A DNA stretch of 61,269 nt from Deltaproteobacteria bacterium (GTDB lineage Bacteria; Desulfobacterota; Syntrophia; Syntrophales; UBA2210), in assembly GCA_016930775.1 (NCBI GenBank), contig JAFGGB010000149.1, forward strand, positions 1 through 61,269. Direction: 5' to 3'. Every line of letters starts with the position of its first letter. Within the stretch, counting starts at the first letter, position 1. The notes beneath the pieces were generated by a model. The model had not been told where the DNA came from. It saw only the letters and a program-made list of their open reading frames with translations, and did not search any database. Below are positions 1 to 61,269 of the stretch, one piece after another. The translations under genes and the position numbers were made by a program.

Positions 1-2260
1 CGAGAAACTGATCCACAAGGATGGGGTGCTCCTCCGAGGCGTCAAAGGCCTCTTTTAAAAATCCTCTCAGTTCGGACTGCCCCCAGACGACTGCCATGGC
101 CCGGCCGCCAAGAACGTAGGAGGGCCTGAGAAGCACCGGGTATCCCATGCGTTCAACGATTTGTTCCGCCTCCTCCATGGAGAGCGCCGTATCGCTTCTG
201 GGTTGTTTGATGCCCACCCTGTCGGCCAGTTGCTTGAAAAGTTTCCTGTCTTCAGCTCTGTCGATGGCCTCTGGCGAAGTTCCAAGAATGCGGACGCCAT
301 GCCGTGCAAGCGGCATTGAAAGGTTGAGGGGCGTCTGACCTCCCAGTTGAACTATGACGCCTTCGGGTTTTTCCGCTTCTATGATGTTGAGCACATCTTC
401 CAGTGTAAGCGGCTCAAAATACAGCCTGTCGGATATATCATAATCCGTGGAAACGGTCTCCGGGTTGGAATTGACCATGATAGTCTCGTAGCCCAGTTCT
501 CGGAGCGCCAGCGAGGCATGAACGCAGCAGTAATCGAATTCGATGCCCTGGCCGATGCGGTTGGGGCCGCCGCCTATAATCATTACCTTTTTTTGCCCGC
601 CCTTCCGGCTTTCATCCTCTTCTTCATATGTGGAGTAGAAATAGGGCGTGTAAGCTTCGAATTCGGCGGCGCAGGTGTCCACCAGTTTATAGACGGGCGT
701 TATCCCGGCGTTCTTTCGAAGGTTCCGAATATCCTCTTCTCCGAGGTCTAGAATTCCGCCGATCTGCCGGTCCGAGAAACCGTATTCCTTGGCACGGCGC
801 AGAAGATTCACGGGAAGTCCATCTTCGCCCCGCCGGCTTTCCAGTTCAACCTCCATGAGGGTTATTTCCCGAATGTTTTCCAGGAACCATGGATCTATAT
901 TCGTCAATCCGGCGATCTGATCAACGGTGTATCCCTTCCGGAAGGCAGAGCGTATATAGAAAAGTCGCTCGGGAGTCGGCCGGATCAGCACGGCATCGAG
1001 ATGCTCTTCACGGAGTTTTCTCTCGCTCGCCCGGTCGAGGCCGTGTATGCCTATTTCCAGCCCCCGCAGTCCCTTCTGAAGAGCCTCTTTGAATGTGCGG
1101 CCTATGGCCATGGTCTCGCCGACTGATTTCATGGAGATGGTCAGCGTGTTGTCGGCGCCGGGGAACTTCTCAAAGGCAAACCGGGGAATTTTCACGACGC
1201 AGTAGTCGATAGTCGGCTCGAAGGAGGCCGGCGTCTGCCGAGTGATATCGTTGGGAATCTCATCGAGCGAGTATCCCACGGCGAGCTTGGCGGCAATCTT
1301 GGCGATGGGGAAACCTGTAGCCTTCGAAGCCAGAGCGGACGACCGCGACACCCTCGGATTCATCTCTATAATGACTGTCCGCCCCGTTTCGGGATGGACG
1401 GCGAATTGAACATTCGATCCGCCCGTTTCAACGCCGATAGCCCTGATGCAGGCTATGGCGCCGTTCCGCAGCCGCTGGAATTCGGCGTCCGTCAGCGTCT
1501 GGGCAGGCGCTACGGTGATGGAATCGCCCGTATGAACTCCCATGGCATCGAAGTTTTCGATGGAGCAGACGATCACCACATTGTCTGTGCGGTCCCGCAT
1601 GACCTCCAGCTCGAATTCTTTCCATCCGAGAACCGATTCTTCTACGAGGACTTCCGTCACCATGCTCTGATCGAGGCCGTGGGCTGCGAAATGATCGAAT
1701 TCCTCCTGGTTGTAGGCAACAGCACCGCCCGATCCTCCCAGAGTGAAGCTGGGACGGATAACCAGCGGAAATCCTATCTCCCGAGCAACTTCCCTGGCCT
1801 CTTCAAGGCTGTGGGCAACGGCGCTTCTCGGCACGTCGAGACCGACGGCTACCATGGCCTGTTTGAATTCGTCGCGATCTTCGGCACGCCGTATCGCCTG
1901 AAGATCGGCGCCGATCATCTCGACATTGTACCGTTCAAAGATGCCTCGTTCCGCCGCCGCCACGGCGGTGTTCAAGGCCGTCTGGCCTCCCAGCGTGGCG
2001 AGCACCGCATCGGGCCGTTCTTTCTCGACGATCATCTCCACTACGTCTACGGTGATGGGTTCCACGTAGGTCCGGTGAGCCATATCGGGGTCCGTCATGA
2101 TCGTGGCGGGGTTCGAATTGAGCAGAACCACCTCGTAACCCTCTTCGATGAGCGCCTTGCAGGCCTGGGCGCCGGAATAATCGAATTCACAGGCCTGACC
2201 GATGACTATCGGCCCGGAACCGATAATCAGAATTTTTTTCAAATCTGTCCGTTTCGGCAT
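1..2260 (-). CDS. carB: Carbamoyl-phosphate synthase large subunit (3' end outside window)
   Basis: Makes carbamoyl phosphate from bicarbonate, ATP and the ammonia channelled from CarA, feeding arginine and pyrimidine synthesis. About 753 N-terminal residues are present; the C-terminal end, with the allosteric domain, lies beyond the left edge. The first ATP-grasp half opens with GSGPIVIGQ (about residue 15) and the second half restarts with [10 protein letters not shown] (about residue 557), the internal duplication typical of CarB. The start is the ATG at 2260, 10 bp after guaA ends. It is the last visible gene of a run dapF-dapL-purF-aspS-carA-guaA-carB, all on the minus strand. Placing guaA between carA and carB interrupts the common carAB pair. 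Confidence 0.97.
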
Positions 2261-2270
2261 GATTGGCGCC

Positions 2271-3809
2271 TCATTCCCACTCTATCGTGCTCGGCGGTTT
2301 TGAACTGATATCGTAGACGACCCGGTTGACTCCCCTTACCTCGTTGATGATTCTTGCCGAGATGCGCCCCAGTATGTCGTAGGGAACCTTTACCCAGTCG
2401 GCCGTCATGCCGTCCTGACTTGCGACGATTCTGAGAGCGATTACGTTCGCATAAGTCCTCTCGTCTCCCATAACCCCCACGGTCCTTACCGGCAGCAGCA
2501 CGGCAAAGGCCTGCCAGATGTCCCGATAATGCTCGGACTTCCTGATTTCTTCCTTAACTATTGCATCTGCCTTTCGCAAAACCCCGAGGTTGTCTTCCGT
2601 TACTTCGCCGATCACTCTCACGGCCAGCCCCGGTCCCGGGAAAGGCATCCGTTCGAGAAGCCGTGGCGGAAGGCCCAGTTCGCGACCCAATCGCCTCACT
2701 TCATCCTTGAATAGTTCCTTCAGTGGTTCTATCAGTTCAAATCCAAGCTCCTTCGGCAATCCGCCCACATTGTGGTGGCTTTTGATCGTCGCCGAGGGAC
2801 CTCCGCGAACCGATCGGCTCTCTATGACATCGGGGTAAAGGGTCCCCTGGGCAAGGAAGTGGGCGTCCGACACCTTTTCGGCCTCGCGTCGGAAAACGTC
2901 AATGAACACCTTGCCGATGACTTTCCGCTTCTCTTCGGGATCTGTCACGCCTTTCAAGGCGTCAAGAAATTCTCTTCTCGCATCGATGACAGTGATATCC
3001 AGGGGATAATCTTCGGTGAAAATCGAGCGGATTTCTTCGACCTCCCGCTTCCTGAGAAGGCCGTTGTCCACGAAAATAGCCTTCATCCGATGACCGATTG
3101 CACGATCGATGAGGGCTGCAACGACGGAGGAGTCGATGCCTCCGGAAAGGGCGCAGATCACCGTTGAACGGTCGGTTTGCCGCCGTATCTTTTCCACCGA
3201 TTCTTCTATGAAGCGGCTCATGGTCCAATCGCCGCTCAATCCCGCAATCCTGAAAAGGAAGTTCCTCAGAATCTCCGTGCCGAAGGGCGTATGAACGACC
3301 TCGGGATGGAACTGGACGCCATAGATTCTTCTATCGTCGTCGCCGATGGCTGCGACGGGACAGCTGTCCGTGCTCGCCAGAACGGAAAAGCCGGAAGGAA
3401 CGCTCTCCACCTGGTCGCCGTGGCTCATCCAGACATCCAGTGAGCGGTCGAGACCGTGGAAAATCGTCTGAGGATCCAAGACATCGATGGTTGCCGGTCC
3501 ATATTCGCCCCGCGTCCCACGGATGACGGCGCCGCCCAGTTTTTTAGTTATCAGCTGGATGCCGTAACAGATGCCGAGAATGGGAAGTCCGCTTGCAAGG
3601 ACTGCGGGATCGATGTCTGGCGATCCGGCATCGAGCACCGATGAGGGGCCGCCGGACAAGATGATGGCTCGAGGCTTTATCTTTTCGATATCGCTTGCCG
3701 TCAACGTATGATCGACGATTTCACAGTACACGCCGGCTTCGCGCACGCGCCGGGCGATAAGCTGCGTGTACTGCGAGCCGAAATCAAGTATCGCTGCAAT
3801 TTCTCTCAT
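2271..3809 (-). CDS. guaA: GMP synthase (glutamine-hydrolysing)
   Basis: Converts XMP to GMP with ATP and glutamine. At 512 residues it is full length. The N-terminal class I glutamine amidotransferase domain has its nucleophile Cys81 in GICYGIQ, with His168 and Glu170 in FHPE. The ATP-pyrophosphatase domain follows with its P-loop SGGIDSS at 222-228, and the C-terminal dimerisation domain ends in STIEWE, as expected for the family. A GAGG ribosome site sits 9 bases before the ATG. It lies 42 bp after carA and 10 bp before carB, so it is probably co-transcribed with both; both products use glutamine amide nitrogen. Confidence 0.98.
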
Positions 3810-3851
3810 GGTTTGTTTCCTCGTTGCATGACTGCTTTTCCGCCGATCGTC

Positions 3852-4949
3852 TCAGGTTTTCGCACCGCGGCATTGTTCCATCATGTCGGCGAATCGCCTG
3901 AAGAGATGCCGGGCGTCGTGCGGCCCCGGTCCTGCTTCCGGATGGAACTGCACGGACAAGAGGGGAAGCCGTTTATGCCTAATCCCTTCCAGCGTGCCGT
4001 CGTTGAGGTTCATGTGGGTGATCTCGATTTCATCGCTGTCGATCGATTTCATGTCCACACAAAATCCGTGGTTCTGGACGGTTATGTCTATTGTGCCTGT
4101 TTCAAGGTCCTTCACGGGGTGATTCGACCCATGATGGCCGAATTTCAGTTTGAAGGTTTCACCGCCTAGGGCGAGACCGAGGAGTTGCTGCCCCAGACAG
4201 ATGCCGAAAAGGGGAATCTTCCCGTAGGCGATGAGACTCCTGATGGCGTCAACGGCGTAGACGACGGCGGCCGGATCGCCCGGACCGTTCGAGAGGAGCA
4301 CGCCGTCGGGCCGTTCAGCGATTATTTCATCGGCCGTCGCGCTCGCAGGAACGACTCTCACGGCGGCACCGGCTTCCTGAAGCTGGCGGAGAATGCTTGT
4401 CTTCACGCCGCAGTCCAGGACGACAACGCGGTATCGGCCGCCGGTGCAATAGTCGTAGGCTTCTTTGCAGGTTACGTCCTGAACGAGATCCCGTCCAACA
4501 AGATCGGGCGACGCCTTGGCCTTGGCCGCCAATGACAGGGGATCGGCATCTACAGTGGAAATAACGGCCTTCATGGCCCCGGCCAGGCGGATGTGCTTCG
4601 TAAGGGCTCTCGTGTCGATTCCCTCGATGCCCATGATGCCGTGGCGACTCAGGTAGCCGTTCAGATCCTCTTGTGAGCGCCAGTTGCTTCTGATGGCGCT
4701 CAGTTCCTTCACGACGAAACCTTCAAGCCAGAGATCCCTCGATTCGCTGTCTCCGTCGTTTACTCCGTAGTTGCCGATGAGTGGATAGGTCATCGCCACG
4801 ATTTGTCCCTTGTACGAAGGATCCGTCAGCACTTCCTGGTAGCCTGTCATGCCCGTGTTGAAGACTGCCTCGCCGGTGCGCTCGCCTCGAGCGCCGAAGG
4901 ATCTACCCTCAAAATGCCGTCCGTCTTCAAGGGCAAGTATTGCTTTCAT
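3852..4949 (-). CDS. carA: Carbamoyl-phosphate synthase small (glutaminase) subunit
   Basis: Hydrolyses glutamine and passes ammonia to CarB. The predicted protein has 365 residues, close to the usual length: an N-terminal CPSase small-chain domain, then a class I amidotransferase domain with Cys251 (GICLGQQ) and the His336/Glu338 pair (FHPEAGPGPHD). The open frame extends 60 bases upstream, but I place the start at 4949 because AAGGTG stands 8 bases before that ATG and the family begins MKAxLALEDG. The gap to aspS is 56 bp and to guaA 42 bp. No attenuator is visible. Confidence 0.97.
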   Translation of the reverse strand: MKAILALEDGRHFEGRSFGARGERTGEAVFNTGMTGYQEVLTDPSYKGQIVAMTYPLIGNYGVNDGDSESRDLWLEGFVVKELSAIRSNWRSQEDLNGYLSRHGIMGIEGIDTRALTKHIRLAGAMKAVISTVDADPLSLAAKAKASPDLVGRDLVQDVTCKEAYDYCTGGRYRVVVLDCGVKTSILRQLQEAGAAVRVVPASATADEIIAERPDGVLLSNGPGDPAAVVYAVDAIRSLIAYGKIPLFGICLGQQLLGLALGGETFKLKFGHHGSNHPVKDLETGTIDITVQNHGFCVDMKSIDSDEIEITHMNLNDGTLEGIRHKRLPLLSVQFHPEAGPGPHDARHLFRRFADMMEQCRGAKT

Positions 4950-5005
4950 GCGGTATGCACCTTTCTGGTCGCCGGGCAACACCCAGAGATCGTGATGACT
5001 TTCGC

Positions 5006-6835
5006 TCACTTCCTGAGAATAACGCGATCGACTCCGAGATCAAACAAACGGAGCTCCGCCAGTTGCCGCCGGTCTACCATGGACGGGGCCTCCGTGAGGG
5101 GGCAGTAGGCGCTCCTGTTCTTCGGAAAGGCGATTACCTCGCGTATCGACGGCGTTCCGAGGATCATGGAGACGACCCTGTCCATGCCGAGCGCCAGACC
5201 CCCGTGTGGTGGAGCTCCGTAGGAAAAGGCCCTCAGGAAGAAGCCGAATTTTTCTTCTATCTCTTCATCGGATAAATCCAGGGCTTGAAATATCTTTCTC
5301 TGCACTGCCGGTTCGCTGATGCGGATGCTTCCGCCCCCCAACTCTTCCCCGTTCATTACGAGGTCGTAGGCCCGTGATTTCAGAGAGAGCAACTCGTCTT
5401 TGTTCCGGGGATCGAAGTCGTTCCTGTCGGGCGATGTAAAGGGGTGGTGGGTTGAGGTAACGCCTTTCTCCGTCGCTTCGAAAAGAGGGAAATCCGTAAT
5501 CCAGAGCGGACGATATTCCGCTTGCCGTATGAGTTCCAGTCGTTCGGCAAGATGAAGCCTGAGAAGACCCAGAACTTGGCATACAAGCCTGTATGAGCTG
5601 TCAGCGATCATTATCAGTACGTCGCCGTCCTCTCCCTGAAACCGCTCCTTGATGGCCTGCTGCTCGGCCTCATTGAAGAACTGGACTATGTTCGACTCAA
5701 GCCGTCCGTCGGCAACACGCACCCATGTCATGCCTCGGCCGCCAAGGGATGGCACGATTGTCTTAGCATAGTCGTTCTGAAGAATATTCTTGCTTAGTTT
5801 CTCCGACTGACCCTTGACGTTGATTCCCTTGATATGCCCGCCGGCATCGACTATTTTTCTAAAGATGCCGTAGCTCGTCTCGCGGAAAAGATCGGTGGCG
5901 TCTATAAAGGAAAATCCGAAGCGAAGATCGGGCCGATCGGCGCCGAAACGATCCATGGCCTCGCTCCAGGTCATGCGCGGGAATGGACGTGGAAGGCTGA
6001 TCCCCCCAATGGCAAATATGCGGACGGTCATTTCCTCGACATGCCGATAGATGAATTCCTCGTCTATGAAAGAGGCTTCCAGGTCCAACTGGGTGAATTC
6101 GGGCTGCCGGTTCGGCCTGGGGTCCTCGTCGCGGAAACAGCGAGCCAGCTGGAAATAACGCTCGAAGCCGCTCAACATAAGGAGTTGTTTGAACAGCTGC
6201 GGCGACTGCGGCAGGGCGTAAAAGTGCTGGGGCCTCAGTCTGCTGGGCACGAGATAATCCCTTGCACCCTCGGGCGTGCTTCTCGTGAGAATGGGAGTCT
6301 CGATCTCGATAAATCCCTGGCTGTCGAGGTACGACCGGAGAGTTTGAAAAATCCGGTGCCGCTTTAGAAGGTTCTCCTGCATGCTCGGCCGCCTGAGATC
6401 GAGGTACCGGTATTTTAGTCGAAGATCCTCGGCAACCGTTTCTCCCTTCTTCAAAGCTGCGCCGGCCACCATCGCCTTCTCCGAGATTGGGAAAGGAAGA
6501 TTCTCCGCTCTATTGATTATAAAAAGTCCGGAAACGACTACTTCGACGGCGCCCGTCGATATATGAGGATTCACCGTTGCAGGGTCCCGCCGAACGATCC
6601 GCCCGGTGACTGTGATGCAGTACTCGCTCCTGAGATTAGCCGCCTCCAGGCAGACACTCTCCGGCGTCTCTCGAGGACTGAAAACAACCTGGATTACGCC
6701 GGTTCTGTCGCGAAGATGTATGAAGAGCACCTCTCCATGATCTCTTAGGGCGTCAACCCAACCGGCAAGCATGACCGTCTTCCCCACATCGTCTTCGCCG
6801 ATATCTCCGCAAAAGGTTCGTTCATCGAAATTCAT
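5006..6835 (-). CDS. aspS: Aspartyl-tRNA synthetase (probably non-discriminating)
   Basis: Class II aminoacyl-tRNA synthetase of the bacterial type: an OB-fold anticodon-binding domain (GWVDALRDHGEVLF near residue 25), the catalytic core with an inserted GAD domain, and the motif 3 region FSYGAPPHGGLALGMDR near the C-terminus. From the chosen ATG it has 609 residues. The start at 6835 is preferred over the ATG at 6844 because GGGAG is then 9 bases upstream rather than touching the codon. A histidine follows RD in the OB fold (RDHG), where discriminating enzymes such as that of E. coli have leucine (RDLG). That pattern is associated with AspRS that also charges tRNA-Asn, which would require GatCAB elsewhere in the genome. 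Confidence 0.97.
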   Translation of the reverse strand: MNFDERTFCGDIGEDDVGKTVMLAGWVDALRDHGEVLFIHLRDRTGVIQVVFSPRETPESVCLEAANLRSEYCITVTGRIVRRDPATVNPHISTGAVEVVVSGLFIINRAENLPFPISEKAMVAGAALKKGETVAEDLRLKYRYLDLRRPSMQENLLKRHRIFQTLRSYLDSQGFIEIETPILTRSTPEGARDYLVPSRLRPQHFYALPQSPQLFKQLLMLSGFERYFQLARCFRDEDPRPNRQPEFTQLDLEASFIDEEFIYRHVEEMTVRIFAIGGISLPRPFPRMTWSEAMDRFGADRPDLRFGFSFIDATDLFRETSYGIFRKIVDAGGHIKGINVKGQSEKLSKNILQNDYAKTIVPSLGGRGMTWVRVADGRLESNIVQFFNEAEQQAIKERFQGEDGDVLIMIADSSYRLVCQVLGLLRLHLAERLELIRQAEYRPLWITDFPLFEATEKGVTSTHHPFTSPDRNDFDPRNKDELLSLKSRAYDLVMNGEELGGGSIRISEPAVQRKIFQALDLSDEEIEEKFGFFLRAFSYGAPPHGGLALGMDRVVSMILGTPSIREVIAFPKNRSAYCPLTEAPSMVDRRQLAELRLFDLGVDRVILRK

Positions 6836-6868
6836 CGCATACATCTCCCGAATGCTTCTCTTCCTTCC

Positions 6869-8278
6869 TCAAGCCATGCCGAGTCGGCAGAAATCGAATT
6901 TGTCCTTTTTGCAGTCCTCGGAGATCATCGTCGGGTAATCGCCGGTAAAACAGGCGGTGCACTGGTGTTCCGGTTCCGTAACGGCTCTCAGCATACCCTC
7001 CACCGAGAGATACCGGAGACTGTCGGCCTCGATGTGGCGTCGGATGTCCTCTACGGATCTGCTCGCTGCGATGAGATTCTTCTTTTCTGGAATATCGATT
7101 CCGTAGAAGCATGGATTGACCAGGGGCGGCGAACTTACCCGCACATGGATCTCTCGAGGTTCGGCCGATCGGACAAGCCGGACAAGCTGCCTGAGCGTAG
7201 TTCCCCGGACGATGGAATCCTCCACTATCACGACTCTTTTGCCTCGAAGAACTCCTGCCACGGGATTGAATTTCACCCTCACATCGAGATCGCGTTCATC
7301 CTGGTGGGGCGCGATGAAGGTTCTTCCTACATAGTGGTTCCTGATGAGGCCGATTTCAAAACGGATTTTTGATTCCTGAGCGTACCCCAGGGCCGCCGTG
7401 CTTGCCGAGTCGGGCACGGCTATCACGATATCGGCATCGCAGGGTGCTTCCTTAGCCAGTTCCTTTCCGAGAAACCGCCGGGCCTTATCGACCTTTTCGC
7501 CGAAGATAATGCTGTCAGGCCGCGAGAAATAGATATACTCGAAGATGCAGCAGGCTCTCCTCCGCGCCGGCGTCATTCTCCGCGAGGCGACGCCTTCCGG
7601 GCCTATGGACAGAATCTCGCCGGGCTCTATGGATCGCTCGTAGGCGGCGCCGATTATATCCAGGGCGCAGGACTCCGATGCAACGACAAGGGCGTCGCCG
7701 AGTCTGCCAAGGCAGAGAGGACGAAAACCGTAGGGATCACGGGAGGCAATCAGACGGTCTTTTGTAAGAAAGACAAAGCAGTAGGCGCCATCCAGATGGA
7801 CGAGGGCTTCGGCAATTTTATCCTCAAGGGAGGGGGCATGAGATCTGGATATGAGATGAAGAACTATCTCACTGTCAGTAGTAGTCTGAAAAATTGAACC
7901 CTCTTCTTCCATCCGCCGCCTTAATTCAAAGGCATTGGAAACATTTCCGTTATGGGCGGCCGCTATCTGGCCGATCTTGCATTGGATAAAGAGAGGCTGA
8001 GCGTTTACGAGTCCTGTGCTCCCTGTCGTGGAATAGCGGTTGTGCCCTATGGCCGCCGAGCCGGCCAGGCGAGGCATGATCGAAGGATTTGAAAAGACGG
8101 ACCAGACAAGACCGGTCCCGCGATGGACCGAAAGGAGGGAACCATCCGAAGCTGCGATGCCCGCGCTCTCCTGGCCTCTGTGCTGAAGTGCGTAAAGACC
8201 AAGATACACCTTCTCGGCCGCATGGGGATCTCCGTAAATCCCGAAAACGCCGCAGAATTCTCGCAATTTTCTGTTCAT
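6869..8278 (-). CDS. purF: Amidophosphoribosyltransferase, processed 4Fe-4S type
   Basis: First committed step of purine synthesis: PRPP plus glutamine gives phosphoribosylamine. The protein has 469 residues from the start at 8278. Residues 1-8 (MNRKLREF) look like a propeptide whose removal exposes the catalytic Cys9 (FCGVFGIYG), as in Bacillus PurF. The PRPP loop is VVIVEDSIVRGTT (349-361). Cysteines in the Bacillus cluster positions are present: CCIFEYIYF (243/244), NPCFYG (390) and CTAC (440 and 443), so a structural 4Fe-4S cluster is expected. The frame extends 48 bases further upstream, but the family start favours 8278. It lies 51 bp after dapL. Confidence 0.97.
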   Translation of the reverse strand: MNRKLREFCGVFGIYGDPHAAEKVYLGLYALQHRGQESAGIAASDGSLLSVHRGTGLVWSVFSNPSIMPRLAGSAAIGHNRYSTTGSTGLVNAQPLFIQCKIGQIAAAHNGNVSNAFELRRRMEEEGSIFQTTTDSEIVLHLISRSHAPSLEDKIAEALVHLDGAYCFVFLTKDRLIASRDPYGFRPLCLGRLGDALVVASESCALDIIGAAYERSIEPGEILSIGPEGVASRRMTPARRRACCIFEYIYFSRPDSIIFGEKVDKARRFLGKELAKEAPCDADIVIAVPDSASTAALGYAQESKIRFEIGLIRNHYVGRTFIAPHQDERDLDVRVKFNPVAGVLRGKRVVIVEDSIVRGTTLRQLVRLVRSAEPREIHVRVSSPPLVNPCFYGIDIPEKKNLIAASRSVEDIRRHIEADSLRYLSVEGMLRAVTEPEHQCTACFTGDYPTMISEDCKKDKFDFCRLGMA

Positions 8279-8329
8279 GTCGTTACCGCCGTATTCCCCG
8301 AATGACAAGGATCGCATCACCCGCAAACC

Positions 8330-9505
8330 TTACCACTCTACCTTCAGGGCCGCTATCCGTTCCAGCGCCAGGGCCAGACGATCCTCCGGCACGGTCAGGG
8401 TCATGCGGACGAAGCCCTCTCCGTTATCGCCGAATCCCACGCCGGGGGTGCAGACGATTCCCGCTTCCTTAAGAAGTTTGGCGCTGAATTCCATGGAAGA
8501 ATATCCCGATGGAAGGGGCGCCCAGACATAGAAGGTGGCCGGCGGAAGAGGAACCTTCCAGCCGATTTCGTTAAGGCCTGATACGAAGGAATTCCTTCTC
8601 GCCTCGAAGCGTTTCCGTATCCCTTCGGCCTCCTCTCCGCAGTCTGTAAAAGCAGTAATGGCCGCTTCCTGGATGGGCAAGAATATGCCGGAATCGAGAT
8701 TCGTCTTGACCTTCGCCAACGCACCGATAGCCTCTCCATTGCCCACGGCGAAACCTACGCGCCATCCCGTCATGCAGAAGGTCTTCGACATAGAGTGAAA
8801 CTCGACCCCCGTCTCCTTGCCGCCGGGAATCTGCATGAGGCTTACGGACTTCCTGCCGTCGAAAGCAAGCTCGGCATAGGCGGTATCGTGACATATAAGG
8901 AGACGGTTGTCCTTGGCAAGCTCCACCATGCTGCGGAAGACATCCTCCGTGGCAACGGCGGTTGTAGGATTGGAAGGATAATTCATCCAAAGCATTTTAG
9001 TTCGCGGCGATATCAGTTTTTGTATCTCGTCTATTTCAGGCAGGTAATTCCGATCGCTTCTCAAGGGGAAAAACCGAGAAATCGCGCCGGCAAGAGTGGC
9101 CGCCGCCGCATATACGGGATATCCCGGATCTGGGAGGAGCGTTTCGTCGCCGGGATTGCAAACTCCGAAAAATATGTGCCCGATCCCCTCTTTCGACCCG
9201 ATGAGCGGCAGGATCTCGCGGTCGGGATCCAGGGAAACGCCATAGCGTTTCTCGAACCATGATGCAAAAGTCTTTCGAAGCCGCGGCAGACCGCTGTATG
9301 AAGAGTATCGGTGTGCACCCTCCCCATGGACCGCGCTTTTCAGACGCTCGATTATCTTGTCGGGCGTTCTCACGTCGGGATCTCCGACGCCCAGATCGAT
9401 TACATCGATGCCCGAAGCGATGGCTTCCTGCTTAAGCTCGTCGATGCGAGCGAAGAGATACGGCGGAAGTCTTCTGATGCGTTCGGAAACAAAGGCCTGT
9501 GTCAT
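8330..9505 (-). CDS. dapL: LL-diaminopimelate aminotransferase
   Basis: A PLP aminotransferase of fold type I, 391 residues, with Schiff-base Lys241 in SMSKTFCMTGWR and the NYPSNP substrate-binding motif at 175-180. I call it DapL, which converts tetrahydrodipicolinate directly to LL-diaminopimelate with glutamate as amino donor, because the N-terminus (RIRRLPPYLFARI) matches that family and the gene overlaps dapF, the next enzyme of the pathway, by an ATGA junction. A strong AGGAGG lies just upstream. Other class I aminotransferases acting on aspartate or aromatic residues are the alternative, but the context argues for DapL. The frame could extend to 9577 inside dapF, which is unlikely. Confidence 0.9.
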   Translation of the reverse strand: MTQAFVSERIRRLPPYLFARIDELKQEAIASGIDVIDLGVGDPDVRTPDKIIERLKSAVHGEGAHRYSSYSGLPRLRKTFASWFEKRYGVSLDPDREILPLIGSKEGIGHIFFGVCNPGDETLLPDPGYPVYAAAATLAGAISRFFPLRSDRNYLPEIDEIQKLISPRTKMLWMNYPSNPTTAVATEDVFRSMVELAKDNRLLICHDTAYAELAFDGRKSVSLMQIPGGKETGVEFHSMSKTFCMTGWRVGFAVGNGEAIGALAKVKTNLDSGIFLPIQEAAITAFTDCGEEAEGIRKRFEARRNSFVSGLNEIGWKVPLPPATFYVWAPLPSGYSSMEFSAKLLKEAGIVCTPGVGFGDNGEGFVRMTLTVPEDRLALALERIAALKVEW

Positions 9506-10320
9506 TCTCTCCAACCCTCCTGAATGATTTTCCCCCGGTAGATATACGATATAACGCCCTTCAGCCAGACATTGCAAAAACTCTCCCCCTGGCGCTCGAA
9601 GGATACCGTCAGAACACCCCCGGGCATGGCGACGTCAATCGACGGCCCCGACAATCCTTTTTCCAGGAAACTTACCAGTGCCGATGCGACCGCTCCCGTG
9701 CCGCAGGCAAGAGTCTCCGCTTCCACACCGCGCTCGTACGTCCGCACGCGGATTGATCGAGGTCCTGTCGCCTGGACGAAATCAACGTTCGTTCCTTCCG
9801 GTTTGAATAGAGAGTTGAAGCGCACAGCCCTGCCAAGGGACTCCACCTGTTCGTTGTCTACATCATCGGTAAAATAAATCGCATGGGGAACGCCCGAGTT
9901 GATGAATGAGACTTCGATCCGCTCGCCGAGCAGCTCGACATCGAAAGCGCTGCGGTATCCACGAGGATCCGTAAGCCTGATTGCGGCATCGCAGCCGTCG
10001 ACGGAGGCCTTGATTATTCCGGCAACAGTCTCAAAAGTCATGTCTGCCGGCGCTATTCCTTCCGTATAGGCGAAGCCGGCGATGCAACGGGCGCCGTTTC
10101 CGCACATTTCCGCCTCGCTTCCGTCGGCATTGAAAATCCTCATGCGGAACTTGGCGCGACTGCTCTGCTCAACCACGAGAATGCCATCGGCGCCGATGCC
10201 GGTGCGACGGGCGCACCACTTCGGTGCAAGATTCTTCCAGGGAAGATCGATCCTCCCTTCCAGATCGTTGATCACGATGAAATCATTTCCATGACCGGCC
10301 ATTTTCATGAAATCGATCAT
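9502..10320 (-). CDS. dapF: Diaminopimelate epimerase
   Basis: Interconverts LL- and meso-diaminopimelate without a cofactor, using two cysteines: Cys73 in AEMCGNGARC and Cys206 in LACGTGAVA. The two pseudo-symmetric halves are both present in 272 residues, the usual length. The start at 10320 has GAAAGGGG 6 bases upstream; the frame continues 27 bases further but without a ribosome site. It is the first gene of the dapF-to-carB run, preceded by a gene-free stretch of about 520 bp. Its product feeds MurE of the neighbouring division cluster. Confidence 0.97.
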   Translation of the reverse strand: MIDFMKMAGHGNDFIVINDLEGRIDLPWKNLAPKWCARRTGIGADGILVVEQSSRAKFRMRIFNADGSEAEMCGNGARCIAGFAYTEGIAPADMTFETVAGIIKASVDGCDAAIRLTDPRGYRSAFDVELLGERIEVSFINSGVPHAIYFTDDVDNEQVESLGRAVRFNSLFKPEGTNVDFVQATGPRSIRVRTYERGVEAETLACGTGAVASALVSFLEKGLSGPSIDVAMPGGVLTVSFERQGESFCNVWLKGVISYIYRGKIIQEGWRE

Positions 10321-10577
10321 GAGGGCCCCTTTCTTTTCACAGGTCATACTATACTACTCCCGAAGGCGCTTCGACAGACCTTTCCGCTCGCTTAGCAGCA
10401 AATTCGGCGCCACGTGGACTTTTCAAGAACAACTTCTCATTCATCCATCATTATAATATGTTACAAGTCGACATCACCGCTGAGCTCGCACACTCAACAG
10501 AAACATCCTACGATTCGGTAGGATTTCATCGATAGAGTCTACTATCCTGTGTGAATGACATCACCCGAAAGGCTGTG

Positions 10578-10724
10578 AAAAAACCTGTTTGAACAAACCG
10601 GTTTCTGGAAGGCGGATTCCGCGTTGCGGCAGGCACAGTTGAGGCCTTGCATCAAGCCTCTTCATAATCTCTCTTCAAGGGTTCCCGTGCTGCTGCACTC
10701 CCGCCGGTACGAGCCACGTCGACG
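10578..10724 (-). ncRNA. Candidate structured small RNA (about 147 nt), or a dapF leader
   Basis: Bounded by a promoter-like element upstream and, at its 3' end, an inverted repeat (arms AAACC/GGTTT and GTTT/AAAC around a G-A mismatch, tetraloop GTTC) that runs into six T residues. Internal self-complementary segments include GTGC-AGCA-GCAC, GAGGC...GCCTC, and a long-range GGCGG...CCGCC pairing that could close the molecule. I compared it by eye with 6S, SRP and RNase P RNA hallmarks and recognise none. It may be only the 5' leader of the dapF operon. Confidence 0.25.
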
Positions 10725-10730
10725 AGACCC

Positions 10731-10759
10731 CTTATAATACCTATGGTCCGGAAAATCAA
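10731..10759 (-). promoter_or_regulatory. Candidate sigma70 promoter upstream of dapF / candidate sRNA
   Basis: On the minus strand TTGATT (10759-10754) and TATAAG (10736-10731) are separated by exactly 17 bp. Transcription would start near 10724 and run toward the terminator-like repeat at 10578 and then dapF. Confidence 0.45.
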
Positions 10760-10841
10760 GTCTGCGACCCTCGCCTGCGAGCGTCTCGCAACATCGAGGC
10801 ATTATAGACCTCAGGTGGAAAAGCGAGCGGCCTTCCTCGGT

Positions 10842-11999
10842 TCAGTCGGCCTGTTTTCTCAGAAAGGCCGGTATCTCGAAATCGGGGTTCTCGTCATCGT
10901 TTATGACGCCCGTTTTAACAACAGGCGATGGCTCCTGCTTATCTCTTGCCCGGATGTACGCGGGTTTCCTGAGATCTTCCCGTATTTTCGTTCCCAGAAC
11001 GAATGGCGTCACCTTCGACAGCGTCTCATCGACGCCCTGCCGGGGTCCGAAACCCGTCGCAATGACCGTCACTCTCAACTCATCGCCCATGCTGTCGTCG
11101 ACAACCGTCCCGAAAATGATGTTAGCTTCCTCGTGAGCTTCGGCCTGAACCAAAGAGGAAGCTTCGTTAACCTCGAAGAGAGTCATTTCGGAGTTTCCGG
11201 AAATATTGATGAGCACTCCGCGGGCGCCCTGAATTGAATTGTCCTCCAGGAGCGGCGATGATATGGCTTTCTGTGCGGCTTCGACGGCTCTATTTTCGCC
11301 GCTGGCTATTCCCGTACCCATAAGGGCCATGCCCATTTCCCTCATTATATTCTTAACATCTGCAAAGTCGAGGTTAATGAGCCCCGGCACTATAATGAGA
11401 TCCGATATGCCTTTTACGGCGTGGAAAAGAATATCATCGGCCTTTTTGAAGGCCTCAAGAAAGGTCATGTTCCTGCCGCTCACACTGAGAAGCCGCTGGT
11501 TCGGAATGACGATAAGCGTATCGACTATTTTTTTTAACTCCTCCAGTCCCTTGTTGGCCTGCCTCTCCCTGACTCGACCTTCGAATTGAAACGGTTTCGT
11601 CACAACCGCGACGGTGAGGGCGCCGCTTTCCTTGGCTATCTCTGCAACGACGGGGGCGCCGCCTGTTCCCGTACCGCCGCCGAGGCCCGCCGTGATAAAC
11701 ACCATGTCAGCGCCTTGAATGGAGTCCTTGATAAGTCCTTGGGACTCCTCAGCCGCCCGGCGTCCCACGTCAGGATCGGCGCCGGCCCCAAGACCTTTCG
11801 TCACTTCCGGACCTAGTTGAATCTTGATGGGCGCCCTGGAGACCCTGAGGGCCTGCGCATCCGTATTGGCGGCTATGAAATCGACTCCCGAGAGATTTGA
11901 AGCAACCATCATGTTGACCGCGTTGCCGCCCCCTCCTCCAATGCCGATGACCTTCACCTTCGCCGAATTTTCCTGCAAACCCCCGATCATTTCAAACAT
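10842..11999 (-). CDS. ftsZ: Cell division GTPase FtsZ
   Basis: Tubulin-like GTPase that polymerises into the division ring. It has 385 residues. The GTP-binding loops are visible: GGGGGNAVN at 21-29 and the tubulin signature GGGTGTGG at 107-114. The T7 loop [11 protein letters not shown] is intact. After a short linker the C-terminal conserved peptide [13 protein letters not shown], the docking site for FtsA and other partners, ends the protein. GGAGGG stands 7 bases before the ATG. It is the last gene of the cluster, 16 bp after ftsA, and no strong terminator follows immediately. Confidence 0.99.
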
Positions 12000-12015
12000 A
12001 ATGCGACCCTCCTTT

Positions 12016-13245
12016 CTAAAATGTATCAGTAAACCAGGTTTTTACTCTGTTCGATACCCGCGTTACAAATTTTGCCTCTCCCTGTTTTTTATAGATCTTC
12101 GACGACTTGTGCTTGCTGCCGTAAAGTACAAGCCCGACGGCCGTTGCATAGAGGGGGCTGTTGATCACATCGACGATTCCACCGACGTTCGCCGGGATCC
12201 CCCGTCGTACAGGCATCTCGAAAACCTGCTCGCCGAGTTCCGTAATGCCGTCGATTATAGAGGAACCGCCGGTGAGAACTACTCCGGCCCCCAGGAGATC
12301 CTCGTAACCAGATTTTGCAATCTCCCGCTGTGCAAGTCCCAGAATCTCCTCAATACGGGGTTCTATTATCCCTCCGAGGATCTGCCGGGATATTGTGCGG
12401 GGCGCTCGGCCGCCGACGCTTGAAACCTCTATTGTCTCTTCCTGACCAATGAGGGATGTATAAGCGCATCCGTACTTGATCTTTATCTTCTCAGCTTCAA
12501 TCGCCGGAGTTCTGAGTCCGACTGCGATATCGCTCGTAACGTAATTGCCTCCCAGAGGAAGAACGGCGGCGTGCTTGATGCTTCCCTCAAAAAAAACTGC
12601 CACATCGGTGGTTCCTCCGCCGATATCGATAAGGGCTACGCCCAGTTCCTTTTCATCCTGACTCAGTACCGCATCCCCTGCTGCCAGTTGTTCCAGCACT
12701 ATATCGTTCGCATCGAGACCGACGCGGTTAATTGATTTGACGATGTTCTCCATGGAGGTAACGGCGCCCGTTACGACGTAGATTTTCGCCTCGAGGCGAA
12801 TGCCCGACATGCCGATGGGATCCTTGATGCCATCCTGATCATCGACAATGTAGTATTGAGGCAGAGCATGGATGATTTTTCGATCCAGCGGTATGGCGAT
12901 AGCCTGGGCGGCCTCCAGGGCTCGCATCACGTCGGCCTGATCGACTTCGCCGCCTTTCACCGCGACAATTCCATGGCTTTCGAGTCCCTTGATATGACTG
13001 CCGGTAATGCCGGCATAGACAGAGCGGATTTCGCAGCCCGACATTAGTTCAGCCTCTTCAACGGCGGCTTTGATTGACTCTACGGTATTGTCGATGTTAA
13101 TGACGACTCCCTTGCGCAAGCCTCGTGAAGGATTAGTGCCTATTCCAATGATATCGACACCCGAATCCGTCACTTCACCGACTATGGCGCAGGTTTTCGT
13201 CGTTCCGATATCAAGACCGACAATTATGTTTCCGCGTCGTGCCAT
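12016..13245 (-). CDS. ftsA: Cell division protein FtsA
   Basis: Actin-like ATPase that tethers FtsZ filaments to the membrane. It has 409 residues from the ATG at 13245 (AAGGTGG 8 bases upstream); the frame extends four codons further to 13257. Phosphate-1 motif GLDIGTTKT, phosphate-2 motif [11 protein letters not shown] and the adenosine motif LTGGSSII are visible. The C-terminus [11 protein letters not shown] is an amphipathic membrane-targeting helix of the FtsA type. It lies directly between ftsQ and ftsZ. Confidence 0.98.
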
Positions 13246-13273
13246 GTTTTCGCCCACCTTGTCCGGTAGTATT

Positions 13274-14116
13274 TTACGTGCTCAATTTATCGGTTGCGCT
13301 GCCGGCGACCGGCAGGTCCCGTTGAATCACTACAGCCCGCGCTACATCGACAAGATCGATCGTGAGACAGGTTCCCGCCCGCGCCTGCCATTGAAGCTCC
13401 CTGAGAACCCGCTGAAGACGCATAAACTTCTCACTGTAATCACCAATGCCCAATCGCAGATAAAGCCGGTTATCCGTGTAGATAGTGATGCCCACCGCTT
13501 CGTCATAATGAATTTCCGAAACATCATCGCACCGTGGAAAGGCGTCGTTCTCTTCCAATGATCGAACGAGCTCGCAGGCCCTCTGCAAAGCCTCTTTGTT
13601 CAGACCATCCTTCTGCACGACTCCCGTAATAACGGGGCAATCAATGGTCTCCTTCGGGTCCCAGGTCTTAAATATCTTATTGTCCCTGTCGACGATGTGG
13701 ATGCCGTCCTTGCCCTTAATCAGCGCAAGTGGTTCGTGTTCCAAGACCTCGATGACGATCCGGTCGGGGAATTCCCTTCCCACATGAACCTCCTTGATCC
13801 AGGGATGGCGGCCGACCCTGTCTCTCAGAGCCTCGAGATCGGCAGTGAACAGAGTCCAGGAAGAATCGGGACAGGCCATCTCGCGGATTTCCGTCTCCGT
13901 TAACCTGTTCAGTCCTCTCACGACCGTATCCCGCACAGTGAAAAAGGGATGCGAGAGAATATAAGCGAAGCCGCAAACCATCAGACTGGAGAGCAGAACA
14001 GCCGCAGCCAGAACGGAGACGGCCGCAGCCGTTTCCGAGAACCATCTTCTCGATCGCCGACGGATTCTTCCTTTGCGCTTCGTTACGGTACTGGTCAGCC
14101 ATTTACCGATTTTCAT
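13274..14116 (-). CDS. ftsQ: Cell division protein FtsQ (DivIB family)
   Basis: Bitopic inner-membrane protein of the divisome. A basic cytoplasmic N-terminus (KRKGRIRRRSRRW) precedes one transmembrane helix, then a POTRA domain (HPFFTVRDTVVRGLNRLTE onward, with HPWIKEVHVGREFPD) and the FtsQ C-terminal domain. The start is uncertain: ATG codons at 14116 and 14137 and a GTG at 14149 are in frame and none has a clear ribosome site. I use 14116, which overlaps the end of murB by 14 bases. Confidence 0.93.
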   Translation of the reverse strand: MKIGKWLTSTVTKRKGRIRRRSRRWFSETAAAVSVLAAAVLLSSLMVCGFAYILSHPFFTVRDTVVRGLNRLTETEIREMACPDSSWTLFTADLEALRDRVGRHPWIKEVHVGREFPDRIVIEVLEHEPLALIKGKDGIHIVDRDNKIFKTWDPKETIDCPVITGVVQKDGLNKEALQRACELVRSLEENDAFPRCDDVSEIHYDEAVGITIYTDNRLYLRLGIGDYSEKFMRLQRVLRELQWQARAGTCLTIDLVDVARAVVIQRDLPVAGSATDKLST

Positions 14117-15071
14117 CAGCGCGCTCGCTTCCCTCATCCCTGTCGTCACGTTGGTCGGAACCTATTATCTTTACCTCGGGATCTAGGTCAATGCCGCTGG
14201 CGGCATGAACTCTCCTATGCACTTCTTCGATAAGGGAAATCACGTCCGAAGCCCGGGCGCCGCCAAGATTGACGATAAAGTTGCCATGGAGTTCAGAAAC
14301 CTTCGCTCCGCCGATCTGAAGCCCTTTCAGTCCCAGTTCGTCGATGATCCGGCCGGCGGGGCGACCGGGAGGATTCTTAAAAACGGACCCGGCGCTCCGG
14401 TACTCCAGAGGATGCCGCTGCCTCCTGAGGGCGCAGATGCTTCTCACCTGTTCGGAAGAACTCGCCCGGTCTCCCGGGGCGACTCTGAACAGGGCCTGGG
14501 CAATAATGAGACCCTCATCGATGAACAATTTGCGATAACCGAACCGAAGATCCGAACTGTCCATCATGCTGAGCCTTCCGACGCCGTCCGCCACCAGGAG
14601 GGCCGCCACGACATCTTTCATCTCCCGACCATAGGCGCCGGCGTTCATTCGGACTGCGCCGCCGACCGTCCCAGGAATGCCGGCGCAAAACTCCAGGCCT
14701 TCGAGTGAAGAAGCAAGGGCAAATTCAACAAGCCGATGAAGCGGCACGCCCGGCTCGGCGGATATGGCAGTCCTCTCATTGCCGCCCTTCAGTTCCAGCC
14801 CCGTGAGACCCCTCGTGGAGACGACGGCGCCTCGAATGCCTCCGTCCCGGACTATGACATTCGATCCGTTTCCCAGTGGAACCAACGGCGTTCCTGCTTG
14901 TGCGAGCAGCCGCAGCACCGCAGACAGTTCGTCCAGGTCCGCCGGTTCTATGAACATATCGGCAGGACCGCCCACACCCATGGAGGTATGACAGTCCATT
15001 GGCTCGTCAAGGAGGACAGGCCCGCTGATAAGTTTTCGCAGACTGTCGACTAGTGTGCGATACCTGTTCAC
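14103..15071 (-). CDS. murB: UDP-N-acetylenolpyruvoylglucosamine reductase
   Basis: FAD-dependent reductase that completes UDP-MurNAc. It has 322 residues: an FAD-binding PCMH-type domain (PLGNGSNVIVRDGG) and a MurB C-terminal domain with RSAGSVFKNP, the catalytic serine segment. The short C-terminal domain without the tyrosine loop points to the type II form. The start overlaps the murC stop as ATGA (15071/15068), implying translational coupling. The C-terminal tail (DQRDDRDEGSERADENR) is charged and probably disordered. Confidence 0.97.
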   Translation of the reverse strand: MNRYRTLVDSLRKLISGPVLLDEPMDCHTSMGVGGPADMFIEPADLDELSAVLRLLAQAGTPLVPLGNGSNVIVRDGGIRGAVVSTRGLTGLELKGGNERTAISAEPGVPLHRLVEFALASSLEGLEFCAGIPGTVGGAVRMNAGAYGREMKDVVAALLVADGVGRLSMMDSSDLRFGYRKLFIDEGLIIAQALFRVAPGDRASSSEQVRSICALRRQRHPLEYRSAGSVFKNPPGRPAGRIIDELGLKGLQIGGAKVSELHGNFIVNLGGARASDVISLIEEVHRRVHAASGIDLDPEVKIIGSDQRDDRDEGSERADENR

Positions 15072-16474
15072 GATCGGCCTCTCCGTGCAGCGAGAAATAG
15101 CTCTCCGACCTTCCAGACATTTCCCGCCCCAAGGGTGAGCACTGCATCGCCCGGTCCCACCGTACCGTTAAGGTAGTCAACAATCTCCCCAAAACCGGAA
15201 AGATAGAGAATCCTTTCGTAGCCTCTGTCCTGGATGGCCTTGCACAGGCCGATTGAATGAATGCCCTGAATCGGCTTCTCGCTGGCTGCATAAATATCTG
15301 TGACAATAGTCTCGTCGGCGGCGTCGAAGGCGTCGAGGAAATCTTCAAAGAGAGCCTTTGTCCTCGTGAACCGGTGGGGCTGGAAAACGACGATGAGTTT
15401 CCCCTCCCAAGCCTGGCGAAGAGCGCTGAGAGTGGCCTTGATTTCCGTGGGGTGATGACCGTAATCGTCTATCACGGTGATCGAATCGGCAGTGCCTTTT
15501 ATTTCGAGACGCCGGTGAACCCCCCGGTAGGAACGGATGCCTTCCCGGATCACGGAAAAATCGACGTCAAGTTCTCTCGCCACGGCAACGGCCGCCATGG
15601 AATTGTACACATTGAACAAACCGGGAACCTGAAGGGAAATGGGGCCAAGAATTTCTCCCCGGTTTCTCAGCGTATAGGAACTGCCGAACCCCTGAAAAGA
15701 AATATCGGAGGCGCTATATTCGCATTGTTCCGTCAAACCGTAGGTAATGATCCGCCTCTTTACCCTCGGCAAGATATCCCTCACGTTGGAACAGTCGCCG
15801 CAGAGCACGGCGGTTCCGTAAAAAGGAACGGAATTGACAAATTTGATAAAGGCGTCCTTGATCTCGCCGATGCCGGAATAGTAGTCAAGATGCTCCCGGT
15901 CGATATTCGTAACGACCGTTATGGTGGGGCTGAGCATCAGGAAGGAACCGTCGCTTTCATCCGCTTCCGCTACGATGACTTCACCCTTCCCGAGCCGGGC
16001 ATTGCTTCCGATGCTGTCAAGCCGGCCGCCGATAACCACAGTGGGATCGAGCCCCCCGTTTGCCAGGATCGTGGCCACCATGGATGTCGTGGTGGTCTTG
16101 CCGTGGCATCCCGAAACGGCTATGGAAAATTTCATCTTCAGGAGTTCCGCCAGCATCTCCGCCCGGGCTATTATCGGCACGCCCCTGCTTTTCGCCTCCA
16201 TCACCTCTGGATTATCCTGTGTGATGGCCGTAGAGGTCACAACCACGTCTGCGTCGCCGAGATTTGTTGAGTGATGGCCTTCATAGATCCTGGCGCCGAG
16301 CCTTGCGAGACGCTCGGTGATATCGCTGGCTGCAAGGTCGGACCCGCTGATTGCATAATCCAGATTCATGAGCACTTCCGCAATGCCGCTCATTCCGATC
16401 CCGCCAATCCCGACGAAATGGATCCGCTTGACCGTGCGCTTCATAAAATCCGTTGCTACGCCGTGATGCATCAT
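15068..16474 (-). CDS. murC: UDP-N-acetylmuramate--L-alanine ligase
   Basis: Adds the first amino acid of the stem peptide. It has 468 residues with the three Mur ligase domains: an N-terminal Rossmann region (HFVGIGGIGMSG), the central ATPase with P-loop SGCHGKTTTTS, and a C-terminal domain with DDYGHHPTEIK, the MurC-specific signature. The first ATG at 16474 overlaps the murG stop by ATGA; in-frame ATG codons at 16471 and 16444 are alternatives. GGAG lies 11 bases upstream of the first. Confidence 0.98.
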   Translation of the reverse strand: MMHHGVATDFMKRTVKRIHFVGIGGIGMSGIAEVLMNLDYAISGSDLAASDITERLARLGARIYEGHHSTNLGDADVVVTSTAITQDNPEVMEAKSRGVPIIARAEMLAELLKMKFSIAVSGCHGKTTTTSMVATILANGGLDPTVVIGGRLDSIGSNARLGKGEVIVAEADESDGSFLMLSPTITVVTNIDREHLDYYSGIGEIKDAFIKFVNSVPFYGTAVLCGDCSNVRDILPRVKRRIITYGLTEQCEYSASDISFQGFGSSYTLRNRGEILGPISLQVPGLFNVYNSMAAVAVARELDVDFSVIREGIRSYRGVHRRLEIKGTADSITVIDDYGHHPTEIKATLSALRQAWEGKLIVVFQPHRFTRTKALFEDFLDAFDAADETIVTDIYAASEKPIQGIHSIGLCKAIQDRGYERILYLSGFGEIVDYLNGTVGPGDAVLTLGAGNVWKVGELFLAARRGRS

Positions 16475-17544
16475 TGTTTTGCAAGCTCCATCAGTTCGTC
16501 AACTATCCGCCGGGTGGCGTCCCGGCGGCCCCGGCGATAGGAATGTTCCTCCATGAGCAGGCGGGTTTCCCCGTCATCTATGAGACCCATAATTGCCGCG
16601 GCCAGATCCCGCCCCGTCAAGTCCTTTTCCTCGATCATGACAGCCGCTCGATCATCGGCAAGCATTCGGGCATTAATCGCCTGATGATTGCCGGCGGCGT
16701 AGGGATAGGGGATCAAGATAGACGCTTTCCCTAGGGCTGTAATCTCCGCGATAGAAGTTGCTCCGGCCCGGCAGACAACAATATCGGCCCTGTCGTAGAC
16801 CTCTCTCATGTCATTGATGAATTCGTGAACATCCGCCGCAATCTCGGACTTTTTGTAGGCCTCCACAAGAATCTTCCTGTCCGCCGCGCCCGTCTGATGG
16901 ATAAACCGGATTGCACGTTTCCGGTCAATCATATATGGCAGGGCCTCGATGACAGTCCTGTTGATAGCCGCCGAACCCTGGCTGCCGCCGAAAACAAATA
17001 CTGTCGAGGGTTCTCTGGAGCTTTTCCGGATGGTTCGAACATTGCAAATCTCCCTGCGGACGGGATTGCCCGTCACAACAACCTTCTTTTCCTGGAACCA
17101 TCGAACCGATTCATCAAAGGAGAGGAAAACCCGGCGCGCCACATGCCCGAGAAGTCGATTAGTCAACCCCGGCGCCACATTCTGTTCCTGGATGGCTGTT
17201 GTGATTCCTGCCAGAGCGGCGGCCAGCACGACCGGACCGGCGGCATAACCGCCGACCCCAAGGACGATATCGGGCCGCAGACTTTTAAGAATTGCCAACG
17301 ATTGCATGATGCTGCCGGGAATTTTAACTGCCGCCCGCATAATCAGGAGAGGATTCTTCCCTTTCAGACCCTCCACATCTATAAAGTGAAGCGGATAACC
17401 GAGCCTGGGAATTACACGGGCTTCCATGCCTCGCCGGGTGCCCAGGAAATGAACGCTGTTCGCCTGGTTGCGGTCCCGAAATTCCTCAGCGACAGCCAGT
17501 GCCGGGAAAAGATGTCCCCCCGTGCCGCCGCCGGCGATTAGCAT
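16471..17544 (-). CDS. murG: UDP-GlcNAc transferase MurG (lipid II synthesis)
   Basis: Membrane-associated GT28 glycosyltransferase that turns lipid I into lipid II. The N-terminal glycine-rich loop LIAGGGTGGHLFP and the C-terminal donor-site motifs VFGGSQGSAAIN and VCRAGATSIAE are present. From the ATG at 17544 it has 357 residues. GGTGG lies 8 bases upstream of this ATG. A GTG at 17556 is a credible alternative start (adds VAWT). The open frame runs up to 18042, but that part only shadows ftsW. The gene ends in an ATGA overlap with murC. Confidence 0.97.
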   Translation of the reverse strand: MLIAGGGTGGHLFPALAVAEEFRDRNQANSVHFLGTRRGMEARVIPRLGYPLHFIDVEGLKGKNPLLIMRAAVKIPGSIMQSLAILKSLRPDIVLGVGGYAAGPVVLAAALAGITTAIQEQNVAPGLTNRLLGHVARRVFLSFDESVRWFQEKKVVVTGNPVRREICNVRTIRKSSREPSTVFVFGGSQGSAAINRTVIEALPYMIDRKRAIRFIHQTGAADRKILVEAYKKSEIAADVHEFINDMREVYDRADIVVCRAGATSIAEITALGKASILIPYPYAAGNHQAINARMLADDRAAVMIEEKDLTGRDLAAAIMGLIDDGETRLLMEEHSYRRGRRDATRRIVDELMELAKQ

Positions 17545-17564
17545 TGTCCATGCCACCCGTTCCG

Positions 17565-18689
17565 TCACTGACGCGCTCCCTGCCGGCGGGAAATCGAGGA
17601 CTCGGCCCGATAACCGGAAATATTGAGCAGAATTCCTACAGCGGCCATGCTTGTCACGAGTGATGAACCGCCGTAACTGACGAAGGGCAAGACAAGTCCC
17701 TTGAGGGGTATCAGCCCCATAACGCCGGCCATATTTATGAAAGCCTCCAGACCGATGACCGTAACGAGGCCAGCGGCCAGCAAAGAACCGAAGAGATCCT
17801 GAGCCCGGAAAGCGATCATGAAACCCCTGACAATGAGAACCAAGAAGAGACCGATTATTGCGCCTACGAACAGGAATCCGCCTTCCTCGGCGATGACCGA
17901 GAGAATGAAATCGGTGTGAGGTTCCGGGAGGTAATAGAGTTTCTGCATGCCGCTGCCGATACCCACGCCGAAGGGTCCGCCGGACCCGAAGGAAATGAAG
18001 GACTGAATGATCTGGAAACCAGATTTCAAGGGATCCTTCCACGGATCGAGAAAGACCTGTAGACGAGCCAGGCGGTATCCTCCGCTCATTATGAGGAAAA
18101 CGCCCACAGGAACGGTAAGGGCCGTAATGGCGAGAAGATGCGACACGCGGCAGCCGGCCAGAAAAAGCATAGCCATAAAGACTGCGGCGATGATCATGGC
18201 GGCGCCGAAATCCGGCTGCTTGAGTATCATAAAGTCACAGGCCGCAAGTATAAAGAGGGGTACGGGGAAAAAGGCCAGACGGCCGATCCGATCCTCTTTC
18301 TTCGCTATGTAATGGGCAAAAAAGAGCACGAGCCCGATCTTCACCAGTTCTGAAACCTGGAAACGCATAAAGCCGAGACTGAGCCAGCGGGTCGCCTTGC
18401 CTGCGGTGACTCCAAAACCGGGAATAAGAAGAAGCGCAAGGAGAATCGCCGAGAGGACAACTCCACCGTAGGCGAAATGCCTCCACCAGCGATAGGGAAC
18501 AAAGGTGGTCACCATCATGGCCAGGAGCCCCAGGACAACCATGATGATCTGCTTCTTGATAAAATGGAGGCTGTCGTTGTAATGATCGACCGCGATTATG
18601 GAACTGGAACTATAGATCATGACCGTACCGATGCTCACCAGTATGAGGGTCACCACTGCGAGCATTATGTCAGACCGACTGCGTTCCAT
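17565..18689 (-). CDS. ftsW: Lipid II polymerase FtsW (SEDS family)
   Basis: Polytopic SEDS glycosyltransferase that polymerises lipid II at the septum together with FtsI. It has 374 residues and about ten hydrophobic segments, with the conserved ARLQVFLDPWKDPLKSGFQ region and the C-terminal LPFVSYGGSS signature. AGGGG lies 7 bases before the ATG. The first 20 bases overlap the end of murD. Confidence 0.97.
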   Translation of the reverse strand: MERSRSDIMLAVVTLILVSIGTVMIYSSSSIIAVDHYNDSLHFIKKQIIMVVLGLLAMMVTTFVPYRWWRHFAYGGVVLSAILLALLLIPGFGVTAGKATRWLSLGFMRFQVSELVKIGLVLFFAHYIAKKEDRIGRLAFFPVPLFILAACDFMILKQPDFGAAMIIAAVFMAMLFLAGCRVSHLLAITALTVPVGVFLIMSGGYRLARLQVFLDPWKDPLKSGFQIIQSFISFGSGGPFGVGIGSGMQKLYYLPEPHTDFILSVIAEEGGFLFVGAIIGLFLVLIVRGFMIAFRAQDLFGSLLAAGLVTVIGLEAFINMAGVMGLIPLKGLVLPFVSYGGSSLVTSMAAVGILLNISGYRAESSISRRQGARQ

Positions 18690-20064
18690 GGATTGTCCCC
18701 TTCCGGTCGGCGGCTATGCGTCCGACCTCGCTTCGAAAGAAATCTCCCCGGGCCTCATAATTCGAGAATTCGTCGAAACTGGCGCATCCCGGCGACAGCA
18801 GGACCGTATCGCCCGGTTTCATGATCTCTGCGGACCTGGCCATGGCCTCCTTCAGCGTCGGATACATTTCCCGGGAAGGAAGTCCCTCGGCAGACCCAAG
18901 ACTTCTGTCGATGGCATAGCGGGCTTCACCGAAGATTACGAGCTGCTTTACTTTGGCCGCCAGGGACGCCCGGAGAACCGAGAAATCGCCGCCCTTGTCC
19001 CTGCCTCCAAGAAGAAGGATTATGGCGCCGCTGAATCGTTCCAGAGCCCGGAGCACGGCATCGACATTGGTGCCTTTCGAATCGTTGTAAAAACTCGCCC
19101 CGTCGATTTCTCCCACAAATTCGATTCGGTGCGGAGGTCCTGCGAATTGCTCAAGAACCGCCCCGATGACTTCGGGAGAACAGCCGAGGGGTCGAACAGA
19201 CAGAATGGCCGCCATGGCATTCTCGAGATTATGATTCCCCTTCAGAAAGATCTTGCCGATGGAATAACTCTCTTCATAGGGAAGCCCCGCATAGAGGAGA
19301 CGATCGTCCTGGCTGTGCATGCCCCGAAGAACAGGCCCCTTCGCGCTGAACCATTCAATCCGCCCCTTGAGCCGCCCCTCCAAGGCCTTCAAGGCCGGAT
19401 CGGACTGGTTCAGGATTGCCCGATCCTCCGGACCCTGGCAGGCAAAGATTCGTTCCTTCATCGCACGGTATTCATCGAACGATGAGTGATAATCCAGGTG
19501 GTCGGGCGTCAGGTTCAGGTGCACCGCCACCGCCGGCCGGAATGTTGCGGACCACTGGAGCTGAAAACTGCTCACTTCAATCACGAGGTACTCGTAGGCG
19601 CCGTCTGCGGCGGCGACACCGATAAGAGGATTGCCTATGTTGCCTCCAACGAAGACGTTGCGGCCGCCCCGCCGCAGCATCTCACCGATGAGCTGCGTCG
19701 TCGTCGTCTTGCCGTTTGTCCCGGTGATGGCGATGACCGGCCGTGTGAGAAAACGCGAGGCCAGTTCCAGTTCGCTCATGACGGGAATGCCCGCCGCTGA
19801 AGCCTCACGGAGAATGACGTTCCGCGGAGGCACTCCCGGCGAGGGAACGACAAGATCTATGCCTGCGAGAATGGCCGGATCATGGGGACCGGTAAGGACA
19901 GTTGCGCCCCTTTCGGCAAGGGAACTCGCCTGCACCTTCAGCTCTTCCATTCCTTTCTTCTCGGTGACAACCACCTGGGCGCCATGTCCGGCGAGAAAAC
20001 GTGCGGCAGCCAAGCCCGTTCTCGCCAGTCCGATGATCAAAACCCTCTTTCCGGAAAGATCCAT
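18670..20064 (-). CDS. murD: UDP-N-acetylmuramoylalanine--D-glutamate ligase
   Basis: Adds D-glutamate to the stem peptide. It has 464 residues with a Rossmann-like N-terminal domain (LIIGLARTGLAAARFL), the central ATPase P-loop ITGTNGKTTTTQ and a C-terminal domain with YNDSKGTNVDAV and LLLGGRDKGGDF, the MurD signatures. It follows mraY by 8 bp and overlaps ftsW by 20 bp. Confidence 0.98.
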   Translation of the reverse strand: MDLSGKRVLIIGLARTGLAAARFLAGHGAQVVVTEKKGMEELKVQASSLAERGATVLTGPHDPAILAGIDLVVPSPGVPPRNVILREASAAGIPVMSELELASRFLTRPVIAITGTNGKTTTTQLIGEMLRRGGRNVFVGGNIGNPLIGVAAADGAYEYLVIEVSSFQLQWSATFRPAVAVHLNLTPDHLDYHSSFDEYRAMKERIFACQGPEDRAILNQSDPALKALEGRLKGRIEWFSAKGPVLRGMHSQDDRLLYAGLPYEESYSIGKIFLKGNHNLENAMAAILSVRPLGCSPEVIGAVLEQFAGPPHRIEFVGEIDGASFYNDSKGTNVDAVLRALERFSGAIILLLGGRDKGGDFSVLRASLAAKVKQLVIFGEARYAIDRSLGSAEGLPSREMYPTLKEAMARSAEIMKPGDTVLLSPGCASFDEFSNYEARGDFFRSEVGRIAADRKGTIHGTQSV

Positions 20065-20072
20065 TGCTCTTA

Positions 20073-21152
20073 CTACCTGATCTTCAGCGTACTTAAGGCT
20101 AGAAGCGCGAGTATTATCGAAACGATCCAGAATCGTACTATTACCTTGGGCTCAGCCCAGCCGTTCAGTTCGAAATGATGGTGGATCGGCGCCATCCTGA
20201 AAATCCTTTTACCGTGGGACATCTTGAACCATCCAACCTGGAATATTACAGAGACCGTCTCTACAACAAAGATGCCTCCCACTATAGCCAGGAGGATCTC
20301 CTGCTTGGTCAGAATGGCGAGGGTTCCCAAGGCGCCTCCGAGGGACAGGGACCCCACGTCTCCCATGAATATCTGGGCTGGATAAGAATTGTACCAGAGG
20401 AAACCCAGTCCCGCCCCCGCCATGGCGCCGCAAAATACGGTCAGTTCACCTGCGCCGGCCACATAGGGAATCTGGAGGTATGCAGCAATTTTCAAGTTGC
20501 CGGCAAAATAGGCGAATAACAGGTAGGTTGCGAAACAGATGGTGGCGGGACCGATGGCGAGACCGTCCAGGCCATCGGTAAGATTTACGGCATTCGCCGC
20601 GCCCACTATGACGAAAACCGCGAAAACAACATATCCCCAACCCAGATCCGGGAGTATCCTCTTGAAAAAGGGGATTGTCACGTTGGAACTGAAATTCGGA
20701 TTCAGATAGAGGAAAAAACCAACGAAAAGAGCCAGAGCGAATTCGGCGGCGAGCCTCTTCCTTCCCGAGAGTCCCTTGCTGCTCAGGCCGCGGAGCTTGA
20801 GATAATCATCGGCAAAACCGATACAGGCAAAACCCACGGTCACGACAAGCATGATCCATGTATAGACATTGTCGAGTCGCGCCCACAGAAGAGTGGACGC
20901 CACAACGGAAAATATGATGAGGATGCCGCCCATAGTGGGCGTTCCTTTCTTCGAAAGGTGGCTTCCGGGTCCGTCTTCCCTGATGTGCTGGCCGATCTGG
21001 AGGTTCCTCAATTTTTCTATGAACCAGGGGCCCAGAATAAAACAGATAACCAATGCAGTAATGGTCGCATAGATGGCGCGTAGCGTAATGTACCGGAATA
21101 CATTGAAGTATGAATAGGTCGCGCTGAGCGGATAGAGGAGGTGATAAATCAC
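20073..21152 (-). CDS. mraY: Phospho-MurNAc-pentapeptide transferase
   Basis: Integral membrane enzyme that moves phospho-MurNAc-pentapeptide to undecaprenyl phosphate, forming lipid I. It has 359 residues with about ten membrane segments. The conserved aspartate motifs are intact: [21 protein letters not shown] and [12 protein letters not shown], plus [10 protein letters not shown] near the end. The start is a GTG at 21152 that overlaps the murF stop as GTGA. Confidence 0.98.
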
Positions 21153-22588
21153 GTTTGCGTCCCCGCGAGTCCCTTATTCTTTTGTTCCAATCCGAACCTC
21201 TCCGCAAGAGCGGCTGCGTAACGTTCCATCTTCATTCCCCTGGATCCCTTTACGAGAATCCAGTCGCCTTCCCCGATCCAGGCTTCCGCATCGTCGGCGA
21301 TATCGGCCCACGAATGGAATATCTGAACGGCATCCTCGCCCATGCCTCCCGTCAGAGCGCCTCGGCGAACTTCTTCGGCATGATCGCCCGTTGCATAGAG
21401 GCGCTCGACACCTCTTTCGGCAACCAGCCGCCCCATTTCTTCGTGCAATTCTTCAGCCCTGTCCCCCAGCTCGAGCATATCGCCCAGGATAACGCAGGCC
21501 CGTCCTTCGCCGCTCAGATCCTGAAGTGAGTCCAGGGCAGCTGTCACGGACAGCGGATTTGCATTGTAGCTGTCGTCCAGAAGGGAGGCGCCATTGGCAA
21601 GCCGGACAATTTTCATCCTGCCTGACGGAATATTCAGGCGAGACAGTCCCGCAGCTATGTCTTTCAAGGAAAGACCGAGCGCCCTGCAGGCTGCGGCAGC
21701 CGCCAGTGCATTCATTACATTGTGACTGCCCGAGACTGGAAGCGCAACCTTCATCTCTTCACCCTCCGCAGAAAGAACGAACTCCAACAGGCCCGCCTTG
21801 TTCCTCCATAGATGCACGGCCTGGAAATCGGCCCGTTCACTTATGCCGAAGGAGATGGAACGCCCGGCTGTCCCAGTAGAAGCTGTACGGATCAACGGCT
21901 CGTCGGCGTTTATCACAGCGACGCCTCCGGCACGAATGTTCCTGAAAATCGCCGTCTTTTCTTCGGCAATGGCATTAACTGTTCCGAAACCTTCGAGATG
22001 GGCGGGGCCTATGGCTGTCACGACGCTCACATCGGGATAAGCGATCTCCGCCAGACGTGATATCTCGCCTCGCCGGCTTGCGCCCAACTCGACAACGGCA
22101 ACCTCGTCGGCTGGTTCCAGTTCAAGGAGCGTCTTTGGCAGGCCGACGAGATTATTAAAATTGCCGTGACTTTTCAATATCCTTTTATGACGCGAAAGAA
22201 CGGCGGCGATCATTTCTTTCGTCGTTGTCTTCCCGACGCTTCCTGTAACGGCAACGACAATGCCGGGCCATTGGCGGCGCCAGGTTGCGGCAATATCTCC
22301 GTAGGCTTTCAGTGTATCCTCAACGGCAACAACGGCGACGTCCCCGGCAATCGATAATGCCTGTTCCGCCTTCTCACGGGCTGTGAGGAACCCTCCCGCT
22401 TCTGCTTTCCAAGCGGCCAAGAGAAAGTCATGACCGTTGAAGGACTCGCCGACGATCGGTACAAACAGATTTCCCGGCTTCAGAGTCCTGGAATCGGTGG
22501 ACACTCCCCTGATGGGACAGTCCGGCTGCCCTTGCAGAAGGACGCCGCCCGTCATTGCTGAGATATCCGCCATCGTCAGTTCAATCAT
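21149..22588 (-). CDS. murF: UDP-MurNAc-tripeptide--D-Ala-D-Ala ligase
   Basis: Completes the pentapeptide precursor. The predicted 479 residues carry the Mur ligase N-terminal domain, P-loop [13 protein letters not shown] and a C-terminal [13 protein letters not shown] segment typical of MurF. The ATG at 22588 overlaps the murE stop as ATGA, so the longer frame to 22678 is not used. No ddl gene is present in this cluster, so D-Ala-D-Ala must come from elsewhere. Confidence 0.98.
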
Positions 22589-24099
22589 GACGCCGCCTGT
22601 TCGAGGGCTCCGGCCATGGCCGCTTCCGCCACTGCTCGATCGTCGAAGGGAAAACGCAACGTCCCGACGATCTGGCAATCCTCATGACCTTTCCCTGCAA
22701 TAAGGATGATATCCCGAGGCGTGGCGGCGCGGATGGCCGCCGTTATGGCGCTTCGCCGATCGGGGATAACCGTATAGATCCCTGTCTCGGTCGGTCCGAT
22801 ATCGACAGGAAGCACTTTTTTAACAGCTGTTTTGTCTATTCCTTCCTCTATTTCACTGATTATCGACAGTGGATTTTCCATCCGCGGGTTGTCCGACGTC
22901 ACTATCGTCATGTCGCTCAGTTCAGTGGCTGTTCTTCCCATAAGGGGCCGCTTCAATCGATCGCGATCTCCTCCGCAACCGAAAACGGTTATTATTCGTC
23001 CGTCCCTAAACTCTCCGAGAATGGCCAGGACCTTGCGCAGGGCGTCCTCTGTATGGGCGTAGTCCACGAAAAGTGAAAGACTTCGGTTGTTATCCACTCT
23101 CTCAAGTCTTCCTCTGACGCCCTTAACGGCCGCGATACCCGCCGCCACAGCATGATGAGGCACTTCAAAAACAGAGGCCGCCGCGATTGCCGCCAGAATA
23201 TTCGAAAGATTGTGTCGGCCGAGAAGCCGCGATGCTATGACGAAGGACTGTTCCTTCAGGTGCGCTGTCGCCTCGATGCCATCGAGGGTCAGGCGGTAAT
23301 TGTCGACGGCCGCATCGGCTGCGCCCTCAATCCCGAAAGTAATTACTCTCTTTGAAATCTCTCCGATGAGAGAAATCACCGAGGGGTCGTCGGCATTTAA
23401 TACGATGCTGCTATCTTTGAGGAGTTCAGTAAAGAAGCGCCGTTTCGCCTGGAAATAATCACTCATAGTCCCGTGGTAATCGAGGTGATCTTGCGAAAAG
23501 TTGGTGAAGACTCCGACATCGAATCGGCACTGATCGACACGGCGGAGGGCCAGTGCATGAGAAGAAACCTCCATGACCACGTGGGTGATGCCTGAATCGG
23601 CCATATCGCGGAGGATGCGCTGCAGTTCCAGCGGTTCAGGCGTCGTGTGGGAAGCGGGAAGAACCGTGCCGGCGTAACGATAGTTGATTGTTCCCAGCAC
23701 GCCGACCGAATGCCCTGCCTCCGAGAGAATCGACTCCAGAAGGCGGCAGACAGTTGTCTTGCCGTTGGTTCCCGTGACGCCAATAAGGCTTAGTCTCCCG
23801 GAGGGATCGCCGTAGAAATTCCTGGCGAGCGGCCCAAGAGCAGAACGACTGTCAGCCACCCTTATGTAGGTTACACCTTCCCGGTAGGGCAGATCCCGAT
23901 CATGGACAACGTACCGGGCGCCCCGGGCAAGCGCCTCGGGCACATGAACGTGTCCATCCTGCTTCAAACCCTCTATAGCAATGAACAGAGAGCCGGGGGT
24001 CACCGTCCGGGAGTCATGGCTCAGGAACGTGACATCGCCCCGTCTGTTGCCTTTCATATCCAGTACAGATATATTGTTAAAAAGATCGATTAATTCCAT
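22585..24099 (-). CDS. murE: UDP-MurNAc-L-Ala-D-Glu--meso-diaminopimelate ligase
   Basis: Adds the third stem residue. It has 504 residues with three Mur ligase domains and P-loop VTGTNGKTTVCR. The substrate motif is DNPR (VTSDNPRMENP), which selects meso-diaminopimelate rather than lysine, in agreement with dapL and dapF in the same window. The start at 24099 has GGAG 5 bases upstream and overlaps the end of ftsI by 10 bases; the frame extends to 24189 without support. Confidence 0.98.
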   Translation of the reverse strand: MELIDLFNNISVLDMKGNRRGDVTFLSHDSRTVTPGSLFIAIEGLKQDGHVHVPEALARGARYVVHDRDLPYREGVTYIRVADSRSALGPLARNFYGDPSGRLSLIGVTGTNGKTTVCRLLESILSEAGHSVGVLGTINYRYAGTVLPASHTTPEPLELQRILRDMADSGITHVVMEVSSHALALRRVDQCRFDVGVFTNFSQDHLDYHGTMSDYFQAKRRFFTELLKDSSIVLNADDPSVISLIGEISKRVITFGIEGAADAAVDNYRLTLDGIEATAHLKEQSFVIASRLLGRHNLSNILAAIAAASVFEVPHHAVAAGIAAVKGVRGRLERVDNNRSLSLFVDYAHTEDALRKVLAILGEFRDGRIITVFGCGGDRDRLKRPLMGRTATELSDMTIVTSDNPRMENPLSIISEIEEGIDKTAVKKVLPVDIGPTETGIYTVIPDRRSAITAAIRAATPRDIILIAGKGHEDCQIVGTLRFPFDDRAVAEAAMAGALEQAAS

Positions 24100-26078
24100 C
24101 TGGTCTCCATGAAGGGTCCCGAACTGAATATCACGTGGTACTGCGGATTGCCGTCCTTGTCGTTCATTCGTTTCTGAGCTACGGCCCAACCGCTTCCATT
24201 GACGGAGACTGTCATACCTCTATTGCGTGCAATCTTCAAGACACGCCTGAGCGACATTCCCCGGAAGTCCGGCTGATCTCCCTCTCTTTCTTGTGAGCTC
24301 TGTTCTGCAATATCCGGCGCCGAAGTCATGACAATCCGCCCACCCGTACCTTCTCCCCCAGCCATGCGGCGGGTCGGCATGTCGTCGGCAAAAGACCTCA
24401 CCAGTTGTTCTGAAATATCTTTGAAAGCAGGCGCCGCCGCTTCACCCCCCCATCGATTCAACTGCGGTTCATCGAGGATTACCAGAACAATCATCTGTGG
24501 ATCTTCCACAGGAAAAAAACCAATAAAGGATGCTACCACGCGATCGATCGAATAGGCGCCCGTTGCAGTATCGTATTTTTGCGCCGTTCCGGTCTTGCCT
24601 CCCACCAAAACGTCAGCCAGACGGGCTGCCTTGCCTGTACCGTTCTCGACGACTTCCACAAGCATTCTTCTCACCTGACGAGCCGCCTCGGGAGAAATTA
24701 CTTTTCGCACGACTTGCGGCCCGAATTCTTCCACAACCTTGCCTTTCGAATCGATAACGGCTTTTACGATATAGGGCCTCATAAGAACACCGTCTCTGGC
24801 AATGGCCGACATTGCGGCAATGAGCTGAATCGGCGTAACGGAGAGGCCCTGGCCGAACGATATGGCGGCGAAATCGACGGAAGTCCAGTCCGACGCGGAA
24901 CTGACAATTCCAGAAGCCTCACCGGGCAGCCCAACGCCTGTTTTTTCGCCGAAACCGAAGGCTTTGAGATACCTGTGAAGCGGCTCCTTGCCGAGGCGCT
25001 CGGCTACCTTGACGGAACCGATGTTGCTCGAGTGCTTCAGAATTTCTGAAGCCGTCAACTCCTTATACTTTTTGTACAAAGCCTCGCGAATTGTCTTAGG
25101 CCCTACTCGATAGGAACCGTTTTCGCAGTTGAATCGATCGCCTTCGACAACTACGCCTTCCTCGAGGGCTGCGGCAACGATAAAAGGCTTGAAGATGGAA
25201 CCCGGTTCGAAAGAGTCTATGACGGCTCTGTTTTTACGGATCTGCCGGGAATAGACCTCGAAGTTATTGCAGTTGAAGGAGGGGACATTCGCCATGGCGA
25301 GGATTTCACCGGTTCTTGGGTCCATCACGATAGCCGTTCCGGCGCCTGAACGACTTCGCTCCACCGCCTCTTTCAGCTGCCGTTCCACTATGTACTGCAT
25401 GGGGCCGTCTATGGTAAGCATAACCGAATGTCGCCGCGTCTTACTGTCGGCCTTTTCTACTGCTTCCGTATAGAGCGCCTTGCCTTTGGCATCCCTTCTC
25501 CAAAGAATCTCCGGACCGCTTTCTCTCAGATTGTCGTTGCACGCCAGTTCAAGCCCTTCGAGACCGTCGGAATCCAAACCGCAGACGCCGAGGACATGAC
25601 AGGCGAGTTCCCTGTTGGGATAAAATCTCTTCGATTCTTTGACGAAGTAAACTCCTTTAATATTAAGCGCCTTCACTCCCTCCGACTCCTGGGGCGTAAT
25701 CTTCCTCTTGACCCAACAGAAGGACTTCCGACGCGACAATTCTGCGGCAAGTTGCCGGGCGTCAAGCGAGAGAATCGGCGCCAGACGACGGGCCGCAATC
25801 CGTGGATCAGAAATATGGGTGGGGTTTGCATACAGGGAATCGACCATTATTGTCGCGGCCAGTTCCTGGCCTCCCCGCTCCAGAATCACTCCCCGAGTCG
25901 GCGTCACTTTCAATTTACGCGTATACTGGTTCTCCGCTCTCACCTTCATCGCCCTTCCTGAAAATACCTGAAGCTGAAAGGCCCGGGAGAGCAAAACAAC
26001 GAAAAGCGCCGCAAAGACGGTTAGCGTCAGGATAATCCTGAACCGAAGCCAACGATTTTTGTTTTTACATCCCTTCAT
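24090..26078 (-). CDS. ftsI: Septal peptidoglycan transpeptidase FtsI/PBP3 with C-terminal PASTA domain
   Basis: Class B penicillin-binding protein that crosslinks septal peptidoglycan. It has 662 residues: one N-terminal membrane helix (about 13-35), a PBP dimerisation domain, and a transpeptidase domain with Ser294 in SIFK, the SSN triad at 350-352 and KTG at 495-497. Residues about 597-655 (PDFRGMSLRRVLKIA onward) form a single PASTA domain, which E. coli FtsI lacks but Gram-positive and several deltaproteobacterial FtsI proteins have. The start codon abuts the ftsL end (overlap at 26075-26078). Confidence 0.96.
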   Translation of the reverse strand: MKGCKNKNRWLRFRIILTLTVFAALFVVLLSRAFQLQVFSGRAMKVRAENQYTRKLKVTPTRGVILERGGQELAATIMVDSLYANPTHISDPRIAARRLAPILSLDARQLAAELSRRKSFCWVKRKITPQESEGVKALNIKGVYFVKESKRFYPNRELACHVLGVCGLDSDGLEGLELACNDNLRESGPEILWRRDAKGKALYTEAVEKADSKTRRHSVMLTIDGPMQYIVERQLKEAVERSRSGAGTAIVMDPRTGEILAMANVPSFNCNNFEVYSRQIRKNRAVIDSFEPGSIFKPFIVAAALEEGVVVEGDRFNCENGSYRVGPKTIREALYKKYKELTASEILKHSSNIGSVKVAERLGKEPLHRYLKAFGFGEKTGVGLPGEASGIVSSASDWTSVDFAAISFGQGLSVTPIQLIAAMSAIARDGVLMRPYIVKAVIDSKGKVVEEFGPQVVRKVISPEAARQVRRMLVEVVENGTGKAARLADVLVGGKTGTAQKYDTATGAYSIDRVVASFIGFFPVEDPQMIVLVILDEPQLNRWGGEAAAPAFKDISEQLVRSFADDMPTRRMAGGEGTGGRIVMTSAPDIAEQSSQEREGDQPDFRGMSLRRVLKIARNRGMTVSVNGSGWAVAQKRMNDKDGNPQYHVIFSSGPFMETRWN

Positions 26079-26368
26079 TTCACGAACACGACCTGATCCC
26101 GAGACGGCATGTACATGCCCAGCCTCAGCCTGGCAATGCCTTCAATCCGCTCGGGCGCCTCGAGGGAGGCGATTTCTAAGGAAAAACGTTTTTTCTCCTC
26201 CAGGAGGAACTCCCGCCGGCGCATCTCTTCGGCCATCCTGTATTTCAACTGCGTCGCTTCCGTGTGAAACCATACATTCACAAGCAAGAGCGCCATGACG
26301 ATGAAGATGCCGATGAACACCTTCACGCAGTCGTTCGACTTCACTCTTCGAATTAACAAGGACGACAT
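26075..26368 (-). CDS. ftsL: Cell division protein FtsL
   Basis: Small bitopic protein of about 97 residues: a short basic cytoplasmic end, one transmembrane helix (VFIGIFIVMALLLVNVWF) and a periplasmic coiled coil (EEMRRREFLLEEKKRFSLEI). Sequence conservation in FtsL is low, so the call rests on topology and on position between rsmH and ftsI. AAGGAG stands 5 bases before the ATG at 26368; a GTG at 26374 overlapping the rsmH stop is less likely. Confidence 0.9.
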   Translation of the reverse strand: MSSLLIRRVKSNDCVKVFIGIFIVMALLLVNVWFHTEATQLKYRMAEEMRRREFLLEEKKRFSLEIASLEAPERIEGIARLRLGMYMPSRDQVVFVK

Positions 26369-26370
26369 CG

Positions 26371-27309
26371 TCACTCCTTTTCCGCAGTTCTGAGCTTTGC
26401 ACTCCGGGCCCTTGGGTTCTCTCGTCGTTCCTCATCGCCCGCAGTGACGGGGCGCCGGGTTATAACCTTCGCTCGTCGTTTCCTCCCGCAGGTGCATATA
26501 GGGAAGGAGGGGGGACAGGTGCATCGACCCTCCCAGGAACGAAAAGCCCGCTTAACCGCCCTGTCCTCCAGCGAATGAAAAGAAATAATCGAAATCCGGC
26601 CCCCGGGAGCAAGAAGTTCTATCGCTTCTTCCAGCGCCTTTTCGAGATTATTCATCTCATCGTTGAGCGCTATCCTGAGTGCCTGGAACGTCTTTGTCGC
26701 CGGGTGTATCTTTCCTCTATCACGGCCTTTGCCCACGGCGAGCGCGATAATGGCGGCGATGTCCCCCGTTGTTGCGATGGGAGACTCTTTTCGTCGTCGA
26801 ACAATGGCCCTTACTATTGATTTTGCCCTCGGCTCTTCGCCATATTCGCGGATGATTCTCAGGAGATCTTCGGCGCTCCAGTCATTGACGATGTCTGCAG
26901 CAGTGCGGACGCTTCCGGCATCCATCCGCATGTCCAATGGGGCATCCCTGAGGAAACTGAATCCTCGTTCCGTCGTCTCCAATTGATGGGAGGAAACGCC
27001 GAGATCAAGAAGGATTCCATCAAGTAATGAGAACCCGCAACTCGCTGCTATTTCCCTCATGTCGATGAAATTGCACTTCCTTACGACGATGCGGCGATCG
27101 AGGGGTTCAAGCCTCCGGCGCGCAGCCGCAATAGCGTCATCATCAACGTCAAGGGCTATGAGGAATCCGGAAGGACCCATTCTTCGGGCGATCTCTTCCG
27201 CATGCCCTCCTCCGCCGACCGTTCCATCGAGATACCGCCCCCCCTCGCGAATAGCAAGAGACTCCATTGCCTCCTCAAAAAGAACCGGCCTGTGGTAGCA
27301 TGCATCCAT
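26371..27309 (-). CDS. rsmH: 16S rRNA (cytosine-1402-N4)-methyltransferase RsmH (MraW)
   Basis: SAM-dependent methyltransferase acting on C1402 of 16S rRNA. It has 312 residues with YLDGTVGGGGHAEEI (SAM binding), LLDLGVSSHQL and the C-terminal SFHSLEDRAVKR motif of the family, plus a cysteine-rich segment CTCPPSFPICTCGRK. The start shares one base with the mraZ stop (TGATG), the usual tight coupling of these genes. Confidence 0.98.
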   Translation of the reverse strand: MDACYHRPVLFEEAMESLAIREGGRYLDGTVGGGGHAEEIARRMGPSGFLIALDVDDDAIAAARRRLEPLDRRIVVRKCNFIDMREIAASCGFSLLDGILLDLGVSSHQLETTERGFSFLRDAPLDMRMDAGSVRTAADIVNDWSAEDLLRIIREYGEEPRAKSIVRAIVRRRKESPIATTGDIAAIIALAVGKGRDRGKIHPATKTFQALRIALNDEMNNLEKALEEAIELLAPGGRISIISFHSLEDRAVKRAFRSWEGRCTCPPSFPICTCGRKRRAKVITRRPVTAGDEERRENPRARSAKLRTAEKE

Positions 27310-27758
27310 CAGATTCCCAGTTCGGCCATGAGATCGTCGCTGTTATGCTCGAGATCCCGGGCCGACGTGATCAGGTTTTCTTCAAAGCGATCTTTGTCCC
27401 AGATTTCCACAGTTCGCAGCATGCCGGCCGTTACGATATCCTTCTCCAATCCGGCATATTTCCTCAGGGACGGCGGAATGAGAATCCGACCTTGAGCATC
27501 GAAGGTCAAATCAATCCCTCCCGACATAAAAAGACGCTGGAACCCTCTTACTTTGTCCTGGATGATCGATTTTTGGGAAAGCTTCTCCTCAAGATTTCGC
27601 CATTCCTCGTAAGGGAATACGACGAGGTAGCCCTTCCAGCCCGTAACGATAAGCTGATTGTCGTATTTCTCCTCGAAAATTTCACGAAGCTTGGCGGGAA
27701 ATATAACCCGTCCCTTAGCGTCTATACTGTGGTAATATTGGCCTCGAAAGTAAGACAT
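27309..27758 (-). CDS. mraZ: Transcriptional regulator MraZ
   Basis: Dodecameric DNA-binding protein that represses its own division and cell wall cluster. It has 149 residues made of two SpoVT/AbrB-like repeats, each with a DxKGR-type motif: SIDAKGRVIFPAKLR near residue 12 and TFDAQGRILIPPSLR near residue 84. The start at 27758 has GGAGGG 9 bases upstream; the frame continues 27 bases without need. Its predicted binding repeats lie immediately upstream (27772-27795). Confidence 0.98.
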   Translation of the reverse strand: MSYFRGQYYHSIDAKGRVIFPAKLREIFEEKYDNQLIVTGWKGYLVVFPYEEWRNLEEKLSQKSIIQDKVRGFQRLFMSGGIDLTFDAQGRILIPPSLRKYAGLEKDIVTAGMLRTVEIWDKDRFEENLITSARDLEHNSDDLMAELGI

Positions 27759-27771
27759 GGTGATGATCCCT

Positions 27772-27795
27772 CCACAATCTTCCACTTTTCACCAC
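27772..27795 (-). promoter_or_regulatory. Three phased MraZ-binding boxes (GTGG, 10-bp period)
   Basis: On the minus strand GTGG occurs at 27795-27792, 27785-27782 and 27775-27772, exactly one helical turn apart, between the -10 box and the mraZ start. MraZ of E. coli and of Mycoplasma binds direct repeats with the same 10-bp period. The last box merges with the GGAGGG ribosome site. Confidence 0.75.
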
Positions 27796-27803
27796 CTGGT
27801 GCG

Positions 27804-27832
27804 ACTATAGAGGCACTCATGCTCTTTGTCAA
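27804..27832 (-). promoter_or_regulatory. Sigma70-type promoter of the mraZ/dcw cluster
   Basis: A perfect -35 box TTGACA (27832-27827) and a -10 box TATAGT (27809-27804) are separated by 17 bp. The -10 box ends 45 bp before the mraZ start. It begins just after the mltG stop codon (27845). Confidence 0.9.
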
Positions 27833-27844
27833 GGAAAATATTCG

Positions 27845-28855
27845 TTATTTCTCTTTTTTAATCTGATAGGTTACGATTGCTTTTTGATGGCTCTCAAGGT
27901 CTGCGGAGAAGCAATGCGTTCCGTCGTTCCGTGCGACGAAAAAAAGAAATTTCACATCGGCAGGATAGAGAGCTGCCATGAGGGCATCCAGGCCTGGATT
28001 GCATATGGGTCCCGGAGGAAGGCTGCGTATTACATACGTATTGTAAGGCGTTTTTTGCCGGAGGTGTTCACGCGTGAGATTCCCATTAAAATTCTCGATG
28101 CCGTATATTACCGTGGGATCGCTTTCAAGCCGCATACCCTTCTTCAGGCGGTTGTAAAATACGGCCGCTATAAGAGACTTTTCCCTGACGGGTCCTCCTT
28201 CCTTCTCGACTATCGAAGCGAGGGTTACAATATCCCTGATACTCATGCCAAGCTCGGCCGCTCGCGCTTCGTGAACCGGCGTGAAGCGACGGCGGAATTC
28301 CTGTACCATCATTCTGATGATCTGTTTCTCATCCATCAGCCTGGTAAAGCGGTAGGTTTCGGGGAAAAGATATCCCTCAGCCCTGTCTCCTTCGATTTTG
28401 AGAGATCCTAAAAAACCGGCGTCCGAAGCCGCCGCGAGAAAAGCGGTTTCCGATACGAGGCCCTCATCGGCGAGTCGGCGGGCTACCTGGCGAAGAGTAA
28501 ATCCCTCGGGAAAAGAGAGAAGGTACTCCCTCACCTCGCCCCGGACCATTTTGTCCAAAATTTGCGCTGGGGAAAGCCTGCCGGACAATTCGTACTCTCC
28601 GGCCTTTACATGAACGGTGGCTCTCCGGAGACAGGCAAAGGCAATGAATATTCTTCGATCTCTCACCAGGCCCGCTTCTTCCAGCTGACCAGCTATCCAG
28701 GAAAAAGAGACGCCTTTCGGTATATTCAGAACCATTGTCCGCAACGGATCGCCAGCAGGAGCATTGATATAACTACCGTACAAAATGACCGACGCAGCTC
28801 CTAAAAGAATCATGGCAATGGAAATGCATACAAGGCACTTCAAAGTCTTAGTCAT
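27845..28855 (-). CDS. mltG: Endolytic murein transglycosylase MltG (YceG)
   Basis: Membrane-anchored lytic transglycosylase that cuts nascent glycan strands. It has 336 residues: one N-terminal transmembrane helix (about 8-28), a LysM-like segment (residues about 42-95) and the catalytic YceG domain with ASIVEKEGG, where Glu217 aligns with the catalytic glutamate of E. coli MltG, followed by LESDPTVIYG. The start overlaps the ruvX end by 8 bases. It sits directly upstream of the dcw promoter. Confidence 0.97.
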   Translation of the reverse strand: MTKTLKCLVCISIAMILLGAASVILYGSYINAPAGDPLRTMVLNIPKGVSFSWIAGQLEEAGLVRDRRIFIAFACLRRATVHVKAGEYELSGRLSPAQILDKMVRGEVREYLLSFPEGFTLRQVARRLADEGLVSETAFLAAASDAGFLGSLKIEGDRAEGYLFPETYRFTRLMDEKQIIRMMVQEFRRRFTPVHEARAAELGMSIRDIVTLASIVEKEGGPVREKSLIAAVFYNRLKKGMRLESDPTVIYGIENFNGNLTREHLRQKTPYNTYVIRSLPPGPICNPGLDALMAALYPADVKFLFFVARNDGTHCFSADLESHQKAIVTYQIKKEK

Positions 28856-29285
28856 GTTCTCCTCGGATTTTTTTCATCTCCACATAATCGAGGTAACTTT
28901 GAAGAATTATCGAAGCGGCCATTCTGTCCACCCATTCGCGACGTTTACGCGGACTCAATCCCTGCTCTCTCATGCGTTCTTCCGCTTCCTTCGTTGAGAG
29001 CGTTTCGTCCCAGCGTTTGATGGGCAGGTGCGTCATTGAGGACAAAATCTCTATAAACCGGTCGACTTTGAGACACTGGATTCCCATCGAACCATCAAGT
29101 CGAAGGGGATATCCAATGACAATTTCCTCGACAGACAGTTCACCAGCCATCCGCACTATTTCTTCGGCTACAGCCCGCCTGCTCATGCGATCGATAGTCT
29201 TCAACGCCCGGGCCGTCCATTCCATCTCATCAGAGACGGCAACGCCCACCCGTTTAGCGCCGTAATCAATGCCAAGGATTCTCAT
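28848..29285 (-). CDS. ruvX: Putative pre-16S rRNA nuclease / Holliday junction resolvase-like YqgF
   Basis: RNase H-fold protein of 145 residues, the normal size. GIDYGAKRVGVAVSD carries the first acidic residue, IVIGYPLRLDGS the second region, and DRMAASIILQSYL the C-terminal aspartate motif. YqgF is implicated in 16S rRNA 5' maturation. It heads a two-gene unit with mltG and is divergent from selB. Confidence 0.95.
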   Translation of the reverse strand: MRILGIDYGAKRVGVAVSDEMEWTARALKTIDRMSRRAVAEEIVRMAGELSVEEIVIGYPLRLDGSMGIQCLKVDRFIEILSSMTHLPIKRWDETLSTKEAEERMREQGLSPRKRREWVDRMAASIILQSYLDYVEMKKIRGEHD

Positions 29286-29305
29286 GATCAGCTGCCCACT
29301 ATCAC

Positions 29306-29350
29306 AACAGCTTTGATATTACCACAAAAAAGGAAGGTGGCAAAAGCTGT
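29306..29350 (+). promoter_or_regulatory. Long hairpin in the ruvX-selB divergent region
   Basis: ACAGCTTT (29307-29314) and AAAGCTGT (29343-29350) are perfect inverted repeats, and a second complementary pair CCAC/GTGG lies inside. The combined stem could fold in the selB leader RNA. No other function is apparent. Confidence 0.35.
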
Positions 29351-29449
29351 GAAGTCGATGGTTTATCTATTGAAGGGGTGCAGCAATTCTGCTATTGTCG
29401 GTTGAACGCACAGACTCGACGACGGGTCGGCGACAGAAATGGGAGAATC

Positions 29450-31378
29450 ATGCGCCATATTATCGTCGGCACGGCCGGCCATGTTGATCATGGCAAAACG
29501 GCTCTTGTAAAGGCCCTGACAGGCATCGATACGGACCGCCTGAAGGAGGAGAAGGAAAGGGGCATCACCATAGAATTGGGATTCGCCTCTCTGGTCCTTG
29601 ACAACGGTCGGACCGTTGGAATCATCGACGTTCCCGGCCACGAACGGTTTGTGAAAAACATGGTTGCCGGCGCCGGCGGCATTGACCTCGTCGTAATGGT
29701 CATCGCCGCCGACGAGGTCGTCATGCCTCAAACACGCGAACACCTTGAGATCTGCGAACTTCTCGATATCAAAAAAGGCATTGTGGCCCTCACTAAAACC
29801 GATCTTGTTGACGATGAATGGAGAGGGTTGGCTGAAGAAGACGTCAGGGAGTTCCTTAAAGGAACCTTCCTGGAGGAAGCATCGATCGTCCCTGTATCGG
29901 CCCTCACAGGCGAAGGCATCGCAGATCTCAGAAAAGGAATAACAACCCTTGCCGAGAATACGGAATACCAAAGGCATGGCGAGTTCTTTCGTCTCCCCGT
30001 AGATCGCGTATTTACGATGAAGGGTTTCGGCACAGTCGTGACAGGCACTCTTATATCAGGTTCAATCTCGGTGGGCGACATCGTTCAAGTCATGCCGGAC
30101 GACCGGACGGCAAAGATACGAGGAATCCAGGTTCACGGTAAATCGGTCGAAAAGGCTGAAGTAGGACAGAGAACGGCAATCAACCTCCAGGGAATAGAGA
30201 AAACTTCGATTGAACGCGGAGAAATTCTCACGCAGCCGGATGTCTTCAGTCCCACCAGTCGAATTGATGTATTCCTTCGCTATCTTAATCGCAGCGGTAA
30301 AAAACTGAAAAACAGAAGCCGCGTCCGTTTTCATTCGGGAACCAGTGAAATCATGGCCCGAATCATCCTTCTCGGAAAAACCGAGATGGCTCCGGGGGAA
30401 TCGTGCTATGGACAGATACTATTGGACGAGCCGACAGTGGTCATGTCGAAAGATAAGTTTGTTCTCAGAAGTTATTCGCCAATCACGACGATCGGCGGTG
30501 GCGATATTCTCGATCCACTGGCAACAAAAATCAAATCATTCGATGAGGTTGCAGTACGAGATCTAGCAAGGTTGGCCGAAGGAAGCGACGATGAAAAAAC
30601 AGTCGCTATCCTCAATCGGGCAGGCATCGAGGGCATCACTCCAATAACCCTGGCTCTTCGGACGGGCCTTTCATTGAAACGGCAGGACAAGATCGTTGAG
30701 GACCTTCTTTCACGGAAGGAAGCTATTCTCATCGACCGTGAGGAGCGAAGGCTTCTCTCCCAGAAAACATACAACGCCTTTATAGAAACAATCCGTGAGT
30801 TGGTTACGCTCTATCATAAAAAATTTCCATTGAAGGAAGGAATCTCCCGCGAAGAACTAAAGGGCTCTGTTGCCCGCTTCGTAAATGCCAAGATCTTCAG
30901 TAAAGCCATGATAGACCTGGAACAACAGGGCCTGCTCGTCATAGACCAGGATTCCATCAGCCTGGCGGAACACCGAGTGAGTCTCAGCGTCGACATGGAA
31001 GATCTAAAAGAGAGCATTATCCGGTGGTACCGAAAAAACAGCCTGTCGCCCCCGACGACGAAGGACGTGAAAGAGGCCTACCCAGGGAAGGAAAAAGAGG
31101 TAGCGAACGTCCTGGAAATATTGGTCAACAATGGAACTCTTTTGAAAATAAGCAACGACCTCCTGTACGACGCAACGGCAATTGCGCGACTCAGAGAAGC
31201 TTACCGGGCGCTTCTTCTCAAGGAAGGCAAGACATCGCTTCAACATTTCAAGGATCTCACGGGAGGACTTACGAGGAAGTTCCTTATTCCACTCATGGAA
31301 TATTATGATGCCACTAAACTTACCATACGGGTAGGAGATCATAGAATTTTAAGGGAAGGAAGAAATGACAATAGCTGA
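29450..31378 (+). CDS. selB: Selenocysteine-specific elongation factor SelB
   Basis: GTPase that delivers selenocysteyl-tRNA to UGA codons followed by a SECIS hairpin. It has 642 residues from the ATG at 29450 (GGGAG 4 bases upstream; the frame extends 72 bases further). EF-Tu-like G domain: GHVDHGKT at 10-17, DVPGH at 60-64, TKTD at 115-118. Two beta-barrel domains follow, then winged-helix repeats from about residue 380 to the end, the SECIS-binding part. Its presence implies selenoproteins and selA, selC and selD elsewhere; none is visible here. The last 14 bases overlap the fdhD-like gene. Confidence 0.97.
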
Positions 31379-32129
31379 AACAGTTTCTGTAAATATCGGG
31401 TATTTCGATGGAACATCACTTTGCCGTCGTCCGTTGACGGTTATACGGGAAACCTCCGTAACGATAACGCTCAATGGACAAAATATAACAACCAATGCCT
31501 GCACGGGCATTCATCTCGACGAAATGGCAGCGGGCTACCTCAAATCAACAGGCCTGATACGCGGCTTCGACGAAGTCGTATCGATTGAAGCCGATGAGCC
31601 CGGTAGAATCATATCTGTGACAACAAACAGGCCGACGCCCCATCAGAAAGGCATGTATATAGGTTCCAGCGGCGCCAGGAGTGCGCTGCTTGATAGAACA
31701 GGCCCGCCCCTACAAACGGACAGACTGCTGTCGCCTCATCTGGTTCTAAAATTGATCGAAGAACTGTTGTCGTCGACGACCTTGCACGATGCGACCGGCG
31801 GCGCCCACTGTTCAGCACTCGCGTCGCACGAAGACGGAATCATTATTGCGCGAGAGGATATAGGCCGCCACAACACCATCGACATGGTCTGCGGTTATGG
31901 TCTGTTGAAGGGTCTCGATCTCTCCGACAAGATAATTCTCACAACCGGCCGGGTTTCTTCGGAAATCGTCCGTAAGATCTGGCGTATTGGAGTGCCTTTC
32001 ATAATCTCTCATTCTGCGGCGACGTCAAGGGCTGTGGAAGATGCAGAGCAGGCGGGAATTACCGTTGTTGGCTATGTTCGCCGAGGGACCATGAGAATAT
32101 ACAGCCAGGGGAAACGGGTGGAGATGTGA
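31365..32129 (+). CDS. FdhD-like protein lacking the CxxC sulfur-transfer motif
   Basis: Belongs to the FdhD family, whose members pass sulfur from a cysteine desulfurase to the molybdenum or tungsten cofactor of formate dehydrogenase. It has 254 residues with the family landmarks LDEMAAGYLKSTGLI (51-65), TGGAHCSAL (144-152) and DIGRHNTID (165-173). The loop that normally reads SSCGxCGK here reads SSGARSAL (101-108), so both sulfur-carrying cysteines are absent. Other cysteines remain (Cys20, Cys46, Cys149, Cys176), Cys149 being close to the conserved TGG-H motif. It overlaps selB by 14 bp and the next gene by 4 bp. It may be a paralogue with a changed role. Confidence 0.88.
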   Translation: MTIAETVSVNIGYFDGTSLCRRPLTVIRETSVTITLNGQNITTNACTGIHLDEMAAGYLKSTGLIRGFDEVVSIEADEPGRIISVTTNRPTPHQKGMYIGSSGARSALLDRTGPPLQTDRLLSPHLVLKLIEELLSSTTLHDATGGAHCSALASHEDGIIIAREDIGRHNTIDMVCGYGLLKGLDLSDKIILTTGRVSSEIVRKIWRIGVPFIISHSAATSRAVEDAEQAGITVVGYVRRGTMRIYSQGKRVEM

Positions 32130-33139
32130 GCGCAAAGCCCTTTATTCAGGATATACAGGCAGGTGACCGGGTCAAGAGTTCGTTTCTTGTGATCGAAAAG
32201 AACCTGGCTTTTTCGCAGAAAGGCAATCCCTACCTCTCGTTGCGGCTCAGCGACAAAACAGGCAGCATCGACGGCCGCATATGGGACCGTGCTCAGGAAT
32301 GCAGCGAAACCTTTCAAAAAGGCAATATAGTTGCCGTCGATGCCAGGGCTCTCAAATATAAAGATGTTATCCAGCTTTCCATTCTGGACATTGTCCCTCT
32401 TCGCGACAATGAGATCGATCCCATGGATTACCTGCCGTCGTCGAAAGAAGACGCTTCTTCCATGTTCAAGCGCCTTCTTGCTTTCATCGACAGCATCGAC
32501 GATCCCCATCTCCAAGCGCTTCTCCAATCGATTTTCCGTGATGAGACAGTGGCGTCAGCCTTCATGCGATCACCGGCAGCAAAAGGATTTCATCACTCCT
32601 ACATCGGCGGTCTCCTGGAACACACCCTATCAATGGTGATCCTGCTCGACGTTGTGGCCAATCATTATAAGGGCGTTAACAGGGATCTCCTCCTTGCCGG
32701 CGGCATTCTCCACGACATCGGCAAGATCGAAGAGTTGGCTTGCAAGCGGATGATCGATTATACGGATGTTGGACGGCTGATCGGCCATATAGTCCTTGCC
32801 GTTGAAATGATAGATAAAAGAATAGCAGACATAGTAGATTTCCCCGAAAAACTGGCCATGGAGCTGAGACATATCATTCTCAGCCACCACGGCATTCTCG
32901 AATACGGCTCGCCAAAGCGGCCGAAGACCGTTGAAGCCCTGATAGTCAACTTCGTCGATGACATGGATGCAAAGGTAAACGCCTTTCAGGAATTCATTAA
33001 AGATTCCGGAGATGATTCGAACTGGACTGGATTTCACCGCCTACTGGAGAGGTTCATTTACAAGGGCGGCGGCACTGCGGACAGAAGGAACGATCTCGCT
33101 GATGCGTTCGAGGAAAGCGGATTGGACCGACGTGAATAA
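32126..33139 (+). CDS. YhaM-like OB-fold/HD-domain 3'-5' exoribonuclease
   Basis: 337 residues. The N-terminal OB-fold nucleic acid-binding domain (about 15-92, YLSLRLSDKTGSIDGRIWD) is followed by an HD phosphohydrolase domain with LLEHT (His166), the HD pair at 196-197 in GGILHDIGK, the His-His in ILSHHG, and a distal aspartate in VNFVDDMDA. This architecture is that of Bacillus YhaM/Cbf1. The start is a GTG overlapping the fdhD-like stop as GTGA, preceded by GGTGGAG. It completes the three-gene plus-strand unit. Confidence 0.88.
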   Translation: MSAKPFIQDIQAGDRVKSSFLVIEKNLAFSQKGNPYLSLRLSDKTGSIDGRIWDRAQECSETFQKGNIVAVDARALKYKDVIQLSILDIVPLRDNEIDPMDYLPSSKEDASSMFKRLLAFIDSIDDPHLQALLQSIFRDETVASAFMRSPAAKGFHHSYIGGLLEHTLSMVILLDVVANHYKGVNRDLLLAGGILHDIGKIEELACKRMIDYTDVGRLIGHIVLAVEMIDKRIADIVDFPEKLAMELRHIILSHHGILEYGSPKRPKTVEALIVNFVDDMDAKVNAFQEFIKDSGDDSNWTGFHRLLERFIYKGGGTADRRNDLADAFEESGLDRRE

Positions 33140-33183
33140 TCGGGCAAGCAACCTGCGGATCAAACGAAAACTATGGATTTTAT

Positions 33184-33873
33184 CTATCGTCTCGGTCCGA
33201 ATATGGCCGTTCCGATTCGGATAATGGTAGCCCCCTCCGAGACCGCAACTTCATAATCACCGGACATGCCCATGGATAATTCATTCAGGGCGATCCCCGG
33301 CAGCTTTTTACCGTTTATCCGTTCTTTCAGTTCACACAGCTTCCTGAAATACGGTCGAGCCGCCTCAGGATCTTCACACCAGGGCGGCATGGTCATAAGC
33401 CCTTTCAGCGCAAGGTTTGGAAAGCCTGAACAACCGACAGCCAGATTGAACGCTTCGTCAGGAGAGCAGCCGCTCTTCGATTCCTCGCCGCTAAGATTTA
33501 CCTCCAGAAGCACATCGATCACACGGCCAGCCTCCCGGGATCTCCTGTCGAGTTCGCGGGCAAGATCCAAACTATCAACCGAGTGGATCATATCAAAAAG
33601 CCGGACGGCGTACTTGGCCTTGTTCGATTGCAGATGGCCAATCATGTGCCATTGCACATCCTTTCCCATAAGCTCTATCTTACGTTTTGCCTCCTGAACA
33701 TAGTTTTCTCCCATAAGGGTGATACCCGCCTCAATGGCTGCCTGTATGCGGTCATCCTCAACGGTCTTTGTTACCGCCATAAGCCTTACGGCAGCGGGAT
33801 TCCTTCCAGCGCGACCCGCCGCCTCGGAAATACGGTCCTTGATGCGAGTTATGTTCTCTCTAACGGAATTCAT
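33184..33873 (-). CDS. PLP homeostasis protein (YggS/PLPBP family)
   Basis: Single-domain TIM-barrel PLP-binding protein of 229 residues. Lys36 in LMAVTKTV is the Schiff-base lysine. HMIGHLQSNK and the C-terminal LSMGMSGDYEVAVSEGATIIRIGTAIFG, the phosphate-binding region, are intact. It modulates free pyridoxal phosphate and amino acid balance rather than catalysing a known reaction. GGAG lies 4 bases after a spacer before the ATG. It follows maf by 21 bp and is convergent with the YhaM-like gene, with 44 bp between the stops and no obvious terminator. Confidence 0.95.
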   Translation of the reverse strand: MNSVRENITRIKDRISEAAGRAGRNPAAVRLMAVTKTVEDDRIQAAIEAGITLMGENYVQEAKRKIELMGKDVQWHMIGHLQSNKAKYAVRLFDMIHSVDSLDLARELDRRSREAGRVIDVLLEVNLSGEESKSGCSPDEAFNLAVGCSGFPNLALKGLMTMPPWCEDPEAARPYFRKLCELKERINGKKLPGIALNELSMGMSGDYEVAVSEGATIIRIGTAIFGPRR

Positions 33874-33894
33874 TAATCTCCTTCTGTGGATTCG

Positions 33895-34488
33895 TCAGGA
33901 TTGCTCAGGCCCGAATGCAACCAGGCTTCGTTCCTCCAGTGCGGCAACCACTTCGGAAAGCGGGAGGCCTATCACATTCGTATGGGAACCCCTTATCTCT
34001 TTGATGAAGAAAGCAGCCTTGCCTTGGACTGCATAACTCCCTGCCTTGTCGTAGGGTTCATTAGTGGCAATATACCATTCAATCTCGTCTCGGGATAGTT
34101 CCTTGAAAAGAACAGAGGACTCAATGGCCCGGTTCACCGCGATTCCTTCTGTCCCGTGAATCAGAGCGAAAGCCGTAATGACCATATGCTCCCGGCCGCT
34201 AAGTTTCCTGAGCATTTCCCTGGCCGCCCCAGGCGAATCGGGTTTTCCCAGGACTTCTCCATCAATGTGTACAATCGTATCGGCGCCCAGAACCCAGGTA
34301 TGAGGGAATCTTCGCACGACGGCCAAGGCCTTCTCCCGGGCCAGACGGAGTGCGTGATTTACGGGTGATTCTCCTGATCTGAAGGTCTCATCGACCTCGC
34401 TGGGAACAACTTCGAAAGAAATTCCAAGGTTCGAAAGAAGCTCCCAACGGCGGGGCGACAGCGATGCCAGAATGAAGCTCTCCCCCAT
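33895..34488 (-). CDS. maf: Maf/YhdE-family nucleoside triphosphate pyrophosphatase
   Basis: Hydrolyses dTTP, UTP or modified nucleotides to monophosphates. It has 197 residues. The N-terminal SLSPRRWELL motif, the catalytic GADTIV segment and YDKAGSYAVQGKAAFFI near the C-terminus match the Maf family; the last resembles the dTTP/UTP-acting YhdE subgroup. It is separated from ychF by a clear terminator, so it probably has its own promoter, which I could not pick out. The nearest GGAG is 13 bases from the ATG, longer than usual. Confidence 0.95.
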   Translation of the reverse strand: MGESFILASLSPRRWELLSNLGISFEVVPSEVDETFRSGESPVNHALRLAREKALAVVRRFPHTWVLGADTIVHIDGEVLGKPDSPGAAREMLRKLSGREHMVITAFALIHGTEGIAVNRAIESSVLFKELSRDEIEWYIATNEPYDKAGSYAVQGKAAFFIKEIRGSHTNVIGLPLSEVVAALEERSLVAFGPEQS

Positions 34489-34526
34489 GATCTGTTCTAC
34501 GCTCCTTCTCTAGCTCTATGTAAAAA

Positions 34527-34556
34527 GTCCCCATTGTGTTTCTGCACAATGGGGAC
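34527..34556 (-). terminator. Rho-independent terminator after ychF
   Basis: A perfect 12-bp stem (GTCCCCATTGTG with CACAATGGGGAC), six-base loop, followed on the minus strand by TTTTTA. It lies 23 bp after the ychF stop. Confidence 0.95.
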
Positions 34557-34578
34557 AGGCCGTGCACTTCCTATCCTC

Positions 34579-35679
34579 TTAAACATTGAACCGGAAATGG
34601 ACGATGTCCCCGTCGGTTATTTCATAATCCCTGCCTTCGATCCGGACAAGCCCCCTGTCCCTTGCCTCCACGATGCCTCCCGATGCCGAAAAGTCGTCGT
34701 AACTCAGGACCTCCGCCCTAATAAATCCTCGCTCCATATCGCTGTGGATTTTTCCGGCTGCCTTCAACGCCGTTGTCCCGGCCTTCAGCGTCCATGCCCG
34801 AAGTTCCGTTCCGACGGTAGTGTAGAACGTTATAAGGCTGAGAAGTTCGTAGCCCGTTCTTATAAGATTTAACAGACCTGACTCCCTAAGGCCAAGATCC
34901 TCCAGAAATACTTGCTGCTCATCCGGAGGCAACAGGACAATTTCAGCCTCGAGATCACCGCAAAGGACCACCATCGCCGATCCTTCAGCCTCTGCTGCCG
35001 TTTCAACAGCAGCGATGCAGTCGACTCTCCCCGAGCCTCGGAGCATGTCCTCGCTTACATTTGCCACGTAGAGCACCTTCTTGTCCGTGAGGAGATTCAA
35101 ATCCCGACGCAATTCCGGCATTATATCATCCTGAGGGACAGTCCGGGCCGAAACTCCGCGGGCAAGAACTTCCTCCATGACTACGAGAGCCTCAAGCTCC
35201 CGGAACATTGATTTATCACCTACCTTGGCTTGCCGCTCCGCTTTTTGACGCCGCCTTTCGACGGTTTCCAGGTCTGCCAGGATCAGTTCCGTCACCACCG
35301 TCGCGATGTCGCCGGCAGGATCTACGATACCATGGACGTGGGACACATTTGGATCGTCGAAACACCGCACGACGTGGACGATGGCGTCAACATCGCGGAT
35401 ATGCCCAAGAAACTTGTTGCCCAAACCTTCCCCTTTGCTCGCTCCCTTGACAAGACCGGCGATATCGACGAATTCCATCACTGTGGGAGTGCACTTCCGC
35501 GGTTTGACAATGCGGGCGATCGAATCCAATCGATCGTCAGGAACAGTTACTGTGCCAACATTTGGTTCGATTGTACAGAAGGGATAATTGGCTACTGCGG
35601 CGCCTGCTGCGGTAAGGGCATTATAAATGGTCGATTTGCCCACATTTGGAAGACCGATGATGCCGCAGTTGAATCCCAT
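34579..35679 (-). CDS. ychF: Ribosome-associated ATPase YchF (Ola1 family)
   Basis: 366 residues. P-loop GLPNVGKSTIYN at 9-20, NYPFCTIEPNVG, Walker B DIAGLVKGASKGEGLGN, then a coiled coil (VERRRQKAERQAK) and a C-terminal TGS domain (TTVGTELRAWTLKAG onward). The specificity motif is not NKxD, in keeping with an ATP-preferring member of the Obg-like group. It has its own promoter and a strong terminator, so it is probably monocistronic. Confidence 0.97.
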   Translation of the reverse strand: MGFNCGIIGLPNVGKSTIYNALTAAGAAVANYPFCTIEPNVGTVTVPDDRLDSIARIVKPRKCTPTVMEFVDIAGLVKGASKGEGLGNKFLGHIRDVDAIVHVVRCFDDPNVSHVHGIVDPAGDIATVVTELILADLETVERRRQKAERQAKVGDKSMFRELEALVVMEEVLARGVSARTVPQDDIMPELRRDLNLLTDKKVLYVANVSEDMLRGSGRVDCIAAVETAAEAEGSAMVVLCGDLEAEIVLLPPDEQQVFLEDLGLRESGLLNLIRTGYELLSLITFYTTVGTELRAWTLKAGTTALKAAGKIHSDMERGFIRAEVLSYDDFSASGGIVEARDRGLVRIEGRDYEITDGDIVHFRFNV

Positions 35680-35736
35680 GGAAGAGCCTTTGTAATATCA
35701 ACGAGACAAGAACCTGAATGATTGACTTTGTTCATG

Positions 35737-35765
35737 AAGTTATTGGGTTTTACCATGCCTGTCAA
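35737..35765 (-). promoter_or_regulatory. Candidate ychF promoter
   Basis: TTGACA (35765-35760) and TAACTT (35742-35737) with a 17-bp spacer, about 58 bp before the ychF start. The -35 box is perfect; the -10 box is weak. Confidence 0.55.
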
Positions 35766-35800
35766 GGGAATTATTGGAAGCGTATTGCCGAACCCCAGCC

Positions 35801-35833
35801 AAAAAAAAAGGGCCGGTTTCGGACCGGCCCTTT
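35801..35833 (-). terminator. Rho-independent terminator after hppA
   Basis: An 11-bp GC-rich stem (AAAGGGCCGGT with ACCGGCCCTTT), five-base loop, and a run of nine T on the minus strand. It lies 21 bp after the hppA stop. Confidence 0.96.
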
Positions 35834-35854
35834 GCTCATTTTTGAAAAATCTCG

Positions 35855-38272
35855 TTATTTCTTCGACTCAACGGGAATCCTCATCGCATAGAAGGACCGG
35901 TAGACGAAGACAACGGCCACGATAAAGAAGAACCCGCCCACCCAGAGGGCAACGCCTTTCATGGCCGGCACAATGGCAATTTCCATGGCGAGAAGCCCGA
36001 AGAGTGTCGTGAACTTGATGATGGGGTTCATCGCCACCGAAGAGGTATCTTTGAAAGGATCTCCCACCGTATCGCAAACAACGGTCGCCGCGTGGAGCGG
36101 CGTACCTTTTTCCTTCAAATCTACCTCGACAACTTTCTTGGCGTTATCCCAGCAACCGCCGGCATTCGCCATAAAGATGGCTTGGAAAAGCCCGAATATT
36201 GCAATCCCGATCAGGTAACTGATAAAGAAAGAGGTTGATTCGTTGCTGAAAACCGGCGCCGAAAGGAAAGCAAAGGCCAGGGAAAAGCAGAAAACGGCGA
36301 TGAAAATATTGAACATGCCTTTCTGTGCATAATACGTGCAGATCTTTACAACCTGCTTGGAACTCTCCGTAGATGCCTTCAGTGAAGCTGACTCATCGAG
36401 CCGGATGTTTTGCTTGATATACTGAACGGCCCGGTAAGCGCCGGTGACAACGGCCTGTATGGAAGCGCCCGTGAACCAGTAGATAACGGCGCCGCCGCAG
36501 ATCAATCCAAGGAGCGTATAGGGATTGATGAGATTCAGAATCATTTCGGGCTGAACTCCCAAGGCCTGCCGCAGGAGAAGGATCAGCGAGAAAATCATAG
36601 TCGTAGCCCCGACAACGGCAGTGCCGATAAGGACAGGCTTAGCCGTCGCTTTGAAGGTATTGCCGCAACTATCGTTCTCCTCGAGAAGATGTTTTGCCAC
36701 GTCGAACCGGGGCGCAAAGCCCCATTTTTTCTCAATTTCCTTCTCGACGTCGGGAATTGATTCGATGAGCGACAGCTCATAGATTGACTGGGCGTTGTCC
36801 GTCACGGGACCGTAACTATCAACGGCGATAGTCACGGGACCCATGCCGAGAAATCCGAATGCGACGAGACCGAAGGCGAAAACCGACGAATACTCCATAT
36901 ACTGGTTCAGTCCCAGAGTGCTTGTGAAATATGCAAGAAGCATGAGGAAGAAAATGGACATGCCCAGCCAGAAAGCGCTTAAGTTGCCGGCCACTAATCC
37001 TGAGAGAATGGACAGCGAAGGACCGCCTTCACGGGCCGCCGTTACAACCTCTGCACAGTGACGGGAGTGGGCGCTCGTGAACACCTTCACCAGTTCAGGG
37101 ATAAGCGCCGCAGCGATGGTTCCGCAGCTGATTATGATGGAAAGCTTGATCCAAAGGCTGTTCGGATGATGACCGAGTTGCCATCTGCTGATGATAAAGG
37201 TTACGATGATCGAGACGATTGACGTAATCCAGACCAGCGAGGTCAACGACCCTTCAAAATTCACTTTCTCCTTGCCGCCCCAGAGGGAATCGGTGATCCC
37301 CTTGTTGATGTAATAGGACACGATGGAGGTAATGATCATGAGGATGCGCATGACAAAGATCCACACGAGAAGCTCTGACTGGTATTGAGGGAAAGCCGCA
37401 AGGACGATGAAACTGATAAGGGCCACGCCGGTGACGCCATATGTCTCGAAACCGTCGGCCGTGGGACCCACGCTGTCGCCGGCATTGTCGCCGACACAAT
37501 CGGCGATGACGCCCGGGTTCCGTGGATCATCTTCCTTTATCGTGAACACAATCTTCATGAGGTCGGAACCGATATCGGCGATCTTCGTGAAAATGCCGCC
37601 GCAGATTCTGAGGACGCTGGCGCCGAGGGATTCACCGATGGCGAAACCCACAAAAGAAGCGCCTGCCACGTCGCGAGGCATGAAGACCAGGATGAAAAGC
37701 ATCATGACGAGTTCCACGCAAACCAGGAGCACGCCGATGCTCATTCCCGCCGTGAGAGGAATATCAAGCAACTTGATCGGCTTGCCTTCAAGAGAGGCAA
37801 AAGCCATGCGCGAATTTGCCAGCGTGTTCATTCGTATGCCGAACCAGGCCACCCCGTAGGAACCAAGAATGCCGATAATCGACCAAAGCACGATGAGCAG
37901 CACGTTGCCGGTGGTCATACCCTGGAGAAAACTGAAATAATAAATGATACAGACAGCGATAAAAACAAAAAGTATCAGCAACAACTTTCCCTGCTGGATG
38001 AGATAAGTCTTGCAAGTCTGAAAAATAACATCGGCCACATCCAGCATTGACTGATGAGCGGGGAGCTTCTTAACCTTTGTGTACATGATGAAACCGAATA
38101 CCATTCCCGCAAAACAGATCAGGAACCCTATTAGCAACAGATGGTTCTGCGCAGCGGTCAAGTCGGGAATTTTCAGCTCTGCCTCGCTTGCGAGAAGCGG
38201 GGCTGCGACGAACGACAGGCACAGCGTCAGGAGACCGATTGTGATAAAATGTTTGAATTTCCGACTAAACAT
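35855..38272 (-). CDS. hppA: Membrane-bound ion-translocating pyrophosphatase (divergent)
   Basis: Couples pyrophosphate hydrolysis to H+ or Na+ pumping. It has 805 residues, longer than most, with about 16-17 hydrophobic segments; residues 8-29 look like a signal sequence. Substrate-site motifs are recognisable: EDDPRNP (247-253), GDNAGD (261-266), and GGCWDNAKK with DTVGDPFKDTS near the end. The loop usually written DVGADLVGKVE is DIGSDLMKIVF here (233-243), one residue short before EDDP and without the usual K-x-E. The GNTFKATAK motif (537-545) has lysine where potassium-dependent enzymes have alanine, so it is predicted potassium-independent. Ion specificity cannot be told. It is monocistronic, with its own promoter and terminator. 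Confidence 0.94.
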   Translation of the reverse strand: MFSRKFKHFITIGLLTLCLSFVAAPLLASEAELKIPDLTAAQNHLLLIGFLICFAGMVFGFIMYTKVKKLPAHQSMLDVADVIFQTCKTYLIQQGKLLLILFVFIAVCIIYYFSFLQGMTTGNVLLIVLWSIIGILGSYGVAWFGIRMNTLANSRMAFASLEGKPIKLLDIPLTAGMSIGVLLVCVELVMMLFILVFMPRDVAGASFVGFAIGESLGASVLRICGGIFTKIADIGSDLMKIVFTIKEDDPRNPGVIADCVGDNAGDSVGPTADGFETYGVTGVALISFIVLAAFPQYQSELLVWIFVMRILMIITSIVSYYINKGITDSLWGGKEKVNFEGSLTSLVWITSIVSIIVTFIISRWQLGHHPNSLWIKLSIIISCGTIAAALIPELVKVFTSAHSRHCAEVVTAAREGGPSLSILSGLVAGNLSAFWLGMSIFFLMLLAYFTSTLGLNQYMEYSSVFAFGLVAFGFLGMGPVTIAVDSYGPVTDNAQSIYELSLIESIPDVEKEIEKKWGFAPRFDVAKHLLEENDSCGNTFKATAKPVLIGTAVVGATTMIFSLILLLRQALGVQPEMILNLINPYTLLGLICGGAVIYWFTGASIQAVVTGAYRAVQYIKQNIRLDESASLKASTESSKQVVKICTYYAQKGMFNIFIAVFCFSLAFAFLSAPVFSNESTSFFISYLIGIAIFGLFQAIFMANAGGCWDNAKKVVEVDLKEKGTPLHAATVVCDTVGDPFKDTSSVAMNPIIKFTTLFGLLAMEIAIVPAMKGVALWVGGFFFIVAVVFVYRSFYAMRIPVESKK

Positions 38273-38337
38273 CTCCTTATCCTCCCTAAATGTAATGGCT
38301 GTAATAATAGATTAGCATATAAATGACCCTTTACGAG

Positions 38338-38370
38338 AAGCGGCCGTGACATAACAAATATTGGCCGCTT
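38338..38370. repeat. Inverted repeat over the hppA promoter (candidate operator)
   Basis: AAGCGGCC (38338-38345) and GGCCGCTT (38363-38370) are perfect 8-bp inverted repeats with 17 bp between them. One arm abuts the -35 box and the other lies just past the -10 box, so a bound dimer would block RNA polymerase. Confidence 0.6.
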
Positions 38371-38376
38371 TGTCAA
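38348..38376 (-). promoter_or_regulatory. Sigma70-type promoter of hppA
   Basis: TTGACA (38376-38371) and TATGTC (38353-38348) with a 17-bp spacer, 76 bp before the hppA start. Confidence 0.75.
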
Positions 38377-38469
38377 AACTATTATTGCGGTTCGGCATCG
38401 GCAGGGATAATGCGGGCAGTGTTCGTCTCGAGTTCGGGTCCTTTCCCTGCCGCAATCATTCTATCTATT

Positions 38470-39069
38470 CTACGGACTGGCCGATGATTCCTCCGGGCCG
38501 TTTTGTTCTCGAATGTTGCAGCGGTTCATGGCCGCAACCGGTCCCGCTTGAACGATATCGCAGAGAACATCACAGGCCCGGTTGATCAGGTCCGGCAAAC
38601 CCGCTTCCTCCTCTTGTGAAAAGCCCGTGAGGACATAGGATTCCACCGTCTCTTGTCGGCAGGGCCTGCCGATGCCCACTCGAAGACGCGTAAAATCTGC
38701 GCCGCCGATATAGTCGATTATCGATCGGAGCCCTTTATGGCCTCCATGGCCTCCGCCGGTCTTGATTCGAAGAATGCCGAAGGGAAAATCGATCTCATCG
38801 TGTATAACGATAATGTCTTCAATATTGAGGTTATAGAATTTCATAAGCGGCGCTACAGAACGCCCGCTCAGGTTCATATAGGTCTGGGGTATCGCAAGAA
38901 CGGCAGGTTCCCCCGCCACCACTCCTTTGCCGATGAGGGCTTCAAACCTTCGCTTATCCATGGGAATGGATAGCAGCCCCTCCAGGCGCTGAAGCACCAG
39001 AAAACCGGCGTTATGCCTCGTTGCTGCATAGCGCGGACCGGGATTTCCTAAACCGACAAGAAGTTTCAC
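38470..39069 (-). CDS. pth: Peptidyl-tRNA hydrolase
   Basis: Releases tRNA from prematurely dropped peptidyl-tRNA. It has 199 residues with GLGNPGPRYAATRHNAGF (the histidine in RHN is catalytic), PQTYMNLSG, HDEIDFPFG and GGGHGGHKGLRSI. It starts at a GTG (39069) with GGAG 7 bases upstream. It follows rplY, the usual pairing in bacteria. Confidence 0.98.
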   Translation of the reverse strand: MKLLVGLGNPGPRYAATRHNAGFLVLQRLEGLLSIPMDKRRFEALIGKGVVAGEPAVLAIPQTYMNLSGRSVAPLMKFYNLNIEDIIVIHDEIDFPFGILRIKTGGGHGGHKGLRSIIDYIGGADFTRLRVGIGRPCRQETVESYVLTGFSQEEEAGLPDLINRACDVLCDIVQAGPVAAMNRCNIREQNGPEESSASP

Positions 39070-39114
39070 TGATCTTCTCCGGGCGCGCTTGACCGTCCGT
39101 CTTCAGTGAGTTCT

Positions 39115-39756
39115 TTATTCTTCCGGTTCGGCCGCTGGTTCAGCCCCTTCGGAAGCTGCTTCGGCGGAAGCCTCCCCGCCGGAAAGGCTCACCCGTGTCA
39201 ACGCCACGGCGGCAAGGGCCACATCGCCGTGATCAAGCACCTTGACACCCTCAGGCACCGCAACATCGACGACTTTTATGGAATCTCCCACATCCAGGAG
39301 GCTCACGTCGACTTCTATAATCTCCGGAAGCTTATCAGGCAGCGCTGAAACCCTGATATCCCTCTTGAGGTGTTGGAGCTCGCCGCCCTTCTCAAAACCA
39401 ACGGGCGTACCTTTAAGAACAACGGGAATTTCGGTGGTCAATTCACGGTTCAGATCGATCTCGTAAAAATCAGCATGGATTAATTTCTTTCTCAGAGAGT
39501 TAACCTGAAGTTCCTTGATCACTGACAGTTTTTTATTCTCGCCATCTTTATCCTGTATAAGCAGGTTGACAAAAATGCTTTCTTTTTTGTCACGGCTGAG
39601 AAGATTCACAAATTCGGCGGCATTGACCTTCAAAATCCGCGGATTGCTTTTATAACCGTAAAATACTGCAGGAACGAACCCTCCGGACCTGAGGCGTCGC
39701 GAGGCGCCCTTCCCCTGTTCATCTCGAACCTGTGCATGCAATGTGACTCTTTTCAT
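39115..39756 (-). CDS. rplY: 50S ribosomal protein L25 (Ctc form)
   Basis: 5S rRNA-binding protein of the long TL5/Ctc type. It has 213 residues: an N-terminal L25 domain (residues about 4-92, DEQGKGASRRLR) and a C-terminal beta domain, ending in an Ala/Glu-rich acidic tail (SAEAASEGAEPAAEPEE) that is probably disordered. AGGAG stands 6 bases before the ATG. It lies 9 bp after prs and 45 bp before pth. Confidence 0.97.
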   Translation of the reverse strand: MKRVTLHAQVRDEQGKGASRRLRSGGFVPAVFYGYKSNPRILKVNAAEFVNLLSRDKKESIFVNLLIQDKDGENKKLSVIKELQVNSLRKKLIHADFYEIDLNRELTTEIPVVLKGTPVGFEKGGELQHLKRDIRVSALPDKLPEIIEVDVSLLDVGDSIKVVDVAVPEGVKVLDHGDVALAAVALTRVSLSGGEASAEAASEGAEPAAEPEE

Positions 39757-39765
39757 AAACTACTC

Positions 39766-40707
39766 CTATACAAAAAGTGAACTGATTGACTCATTATAAT
39801 AAATCCGTTTCATGGCCTCGCTGAGGAGAGCGCCGATGGACAGAACTTTGATGCACTTGCAATTCTTGGCCTCTCCTTGAAGAGGTATAGTGTCCGTTAC
39901 AATGAGTTCCTTAAGGCAGGATTTGTTGAGCCGCTCTATCGCCGGCCCCGAAAGAACAGGATGGGTGCTGCAGGCCGACACCTCCAAAGCGCCGTTGTTC
40001 ATCAGCGCTTCCGCCGCCTGCACGATCGTTCCGGCCGTATCAACCATATCATCCAGTATAATCGCCCGCTTGCCTTTTACATCGCCTATTATATTCATAA
40101 CCTGAGCTTCGTTGGGCGCATCTCGCCGTTTGTCCACGATCGCCAGCGCCGCTTCAAGGCGCCGGGCGAAGGCCCTGGCCCGGACAACGCCCCCCGTATC
40201 GGGAGATACAACCACGATGTTGTTTTTATATATTTCCTTTACATATTTCAGAAGAACCGGCGTGGCATAGAGGTTATCCACGGGAATGTTGAAGAATCCC
40301 TGGATCTGTCCTGCATGGAGATCCATGGCGAGAACACGGGTCGCGCCTGCCGTTGTGATAAGATCGGCCACCAGTTTCGCAGTGATGGGCGCCCTCGGTG
40401 CAACCTTCCGGTCCTGCCGGGCATATCCGTAATAGGGCATGACTGCAGTTATTCTATCGGCCGAGGCTCTTTTCAGGGCATCGATCACCACGAGCAGCTC
40501 CATTAAGTTGATATTCACAGGCGCACAGGTCGACTGGATAATGAAAGAATCCATTCCACGAACGTTCTCGGCAATTTCCACCTGGCTCTCGCCATCGCTG
40601 AACTGTGAAATCTGAGCCTTGCCGAGAGTTATACCCAGTTCCGAGCAAATTTTCCGAGCCAGCGGCAGGTTTGAATTTCCCGCGAAGACTCTCATCCGTT
40701 CCAGCAT
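39766..40707 (-). CDS. prs: Ribose-phosphate pyrophosphokinase (PRPP synthase)
   Basis: Makes PRPP from ribose 5-phosphate and ATP, the substrate of PurF in the same window. It has 313 residues with [10 protein letters not shown], the flexible loop [11 protein letters not shown], the metal and PRPP site [12 protein letters not shown], and the PRPP loop [13 protein letters not shown]. The ATG at 40707 is used; 40695 is also possible. It is preceded by a 145-bp leader after tRNA-Gln. Confidence 0.98.
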
Positions 40708-40734
40708 GAAACAACCCGCTTTCCTGTCTTTTCC

Positions 40735-40764
40735 AAGGCTCTGGTCCCTTGCTGTCCGAGCCTT
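40735..40764. repeat. Hairpin in the prs leader
   Basis: AAGGCTC (40735-40741) and GAGCCTT (40758-40764) form a perfect 7-bp stem around a 16-base loop, between tRNA-Gln and prs. On the plus strand it is followed by TTTC, on the minus strand by GGAAAAG, so it is not a terminator for prs. It could be a leader structure or a tRNA-processing boundary. Confidence 0.35.
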
Positions 40765-40851
40765 TTTCTAGAAACAATCGGCCGTTCCCTCCCGGGCAAC
40801 CCGACCGTTACGAGGTGATTGCTAGACCCTGCTAGTCCCGATTATCTATCA

Positions 40852-40926
40852 TGGCTGGGGCGGGAGGATTCGAACCTCCGAATGCAGGAACCAAAATCCT
40901 GTGTCTTACCGCTTGACGACGCCCCA
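40852..40926 (-). tRNA. tRNA-Gln (anticodon TTG)
   Basis: A full cloverleaf on the minus strand: acceptor TGGGGCG/CGCCCCA, anticodon stem CAGGA/TCCTG around the loop TTTTGGT, T-arm GGTTCGAATCC, discriminator G and an encoded CCA. It sits 11 bp after ispE and 144 bp before prs, so it is probably cut from the operon transcript. Confidence 0.97.
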
Positions 40927-40937
40927 ACGATTCATTG

Positions 40938-41774
40938 TCAGAGTGACGATGCCCTGTATGTAGCGCCCAGTCCCAAAACCTTCAGGCGCTGTTCCGCCCG
41001 CGCGACATCATCGCTCCCCTTGAATATGCCAAATACAGTGGGACCGCTTCCCGACATGAGAGCTCCCAGAGCGCCTGCGCCGATCAGAGCCTCTTTTATA
41101 TCTGCCAATACGGGATGGCGCACAACGGACACACTCTCCAGATCATTATGCAGTTCTTCAACGACACGGGGCACCGTCGTAAGAGCCGGGATATTATATT
41201 GTCGCCTATCCTTTGTCAATCCCCTTTTCAAACCCTCGTAGACGCTTTTCGTCGATACTTCAAACCCTGGATTTACCAGGAGAAGAGAGAGGCTAGGCAT
41301 TCCCCGCGCTTCTTCAAGCCTATCGCCTATTCCCCTCGCCCAGGCTGTCTTTTCGAAGACAAAAAAGGGGACATCGGCGCCGACAGTTCCGCCAAGGTTC
41401 ATTAATTCCCCGCGGGTTAGACCTAATGATAAGAGTTCGTTGGCCGTCACAAGAGCAGCAGCAGCATTTGAACTCCCGCCGCCCAATCCCGCCGCTACCG
41501 GAATTTTTTTTCTAATCGCGACATCAATGCCGCCCTTATGAGAAACTTTTTCAAAAAGGGCATTGAGCGCTCGATGGACAATATTATTCTCGTCCTCCGG
41601 AACCCTTGGATGGTCGCACCGTACAGTAATTCCCCGGGGTCGCGCTTCAAAAATCATTTCGTCGGCGAGGGTGATCCTCTGCAGGAGACTCACAATATCA
41701 TGATAGCCGTCCTCCCGCCGTCGCATCACCCTGAGGACCAGATTTATCTTGGCCGGCGCTTCCTTGACGATCAC
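40938..41774 (-). CDS. ispE: 4-diphosphocytidyl-2-C-methyl-D-erythritol kinase
   Basis: GHMP kinase of the MEP isoprenoid pathway. It has 278 residues with AKINLVLRV near the start, the ATP loop VAAGLGGGSSNAAA and MSGSGPTVFG near the end. It starts at a GTG (41774) that shares one base with the stop of the upstream DUF1844 gene, so the two are coupled. The order ispE-tRNA-Gln-prs-rplY-pth is common in this part of the bacterial tree. Confidence 0.97.
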   Translation of the reverse strand: MIVKEAPAKINLVLRVMRRREDGYHDIVSLLQRITLADEMIFEARPRGITVRCDHPRVPEDENNIVHRALNALFEKVSHKGGIDVAIRKKIPVAAGLGGGSSNAAAALVTANELLSLGLTRGELMNLGGTVGADVPFFVFEKTAWARGIGDRLEEARGMPSLSLLLVNPGFEVSTKSVYEGLKRGLTKDRRQYNIPALTTVPRVVEELHNDLESVSVVRHPVLADIKEALIGAGALGALMSGSGPTVFGIFKGSDDVARAEQRLKVLGLGATYRASSL

Positions 41775-42220
41775 TATTTCTTCACTTCCTTGACGTAGCG
41801 CATCCGTAATTCATAAAGGATGCCTTCGATGAGGCCTTCTTCGTCCTCGCTGAGATTGCCTGCCGTTTTTTCCTTCAGCATGGCGATTATATCTATAGTA
41901 TGCTTGGCGGCGGAAAGATTGGTCTTCGGCCCATCAGCAGAGGAATCAGCGAAATCGCCAAAGTGGAAAAGGACCGAGGTATGAAGCGAGAGAATAAAAC
42001 TGGTAAAATTTACTTCAGGAAGAATATAATCTTCGTGATTCTCGGCAACGGCCTCCCGTTCCGTATTCTTCGGCGACGACGATTCGATGGACTCACCGGG
42101 AGAACTGGCGCCTTTCTCCTTCGGCCTATCAGTTCCCTCGTCATCCCTCAGTTCACCCGATTCATCAAAGAAACGCCTGTCCTTAATGACAAAACCCTTT
42201 TCCTCTTTGTCACCGGGCAT
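41774..42220 (-). CDS. DUF1844 domain protein, function unknown
   Basis: 148 residues. The first 65 are charged and low in complexity (KEKGASSPGESIESSSPKN), probably disordered. The conserved DUF1844 core begins LPEVNFTSFILSLHTSVLFHFGD and continues with NLSAAKHTIDIIAMLKEKTAGNLSEDEE. No enzyme motif is visible and no function is established for the family. It is translationally coupled to ispE. Confidence 0.85.
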   Translation of the reverse strand: MPGDKEEKGFVIKDRRFFDESGELRDDEGTDRPKEKGASSPGESIESSSPKNTEREAVAENHEDYILPEVNFTSFILSLHTSVLFHFGDFADSSADGPKTNLSAAKHTIDIIAMLKEKTAGNLSEDEEGLIEGILYELRMRYVKEVKK

Positions 42221-42255
42221 ACAAACCTCCTCTCGTTATAACTCATTGTTGCTGA

Positions 42256-42279
42256 ACGGAATCCCCTTCGGCATTCCGT
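42256..42279. repeat. Hairpin containing the 15-mer CGGAATCCCCTTCGG
   Basis: ACGGAAT (42256-42262) and ATTCCGT (42273-42279) form a 7-bp stem in the 124-bp gap between the CPBP-like gene and the DUF1844 gene. The 15-mer CGGAATCCCCTTCGG (42257-42271) recurs exactly at 53337-53351. Confidence 0.4.
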
Positions 42280-42344
42280 GATCGTCAGGTTTTTCTAACA
42301 CAGTTGCCGATAAATGTCCAAAAAGTCCGGTCTCTTCTTTTTCT

Positions 42345-43769
42345 TTACCGAAACCGTCCCCTGAAAAAGGGATAATCCCTGTTATATGTGAGTTCAGCAA
42401 ACTTTCCCCCTGCGACGGCGAAAATCCTGATCTCACCGTCGCTGATCCCGGCGCCCGGAAGGAACACCCTGAAACCCGATAATGCAAGAGATCGTTTGTC
42501 GAAGACGCTCGCCACATCGGATCTTGGCTCATTGCAGGGAACAGTCGTAACCAATTCTCCCTCCCTGAAGAAAAATACCGCCTCTGCCGCTGCGCCCATC
42601 GCAACATCTCCAGCCCAGCCCCGGAAAGCGATGCCGCCGTTTTCAACAGCAGCCGTGTCGACCCAACCCATCAGGCCGCCCAAAAAGGCTGTTGCCCGTT
42701 CGGGATGAGCCAACCAGGGCGCGCGGCGGAATTCCTCCCCTCGGAGAAAAGCAGCCACCGTAGCCTCGCCACCGAAACGCGAGTGCAATGCCGACCAGAG
42801 CCGCTTTCGGTGTTCCGGCAAGGGATACATGAGAGCGATACCCGCCATTGCATCAGCAAATACTTGATCCGTCGCGGATACCTTCCGTTCCTCGACCTTT
42901 TTTTCTATCTCTGCAAGAAGTCTGGGTGCAATCACAGCCGCCGAAGACATAACCTGTTCATGAACGGCGCCCGGCCCCACGGAAACGGAACCCGTTACAG
43001 CCGGCGGCAATAGCTGGGAAAAAGCAGTAGCAGCAATGCCCATTGAAATGGCTATTGCGTGAAGGTTCGGTTTTTTAAGGTAAATGGAGGCCCAACATAG
43101 CATGGCGGCAAAACATCCAAACATTGTGATCGCATTGGGCCAGTGAATGAGAGCGAAGAGGCCCGCCGTGACAAGAACAATCTCCCACGGTGAGCGACTG
43201 ATTTGTTTGAACCTCCGAACGGGGAAAAGCAGAAAGACAAAAAGCTGGCCCCAGGCGTAGAGAGGATAGGTTGCCAGCGAAATAATAATGCCTTTCGGGT
43301 TAACTTTCAGACCCACAATGATACTCGTGAAAAGTACGAGGAGAACCATGATGATCGTCGGTAAAACCAGGGTCTTCAGTGTTTCCGGAAAATTGTCGAT
43401 GGAAAATCTCCAATCAGCCAGGTTTCTGAAGTCGCCGCAGCTGAACAGGAGCAGAAACAGAAGAAGTGGCGCAGCCAAGAGCCAGTCAGCCGCTTCTTCG
43501 ATCGGATAGGCAATCCAAACAATGGCGAAAAGAAGGGGAAAGAAGAGGAGCAATTCGCCCAAAGGCCGGGCTACGCGTCTCCAGCCTGACCTGATTGTCA
43601 GAAAGACCATGAGCGTGGTGGAAAAAGCCAGACCGGCCAGCGCAGTTCCAAGGCCTGCGATTGATGTAAAAGGTGCAGCCGCGGCCTGCGCAAAAGAGGG
43701 ATACCGAATGCCAATGATGGTCTGAATGAGAAAAAAATTGAAGAAAAAAAAGGCTCCCAGGATTCCCAC
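42345..43769 (-). CDS. CPBP-like integral membrane protein with degenerate first motif
   Basis: 474 residues. The N-terminal 250 have about eight hydrophobic segments and resemble the CPBP (Abi) intramembrane protease fold: FALIH at 205-209 matches motif 2 and PNLHAIAIS at 234-242 resembles motif 3. The motif 1 position, EExxxR in active members, reads WGQLFVFLL (173-181), so the catalytic glutamates are missing. Residues 260-474 form a soluble region I do not recognise. It starts at a GTG with GGTGGAG upstream. It lies between htpX and the DUF1844 gene. It may be an inactive protease homologue. Confidence 0.7.
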   Translation of the reverse strand: MGILGAFFFFNFFLIQTIIGIRYPSFAQAAAAPFTSIAGLGTALAGLAFSTTLMVFLTIRSGWRRVARPLGELLLFFPLLFAIVWIAYPIEEAADWLLAAPLLLFLLLFSCGDFRNLADWRFSIDNFPETLKTLVLPTIIMVLLVLFTSIIVGLKVNPKGIIISLATYPLYAWGQLFVFLLFPVRRFKQISRSPWEIVLVTAGLFALIHWPNAITMFGCFAAMLCWASIYLKKPNLHAIAISMGIAATAFSQLLPPAVTGSVSVGPGAVHEQVMSSAAVIAPRLLAEIEKKVEERKVSATDQVFADAMAGIALMYPLPEHRKRLWSALHSRFGGEATVAAFLRGEEFRRAPWLAHPERATAFLGGLMGWVDTAAVENGGIAFRGWAGDVAMGAAAEAVFFFREGELVTTVPCNEPRSDVASVFDKRSLALSGFRVFLPGAGISDGEIRIFAVAGGKFAELTYNRDYPFFRGRFR

Positions 43770-43889
43770 TAGTCTCCACCGCGTTCCTTTGCCCGCTAAC
43801 GGCCGACGCCGACATATTTTAACTGCTGTGGAACAGTTTGCCGGCCGTATCCTTTAATTTGAATTCATAAGATTTCTGCACCTTCACGT

Positions 43890-44732
43890 TTACGGCCGCA
43901 TCGCCTTAAGGCGGGCGATCCGTTTCTCGATCGGCGGATGTGTGCTGAAAAGATTCATTAACGACCGCCCCGAAAGTGGGTTCACAATAAAGAGATGGGC
44001 CGTCGATGGACTCACCGCAAGCGGCCTCATCTTGGAAGCCCGGCCAAGCTTTTCCAGGGCGCCTGCAAGACCGTAGGGAGTGCCGGCGATCTTCGCACCG
44101 CCCTCGTCGGCAAGATACTCTCGGGAACGCGATATGGCCATCTGTATGAGCATGGCGGCTATGGGAGCAAGAACGGCCGTCGCAACGATCCCCAGAAGCC
44201 CGCCCCCTTCCCTGTCGTCACGGTTGCCTACACCAAAAATCGCCGCCCACCGGGCCATATTGGCAAGCAGCATGATCGCTCCCGCCAGGGTCGCCGCGAT
44301 GGACCCGATGAGAATGTCACGGTTCTTTATATGGGTCAACTCGTGAGCCAGAACACCCTCCAACTCGTTCTGATCAAGAAGATTCAGGATGCCCTCCGTA
44401 ACTGCGATAACGGCATGCCGTTCATTGCGGCCCGTTGCAAAGGCATTGGGAGCCTCGCCGGGCATTATAAAAACTCTGGGCATTGGAATCCCGGCCCGCT
44501 GAACAAGATTCCGAACAATCCGGTGAAGATCCGGCGCCTCCCGCTCCGTCGCCTCCCGCGCCTTGTACATGGCCAGAACGATTTTATCGGAAAACCAGTA
44601 GCTGCCGAGATTCATGATTGCGGCGAAGACAAAGGCGATGACCATGCCGTTGTTGCCGCCGAAATATCCCCCTATAAACATTAAAAGCCCCGTCAGAGCC
44701 CCCAAGAGAAGGCCCGTCCGCAATCTGTTCAT
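43890..44732 (-). CDS. htpX: Membrane zinc metalloprotease HtpX
   Basis: Membrane-protein quality-control protease. It has 280 residues: two N-terminal membrane helices, HELTH zinc motif, a further helix pair and the third zinc ligand in [15 protein letters not shown]. The start at 44732 has AAGGAG 8 bases upstream; the frame extends seven codons. It lies next to clpB, both stress functions, in a region facing rpoH. Confidence 0.96.
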
Positions 44733-44895
44733 TGTTGAGACTCCTTGTGCCATTCAATTAATTTTTAAGAGTTCTTCTTCTATGGTTCGTCATTCCGGCA
44801 ACGAATCCCTGTTGTGCGCCATGGTCCATATACCGCGTCACAGGCTTATTTTTCGACACCACAGGCTTTGCTTATTGCACTGTTTCCTCTTTATC

Positions 44896-47484
44896 TTATT
44901 CCTTTCGCAGGAAAATCGGATTGCCCTTCTCATCGAGGTCGCCTATGATCCTGTCGCCTTCAACGAGTGAACGCTGGAGAATTTTCGTCGCAAGAGGATC
45001 CTCTATGCTCTTCTGCATCGACCGTTTCAACGGCCTCGCACCATAGATGGGGCTGTACCCTTCCCGGGCGATCCTGTCTCGGAACCTTTCAGTGATTTCC
45101 AACGACATCTTCTTCTCCTCCAGCCGTTTCTTCAGCCGCGCTATTTGAATGTCAATTATGCGGTCTATATGGGCTGTCGTAAGCGAACGGAAGGTTATGA
45201 TGTCGTCGATCCGGTTGATGAACTCGGGTTTGAAGGTAGCCCTGAGAACCTCCGTCATGCGCTGCTGTTTCTCCTCATCGTTCAGAGCGACATCGGTGAT
45301 CCACTGACCGCCGATATTAGACGTCATGATGACAATGGCGTTCTTGAAATCGACGGTTCTTCCGTGTCCGTCCGTAAGCCTTCCGTCATCGAGAATCTGA
45401 AGCAGAACATTGAACACGTCGGGATGCGCCTTCTCTATTTCATCGAAGAGAAGAACCGAGTAGGGACGGCGCCGCACCGCTTCCGTCAGGTATCCGCCTT
45501 CATCATAGCCCACGTACCCGGGAGGCGCCCCGATGAGCCGGGACACGGAATGTTTCTCCATGAATTCAGACATGTCTATCCTAATTATCGCCTGTTCGTC
45601 ATCGAACATGAACTCGGCCAGAGCCTTGGCAAGCTCGGTCTTTCCTACGCCTGTCGGACCCATGAATATAAAGGAACCGATTGGGCGGTTGGGGTCCTGG
45701 AGACCTGACCGGGCTCTCCTCAGCGCGTTCGACACGGCGCCGATTGCTTCGTCCTGACCAACGACGCGGCGGGAGAGGCGCTCCTCCATATGAACGAGTT
45801 TTTCCACCTCCGTTTCAAGCATCCGGGACAGGGGAATACCCGTCCAACTGGCCACTACCTCCGCTACGTCCTCGGCATCGACCTCTTCTTTGAGCATCCT
45901 CGATCCCCGCTGAAGCGCCTCAAGTTTTTTCGAACGGTCCTCCAGTTCCCGATTCAGGTCAACCAGCTTGCCGTATCGTATCTCTGCCGCCCTGGCGAGG
46001 TCGCCCCGCCGCTCAGCCTCCTGCTCGGAAAGCTTCAACTCCTCGATGGAGCTTTTGATAGACTGAATATCCCTTATCGCCTCTTTCTCGTTGGACCATC
46101 GAAGCTTCATCTCATTCTTCGAGACTTTCAGGTCCGCCAGTTCCTTGTCAAGTTTTGCAAGCCTTTCCGTTGACGTCGCGTCCGTCTCCTTCCTAAGAGA
46201 TTCCCGCTCGATTTCCATTTGAACGATCTTTCTCTCCAGTGTGTCTATTTCTGCAGGCATGCTGTCGAGTTCTATCCTTAGCCGCGATGCCGCCTCGTCG
46301 ATGAGATCAACAGCCTTGTCGGGCATGAAGCGGTCCGTTATGTAACGCTGGGAAAGCACGGCGGCGGCCATCAAAGCTGAATCCTTGATGCGGACGCCAT
46401 GATGAACCTCGTAGCGTTCCTTCAAGCCCCGGAGAATTGCAATCGTATCCTCGATGGAGGGCTCACGGACAAAGACAGGCTGGAAGCGCCGTTCCAAGGC
46501 AGTATCTTTTTCTATATATTTGCGGTACTCGTTCAGTGTCGTGGCGCCGATACACCTCAAATCCCCCCGCGCAAGAGGCGGTTTCATCATGTTCGATGCA
46601 TCCACGGCGCCTTCGGCAGCCCCGGCGCCCACGACCGTATGAAGTTCGTCGATGAAAAGGACGATCTCGCCCTCTGCGGCCGTCACTTCCTTTAAAACCC
46701 CTTTGAGCCGGTCTTCGAACTCGCCTCTGTACTTGGCGCCGGCCACAAGAGTTCCCATATCGAGACCCAGAAGCCGCTTATTCTTTAGACTTTCGGGGAC
46801 GTCGCCGTTGATGATGCGCTGCGCCAATCCCTCAACTATGGCCGTTTTTCCTACACCGGGCTCACCGATGAGCACGGGATTGTTCTTCGTCCGGCGGGAC
46901 AGAACCTGCATGATTCGACGTATCTCCTCGTCCCGCCCGATAACCGGATCGAATTTTCCCTTTCGTGCAAGTTCATTAAAATCCCGGGCGAAGCGCTTCA
47001 ACGCCTGGTATTTGTCTTCGGGATTCTGGTCCGTCACTCGCTGGTCGCCTCGAATGTCCACAAGAATCTTAAAGATTCGATCCTTTGAAATGCCGCTTTC
47101 ACCGAGAATGCGTCCCAGGGTATTTTTGTCGCCGGCCATGGCAATGAGCACATGTTCAACGCTCGTATAATCATCCTTCAGTCTCGAAGCCTCACCGAAA
47201 GCTTCATTCATAATTGACTGCAGCCTCGGGGCGATATGCCGCTGCACGGCGCCCGAGCCGGTCACTCGAGGCATCCCGTCGAGGGTCTGCCGGATCCTGT
47301 CGTCAATCAAGGCAGGCTCGACTCCAAGTTTCTTGAAAATCTCCGGAACAATCCCCTCGGGCTGACCAATCAGGGCAACAAGCAAATGTTCCGCATCGAT
47401 CGCCTGATGACTATAGGCGCCCGCGATTTTCTCCGCCTCTTGAAAGGCCTCTTGCAGTTTCAAAGTCATTCTGTCAAAACGCAT
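44896..47484 (-). CDS. clpB: Protein disaggregase ClpB
   Basis: Hexameric AAA+ disaggregase acting with DnaK. It has 862 residues: an N-terminal Clp domain with two repeats, NBD1 with Walker A GEPGVGKT, the long coiled-coil M domain (about 410-530) that separates ClpB from ClpA and ClpC, NBD2 with GPTGVGKT, and a C-terminal D2-small domain. AAGGAG stands 5 bases before the ATG. It lies 156 bp after the cyclase gene, with a possible heat-shock promoter between. Confidence 0.98.
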
Positions 47485-47577
47485 GACCGCTCCTTATCGG
47501 TTCAGTAAACAAACCGGTCTTGGAAAAATAATGGGACTCCTTCGGATACAGGCAATTCCGTCCTTTGATTACACCTC

Positions 47578-47595
47578 TTTAACCGTTTTAACCGT
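47578..47595. repeat. Tandem 9-bp repeat upstream of clpB
   Basis: TTTAACCGT occurs twice without a gap (47578-47586 and 47587-47595), about 95 bp before the clpB start. Confidence 0.6.
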
Positions 47596-47600
47596 GGGTT

Positions 47601-47625
47601 CCAATAGCCGGTTTTCTTGTTTCAA
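47601..47625 (-). promoter_or_regulatory. Possible sigma32-type promoter of clpB
   Basis: ATTGAAA (from 47626) resembles the sigma32 -35 element CTTGAAA and is followed after 10-13 bases by GGCTATTGG, a partial match to CCCCATnT. It is weak, but it stands in the clpB leader and rpoH is nearby. Confidence 0.3.
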
Positions 47626-47640
47626 TCCATGTTGTTCCAA

Positions 47641-48510
47641 CTAATCCGTTCCTTTCTCAATATCCACAAATATTCTACCCTTCTTGAAAATCCGGACAGT
47701 GCCCGTGGACTCCGATACGACAATTGCGATGGCATTGGTCACACTGGTGATGCCTGCCGCCGCTATGTGCCTGCTGCCCAAGCCCTGAGGAAAATCCTTT
47801 CCCTCCAGAGCTGCATTAAGATGCCGCCCTGCTGTAATTAGAGCGCCGTTTTCCTTGATGACAAAGGCGCCGTCTAGGGCTGAAAATTCCTTGATCGTAT
47901 CCTTAAGGCTCAGATCAAGAATGTTCCGCTGATCTTCCGTATATCCCTGGAATGGATTTATTATCATCTGACGCGACAGTTCCAGAACTTTTTCATGGTC
48001 TCCGATAACGAATATGGTGCCAACGGGCCGGCCCTCCCGGCCTTGCGCGGCCAACTCCAGGGCAATGTTGAGAGCCGTTTCGAAAACTTCCGGAGATGCC
48101 CCCTCGAACATGACAGCGTTGTCATCGGAGGTAAAAATTTCAAACTCCTTGCCCACATCGATAACGAAAAGACTGTCGAGGCAGCCGAATTTGGGGATGC
48201 CCGTAAGGCAGACAAGCTTGTCCCCCTTCGTGAAAAGTCCCGCCGCTATGCCCTTTGTAATGGCTATCTTGATCTGGCTGAGTCGAGTCACCTTGACTCC
48301 TGGTATAGATATAAGCTTAACGGCATCCTGGAGAGATTTTGAGATATCCTCCACATTCCTCGTTATGAGAATTGTTTCGTAACAGCGTTTCTTTTCAATT
48401 TTAACCAGTATGTCCTGGGCCACTTCCTGATAGAGGACAATCGCTCTAGCCTTGATTTCCTCAGCAAGCCTGCAGGCAAATTCCATAATCAGTTCGTTTG
48501 ATGAGGGCAT
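47641..48510 (-). CDS. Diadenylate cyclase, CdaZ-like (pyruvate kinase-like domain plus DAC)
   Basis: Makes c-di-AMP from two ATP. It has 289 residues. The N-terminal 120 resemble the C-terminal domain of pyruvate kinase (AEEIKARAIVLYQEVAQDI), the C-terminal 120 form a DAC domain with LDGAFVIKENG (DGA at 213-215) and GLGSRHIAAAGIT (GSRH at 245-248). The second motif is RH-I rather than the RHR of DisA and CdaA. This two-domain layout is that of CdaZ, described mainly from archaea. No DNA-binding domain is present, so it is not a DisA. It is divergent from rpoH and upstream of clpB. Confidence 0.85.
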   Translation of the reverse strand: MPSSNELIMEFACRLAEEIKARAIVLYQEVAQDILVKIEKKRCYETILITRNVEDISKSLQDAVKLISIPGVKVTRLSQIKIAITKGIAAGLFTKGDKLVCLTGIPKFGCLDSLFVIDVGKEFEIFTSDDNAVMFEGASPEVFETALNIALELAAQGREGRPVGTIFVIGDHEKVLELSRQMIINPFQGYTEDQRNILDLSLKDTIKEFSALDGAFVIKENGALITAGRHLNAALEGKDFPQGLGSRHIAAAGITSVTNAIAIVVSESTGTVRIFKKGRIFVDIEKGTD

Positions 48511-48578
48511 ATCGTCCTTCCTGTTCCCGTGATTGCATTAGCGCTTTTCTATTAATACTTATTTGATTTTCTTGATCT

Positions 48579-48607
48579 AAAGTATGCACACCAAATAGAG
48601 ATGTCAA
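48579..48607 (-). promoter_or_regulatory. Candidate promoter of the diadenylate cyclase gene
   Basis: TTGACA (48607-48602) and TACTTT (48584-48579), 17-bp spacer, about 69 bp before the start at 48510. It lies within the 133-bp divergent region shared with rpoH. Confidence 0.5.
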
Positions 48608-48643
48608 GCACTCGCATATACATCACGGGAAGAAATTATATTG

Positions 48644-49585
48644 ATGGAACATAATTATCAGTATATTATTACGAACTTCAATAGAGCAAGGACCACGGAC
48701 GACATTATGATGCATCTGCCCGCCGTTACCGATACACTGGATCTCTATATGGCCGAAATCAATCAGTTTCAGCTGCTGACGGCCGAGGAAGAGTTCAAGC
48801 TGGCCGTGCGTTTCTACCGGAACAACGACATGTCGGCAGCACAGATGCTTGTAACTTCCAATCTTCGCTTCGTTGTTAAAATTGCTCATGAATACCGGAA
48901 GTACGGCGTGAAGCTCATCGATCTCATTCAAGAAGGCAACATCGGGCTCATGCATGCGGTGAAAAAATTCGATCCATACAAGGGATACAGGCTCATCTCC
49001 TATGCCGTCTGGTGGATACGGGCTTATATCCAGAACTTCATAATCAAATCCTGGAGCATAGTGAAGATCGGTACGACTCAGGCCCAACGAAAACTGTTCT
49101 TTAAGCTCAATCAGGCCAAAAGAGAGCTGGAAGGCCTCTCCGATGAATATCCAGAGTTCAAAGAACTGGCGGCGATGCTGGATGTATCGGAAAGCGCAAC
49201 GGAGGAAATGGATATCCGGCTGAATCGCCGCGACGTGTCTCTCGACGCCACGCTCGACGAAGACGGCGAATCGACTTTTCTCGATCAGCTCGTCGACAGG
49301 GGCGAGAGCCAAGAGGCCAGTCTCATCAGGAAGGAAGAAACGGGTTTGGTGAAGAAGAACATAGCCGGCGCATTGGCCACGTTGAACGAGCGGGAAAGCT
49401 ATATCATCCGCAACAGGACTATGGCCGAGAGTCCGCAGACCCTGCAGGAGATCGGCGAACGGTTCAACATAACCAGGGAAAGAGCCCGGCAGATCGAGAA
49501 GGAAGCCTTTAAAAAACTCCGCAAAGCCCTTCCCTACCTGGATCCCCAGCAGACGCCGCTGACGCCAACCGCAATAGAAAACTAA
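48644..49585 (+). CDS. rpoH: Heat-shock sigma factor RpoH (sigma32)
   Basis: Directs RNA polymerase to heat-shock promoters. It has 313 residues with sigma70 region 2 (LIQEGNIGLMHAVKKFDPYKGYR), the RpoH box QRKLFFKLNQAK that distinguishes RpoH from other sigma factors, and region 4 with a helix-turn-helix (LQEIGERFNITRERARQIEKEA). The ATG at 48644 is used; a TTG one codon earlier and an ATG 20 codons later are alternatives. It is divergent from the cyclase gene and converges on dnaB with overlapping stop codons. Confidence 0.96.
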   Translation: MEHNYQYIITNFNRARTTDDIMMHLPAVTDTLDLYMAEINQFQLLTAEEEFKLAVRFYRNNDMSAAQMLVTSNLRFVVKIAHEYRKYGVKLIDLIQEGNIGLMHAVKKFDPYKGYRLISYAVWWIRAYIQNFIIKSWSIVKIGTTQAQRKLFFKLNQAKRELEGLSDEYPEFKELAAMLDVSESATEEMDIRLNRRDVSLDATLDEDGESTFLDQLVDRGESQEASLIRKEETGLVKKNIAGALATLNERESYIIRNRTMAESPQTLQEIGERFNITRERARQIEKEAFKKLRKALPYLDPQQTPLTPTAIEN

Positions 49586-50976
49586 TACCCATCATAACCG
49601 AAGGCAGGATTCTCAAAGCGTGTGAATTCCTTCTGAAATGTAAGATTGACGATTCCGGTGGGACCATTCCGCTGTTTTCCTATGATGATCTCCGCCTTGC
49701 CGCGTTCGGGATTATCTTCCGATTTGTTATATACTTCGTCGCGATAAATGAAGAGAATTACATCGGCGTCCTGCTCGATGGCTCCGGACTCCCTCAGATC
49801 GGCCATCTGGGGCCGTTTATCCACACGGGCTTCAACCTGACGGTTCAACTGGGACAGCGCCATAACCGGCACTTCCAGTTCCTTTGCCATGGATTTCAGT
49901 GACCGGCTTATTTCGGAAATTTCCTGCTCCCTTGACGAAACATTGCCCCGACCCTTCATCAGCTGAAGATAGTCAAGAATTATCAAGCCCAAGCCCTTCT
50001 CTGCCTTCAGCCTTCTGGCCTTTGCCTTCATCTCCAGCGATGTAATTGCGGGAGTGTCATCGATATAAATCGATGCCTCCGAGAGTGATCCGGCCGCGGT
50101 GGTAAGCTTGGGCCAATCAACTTCTCCGAGAAAACCCTTTCTGATCTTCTGGGCATCGACGCGAGCCTCCGAGGAAAGCAGCCGAAATGCAAGCTGCTCT
50201 CTGGACATTTCCAGCGAAAAGATCGCCACAGGAATGTTGTTTCTGATGGCCGCATCCTGGGCAATATTCAGTGCGAAGGCGGTTTTCCCCATACTCGGCC
50301 TTCCGGCCACGATGATCAGATCGGATTTCTGAAAACCGGAGGTGAACTCATCGAGCCTTTGAAAGCCTGTCGGAACGCCTGTTATGAGAGCTTTCTTCTC
50401 AAAGAGGCGCTCGATGGTTTTGAAGCTCTCTTTGATAATTTCCTTGATAGGATAAAAACTCGGCTTGATTTTGTTTTCCGAAATGGAAAAGACTATCGAT
50501 TCCGCCTCATCGAGAAGGCTGTCTATATCCGAGCCGCCTTCATAGGTTTTTTCAAGGATCTCCGTCGCACCAGTGATCAGGCGCCGAAGGACAGCCTTTT
50601 CCTTGACGATCCGACAGTAGTAAGCGATATTCGCCGCCGAAGGCACCCCGTCGACAAGAGAGGCAAGATAGACCTCTCCACCCACTGTATCGATTTCTTT
50701 TCGATCCCTGAGCAGACTGCTCAGGGTAATAAGATCGCTTGGCTCGTTGCGTTCCTCAAGATCCAGAATGGCGTCGAATATTCTGCGATGACTTTCGCTG
50801 TAAAAATCTTCGACTTTCAGGATCTCCAGAACCTGGTGCACGGCATTATTGTCGAGGAGGATGCCGCCGAGAACGGACTGCTCCGCCTCAAGATTCTGGG
50901 GGGGAACCTTGAATGTTGACAAATCAAGATCTTTTGCTGCGCTTCTGCTAGTTCTCGCCGACAACGGAAAGGGCAA
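49582..50976 (-). CDS. dnaB: Replicative DNA helicase DnaB
   Basis: Hexameric 5'-3' helicase of the replication fork. It has 464 residues: an N-terminal DnaB domain (PPQNLEAEQSVLGGIL onward), a linker, and a RecA-like domain with Walker A AGRPSMGKTAFA and LIILDYLQLM. There is no in-frame ATG at the front; a TTG at 50976, overlapping rplI by 29 bp, is the longest start and a TTG at 50964 sits 12 bases after GGAGG. Translation is probably coupled to rplI. The stop overlaps that of rpoH on the other strand. Confidence 0.96.
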   Translation of the reverse strand: MPFPLSARTSRSAAKDLDLSTFKVPPQNLEAEQSVLGGILLDNNAVHQVLEILKVEDFYSESHRRIFDAILDLEERNEPSDLITLSSLLRDRKEIDTVGGEVYLASLVDGVPSAANIAYYCRIVKEKAVLRRLITGATEILEKTYEGGSDIDSLLDEAESIVFSISENKIKPSFYPIKEIIKESFKTIERLFEKKALITGVPTGFQRLDEFTSGFQKSDLIIVAGRPSMGKTAFALNIAQDAAIRNNIPVAIFSLEMSREQLAFRLLSSEARVDAQKIRKGFLGEVDWPKLTTAAGSLSEASIYIDDTPAITSLEMKAKARRLKAEKGLGLIILDYLQLMKGRGNVSSREQEISEISRSLKSMAKELEVPVMALSQLNRQVEARVDKRPQMADLRESGAIEQDADVILFIYRDEVYNKSEDNPERGKAEIIIGKQRNGPTGIVNLTFQKEFTRFENPAFGYDGY

Positions 50977-51394
50977 CCTCCGCCGTAACCCCTGAGTGGA
51001 GCTTTATCTTTATTTGGTATGTTCCGATGGCCTTGATAGGATCGCCGATAATAATCTTTTTTCGATCTACGGCGATGCCTCGCGCCGCCAGGGCGCTTTC
51101 AATATCCTTCGCAGTCACGGAGCCAAACAGCTTATCGTTTTCTCCTACCTTTTGAGCTATGGAAATTGTCGTCGCAGCCAATCGTTCCTGCAAGGACAGA
51201 GCTTTCTGCCGTTCCTTCTCGACCTTGCCGTAGATGGCCTTTTTCTCCTGTTCCAGAGCTTTCATGTTCTTTGTGCTCGCCTCGATGGCCATTCCCCGGG
51301 GAATGAGGTAATTCCTCCCGAATCCATCGGATACATTGACAGCATCGCCTGCCTTGCCCAGGGAGGATACGTCATCTTTAAGAATTACTTTCAT
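50948..51394 (-). CDS. rplI: 50S ribosomal protein L9
   Basis: 148 residues, standard length. N-terminal rRNA-binding domain (MKVILKDDVSSLGKAG and GFGRNYLIPRGMA), long central helix and C-terminal domain. GAGGAG is 6 bases before the ATG and lies inside the end of the DUF2232 gene. It belongs to the rpsF-rpsR-DUF2232-rplI-dnaB operon. Confidence 0.98.
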   Translation of the reverse strand: MKVILKDDVSSLGKAGDAVNVSDGFGRNYLIPRGMAIEASTKNMKALEQEKKAIYGKVEKERQKALSLQERLAATTISIAQKVGENDKLFGSVTAKDIESALAARGIAVDRKKIIIGDPIKAIGTYQIKIKLHSGVTAEVALSVVGEN

Positions 51395-51397
51395 GCT

Positions 51398-52390
51398 TCA
51401 CTCCTCTTCGTTCTCGCAACTCTCTTTCTTTTTATCCGTCATCCTGATCTTTCTGAAATCGGCCCAGACATCGATGAGGCCCAGCAGGGCCAGCAGGACG
51501 AGCATAATCTGCTGCGCTGCTATAAGAAGGTAACCGATGCCGCGAAGGGCAGGGGGTATTCCTTTACTTCTGAAAAAATAACCAACCAGAGCCAACCCTT
51601 GCAGCAGGTAAGCAAACATCAAAATAAAGAGCACATTCAGCCCGGCGATTCGGACCACCCATAAAGGTATCAAAAGCGACCCCGCGGCCGCGATAAAAAG
51701 CCAAACAAGATTATCAGGCAGTTTCCATCTGGAAAGATCGCCGTAATCAGGATACCACATACCTTTTCGGATAAACAATACCCTGCCGGCCAAAACATTT
51801 GCCCAGACAAAGAAAAGGATTCCGACGCCGAGGAAGGAGGGCAGTAACGAAAGAACTGTCGCTACAATAAGATCAACATTCCTGGTTATAAACTGGATTT
51901 GTTCTGAAGCGATTCCCAATCGTTTGATAAGTTCGATTCTATCATCGACAACAGTCCGCACGCCATCGACAAAGACCGTCCAAGGCGCTACCCCCTGGGA
52001 AAGCCCGTCGAGGACCACCAGGAGAACCCCCAGTCCAAGGAGAACGATCGAGGCGCCGAGGACTGTCCGCTCGATAGACAGGTTTCTCCTGATCACTTCT
52101 GAAAGAACCGGACCGGCGAGACCGACCAGAACAAGCAAGCGCAGAGAAAGGACCATTTCCGCCAGAGCGCCGGCTGCCATGGTGATCGCCAGGGATACTA
52201 AAAAAACCGCCGCTCCGCGCATCCTGCCGAGACGGGAATAAAAGTATAAAAGAGGGAGCGGAATTATGAGCACACTGAAAGATATGAAGGTCGCAGTTGC
52301 GCTCGCGGCGAGAAAGACCAGCGTGGACATGGCAATCGCCCACAGGACTTCCCCACCGAAGATGCCTTTCATCCCGTCGGATGACGCCAC
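51398..52390 (-). CDS. DUF2232 (YybS-like) membrane protein
   Basis: 330 residues with about eight to ten hydrophobic segments and no catalytic motif that I can name. The family is often found between rpsR and rplI, as here, but has no established function. The GTG at 52390 has AAGGGG 6 bases upstream; an ATG at 52372 lacks a good ribosome site. The C-terminal tail is charged (DKKKESCENEEE). Confidence 0.85.
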   Translation of the reverse strand: MASSDGMKGIFGGEVLWAIAMSTLVFLAASATATFISFSVLIIPLPLLYFYSRLGRMRGAAVFLVSLAITMAAGALAEMVLSLRLLVLVGLAGPVLSEVIRRNLSIERTVLGASIVLLGLGVLLVVLDGLSQGVAPWTVFVDGVRTVVDDRIELIKRLGIASEQIQFITRNVDLIVATVLSLLPSFLGVGILFFVWANVLAGRVLFIRKGMWYPDYGDLSRWKLPDNLVWLFIAAAGSLLIPLWVVRIAGLNVLFILMFAYLLQGLALVGYFFRSKGIPPALRGIGYLLIAAQQIMLVLLALLGLIDVWADFRKIRMTDKKKESCENEEE

Positions 52391-52417
52391 AGCAGGCCCC
52401 TTAGCGGGTATAGGTCG

Positions 52418-52699
52418 TCAACCCCTCGTTGCCACAAAGGGAATAAGAGCAAGATTCCGCGCCCTTTTGATAGCAACAGTCAGTTCTCTCTGGTGTTTCG
52501 CACAGGTTCCCGATATGCGCCGAGGAACGATCTTTCCCCGTTCCGTGAGAAAATGGAACAATATGTCGGCGTTTTTATAGTCGATCTTCAATTCCGATTC
52601 CACACAGAACCGGCAAACTTTCCTTTTGGAAAAGAATTTCCGTCCCGACCGTCCGCCATGACCGGGGTTCTGGCCTGGATTACTCGATGGGGTTCTCAT
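52418..52699 (-). CDS. rpsR: 30S ribosomal protein S18
   Basis: 93 residues. The core [20 protein letters not shown] and the [22 protein letters not shown] segment are typical. KVCRFC (Cys29, Cys32) and the cysteine in GTCAKHQ suggest the zinc-binding form. The start shares one base with the rpsF stop (TAATG). Confidence 0.98.
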
Positions 52700-53178
52700 T
52701 ACTGATTGCTCCTTTCTTCATCCTGGCCCGGAACCGTCTCAGCTGCCACGTCTGCTTCGGGGGAAACATCAGCAGCTTCGGCGTTCACTTCAGCGGATTG
52801 CTCTGCCTGAACAGGCGCAGTCTCGGCAACCAGCGCCTCCTCCTTTTGGCGTTTTTCATCGATCTCCCGTTCGATTTCGGCCATGTCGACTGTATCGGCC
52901 AGCTTCACGGTCTGATGCCGAAGAATCCTGTCATCGATTCTCAGATTCCTTTCCAATTCAGATACAACTGCACTCTCTGAAACGTAATTGATAAGGACAT
53001 AGAAACCATCGCTCCGCTTCTGGATAGGATAGGCAAGGCGTCGCTTGCCCCAGATGTCTATCCTGACCACCAGGCCGCGACCTTTCTGAACAATGGCGCC
53101 GTATCGTTCTATGAGGCTTTGCATCTCGTCGGAAGGCAGGTCTGAAAAACAAACGAATATTGTTTCGTATCTTCTCAC
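52699..53178 (-). CDS. rpsF: 30S ribosomal protein S6 with acidic C-terminal extension
   Basis: 159 residues. The first 95 are the S6 fold ([32 protein letters not shown]). The following 60 are rich in Glu, Ala and Val ([18 protein letters not shown]) and extend well beyond the usual length, probably disordered. The start is GTG with GAGGAGG 7 bases upstream. First gene of the ribosomal/dnaB operon. Confidence 0.97.
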
Positions 53179-53198
53179 TAATTATCCTCCTCTCGGTT

Positions 53199-53242
53199 CT
53201 TGAGCCCGCACACCAAGCACGGGCAAGGAGAAGCACACTATA
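53199..53242 (-). promoter_or_regulatory. rpsF leader: -10 box and GC-rich hairpin
   Basis: TATAGT (53242-53237) stands 59 bp before the rpsF start with no good -35 box. Downstream, GCCCG/CGGGC arms (53224-53220 and 53208-53204) extended by CTTG/CAAG form a hairpin in the leader RNA. S6:S18 autoregulatory structures occur in rpsF leaders of many bacteria, so this is a candidate site, though the diagnostic bulge is not clear to me. Confidence 0.35.
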
Positions 53243-53320
53243 ATTGCGAAACCGTCGTAAAGGTCCCGCTCCGAGGGAATGTTGCAACTGCTTTCCCTCA
53301 TGCACACACACTTTTCAAAT

Positions 53321-53351
53321 ATTCCGCCATTGGCGGCGGAATCCCCTTCGG
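53321..53351. repeat. Palindrome plus 15-mer shared with 42257-42271
   Basis: ATTCCGCC (53321-53328) and GGCGGAAT (53335-53342) form a perfect 8-bp hairpin; CGGAATCCCCTTCGG overlaps its right arm and is identical to a copy about 11 kb away. It may be a small dispersed palindromic element or an insertion-sequence end. Confidence 0.4.
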
Positions 53352-53612
53352 ATATAGAGAGATCCGATTGAAAGGAGGTACTTCTATACCATAGAAGGCA
53401 AGAAATCAAGATTTTTTTCTCCAGAAATAAGCCAACCCCCTCCATGAAACCCGTTCATTTCGAAGTGCCAGAACCGTCGGCTCTACAATAGTTTCAGATC
53501 CGATCCGAAGCAGTAAATAATCCGAACCCATAGGAAGCGTCCCGATAACATCCTTCCAAAATGGCGCCGCCGAATTGAACAACCTCTTCACAACGTAATC
53601 GCCAAGCTACGT

Positions 53613-53745
53613 CTATTCTTCGTGTTTCTCACGACTCTCCTGATACCGGACATGTTTCCGGATCATCTCAGCATCAAGTTCAACGATGTCAATATAACCT
53701 TTCGCCCAAAAATGATTCCTCCAACAGAGCAAACATTGATGGGCA
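53613..53745 (-). pseudogene. Remnant of an IS200/IS605-family transposase (TnpA C-terminus)
   Basis: The minus strand translates to a stretch ending NHFWAKGYIDIVELDAEM then IRKHVRYQESREKHEE and a stop at 53615-53613. The FWAxGY segment and the following helix with Arg/Tyr/Gln-rich residues match the C-terminal end of IS200-type TnpA. The N-terminal two thirds, with the HUH motif, are gone; upstream residues are degenerate and the frame runs into the neighbouring gene. No partner tnpB is visible. Confidence 0.65.
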
Positions 53746-53755
53746 ATCCCCCTTA

Positions 53756-54730
53756 TTATGAGATTGAAATCAACGTAGACCGGAGATTTGATCGGCGTTT
53801 CTTCAGACCAAGCTTGTCCCTGATATTGTTGCGATGGAAATCAACGGACTTTGTAGAAATATTCAGCAACTCGGCTATGTCCTTCGTTGTCCTGCCGTCT
53901 CTCACTAGATTTGCCACTTCGATCTCGCGTGGCGTCAGCGAGTAGTGGTCCAGTGTAATGTTTCTCAGGAATGGAGATACCACTGTTTTCAGATTGTTTT
54001 CTATTGTCTCCAAATAAGCCATCTGGTTTTTCTGCAGATTCATCGCTTTCAATTTTTCGATGAAAGGAAAAACGAGTTTCTTCACGTTTGCCAAGACATC
54101 CTGTTCGAGTTTCACCTTGTCGTCTTCCCGAACTTTCAAAAGAACCCTGAGAGCCGTGTTCGCCTCTTCAATATTGCGGGAGTTCAGTTCTAACTCCTCT
54201 TCTCGCCGCTTCAAGGCATCTTCGACCTGCTTGCGTTCCTGTATCTCCTGCGTAAGCTTTTCATTTATTTCCATAAGCTCGGCTGTTCTCTCGACGACCA
54301 ACTCCTCGAGATTATGGCGGTGGCGTTTCACTTCTTCCTCGATCTGTTTGCGCTCTATGGCATAGCGAATGGCTCGCACCAGAAGATCGCTCTCGACCCG
54401 ACCCTTGATAAGATAGTCTTGAGCGCCCTGTCGTACGGCCGATATGGCCACCTCCTCATCGTATAAACCGGAAAGAACGATAATCGGCGTTTCCGGCGCT
54501 GTTTCATGGATATTGTCAAAGGTTGAGAGATCCATGCTGTCGGGAAGAGCAAGGTCGAGGAGTATTACGTCGGGCAATTTTTTACCGAGCATCCTCATGC
54601 CTTCTGCAAGCGTAGAGGCCGATTCCAGGCGCCACCAATCGCTTCCGCTGTCCTTGAGCATTTCAACGAGCAACCGGGCATCTCCCGAATTGTCCTCAAT
54701 CAGCAAAATTTCCGTTAATCGACCGTTCAC
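53756..54730 (-). CDS. Response regulator: REC, coiled coil, LuxR-type HTH
   Basis: 324 residues. The receiver domain (1-125) has acidic pair Glu12-Asp13, phospho-acceptor Asp59 (ILLDLALP), Ser87 and Lys109. A long coiled coil follows (about 125-200, KRHRHNLEELVVERTAELMEI), then a helical spacer and a LuxR/GerE-type HTH (about 255-320, LTPREIEVANLVRDGRTTKDIAELL). The start is a GTG with GGAG 6 bases upstream, 3 bp after the preceding regulator, so it is likely co-transcribed with it and the kinase. Targets are unknown. Confidence 0.92.
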   Translation of the reverse strand: MNGRLTEILLIEDNSGDARLLVEMLKDSGSDWWRLESASTLAEGMRMLGKKLPDVILLDLALPDSMDLSTFDNIHETAPETPIIVLSGLYDEEVAISAVRQGAQDYLIKGRVESDLLVRAIRYAIERKQIEEEVKRHRHNLEELVVERTAELMEINEKLTQEIQERKQVEDALKRREEELELNSRNIEEANTALRVLLKVREDDKVKLEQDVLANVKKLVFPFIEKLKAMNLQKNQMAYLETIENNLKTVVSPFLRNITLDHYSLTPREIEVANLVRDGRTTKDIAELLNISTKSVDFHRNNIRDKLGLKKRRSNLRSTLISIS

Positions 54731-54733
54731 TAT

Positions 54734-55171
54734 TCACTCCAGAGGCAGAGTTACGACAGTAAGCCAAAAATTCTCAATAGACCGCATGACGTAGAGAAAA
54801 TTTTCGAAATCGACGGGCTTCGTTATATAGCAGTTTGCGCCGAGATTATAGGTTTGCAATATATCCTTTTCGGCCTTCGACGACGTGAGAATGACAACGG
54901 GAATGCACCGCAATTCATCCACCTGTTTGATCTCCCGCAGAACTTCCCGCCCATCCTTCTTAGGAAGATTGAGATCGAGCAGGATAAGATGGGGACGGCA
55001 AACGTCGGCAAAATCCCCTTCCTTCTTCAAGTAGGCCAAGGCCTCGTGGCCATCCCGTACGATGGAGAGCTTGTTCGGAACCCGGGCTTCCAGCATCGCC
55101 TCTTGCGCCAACCGCACGTCGCCGGGATTGTCCTCGATCATCAATATCTCGATTGAACGTTCTTGTACCAC
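54734..55171 (-). CDS. Single-domain response regulator (Rcp1-like)
   Basis: 145 residues, only a receiver domain. Acidic pocket Glu13-Asp14, phospho-acceptor Asp66 (LILLDLNLPKKDG), Thr96 and Lys118. The layout EDNPGDVRLAQEAM and LNLPKKDGREVL is typical of the Rcp1/CheY-like regulators that partner PAS or phytochrome kinases. GTG start with GAGGG 6 bases upstream. It lies between the kinase and the REC-HTH gene, a natural phosphorelay shuttle or sink. Confidence 0.93.
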   Translation of the reverse strand: MVQERSIEILMIEDNPGDVRLAQEAMLEARVPNKLSIVRDGHEALAYLKKEGDFADVCRPHLILLDLNLPKKDGREVLREIKQVDELRCIPVVILTSSKAEKDILQTYNLGANCYITKPVDFENFLYVMRSIENFWLTVVTLPLE

Positions 55172-55186
55172 AGGCTTCCCTCGCCG

Positions 55187-56728
55187 TTAATTCAACATCG
55201 TTGTATTCCTTAATTTTCTGGGTTCCGATATGGACGATTCATAGGACGGCTTTACAAAGGGAATCGTGAAGAAAAACGTGGCCCCTTTTCCAGGAGATGA
55301 CTCAACCCAGATTTTTCCGCAATGACGGTCAATGATTTTTTTACATATCGCCAATCCGATACCCGTTCCCGAATATCTATCGGCACGTTGCAGCCGTTGG
55401 AAGATCTCAAAAATACGATCATGATAGGCCGGATCAATGCCGATGCCGTTGTCGCTCAAGGAAAATATCCAGTTGGCGCCGTCCATATCATGTTTGACCG
55501 ATATATGTATCTGCGGCTCGTCCATACTCCGGAACTTAATGGCATTGCTGATGAGGTTCTGAAATAGCTGGCCAATTTGTATTGGATCTGCCATGATCGT
55601 CGGCAGGGGATCGTGTGTCACGACGGCGCCGCTCTCCCGGATGATGTGATCGAGGCTTTTCATGACCGTAGCAAGGATTTCCTCGCAATCCGTTTCCTCG
55701 AAATAGCGACCGCGACGACCGACCCGAGAATACTCGAGGAGATCGCTTATTAGCTTCTGCATCCTCTTCGCTCCATCGACGGCAAAATTGATAAAATCGT
55801 CGGCATCGTTGTCGAGCTTCCCCTTATAACGCTTCGAGAGAAGCTGAACGTAACTGGCCACCATTCTCAACGGTTCCTGCAGATCATGGGAGGCAACGTA
55901 GGCAAATTTCTCCAACTCCTGGTTGCTGATTTCGAGGGCTTCGGCATGTTCTCTGATTTTCTGCTCCTGGCGCTTGCGATCCGTAATATCCTCCAGAGTT
56001 TCTACAGCGCCTATCACCTGACCGCTTGCATCTATCAACACTTTTGCCGTCGCCTTAAGCCACTTGCCCTTCTCTCCCACCTTGGGGAAAAAACCGTTCG
56101 CTTCATAAGCGCCGTCGATAAATTTCGATTGGCCATGTTTGTCGTCATACAGTTGAGGGACCCGTTCGAGCTGATTGTCCACCAGGAGATCAGCCAGCGT
56201 AGGACGATCTTCGCCGTAGAGAGCGCGGGCGTGTCTCCTCCTTCCGACTACGCTGATTGCGGACATGCCTGTTAGCGCTTCTATTGCATGATTCCAATAG
56301 ATTATGTTATGGCTGTCATCTATAACAAGGGTCGGTATCGGCGATCCTTCAAGAATAGTGTTGAGTCTCTTCTCGCTGCTGCTCAGTGCCTGCTCCGTAC
56401 GGGACCATTTCTCGCTCAGAACGGCGACCGCGGCGCCGACAAGCATTATCATGGCGGCGCCTATAACGTTCCCAGCAAGATCCTCGGGATGAAAGATGAG
56501 GCTGCTCATAATCATGCCTACAGAGAGGAATGCCGGAACAATAATACCTTTCCTTTTCCACCACAATGCCGCCAGAACAACGGGCACATCAAAAAAATGG
56601 GCTACACTCGTCCCTTCCATGCCCCGCACATGAAAATAGACCAACAGACTTATTGAAACCGCCGCGAGAACAGCCACGAGGGCGATTCTAAATTGATTTT
56701 TTAGGTGACGGTTGATTGTTTCAATCAC
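55187..56728 (-). CDS. Membrane PAS-domain sensor histidine kinase
   Basis: 513 residues. About four hydrophobic segments in residues 13-105 form a small membrane domain with little periplasmic sequence. A PAS domain follows (about 120-250, ending VETLEDITDRKRQEQ), then HisKA with phospho-acceptor His281 (ASHDLQEPLRMV) and the HATPase with NLISNAIKF, DNGIGID and GTGIGLAIC. The signal is unknown; the membrane part suggests sensing within or at the membrane. GTG start. First gene of the kinase-REC-REC/HTH unit. Confidence 0.93.
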   Translation of the reverse strand: MIETINRHLKNQFRIALVAVLAAVSISLLVYFHVRGMEGTSVAHFFDVPVVLAALWWKRKGIIVPAFLSVGMIMSSLIFHPEDLAGNVIGAAMIMLVGAAVAVLSEKWSRTEQALSSSEKRLNTILEGSPIPTLVIDDSHNIIYWNHAIEALTGMSAISVVGRRRHARALYGEDRPTLADLLVDNQLERVPQLYDDKHGQSKFIDGAYEANGFFPKVGEKGKWLKATAKVLIDASGQVIGAVETLEDITDRKRQEQKIREHAEALEISNQELEKFAYVASHDLQEPLRMVASYVQLLSKRYKGKLDNDADDFINFAVDGAKRMQKLISDLLEYSRVGRRGRYFEETDCEEILATVMKSLDHIIRESGAVVTHDPLPTIMADPIQIGQLFQNLISNAIKFRSMDEPQIHISVKHDMDGANWIFSLSDNGIGIDPAYHDRIFEIFQRLQRADRYSGTGIGLAICKKIIDRHCGKIWVESSPGKGATFFFTIPFVKPSYESSISEPRKLRNTTMLN

Positions 56729-56900
56729 AAATTATCATCACTCCGTATCATATTCGAGCAGACATGCTCCCACCCCTAATCCAATCATCATGCGGATCCG
56801 CCCGGCAATACGCTCAGTCGCGCATCGATGTACCCTAGGATAATGACGAGATGGTTTGCGAGTGCAAAGTGAACCTATACCTATCCAAAAACGACGCTCC

Positions 56901-56939
56901 AGTCAAGAGCGCTCCGCCCGTCGTGAAGAGCCCTTGACT
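56901..56939. promoter_or_regulatory. Inverted repeat with opposed TTGACT boxes in the kinase-cupin divergent region
   Basis: AGTCAAGAGC (56901-56910) and GCCCTTGACT (56930-56939) are inverted repeats with one mismatch. Each arm contains TTGACT facing outward, usable as a -35 box for the cupin gene (plus) and the kinase gene (minus). Neither has a convincing -10 box at 17 bp. Confidence 0.35.
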
Positions 56940-56997
56940 TTATTCTTTATCTGGTTTAGCAGGTGTGAGACCATAACAAATTGAGAGGATTGAATCA

Positions 56998-57348
56998 ATG
57001 ATTCATCGGCAACTTTCCCAATTATCGGAGCAGGCATTATTGCCTGGAGGCACAGCGAAGATCATCCACTCCGAAAGAATGACCTTTGCTTATTGGACAT
57101 TAAAGGCAGGGACTGTTCTTCCCGAGCATTCCCATCCTCACGAACAGGCAGTTCATGTGCTTTCCGGTGAAACAATCATAGCCGTGGAAGGCGCAGAATT
57201 AAAAATAACGAGCGGTTCCATAGTACTTATTCCGTCAGGAAGCTCTCACAGCGCCAAGGCGATTACGGACACCGTTATCCTTGATGCTTTCACTCCCCGT
57301 CGAGCAGACCTTCCGGAAAGTGACGAAATAACTATCGGCGAGAATTAA
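56998..57348 (+). CDS. Small cupin-domain protein
   Basis: 116 residues, one cupin barrel. Motif 1 is PEHSHPHEQAVHVLSGE (two histidines and a glutamate as metal ligands, a further histidine in AVHVL) and motif 2 is IPSGSSHSA with its histidine, so a metal site is likely. The substrate is not evident. AGAGG lies 9 bases before the ATG. It precedes adk by 83 bp. Confidence 0.88.
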   Translation: MIHRQLSQLSEQALLPGGTAKIIHSERMTFAYWTLKAGTVLPEHSHPHEQAVHVLSGETIIAVEGAELKITSGSIVLIPSGSSHSAKAITDTVILDAFTPRRADLPESDEITIGEN

Positions 57349-57431
57349 ATTAAATGGCGCCTTCATGACAAGGCAACACGCGTGATCCAGAGAGATACTG
57401 TAATGAATACCGATGAAAGGAGTCCTGCTGC

Positions 57432-58103
57432 ATGAATATTGTGATCTTTGGACCGAACGGAAGCGGAAAGGGAACCCAGGGGGCGATTGTTCAGAAGAAG
57501 TTCGGAGTCCCCCATATAGAAACTGGCGTCATCTTTCGCCAAAATATCGCCAATAAAACCGATCTTGGAAAACAGGCCAAAACCTTTATCGACAAGGGTG
57601 AACTCGTTCCCGACAACATAACTATACCGATGATTCTCGCCCGGCTGAAAGAAACGGATTGTTCGAAGGGCTGGCTTCTCGACGGTTTCCCCCGCAACCT
57701 CGCGCAGGCCGAGGCGCTATACGAGGCACTCAAGAAGGAACATATATATCTCGACTATGTAATCGAAATCGTCCTTGATCGCGGAACGTCCAAGAACAGG
57801 ATAATGGGCCGGAGACTCTGCGCGCAGGATAACAACCATCCGAATAATATCTATATTGACGCCATTAAACCCCGGGAGCAGCAGGGAATCATCGTTTGCC
57901 GGGTATGCGGCGGCACACTTTCGACCCGCAACGATGACCAGGATGAGGCGGCTATCGACAAGCGGCATGCCATTTACTACGACAACCAGACGGGAACTAT
58001 GGCCGCTGTTAACTTTTTCAAGAAAAAAGTGAAGGTCGTCGAAGTCGACGGAAGCGGCGGCGTTGCCGCAGTTACCGAGGAACTCCTGAAGAAATTGGGA
58101 TAG
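57432..58103 (+). CDS. adk: Adenylate kinase, cysteine-containing LID
   Basis: 223 residues. P-loop GPNGSGKGT at 7-15, AMP-binding region ETGVIFRQNI, and DGFPRN at 84-89. The LID (about 126-180) is longer than usual and contains Cys130, Cys156 and Cys159 (VCRVCGG), reminiscent of zinc-binding LIDs but with a spaced first cysteine. The sequence diverges from the common AdkA that sits in ribosomal protein clusters, so this could be a second copy. GGAG stands 9 bases before the ATG. Confidence 0.9.
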   Translation: MNIVIFGPNGSGKGTQGAIVQKKFGVPHIETGVIFRQNIANKTDLGKQAKTFIDKGELVPDNITIPMILARLKETDCSKGWLLDGFPRNLAQAEALYEALKKEHIYLDYVIEIVLDRGTSKNRIMGRRLCAQDNNHPNNIYIDAIKPREQQGIIVCRVCGGTLSTRNDDQDEAAIDKRHAIYYDNQTGTMAAVNFFKKKVKVVEVDGSGGVAAVTEELLKKLG

Positions 58104-58126
58104 CTAAAAGAGCAAAAAAAGCGTAT

Positions 58127-58152
58127 AACGGCCGTCCTCCGGGAGGGCCGTT
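58127..58152 (+). terminator. Possible terminator after adk
   Basis: AACGGCC (58127-58133) and GGCCGTT (58146-58152) form a GC-rich hairpin 23 bp after the adk stop. The following TTGTTG is a poor T-run, so it may be only partly effective. Confidence 0.45.
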
Positions 58153-58191
58153 GTTGTATGCCCCTAGTGCAACCGGCAATATCATATGCAT

Positions 58192-59991
58192 ATGATAAAA
58201 TATATAAGAAATTTCAGCATAATAGCACACATTGATCACGGAAAGTCGACTCTTGCCGACAGGCTCATAGAGAGGTCCGGCATCATCAACAAGCGGTTCT
58301 TTCGAAACCAGATCCTCGATACCATGGATATCGAACGGGAACGGGGCATTACGATCAAAAGCCAAGCCATTACGCTTCCCTTCATTTCCACGAGCGGCGA
58401 GCGGTATCTCCTTAACCTTATCGATACGCCAGGTCACGTTGATTTTTCGTACGAGGTTTCGCGCTCCATGGCCTCCTGCGAGGGTGTGCTGCTCCTGATC
58501 GACGCCGCTCAGGGCGTACAGGCGCAGACGGTGGCAAATCTATACATGGCGATGGACCATAACCTCTCAATAATCCCTGTTATCAATAAAATAGATCTTC
58601 CAACGGCAAATGTGGAAATGGTGCTCGATCAAATCGATGCCGAATTGGGGCTCGATCCCTATTCTGCCCTGACCTGTTCCGCCAAGGAAGGAATCGGCAT
58701 CGAGGATATCCTGGAAGCGATTGTCCACCGAATCCCGCCGCCCACGGGAGACCCCCAGTCATCGTTGAGGTCCCTCATTTTCGACGCCCAGTATGACGCC
58801 TTCAGGGGAACCGTAATTCACACGAGAATCTTTGATGGAACAGTCAAGCAAGGCGATATAATCCGTTTCATGCACGCCGGCAGGGTCCATAAAGTGGAAG
58901 AAGTCGGCAGCTTCCTTCTGGAACGGGAACCCCGCGAACTTCTCACCGCAGGAGATGTCGGCTATGTGATTGCCGGAGTGAAAACCGTATCGGATGTCCG
59001 TATCGGCGATACTATAACAAAGGACAGACAGCCCAGCGAGACTCCTCTGCCCGGATTCAGAGAGGTTAAACCCGTCGTCTTCGCATCAATCTATCCCATC
59101 GCGTCGGACGATTATGAAGATCTGTCCGTAGCCTTGGAAAAGTATAAACTCAACGATTCTGCCTTTGTCTATCAGAAGGATTCCTCCATTGCCCTGGGAC
59201 AGGGATTCCGGTGCGGGTTTCTCGGCCTTCTCCACCTGGACATCGTACAGGAACGAGTGGAACGTGAATACGACCTCTCGATCATTCTTTCCGTGCCCAG
59301 CGTACGCTACCGCTTTACCGTGACAAGCGGCGAGGCTCTTTTTGTTGACAACCCCGCTCATTATCCCGAAATTACAGCAATAACCAGATCGGAAGAACCA
59401 TACATACGTGCAGCCATGATGTTTCCCGATCGCTACATGGGCGCCATGCTGAAACTCATCATTGAGAAACGGGGGGTTAATTCGCATGTTGCCTATCCCA
59501 GTCCCGGCCGCATCGAATTGACGGTTGAGATGCCTCTGGCCAGCGTTGTTTATGATTTTTACGATCGGCTGAAAACGATAACGCAGGGGTATGGTTCTTT
59601 CGACTACAATTTAATCGACTACCGTGAGAGCGACCTCGTATTGCTCGATATTCTCGTTAACGGCGAAAAGGTCGATGCTCTCTCTCAGATAGTTCACCGC
59701 GGCATTGCCAGAGAAAGGGCGCTCCATACCTGCGAGAAGCTGAAAGAAGAAATCCCCCGGCAGATGTTCAAAATTGCAATTCAGGGCGCCATCGGGGGTC
59801 AAATTATTGCAAGAACGACGATCTCTCCTTTCAGGAAAGATGTTACTGCTAAATGTTACGGCGGCGACATAACGAGGAAGAGAAAGCTGCTGGAAAAACA
59901 GAAAAAAGGCAAAAAGAGAATGAAAATGGTAGGCTCCGTCGCGATCCCCCAAAGCGCCTTCCTGTCGGTCCTGAAGACCGATGAATCCTGA
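58192..59991 (+). CDS. lepA: Elongation factor 4 (LepA)
   Basis: Ribosome-associated GTPase that promotes back-translocation or assists initiation. It has 599 residues from 58192. G domain AHIDHGKSTLADR, DTPGHVDF and NKIDLP, domains II and III, an EF-G-like V domain and the LepA-specific C-terminal domain (GGDITRKRKLLEKQKKGKKRMK). An ATG at 58186 is an alternative start; neither has a clear ribosome site. Its end overlaps hemW by 11 bases, a widespread pairing. Confidence 0.98.
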   Translation: MIKYIRNFSIIAHIDHGKSTLADRLIERSGIINKRFFRNQILDTMDIERERGITIKSQAITLPFISTSGERYLLNLIDTPGHVDFSYEVSRSMASCEGVLLLIDAAQGVQAQTVANLYMAMDHNLSIIPVINKIDLPTANVEMVLDQIDAELGLDPYSALTCSAKEGIGIEDILEAIVHRIPPPTGDPQSSLRSLIFDAQYDAFRGTVIHTRIFDGTVKQGDIIRFMHAGRVHKVEEVGSFLLEREPRELLTAGDVGYVIAGVKTVSDVRIGDTITKDRQPSETPLPGFREVKPVVFASIYPIASDDYEDLSVALEKYKLNDSAFVYQKDSSIALGQGFRCGFLGLLHLDIVQERVEREYDLSIILSVPSVRYRFTVTSGEALFVDNPAHYPEITAITRSEEPYIRAAMMFPDRYMGAMLKLIIEKRGVNSHVAYPSPGRIELTVEMPLASVVYDFYDRLKTITQGYGSFDYNLIDYRESDLVLLDILVNGEKVDALSQIVHRGIARERALHTCEKLKEEIPRQMFKIAIQGAIGGQIIARTTISPFRKDVTAKCYGGDITRKRKLLEKQKKGKKRMKMVGSVAIPQSAFLSVLKTDES

Positions 59992-61144
59992 CGTCCGTTC
60001 AAAATACCCCTCGGAGCAGGAAAGTACGCTTCCCGGTTTATATATTCACATCCCCTTCTGTCGATCAAAATGTTTTTATTGCGACTTTTATTCCATGACC
60101 GGGACTAAGGACCAGGATTCCTTTGTCAGGTCTCTTATCATGGAAGCGCAGCTCTATTGCGGCGAGTTTTCCGATTTCGATACATTCTATGTAGGAGGCG
60201 GCACCCCCTCTGTGCTTGCCATCGACGACATGAAAAGGATTATCAAGCCTCTGGAAGGCCTTTTCTCCTTTGCCGCCCAAAGAGAATCGACGATAGAGGT
60301 CAATCCGGGAGATGCCTCTCTGGCCCATCTGCGAGCTCTTCGGGAGCTGGGTTTCAACAGGATCTCTCTCGGCGTTCAGTCCTGGGATGACGGGCTTCTC
60401 GCCCTCCTGGGACGACGACATACTGCTGAAGAAGCGGAAATGGCTCTTGTTCGATGCCGCCGCGCAGGTTTCGACAATATCAGCATAGATCTTATATACG
60501 CCATACCGGGACAGAACAGGCGCACCTGGGAGAATACTCTACGAAAAACCATCTCCTTTGACCCTGAACATCTATCCTGCTACGAACTTACAATTGATCG
60601 TGAAACACCCCTCGGCGCTCTTGTTGAATCAGGCTCGATCTCACGTGTCGATGAAGCGGAAAGGGCGGAATTCTTCCTTGCAACAGCTGAATTTCTCGCC
60701 GTCGCCGGATTTGAACAGTACGAGGCATCAAACTTCGCCCGGTCTGTTTCGTTGCGTTGCCGCCATAACATGAAATACTGGAATCACGCGGCCTATCTCG
60801 GTCTCGGCCCCGCCGCCCATAGTTTTAACGGGAAAAAGAGGTGGGCTAACCACAGGTCTCTTGCGCTCTATATCACGGCTCTTGAGGAGCAATGCCGCCC
60901 CGTGGCGGACGAGGAGACGCTGGGTAATGATGAGCTCATGCTGGAGGCCCTCTTCCTCGGAATGCGCACCATCGACGGCATCAAGATCGATCAATTCAAT
61001 CATCGTTTCCACCGTGATCTCCTTGGCGAGAGCGGCGACAGAATTGGTTGTCTTCAGAAGGAAGGGTTTCTTATCCTGGAGGAAGGATCCCTGAAGCCCA
61101 CGACGAAAGGACTGCTCATGGCCGACAGTCTTGCCCTCTTGTAG
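59981..61144 (+). CDS. hemW: Radical SAM heme chaperone HemW
   Basis: 387 residues. The radical SAM cluster motif is CRSKCFYC (Cys27, Cys31, Cys34). FYVGGGTPS, ISLGVQSWDD and the HemW-type HNMKYWNHAAYLGLGPAAHS are present, followed by a winged-helix C-terminal domain. It resembles oxygen-independent coproporphyrinogen oxidase HemN, but lepA linkage and the N-terminal cysteine spacing without a fourth cysteine mark HemW, which binds and transfers heme. Confidence 0.95.
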   Translation: MNPDVRSKYPSEQESTLPGLYIHIPFCRSKCFYCDFYSMTGTKDQDSFVRSLIMEAQLYCGEFSDFDTFYVGGGTPSVLAIDDMKRIIKPLEGLFSFAAQRESTIEVNPGDASLAHLRALRELGFNRISLGVQSWDDGLLALLGRRHTAEEAEMALVRCRRAGFDNISIDLIYAIPGQNRRTWENTLRKTISFDPEHLSCYELTIDRETPLGALVESGSISRVDEAERAEFFLATAEFLAVAGFEQYEASNFARSVSLRCRHNMKYWNHAAYLGLGPAAHSFNGKKRWANHRSLALYITALEEQCRPVADEETLGNDELMLEALFLGMRTIDGIKIDQFNHRFHRDLLGESGDRIGCLQKEGFLILEEGSLKPTTKGLLMADSLALL

Positions 61145-61160
61145 CGGGCATATTCCTCAT

Positions 61161-61187
61161 AAAAAAGCCCGGGCTTGAACCGGGCTT
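61161..61187 (-). terminator. Terminator downstream of tRNA-Met
   Basis: AAGCCCGG (61165-61172) and CCGGGCTT (61180-61187) form an 8-bp stem. On the minus strand it is followed by TTTT, matching the end of the tRNA transcript; on the plus strand it could also slow transcription leaving hemW. Confidence 0.8.
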
Positions 61188-61198
61188 GATATATCCTT

Positions 61199-61269
61199 TG
61201 GTGGCGGTGCAGGGACTTGAACCCCGGACACTGCGGATATGAGCCGCATGCTCTCACCATCTGAGCTAC
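61199..61269 (-). tRNA. tRNA-Met (anticodon CAT), 5' end cut by window edge
   Basis: Visible on the minus strand: D-arm GCTC...GAGC, anticodon stem TGCGG/CCGCA around CTCATAT, T-arm GGGGTTCAAGTCCC, acceptor 3' strand CACCGCC, discriminator A and encoded CCA. About six bases of the 5' acceptor strand lie beyond the edge. The sequence resembles elongator tRNA-Met; a lysidine-modified tRNA-Ile (CAT) cannot be fully excluded. Confidence 0.9.

Follow-up and report, generated by a model that had tools for sequence, protein, structure and literature searches.

The FdhD protein of Escherichia coli is a CxxC sulfurtransferase and chaperone for FdhF, FdnG and FdoG. Its loop residue Cys121 stimulates IscS, yet formate dehydrogenase (FDH) is still active in the C121A, C124A and double mutants, and cysteine mutants of the Rhodobacter capsulatus counterpart FdsC, the double Cys-to-Ala mutant included, still mature active FDH (PMC6239281). 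Sulfur transfer via the loop cysteines is disputed: older work cited in PMC6239281 and PMC10609526 found Cys121 to be essential in E. coli, whereas in other studies of E. coli and in R. capsulatus these cysteines were dispensable. According to a review, FdhDs without a loop cysteine exist and might use a different sulfuration route (PMC10609526), and R. capsulatus FDH has been sulfurated in vitro by sulfide and a strong reductant, with no chaperone (PMC12140954).

We examined an fdhD-like gene from a deltaproteobacterial metagenome-assembled genome (MAG; 3.12 Mb, 96.9% complete), located on a 61,269-nucleotide stretch of DNA (hereafter, the window) that contains the following features:

29450..31378, + strand: selB, selenocysteine-specific elongation factor, 642 aa from the ATG at 29450 (TIGR00475, 383 bits, above the cut-off of 242)
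31365..32129, + strand: fdhD-like gene without a loop cysteine, 254 aa, ATG start
31665..31688, + strand: loop SSGARSAL (residues 101-108), at the site where other FdhDs carry the cysteine(s) for sulfur transfer
31857..31874, + strand: DIGRHN (residues 165-170), conserved across the FdhD family (at least 95% over 155 FdhDs)
31944..31976, + strand: TGRVSSEIVRK (residues 194-204), the TGR...E...K block, with G195, R196, E200 and K204 at least 95% conserved over the same 155 FdhDs
32126..33139, + strand: OB-fold and HD-domain gene (PF01966, PF01336) resembling the 3'-5' exoribonuclease YhaM, GTG start

The open reading frame 31365-32129 was confirmed to encode a full-length FdhD that lacks the loop cysteine. 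The protein matches PF02634 (FdhD-NarQ) with 207.3 bits (cut-off 27.2, E = 3.8e-61) over profile positions 1-236 of 237 and passes the TIGR00129 cut-off (163.7 vs 140.9 bits), although its NF001943 (NCBIfam) score of 159 is below the cut-off of 269. The AlphaFold2 model (pLDDT 91.7) retrieves as its best PDB matches in Foldseek the FdhDs of E. coli (4PDE, 1.5e-23) and Desulfotalea (2PW9, 8e-22), the next best match having an E value of only 1.4e-3. An alignment of 155 FdhDs contains 18 sites with at least 95% conservation; E29, H148, DIGRHN, GR195-196, E200, K204 and R239, all conserved at this level, are kept in the window protein, in agreement with the sequence-only reading that the remaining family landmarks are intact. 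DIGRHN is likely to be part of a putative nucleotide/cofactor site.

That reading's main point, a loop without the CxxC cysteines, is borne out as well: S101-S102-G103-A104-R105-S106-A107-L108 contains no cysteine, the only cysteines of the protein being residues 20, 46, 149 and 176. Thus, the window protein has neither the CxxC of E. coli-type FdhDs nor at least a C121 equivalent in the disordered loop, a region (residues 91-110) where the model confidence is at its lowest (pLDDT 56-60). The cysteines are absent as claimed, but their proposed replacement by Gly and Ser depends on the alignment: the position of the first cysteine is occupied by Ala104 (TSG-C-GKG vs SSG-A-RSA) or, in the larger alignment, by Gly103.

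The end of selB at 31378 and the start of fdhD at 31365 give precisely the 14-bp overlap noted previously. The SelB wing domains PF09106 and PF09107 were detected in the selB product, for which a longer, GTG-initiated frame opens at 29378. Downstream, the YhaM-like gene, which scores 198 bits with NF010007 (below the cut-off of 460), shares its first 4 bp with the end of fdhD. The selB linkage is conserved among the relatives: the distance from the selB stop to the Glu29 codon downstream is 71-195 bp (median 87), so that the two genes everywhere overlap or almost touch, and in 34 of 62 cases overlapping starts are the sole option. In L142, an open frame of 846 aa gives the appearance of a SelB-FdhD fusion, which was rejected because seven Ns at the junction mark an assembly gap. 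At the far end of the window (61202-61269, - strand), a tRNA gene with a CAT anticodon (Rfam tRNA, 48.5 bits) is truncated where the contig ends.

Whether relatives share the loss was assessed at two scales. In the family sample of 19 genomes, including that of the window, all selB-linked FdhDs lack the loop cysteine, and in three of them (L026-L028) the loop itself is deleted. In the wider set, a search of the genome contigs with the single protein gave no matches, whereas an alignment-based search yielded at least 80 loci. In the tree of 155 FdhDs, built without the columns of the loop, Cys46 and Cys149, a clade of 76 rows was recovered (SH-aLRT 81), with the loop motif SSGA[RK] or, in one sublineage, with the loop deleted. 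The window protein shows the defining traits of this clade, namely, an SSGA[RK]-type loop, Cys46, and selB directly upstream. In none of the 76 members does the SSGA motif include a cysteine; two rows were flagged for Cys, but not within the motif proper, so that the search for a CxxC pair elsewhere at the equivalent site came out empty. Because clade members from other genomes share the loss of the motif cysteine, a sequencing error in the window is ruled out as its cause. The named clade members come from Syntrophaceae, Smithella, Syntrophales and deltaproteobacterial MAGs, and the clade apparently belongs to Syntrophales; outside the order, both selB-adjacent FdhDs that were found (L181, L187) retain the loop cysteine. 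One family of the order has an overlapping tandem pair of fdhD-like genes (L153:2225-3744; also L155 and L156), of which the first has no loop and the second one has an SGGGRTAY loop; the loop cysteine is present in neither, and the two products possibly form an obligate heterodimer.

Two other cysteines of the window protein are candidates for the missing thiol:

31500..31502, + strand: codon of Cys46, the sole cysteine invariant in the clade (76/76)
31809..31811, + strand: codon of Cys149, beside the invariant His148 (55/76 in the clade, 5/79 elsewhere)

The sequence-only reading raised the possibility that sulfur transfer had moved to another cysteine and pointed to Cys149. This residue is concentrated in the clade, and three actinomycetal FdhDs with SGFGKG loops also have a cysteine at this site (HCSAL). 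However, 21 of the 76 clade members have Ala, Gly or Ser instead, the tree implies repeated changes at this position, and whole sublineages without it remain selB-linked. Being present in 55 of the 76 members only, Cys149 cannot be the general replacement, which contradicts its role as the clade-wide relocated sulfur site and leaves this proposal highly improbable. Relocation to Cys46, which is part of an IAC[TA]G motif immediately preceding the first helix and would act as the persulfide acceptor, appears unlikely too, but is less improbable given the invariance of this cysteine and its clade-specific surroundings (A45 and G48 in 100% of the members). Nevertheless, E. coli FdhD has Ala at this position, and Cys46 is also found in 59 of the 79 other FdhDs, mostly together with the loop cysteine; hence, Cys46 is not a replacement that was gained upon the loss. 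The three actinomycetal proteins (L119, L123, L139, Actinomycetota), in which Phe replaces the loop cysteine, branch apart from the selB-linked clade.

The MAG of the window encodes exactly one PF02634 protein, and the search for a second fdhD returned none at this level of completeness. It further encodes three molybdopterin oxidoreductases (PF00384), all with an in-frame TGA within VDHCARLUHS or EHCARLUHS, where HCARLUHS is presumably the active-site motif of FDH; because the TGA is located in this motif, all three are read as selenocysteine-containing FDHs (Sec-FDHs). One has N-terminal ferredoxin-like domains, one is FdhF-like, and one has a twin-arginine-like leader; the latter is followed (L208:7086-12695) by genes for an iron-sulfur subunit, an NrfD-type membrane subunit and an FdhE-like protein (PF24859, 34.9 bits). 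SelA is clearly present (598 bits), whereas for selD there are only an AIRS-family match below the cut-off and a C-terminal fragment located where a contig ends. tRNA-Sec was not detected in this MAG, which we read as an assembly gap because 15 of the 18 other family genomes carry it (73-77 bits). Together with SelA, the three Sec-FDHs substantiate the proposed tie to selenium-dependent FDH, and they are the candidate targets that an FdhD chaperone requires. Several class-V aminotransferases were identified in the genome as well, including IscS-like ones, one of which adjoins IscU.

In the family sample, where genomes other than that of the window were scored by in-frame TGA in PF00384 genes and the Sec motif proper was inspected only in the genome of the window, 13 genomes have no FdhD other than the Cys-less type, and at least one such TGA-containing gene is present in 12 of them; these genes are kept also in G004-G006, where the loop is deleted. 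Purifying selection acts on the clade, as dN/dS of close pairs is about 0.16-0.45. These observations bear on the possibility that the protein abandoned FDH maturation for another role, such as regulation or selenocysteine decoding, or is decaying. The loss of the residue that defines the sulfurtransferase, along with the location in a selB operon, could be taken in this sense, but retention of the cofactor-site motifs and the fold, dN/dS well below 1, and the sole-FdhD status in 13 family genomes, 12 of them with TGA-containing PF00384 genes, make it improbable. Three genomes (G001, G003 and G018) have both FdhD types, which, like the IscS-like enzymes in the genome of the window, would be compatible with a thiol supplied in trans, by a loop-Cys FdhD acting as a heterodimer partner or by another persulfide carrier. 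We consider this quite improbable given that the loop-Cys type is absent from the 13 genomes, so that such a partner cannot be general, and that linkage of a carrier gene to the selB-fdhD locus was not found.

A comparison of gene neighborhoods within the order involved 26 loci of loop-Cys FdhDs, which have one loop cysteine (SGCGKG), and 57 named loci (L062-L118) matched by the selB-type alignment. The selB gene is adjacent in 52 of the 57 Cys-less-type loci and in 0 of the 26 loop-Cys loci; conversely, a desulfurase, IscU or NadA is encoded within 5 kb in 20 of the 26 loop-Cys loci, compared with 1 of the 57, with a desulfurase 4 kb away; some of the loop-Cys loci are cut by contig ends. Fisher's test, which ignores kinship among these phylogenetically non-independent loci, gives p of about 5e-13 for the donor genes and 7e-17 for selB. 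A cysteine desulfurase-like gene is found near 16 of the 26 loop-Cys loci. The nadA-fdhD pairing occurs in 18 of the 26, and one such FdhD is encoded in an rrf2-iscS-iscU-nadA-fdhD cluster (L204:9188-13087). Thus, the loop cysteine accompanies a sulfur-donor neighbor, and its absence accompanies selB; Syntrophales appear to hold two FdhD types, a selB-linked one without the loop cysteine and an Isc/desulfurase-linked one with a single loop cysteine. As this partition suggests, the loop cysteine may serve chiefly for cooperation with a desulfurase.

The reading we favor, with a probability of roughly 0.6, is that the window protein is a working FdhD-type bis-MGD chaperone for Sec-FDHs, with sulfuration proceeding without a loop thiol relay. 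Under this scenario, the fdhD-like gene would be translated together with SelB and its product would serve the Sec-FDHs of the organism. The protein most likely still binds bis-MGD via the conserved residues of the FdhD nucleotide site and would deliver it to apo-FDH. No loop cysteine would relay sulfur from a cysteine desulfurase to form the terminal sulfido ligand; instead, sulfide or persulfide would probably react directly with the cofactor while it is bound to FdhD or FDH. The published data and the gene partition fit a chaperone that dropped its dealings with the desulfurase. The alternative raised in the sequence-only reading, that sulfur transfer is lost altogether, is unlikely because such FDHs need the sulfido ligand and the genome has a single FdhD; losing just the loop thiol route would already account for the data. 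That reading also envisaged a subfamily that lacks the pair and yet matures FDH by a known mechanism: the whole subfamily does lack it, and active FDH can be matured without these cysteines (PMC6239281), although the mechanism is not fully known. Against the favored reading, Cys46, invariant in the clade, could be the relay thiol; a second fdhD could be missing from the incomplete MAG; and G007, with the Cys-less type only, has no TGA-containing PF00384 match. More speculatively, and with the odds against it, syntrophic bacteria might possess a dedicated Sec-FDH maturation line, in which SelB and a loop-Cys-free FdhD are made together and the sulfido ligand comes from low-potential sulfide with no protein cysteine relay, in parallel to the desulfurase-linked loop-Cys FdhD.

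Cysteine-poor FdhDs, and mutants that are active without the loop cysteines, are already known from publications. What appears to be new is the selB-coupled SSGA[RK] clade, the finding that it supplies the sole FdhD of genomes with TGA-encoded FDHs, and the desulfurase/selB partition, of which we found no description in the open-access papers searched. A Cys-less clade of this kind, with the loop deleted in one sublineage, amounts to a natural experiment on the sulfur-transfer dispute, and sulfuration without a loop cysteine is also relevant to producing Sec-FDHs in heterologous hosts for CO2 reduction.

Compared with the known systems, the window protein shares the family and fold with E. coli FdhD (4PDE; Foldseek E 1.5e-23, TM 0.81/0.85), as well as the DIGRHN/DVGRH, TGR/SSR and E/K sites; the E. 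coli protein differs in having C121 and C124 in GCGVCG and in not being encoded with selB. For FdsC of R. capsulatus, the loop cysteines are similarly dispensable for FDH maturation (C104/C107 to Ala active; PMC6239281), but there the CxxC is still present, whereas the lineage of the window protein has lost it. The group III FdhDs with one or no loop cysteine (PMC6239281) and the FdhD of Methanococcus maripaludis, in which the loop cysteine is gone (PMC10609526), resemble the clade in retaining the cofactor-binding motif; the clade is distinguished from these by being bacterial and selB-linked and by its own SSGA[RK] loop. The Isc/NadA-linked loop-Cys FdhDs (L013, L014, L035-L044) belong to the same order and family, and the paralogous copies coexist in some genomes, but these proteins have one loop cysteine (TGCGRG or SGCGKG) and desulfurase, IscU or NadA neighbors in place of selB.
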